Source: an uncultured Oscillospiraceae bacterium (GTDB taxonomy: Bacteria; Bacillota_A; Clostridia; Oscillospirales; Oscillospiraceae). From it: a stretch of 5,312 nucleotides of DNA. Where the stretch lies: positions 1-5,312 of the forward strand of contig CANRKN010000131.1 of NCBI GenBank assembly GCA_947631215.1, read 5' to 3'. This document shows positions 1 to 5,312 of the stretch, in pieces (within the stretch, counting starts at the first letter, position 1; every line of letters begins with the position of its first letter). Both the position numbers and the translations under genes were made by a program. The notes below the pieces were generated by a model that was not told the DNA's origin, did not search any database, and saw only the letters and a list, made by a program, of their open reading frames with translations.

Positions 1-119
1 ACGACGATGCCGGGCTTCATGGCGTTCCACTCCGGGATCAGGGCCATGCACATCCCGATGGCGAACAGCAGCCCGCCCACGACGCTGAGCAGCAGGGTGA
101 CAAAATCTTTCTTCTTCAT
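1..119 (-). CDS. small membrane protein, N-terminal part only
   Basis: The start codon is at 119-117 and the frame stays open to the left edge, so only 39 residues are seen. They begin MKKKDFVTLLLSVVGG and continue with a hydrophobic stretch to about residue 27, then IPEWNAMKPG. Three lysines before a hydrophobic segment indicate an N-terminal membrane helix or uncleaved signal anchor with the lysine end inside. A ribosome binding site (CGGAGGT, bases 134-128) lies 8 nt upstream of the ATG and fixes the start. The gene follows the dehydrogenase/epimerase on the same strand after 45 bp with no visible terminator, so co-transcription is likely. It resembles short uncharacterised membrane proteins of Clostridia from memory; no function can be given. 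Confidence 0.75.
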   Translation of the reverse strand, partial: MKKKDFVTLLLSVVGGLLFAIGMCMALIPEWNAMKPGIV

Positions 120-164
120 GTGGCAATACCTCCGTTTATTTTTGTCAAAAAGGATAGATGATGT

Positions 165-1250
165 TTATGCAGCCTTGTGCGGAGTCTTGGGGGTGTCAGG
201 CATTTTGGTTATGGCGGCAGATTTTTTCTGGGCAACGAGCTTCCCGGAAGCCCGCAGCCATGCCACCTCATCCCGGACCGTCTCCTCAAAGCTGCGGGTG
301 GAATACCCCAGCTCCGTCTTTGCCTTGGTGGAGTCAAAGCTGTTGTTCCGGGCCAGATTGTAAATAGAAAAGGTGGTCAGCAGGGGCTTCTTGCCGGTCT
401 TGGCGGCTTGCTTCTCCAGCAGCTTTGCCAGGGCGTTGGCGATGCTGATGGGGAGGAATATCCTCATGGGCTTGATGCCCGCCTCTTTTGCCAGGATCGC
501 GGCGAAGTCCTTGAAGGAGACCTCCTCGTTGCCAAAGATATAGCACTCGCCCTTACGGCCTTTGTCGGCAGCCAGGATGATGCCCTCGGCCAGATCACGG
601 GCATCGCAGAGATTGAACGAGCCGTTGATACCCATGGGCATTTCACCGTTGAGGATCTTAATGACCGTGCCGGTCGTCTCGCCAATGGCGTTGTCGCCGG
701 GGCCCAGGATGCCGCTGGGATGCACCACACAGGCGTTCAGACCATGCTCCCGTACAGCGTCCAGCACCGCCTGGGTCGCCATGGCCTTGGAGCGGCTGTA
801 ACAGCCCAGCACCTTGTCGGGGTCGAAGTGGTCTACCTCCCGGATGGGCTGACCTTTGGGCAGTTCCGGGATCGCGCCGGTGCTGCTCACATACACCAGC
901 TTCCTGCACTCCGGGTGAGAAAGGCACAGGTCGATCACGTTCTGCGCGCCGCCCACATTCACGTCCATCACCATTTGGTTGTAGTCCGGGTCCATGGACA
1001 CGATGCTGGCGATATGGAGCATGACGGTCTCCCGGCCTTTGGGGACGGTGAAAAACCGCTCCAGGGATTCCTTATCCCGCACATCGCCCTCCACAATCTC
1101 AGCCCCGCGGGGGACGTACTTGATGGCGGGATCGCCTTTCAGAACAAAGGCCCGGACGGTCTCGCCCCGTTCCAGCAGCTTGCGGCACACGATACCGCCC
1201 ATGAATCCCGCCGCGCTGGTCACCAGATAGGTCGTTTTATTGTCAGTCAT
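165..1250 (-). CDS. NAD(P)-dependent epimerase/dehydratase (extended SDR family)
   Basis: This 361-residue protein is a full-length extended short-chain dehydrogenase/reductase, a soluble enzyme with an N-terminal Rossmann fold. Visible landmarks are the dinucleotide-binding loop TSAAGFMG (11-18), GDVRD (55-59), DVNVGG with Asn98, the active-site serine region YVSSTGAI (120-127), the catalytic pair Tyr151/Lys155 in YSRSK, and HPSGILGPGD (177-186). The first glycine of the usual TGxxGxxG loop is Ser12 here. The family includes sugar-nucleotide epimerases and dihydroflavonol-4-reductase-like enzymes, and the substrate cannot be read from sequence. The last 25 or so residues form a Lys/Ala/Pro-rich tail beyond the fold. 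The start at 1250 has only a weak GCAGG-type ribosome site, but the Rossmann motif begins at once, so a later start is unlikely. It probably leads an operon with the small membrane protein. Confidence 0.9.
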   Translation of the reverse strand: MTDNKTTYLVTSAAGFMGGIVCRKLLERGETVRAFVLKGDPAIKYVPRGAEIVEGDVRDKESLERFFTVPKGRETVMLHIASIVSMDPDYNQMVMDVNVGGAQNVIDLCLSHPECRKLVYVSSTGAIPELPKGQPIREVDHFDPDKVLGCYSRSKAMATQAVLDAVREHGLNACVVHPSGILGPGDNAIGETTGTVIKILNGEMPMGINGSFNLCDARDLAEGIILAADKGRKGECYIFGNEEVSFKDFAAILAKEAGIKPMRIFLPISIANALAKLLEKQAAKTGKKPLLTTFSIYNLARNNSFDSTKAKTELGYSTRSFEETVRDEVAWLRASGKLVAQKKSAAITKMPDTPKTPHKAA

Positions 1251-1404
1251 TTTGAATACCTGCTTTCTATGAGTTTTGTCCGGATCGCTCCGATGGCTGT
1301 ATCATAGGCCGCAGATGTTTGGGAAAGGTTCAAGTTTTGTTTGAGAAATATTAAAAAATCTGTTTCTATAAAAATGTTAGACACACGGAAACGGCACGAT
1401 TGTT
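1251..1404. promoter_or_regulatory. upstream region of the epimerase gene, AT-rich
   Basis: This non-coding stretch separates the minus-strand epimerase gene from the repeat region. Bases 1335-1376 are strikingly AT-rich. On the minus strand TTGAAC (1333-1328) and TATGAT (1306-1301) could be promoter boxes, but their 21-nt gap is too long for a standard promoter. On the plus strand TTGAGA (1341-1346) and TATAAA (1367-1372) are 20 nt apart, also poor. A promoter for the epimerase must lie here or further up, but I cannot place it firmly. Confidence 0.3.
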
Positions 1405-1577
1405 TTCGTGGCCTCACATAAGTGGCAAGCAATGCAGAGTGGTACACACTCTGCGAAAATGGGTCATTCTGGCTTCGCGCCGGAATGACCCATTTGCTTG
1501 TCAGGGCAGCATCCCCGAACCCCTTTGAACAGCTCCGTGCCGGAGCTGGCTGCGCGTTTGGTGCGAAACGCTTTTTT
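1405..1577 (+). repeat. structured intergenic element, copy A
   Basis: Copy A matches copy B (1816-1971) in inverted orientation. Read on the plus strand, GGCAAGCA (1424-1431) pairs with TGCTTGTC (1495-1502, one G-U). Inside lie hairpin 1434-1454 (8 bp, 5-nt loop) and hairpin 1457-1495 (17 pairs including one G-U, loop TTCGC), giving a three-way junction. A 27-nt linker follows (1503-1529), then hairpin 1530-1548 (8 bp), GCTGC, and hairpin 1554-1571 with a run of six T. By hand count 22 of 27 linker bases match copy B, while the stem of the next hairpin is entirely different yet fully paired in both. It is either a small structured RNA with its own terminator or a REP/MITE-like DNA repeat. 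No protein is supported. Confidence 0.7.
1554..1577 (+). terminator. terminator-like hairpin closing copy A
   Basis: GCGTTT (1554-1559) pairs with AAACGC (1566-1571) around a 6-nt loop, followed directly by six T (1572-1577). This is an intrinsic-terminator layout for plus-strand transcription. The stem is short and half A-T, so strength is uncertain. The equivalent hairpin in copy B has a stronger stem and a T-rich tail in the matching direction. Confidence 0.5.
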
Positions 1578-1815
1578 CCTAATGGCGCAAATACATGGTC
1601 TGACAGCCATGTTTTGCGGGGACCCCATGAGGCTATCCCCCGCTGGCTGTCTGACGTGAAAACCTTTATAAGAAACAGGGCGCGTAAGGAAGATGATTTC
1701 ATGTTCCCGACATGATACAAAAGCCGGTTCTCTCATGTCCTGTCACGCCCGTATATTACACCGTCATAACCATGCTCGCAGGTGCAAAAAAGCACCAAAC
1801 CGATACCGAGGACAT
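1578..1815. other. spacer between the inverted copies, no gene seen
   Basis: These 238 bp lie between the two converging element ends. No frame has a credible start and product. The stretch holds one large stem-loop (1598-1655) and a small hairpin, GGTGC and GCACC around six A (1781-1796). No convincing promoter was found on either strand. Confidence 0.5.
1598..1655. repeat. large imperfect stem-loop
   Basis: GTCTGACAGCCA (1598-1609) pairs with TGGCTGTCTGAC (1644-1655) with a single mismatch. Inside, GCGGGG (1616-1621) pairs with CCCCGC (1638-1643), leaving a 6-nt bulge on the 5' side. There is no T tract after it, so it is not an intrinsic terminator. It could be part of a larger folded transcript or another repeat type. 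Confidence 0.6.
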
Positions 1816-1842
1816 ACAAACAAAAGCGTCCCGGCGGGACGC
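1816..1842 (-). terminator. terminator-like hairpin closing copy B
   Basis: On the minus strand GCGTCCC and GGGACGC (1842-1836 and 1832-1826) pair perfectly around a 3-nt loop. The tail TTTTGTTTGT (1825-1816) follows. This is a plausible intrinsic terminator for minus-strand transcription coming from the repeat array. Confidence 0.55.
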
Positions 1843-1971
1843 GCAGCCGCACGATTTATCGTGCGATCAAAGGGTTTTAGGGATGCTTCCCTAACAAGCA
1901 AAAATGGTCATTTCAGCGGGAAGCCGAAATGACCATTTTTCGCATGTGGTGCTCCACATACACTGCTTGCC
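1816..1971 (-). repeat. structured intergenic element, copy B
   Basis: This is the inverted partner of copy A, best read on the minus strand. The closing stem pairs bases 1971-1964 with 1900-1893 (8 pairs, two G-U). Inside are hairpin 1944-1959 (6 bp) and hairpin 1900-1940 (15 perfect pairs, a wobble position, two more pairs). The 27-nt linker (1892-1866), hairpin 1865-1848 (8 bp), GCTGC (1847-1843) and terminal hairpin 1842-1826 follow as in copy A. Bases 1877-1894 can form an alternative 7-bp hairpin that competes with the closing stem. G-U pairs in the closing stem and the long hairpin favour this strand as the RNA sense in both copies. Its 5' side runs into the tandem array. Confidence 0.7.
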
Positions 1972-2290
1972 AGGATTGCGCGAAAGCGAAAGACGGGTAA
2001 GCAGAGAAAACGAAGTTTTCGCGGTATGGGCGCCCACACGCATTGCTTGCCAGTTATGTGCGAGGCAAAATGACTGGCAGGCAATTTTTGCAAAGTGGGG
2101 CCCCACATGCATTGCTTGCCAGGATTGCGCGAAGGCGAAAGACGGGCAAGCAGAGAAAACGAAGTTTTCGCGGTATGGGCGCCCACATGCCCTGCTTGCC
2201 AGGATTGTGCGGAAGCAAAATAACTGGCGGGCAGGGAAACGAAATTTTTTGCATGTGGCTTGCCTCATGCCCTGCTTGCCAGTTTGTTTG
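1961..2290. repeat. tandem array of five hairpin units
   Basis: The word GCTTGCCAG occurs at 1965, 2045, 2114, 2194 and 2274, giving spacings of 80, 69, 80 and 80 bp. Units 1 and 3 plus the start of the following unit (1965-2038 and 2114-2187) differ at only 2 of 74 bases, so there is also a 149-bp higher-order period. Before units 2 to 5 lies a short palindrome or hairpin: TGGGCGCCCA (2027 and 2176), GTGGGGCCCCAC (2095), and an imperfect one at 2251-2270. Four units can also fold a longer stem from GCTTGCC, and in units 2 and 4 G-U pairs keep it closed. The units extend the design of copy B. Long open frames across the array on both strands are repeat artefacts. Confidence 0.8.
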
Positions 2291-2426
2291 AGCCCTCGGA
2301 GGACCGCTTTATTGGACATCTGTTTTGAGCATCAGATATAACTGCGGCCTTGTAAAATCGCTCGCATTCTGTTATCATGCTTTAAAGTAAATTCTTGACC
2401 TGTTCATTCTATCCAGGAGGGCCGCC
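2291..2426 (+). promoter_or_regulatory. leader of the transposon remnant
   Basis: This non-coding stretch runs from the end of the repeat array to the first gene of the remnant. It carries the promoter at 2350-2378 and a perfect AGGAGG ribosome site at 2415-2420, 6 nt before the ATG at 2427. An outer end of the transposon may lie here, but I cannot identify a terminal repeat. Confidence 0.4.
2350..2378 (+). promoter_or_regulatory. sigma-A type promoter with extended -10
   Basis: TTGTAA (2350-2355, 4 of 6 to consensus) is followed after 17 nt by TATCAT (2373-2378, 5 of 6). TG at 2370-2371 forms an extended -10. Transcription would start near 2385, leaving a leader of about 40 nt before the ribosome site and ATG at 2427. 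It would drive the TnpW-like gene and the recombinase fragment. Confidence 0.55.
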
Positions 2427-3177
<751 letters not shown>

Positions 3178-3193
3178 CAGAAAGGAGCCATCA

Positions 3194-3565
3194 ATGGAAT
3201 CATTATTTGAGCAAATGGGCGGTACATACCATTGGGAGGGTGACTTCCTCATCCCAGACTTGGTGCTGTCAGACACCACTGACTATCATGTAGGCAAGTA
3301 TGGACGCATGCGCCACCGCTACCTAAAGGAACACCGCAGAGTGCTGTTTAACATCATGCTCACGAACGAGACCCTCGCCAAGCACGTTGCGGACATCGAC
3401 GCCGCCTGCCGCGAACGGCTGGAGGTCCTGATCCCCGCCATGGCCAAGCAGGAGGGCGTCACAGAGCAGCTCAAAGCAACCGACCAAATGGAATGGGTCC
3501 GCAGAATGAACAGCATCAAGAATCGCGCGGAAGAGATCGTCCTTCAGGAACTGGTCTACGACTGA
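3194..3565 (+). CDS. tnpV: transposon-encoded protein TnpV
   Basis: This 123-residue protein matches the TnpV family of Tn4451-like mobilizable transposons and related conjugative elements along its whole length. Recognisable parts are LFEQMGGTYHWEGDFLIPDL (4-23), the basic RHRYLKEHRR (40-49), the KQEGVTEQLKATDQMEWV segment (85-102) and the ending MNSIKNRAEEIVLQEL (105-120). It is mostly helical and soluble; its biochemical role is not established, though it travels with TnpX-type recombinases. AAGGAG (3182-3187) 6 nt upstream supports ATG 3194. A frame extension upstream to 3125 would have to use the leader stem-loop as code and is rejected. The gene looks intact although its recombinase neighbour is destroyed. 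It ends 13 bp from a convergent gene. Confidence 0.85.
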   Translation: MESLFEQMGGTYHWEGDFLIPDLVLSDTTDYHVGKYGRMRHRYLKEHRRVLFNIMLTNETLAKHVADIDAACRERLEVLIPAMAKQEGVTEQLKATDQMEWVRRMNSIKNRAEEIVLQELVYD

Positions 3566-3578
3566 GAGTACTATAACC

Positions 3579-4454
3579 TCAAAACACGCATTTGGCAAGA
3601 TCGCCGACGCCGTCCCGGAGCTTATACTTGCACACACCGTCAAGCACTTTTTTCTCGATCAGCGTTTTGGTCAAAGCCGCCGTCCATTTTTGGCTGAAAT
3701 TCGTATTGCCGAAATATGCGTTGAAGTTCTGCTGCGGGAGCAGAACGTACTCGCGGCCTTCCTCCTTGTTGGCGATATAGTATTTGCACAGCAAAATGCT
3801 CGCCTCCACGGGGACGCTGCCCGGCGTCAGCTCGGCTAGGCGTTGGACGACCCTTTCCGGCAGTTCAAAATCCTTATCCCGTAGCGGCCCCAGTTCAAGC
3901 GCGTCGGCGAGGATATCGTCAAAACGAAGCACCCACGCGCCTTTTGTATTGGAGGCAAAGGCCGGAACGAGCATCTGCCGGAGCTTATTCGCCCATTGGC
4001 CGCGAAAGCCTTTTTTGAGTGCCAGGACCTTATCCAAAACACCCTTGCGAACGGCACTGGGATTCGTTTCCACAAAGGCGATGATATTCTCCACATGCCG
4101 GATCAGCCAGCCCTCCCCATCAGGGGTCACCAGCTCCGGAAATTCCTGCGCATATTCCCCATAATTCACCCTGCGCCTCGGATCGTCCAGATCCGGGGCC
4201 TTTTTTGTTTTCTCCCCGGAAAGGCTGCACCAGGCCAGCAGCGCCCGGCGGGCACAGTCGATCCTATCATAACCGCTGCCGTCCTCCCGGAAGAGATAGC
4301 CGCGGGCCAGGATCGTCAGAACATGGCGAAAACCCTTGAAGTCCATCAGCATGGGAAAGGTGAAGCGCCCCATGTAGGCGGTGCCGCCCTTGCCCTCCGC
4401 CTTGTATTCGGGAAACTCTGTGTAGGCCGAAAACTCCTCCCATTCATTCAGCAT
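3579..4454 (-). CDS. hypothetical protein, second gene of a coupled pair
   Basis: I do not recognise this 291-residue protein. It is soluble, with no signal peptide or membrane helix. The N-terminal half contains MGRFTFPMLMDFKGFRHVLT (28-47) and RGYLFREDGSGYDR (51-64). A helical middle part follows with GEGWLIRHVENIIAFVE (113-129). The last 80 residues (VEASILLCKYYIANK, then LPQQNFNAYFGNTNFSQKW and LTKTLIEKKVL) have a spacing compatible with a winged-helix fold, which is only a guess. AAGGAGG (4471-4465) lies 10 nt before ATG 4454. The start overlaps the end of the upstream gene by 11 bp, so translational coupling is likely. Its stop lies 13 bp from the stop of convergent tnpV, with no terminator between. 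Codon use and length support a real gene; function is unknown. Confidence 0.75.
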   Translation of the reverse strand: MLNEWEEFSAYTEFPEYKAEGKGGTAYMGRFTFPMLMDFKGFRHVLTILARGYLFREDGSGYDRIDCARRALLAWCSLSGEKTKKAPDLDDPRRRVNYGEYAQEFPELVTPDGEGWLIRHVENIIAFVETNPSAVRKGVLDKVLALKKGFRGQWANKLRQMLVPAFASNTKGAWVLRFDDILADALELGPLRDKDFELPERVVQRLAELTPGSVPVEASILLCKYYIANKEEGREYVLLPQQNFNAYFGNTNFSQKWTAALTKTLIEKKVLDGVCKYKLRDGVGDLAKCVF

Positions 4455-5312
4455 GTTTTCTCAGCCTCCTTATCCAGCCCCTCCTCCGAGACGCGCTCCG
4501 GTCAACGGCCAGCTCCAGCGCCGCTGCCGGCAGCACCTCCAGAATGAACGCCCGCTTGCCCAGGGCCTCCGCACACATCACGGCCTCGTCCCAGTCCAGC
4601 CGCTCCAACACCTTCCCCGGTCCAGGCCGGACATTGGGGCGGATCACGTCCAGACAGTTATGGATCAGCCTCTGGCGGTAGTCCTGGCTGTCCGCAGCAC
4701 CGCGCATCATCCTCTTCATCTGCTCCGTGTCGGTCTGCCGGACGGCCTTGTGCCTCTTTACCTCCATGTCCCGGTGCTGGTCATCCAGGTCCATCAGAAT
4801 GTCCCCCAGCATCCGGTAGCCGCCGCAGCGGAAGTCACAGAGGATGTTCCGGCAGGACGGCAGCCGACCGGTGAAGACCGTGTAGAGCATCAAAAGCCGA
4901 TCCTCTTTGGGGGTAAACTGCCAGCTGGATTCCCGCAGGTTGGACAGCGTCGTATGCACGTCATAGGGGGACATATAGGAGAAAGTGTCATACAGTGCGT
5001 CCACGGATATCTCATTCTCCCGGTCCTGGGAAAAAAGGATACGCTGTATGTCCTTCCGGTAGTTGCCGGAGGACGTTATGTGCCGGTATGCCTCACAGCG
5101 CTGTTTGGCCTTTTCGTAGTCTGCGATGATCGAACGCATACGTTCCAGGGCGTGTGGGTCGAGTCTTTCTTTCCAGCCCAAATCTTTGGCAAAGCTGAAA
5201 AGCTCCGCGCTGTCCGCCGGTTCTACCTTTGGTACTTTCGTTTTTCTCCCCAGCTCGCGGGCATAGAACGGCGTGCGCTCCAGGTTGGCCGTGATCTCAT
5301 CCCAATCGACCC
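4444..5312 (-). CDS. hypothetical protein, 5' end outside the window
   Basis: The frame is open from the right edge to TGA at 4446-4444, giving 288 visible residues; the true start lies beyond the window. A TTG at 5181 is only an internal Leu codon because upstream sequence (VDWDEITANLERTPFYAREL and on) is coding in the same frame. Visible parts are a long charged helix (DPHALERMRSIIADYEKAKQ), YMSPYDVHTTLSNLRESSWQ, a C-x4-C-x3-C cysteine cluster at residues 153, 158 and 162, and a very Arg-rich end (SRRRGWIRRLRKH). No signal peptide or membrane segment is seen in the visible part. I do not recognise the family. The basic tail and cysteines would suit a nucleic-acid-binding or scaffold role, which is inference. 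It overlaps the next gene by 11 bp and is surely in one operon with it. Confidence 0.75.
   Translation of the reverse strand, partial: VDWDEITANLERTPFYARELGRKTKVPKVEPADSAELFSFAKDLGWKERLDPHALERMRSIIADYEKAKQRCEAYRHITSSGNYRKDIQRILFSQDRENEISVDALYDTFSYMSPYDVHTTLSNLRESSWQFTPKEDRLLMLYTVFTGRLPSCRNILCDFRCGGYRMLGDILMDLDDQHRDMEVKRHKAVRQTDTEQMKRMMRGAADSQDYRQRLIHNCLDVIRPNVRPGPGKVLERLDWDEAVMCAEALGKRAFILEVLPAAALELAVDRSASRRRGWIRRLRKHAE

Follow-up and report, generated by a model that had tools for sequence, protein, structure and literature searches.

Facing folded sites on a small serine-recombinase element of gut bacteria as candidate origins of transfer

Relaxase-less mobilisable elements are an already known kind. 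Among the described examples of such IMEs (iOriT) are MGIVflInd1 and MTnSag1, which have an integrase or transposase of their own and no relaxase, and which a helper mobilises through an oriT (PMC5704250, PMC11389934). The putative element that we describe here likewise has its own recombinase and no relaxase match, and would likewise be mobilised by a helper; it differs from the iOriT IMEs in its length of about 3.1 kb, its large serine recombinase, and its two facing sites with a tandem array, from which transfer is proposed. A second point of comparison is the Tn4451/TnpX group. TnpX is made up of Resolvase, Recombinase, zinc-ribbon and DUF4368 domains, and the same four were found by Pfam in two recombinases of the type studied here. 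Tn4451 carries a MobV relaxase (PMC5704250), whereas the element here has no relaxase match and the TnpV gene next to it lies beyond the break in its recombinase. In the mobilisable island SGI1, the non-coding factor by the oriT is an RNA; SGI1 is mobilised only with the help of an sRNA, the sgm-sRNA, whose core excludes the oriT (PMC9299015). The element here also has a non-coding factor of interest, but the candidate is a DNA site. Because SGI1 needs an sRNA, analogy gives no ground for dismissing an RNA role here. In the literature searched, which lay mostly outside subscription journals, we found neither this structure nor comparable sites in a facing or arrayed layout described in any paper, and the sections available of PMC12904643, PMC7563491 and PMC7168690 contained nothing on the site.

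The window, by which we mean the whole stretch of 5,312 nucleotides analysed here, does contain the two converging copies of a folded site that the original prediction had placed in it. Site A (1421-1579, plus strand) is delimited by its fold, model matches and a terminator scan, and its helices, with coordinates read by eye, are P1 (1423-1430/1496-1503), P2 (1434-1454), P3 (1457-1495), P4 (1504-1515), P5 (1530-1548) and P6 with its T tail (1554-1571). Site B (1818-1974, minus strand), recognised by its fold and a model match, is folded as in A, with P6 at 1842-1826, and is the terminal unit of an array. The spacer between the facing sites (1580-1817, bounded by the model matches) is partly conserved among loci. 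Against dinucleotide shuffles the fold of A has a z score of -6.89 and that of B of -7.25, none of 200 shuffles being as good in either case, and the local alignment of A with B scores 63.5, compared with a maximum of 25.5 in 500 single-base shuffles. A recount of the 27-nt linker gave the same 22 of 27 matching positions as before. The hairpin said to be swapped between A and B while staying paired (CAGCTCCG/CGGAGCTG versus CGCACGAT/ATCGTGCG) is also real, and each form was found again in other copies. The T-tailed terminal hairpins that had been described were recovered by the terminator scan in both sites, at 1554-1571 on the plus strand and at 1842-1826 on the minus strand; the region 1250-2460 has no excess of terminator-like sites (2, compared with a shuffle mean of 1.8). 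The Rfam search that had been proposed returned no family for A or B at E <= 1. Pairing of the P4 loop with GGCTGC in a pseudoknot is plausible in A and B, but the loops vary in far copies and we make no claim for it.

Searching genome contigs with the linker pattern gave 15 matches in 14 stretches, 13 of which are in Oscillospiraceae assemblies named Lapin (read as rabbit), the remaining one being in a Clostridia assembly from water buffalo. One more linker match came from a faecal scaffold filed as phage; viral contigs gave no match to the pattern, and a regex search for further core copies found none. Two loci, L002 and L003, were dropped as further copies, being chance matches on reading. 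A covariance model (R1) built from 18 copies matched in 8 of 8 genomes of the linker-pattern loci and, at E <= 1e-4, in 91 genomes out of a single-family sample of 300. The R1 search of loci, which covered 76 sources and left out L052, L055, L059, L060, L062, L063, L018-L047 and L068-L095, gave 91 matches, 89 of them distinct, in which 91.1% of cells pair; shuffled columns give 66.7%, and slid partners no more than 45.9%. Changes on both sides that keep the pairing occur in 41 of 49 pairs of these 91 matches, in an alignment that was fitted to the model and with related sequences, which inflate such scores; a plain alignment of the 18 copies has double changes in 12 of 35 predicted pairs. The claim that the stems change yet stay paired thus has strong support, and the covariance-model check suggested along with it has uncovered further copies.

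Genes within 4 kb of the 91 R1 hits were identified with profiles built on proteins from these loci themselves. The MobC profile was made from 15 clean MobC proteins, and the cluster members checked against Pfam were two recombinases of the window's type and one other (L098), five relaxases, three MobC proteins, and one each of the NikA-like, AAA_25 and integrase proteins. A relaxase (PF03432) lies within 4 kb of 29 of the 91 hits, in 28 of them on the 3' (P4-P6) side (27 tail-to-tail, one upstream), and for 23 hits the distance between the site and the end of the relaxase match is 35 nt or less. MobC is found within 4 kb of 21 hits and a NikA-like protein of a single lineage within 4 kb of 10, in every instance on the 3' side (21/21 and 10/10). 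The hits do not count as independent, since close copies are found among the relaxase loci (several) and the NikA-like loci (all 10). Any mob gene (relaxase, MobC or NikA-like) is present within this range for 45 hits, a serine recombinase for 35, and any of all of these for 74, so that 17 hits have neither mob genes nor a recombinase. Only one of the 29 relaxase-linked hits, L130, has a recombinase match within 4 kb, and the sole exception in side among them, L065, carries the element's own right-end signature. The relaxase-side copies are, as would be expected of an oriT, non-coding inverted-repeat sites by mob genes with a fixed polarity; near A and B there are no mob genes.

Other settings of the site were also seen. 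In L112, L115, L116, L118, L121, L122, L123, L127, L133 and L138 it is part of a module that encodes integrase-cluster, NikA-like and AAA_25 proteins, and the 4 kb around the site gave no relaxase match there. The core of L150 and L151 has a topoisomerase-type gene on one side and a gene for ArdA and ArdC domains on the other, a setting that is not a mob operon, and at L110:5737-6148 two sites diverge instead of facing.

Loci were also chosen by their relaxase and then scanned for the site. Of 50 listed tblastn relaxase matches (25 plasmid and 25 phage), 19 were taken by rank, host and distance, not randomly, and R1 matched at E <= 0.001 in 13 of these 19 (L156-L162, L171, L172, L173, L175, L179 and L182). 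All 13 share one polarity, with the site upstream of the relaxase gene in eight and tail-to-tail with it in five. The match in L176 is marginal (0.069), and L174, L177, L178, L180 and L181 (5 of the 19) gave no R1 match even at E <= 10, although the relaxase of L174 is 50% identical. In the region of pMG2200 adjoined by vanB genes (L156), which we take to be Tn1549, the core lies directly upstream of mobC with an R1 E-value of 1.8e-13; records from Vescimonas, Monoglobus, Anaerococcus and S. agalactiae also have the core directly before mobC, with weaker E-values. When set beside the oriT regions of MOBP (PF03432) elements, represented here by pMG2200, A and B are alike in the core GCAAGCA ... 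GCTTGTTGGGG ... CCCC. Unlike our element, pMG2200 has one site, before mobC, and the P5-P6 match there runs into the mobC frame, so the extension is probably absent. Neither a mapped oriT for the pMG2200 region nor a published oriT for the relaxase branch carrying the site was found in the literature searched. In the related ICESa2603 family the predicted oriT lies in a different region (PMC4735348), and L180, annotated as Tn5252-type, is without an R1 match; agreement with the published oriT of a relative was thus not found, and we therefore do not extend our claim to that branch.

Sites A and B themselves lie in an element of roughly 3.1 kb (2,990 to 3,268 bp between the end points of four elements), in the order left end, recombinase, ORF148, divergent promoter-like site, tandem partial units, B, spacer, inverted A, and right end. 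The right end, CACATAAG at 1415, is flush with the 5' end of A and is placed where homology stops among loci, within 1413-1420, the exact cut not being fixed. The left end is where the loci cease to resemble each other, at about (T)CATAAGACAGT, past the recombinase. Outside flanks differ in most loci at both ends, and L050, L052 and L053 have a common right flank. ORF148 (2427-2873, plus strand) encodes 148 aa conserved beside the recombinase, with no Pfam or NCBIfam match. The large serine recombinase (2870-3039, plus strand), full-length in L048, L049 and L053, is present in the window in its first part only; it breaks off near 3040, cut by other DNA with a TnpV gene (3125-3565). All 11 scanned loci that are of the same type as the window have a large serine recombinase 5' of B, reading away from it, with ORF148 between in most. 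L052, which was outside that scan, has the array and A, and the recombinase is not beside them. A converging A is present for 11 of the 18 B-type sites examined, window included; two of the seven B sites without A are less than 600 nt from a contig end. Because median identity is 87% between A sites and 85% between B sites, compared with 71% between A and B (L160 excluded), we infer from these sequences that the A-type and B-type sites probably parted before the element spread.

No match to a relaxase, MobC or NikA-like protein was found within 4 kb of 20 A/B sites in 11 loci of the window's type, some contigs ending sooner. Over that range the element resembles a relaxase-less IME both in the absence of a relaxase inside it and in being bounded, with common ends in several loci and a recombinase of its own, the copy in the window being broken. 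No clean empty site was found, the joined flanks of two elements giving part matches only. In L168 the flank remains homologous up to 10 nt from the left end, and in L164, L165 and L169 up to 32 to 57 nt from the right end; further out towards the element each has other DNA.

Several features of the surroundings may be recorded here. A perfect 14-bp inverted repeat, TCATGATGTAATTT, lies at the recombinase break in the window (3040-3090), with the TnpV gene next to it. The left end adjoins a palindrome near CCCCCTCGTCAGAGGGGGC in L050, L053, L057, L061 and L063 (one base off in L050 and L061), and the left flank of L054 ends in an apparent terminator stem, seen in the related genome L168. Terminator-like palindromes may be preferred targets of the element. 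In L164, from another genome, the right flank of the window recurs, and close to this copy is an apparent left end, inverted, of a similar element. The remainder of the window (3579-5310) contains two minus-strand ORFs of 291 and 288 aa without a Pfam match.

The array that adjoins B, which the original prediction had missed, has four internal units (2280-2201, 2200-2121, 2120-2052 and 2051-1972, minus strand; repeat family D1) with P1 and P2 and without P4-P6. All begin with GGCAAGCA, and they open with the same two variants as the right ends of the elements (CACATAA or CACAATCC before TGGCAAGC; window 1972-2282, L048-L057). The array looks as if it were built of stacked right ends when the window (1972-2282) is compared with the right ends of L048-L057. 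For the internal units, which are without the GCTTGTTGGGG-P4 part, a role as extra binding sites or an origin as copying leftovers is more likely than a role as nick sites. The leader of the array was considered as its promoter and rejected, as its promoter-like site (TTGTAA-17-TATCAT, 2350-2378, plus strand; similar leader in other loci) points away from the array and reads into ORF148 and the recombinase. Further, weaker promoter-like sites occur on either strand (four found by the promoter scan, compared with 1.1 expected).

A and B are probably two DNA sites in one small mobile element of gut bacteria, and not stand-alone RNA genes. On balance we favour, from sequence comparison, the reading that they are cis-acting sites of the origin-of-transfer type, on an element that has no relaxase of its own and would be mobilised in trans. 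They share a covarying fold with sites by MobC/relaxase operons, whose P4-P6 side is nearly always turned towards the operon. The recombinase would excise the element as a circle, MobC and the relaxase (PF03432) of a co-resident conjugative element would recognise A or B, and the relaxase would nick one strand there, the element then being transferred in trans; the P5-P6 extension would probably also stop transcription entering from outside. Larger conjugative elements may thus carry the small one along, because its sites resemble those by their DNA-nicking genes. PF03432 proteins were found in five of the seven genomes where the element was seen (six of the eight genomes searched), with none in G003 and G005 and weak matches in G001. 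L064, a genome-mate of two such elements, is 84% identical to the nearest A and 81% to the nearest B. L065, at 87%, may itself be an A copy; given its right-end signature, we dropped the claim that it is a helper site whose closeness to A equals that among the A copies. That the two opposed transfer origins and the partial-site array let helper relaxases process either strand, or that different helpers use different sites, is a tentative and somewhat doubtful addition to this scheme.

The facing pair could also serve both strands in another way, as a single-strand initiation site or single-strand promoter, with the folded strand recruiting primase or RNA polymerase for the second strand or for early genes after transfer. 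Facing pairs are also present in L117, another recombinase locus, and in L139, which has no recombinase match, but the pair in L110 diverges. Frpo-type promoters are described in leading regions (PMC11541004), a DnaB/AAA_25-like gene adjoins the site in one module, and in L150 and L151 the core precedes an ArdA/ArdC-type gene. However, the stem sequences vary freely, so there is no fixed -35/-10 within the stems, and an oriT would better account for a position immediately ahead of mobC or at the end of the relaxase gene. We consider this explanation unlikely.

A folded non-coding RNA from the sense strand, or a read-through RNA, with a role in regulation or mobilisation would also have covarying stems, but these are common to folded DNA, and we consider such an RNA quite improbable. 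In the stems of a selected RNA, G-U pairs are expected to outnumber A-C on the transcribed strand. The original prediction had taken G-U pairs to favour one RNA sense strand, a claim that fails outside P1, where, measured against this general expectation, the proposed RNA strand has 75 G-U versus 150 A-C over all copies. The counts are 35 versus 53 in 40 representatives (19 versus 9 sequences, sign test p 0.09) and 33 versus 30 in the element's own 20 sites. The lean towards A-C is not significant after thinning, and the lack of a G-U excess is what counts. G-U is conserved in P1, with 190 G-U cells, but the TTGGGG of P1 also forms a Watson-Crick stem with CCCCAA, and the wobble pairs can be explained by this competing stem. 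The T-tailed terminal hairpins speak for an RNA, as does the mobilisation sRNA known in SGI1 (PMC9299015), but the T tail is missing from several P6 hairpins and the strand relation to neighbour genes varies between settings. Since A starts at the edge of the element, there is no room inside the element for a promoter of its own. Stand-alone RNA genes were rejected for the want of a G-U excess, of promoter room for A, and of an Rfam match. The two-way reading with which the original prediction ended, either an RNA that folds or a DNA repeat moved through its structure, finds no support for its RNA half, given the G-U counts, the Rfam result, the position of A at the element end and the leader promoter that reads away. 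Its DNA half came closer, although mobilisation by self-folding gives way to the better description of an oriT-type site on a recombinase element.

The least probable explanation, and a very unlikely one, is that the serine recombinase or ORF148 has accessory sites at the right end which were multiplied into the array. Although the internal units begin like right ends and A is flush with the right end, the same fold occurs by relaxase operons, and 28 of these 29 hits have no match to a recombinase within 4 kb; recombinase binding is therefore unlikely as the shared role.

If the transfer-origin reading is true, the fold would mark structurally where transfer begins in a large group of gut Bacillota conjugative elements (model matches in 91 of 300 genomes of a single family), and small dependent elements would become findable from sequence alone. 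It would also provide a testable claim on how a two-gene element spreads between cells.
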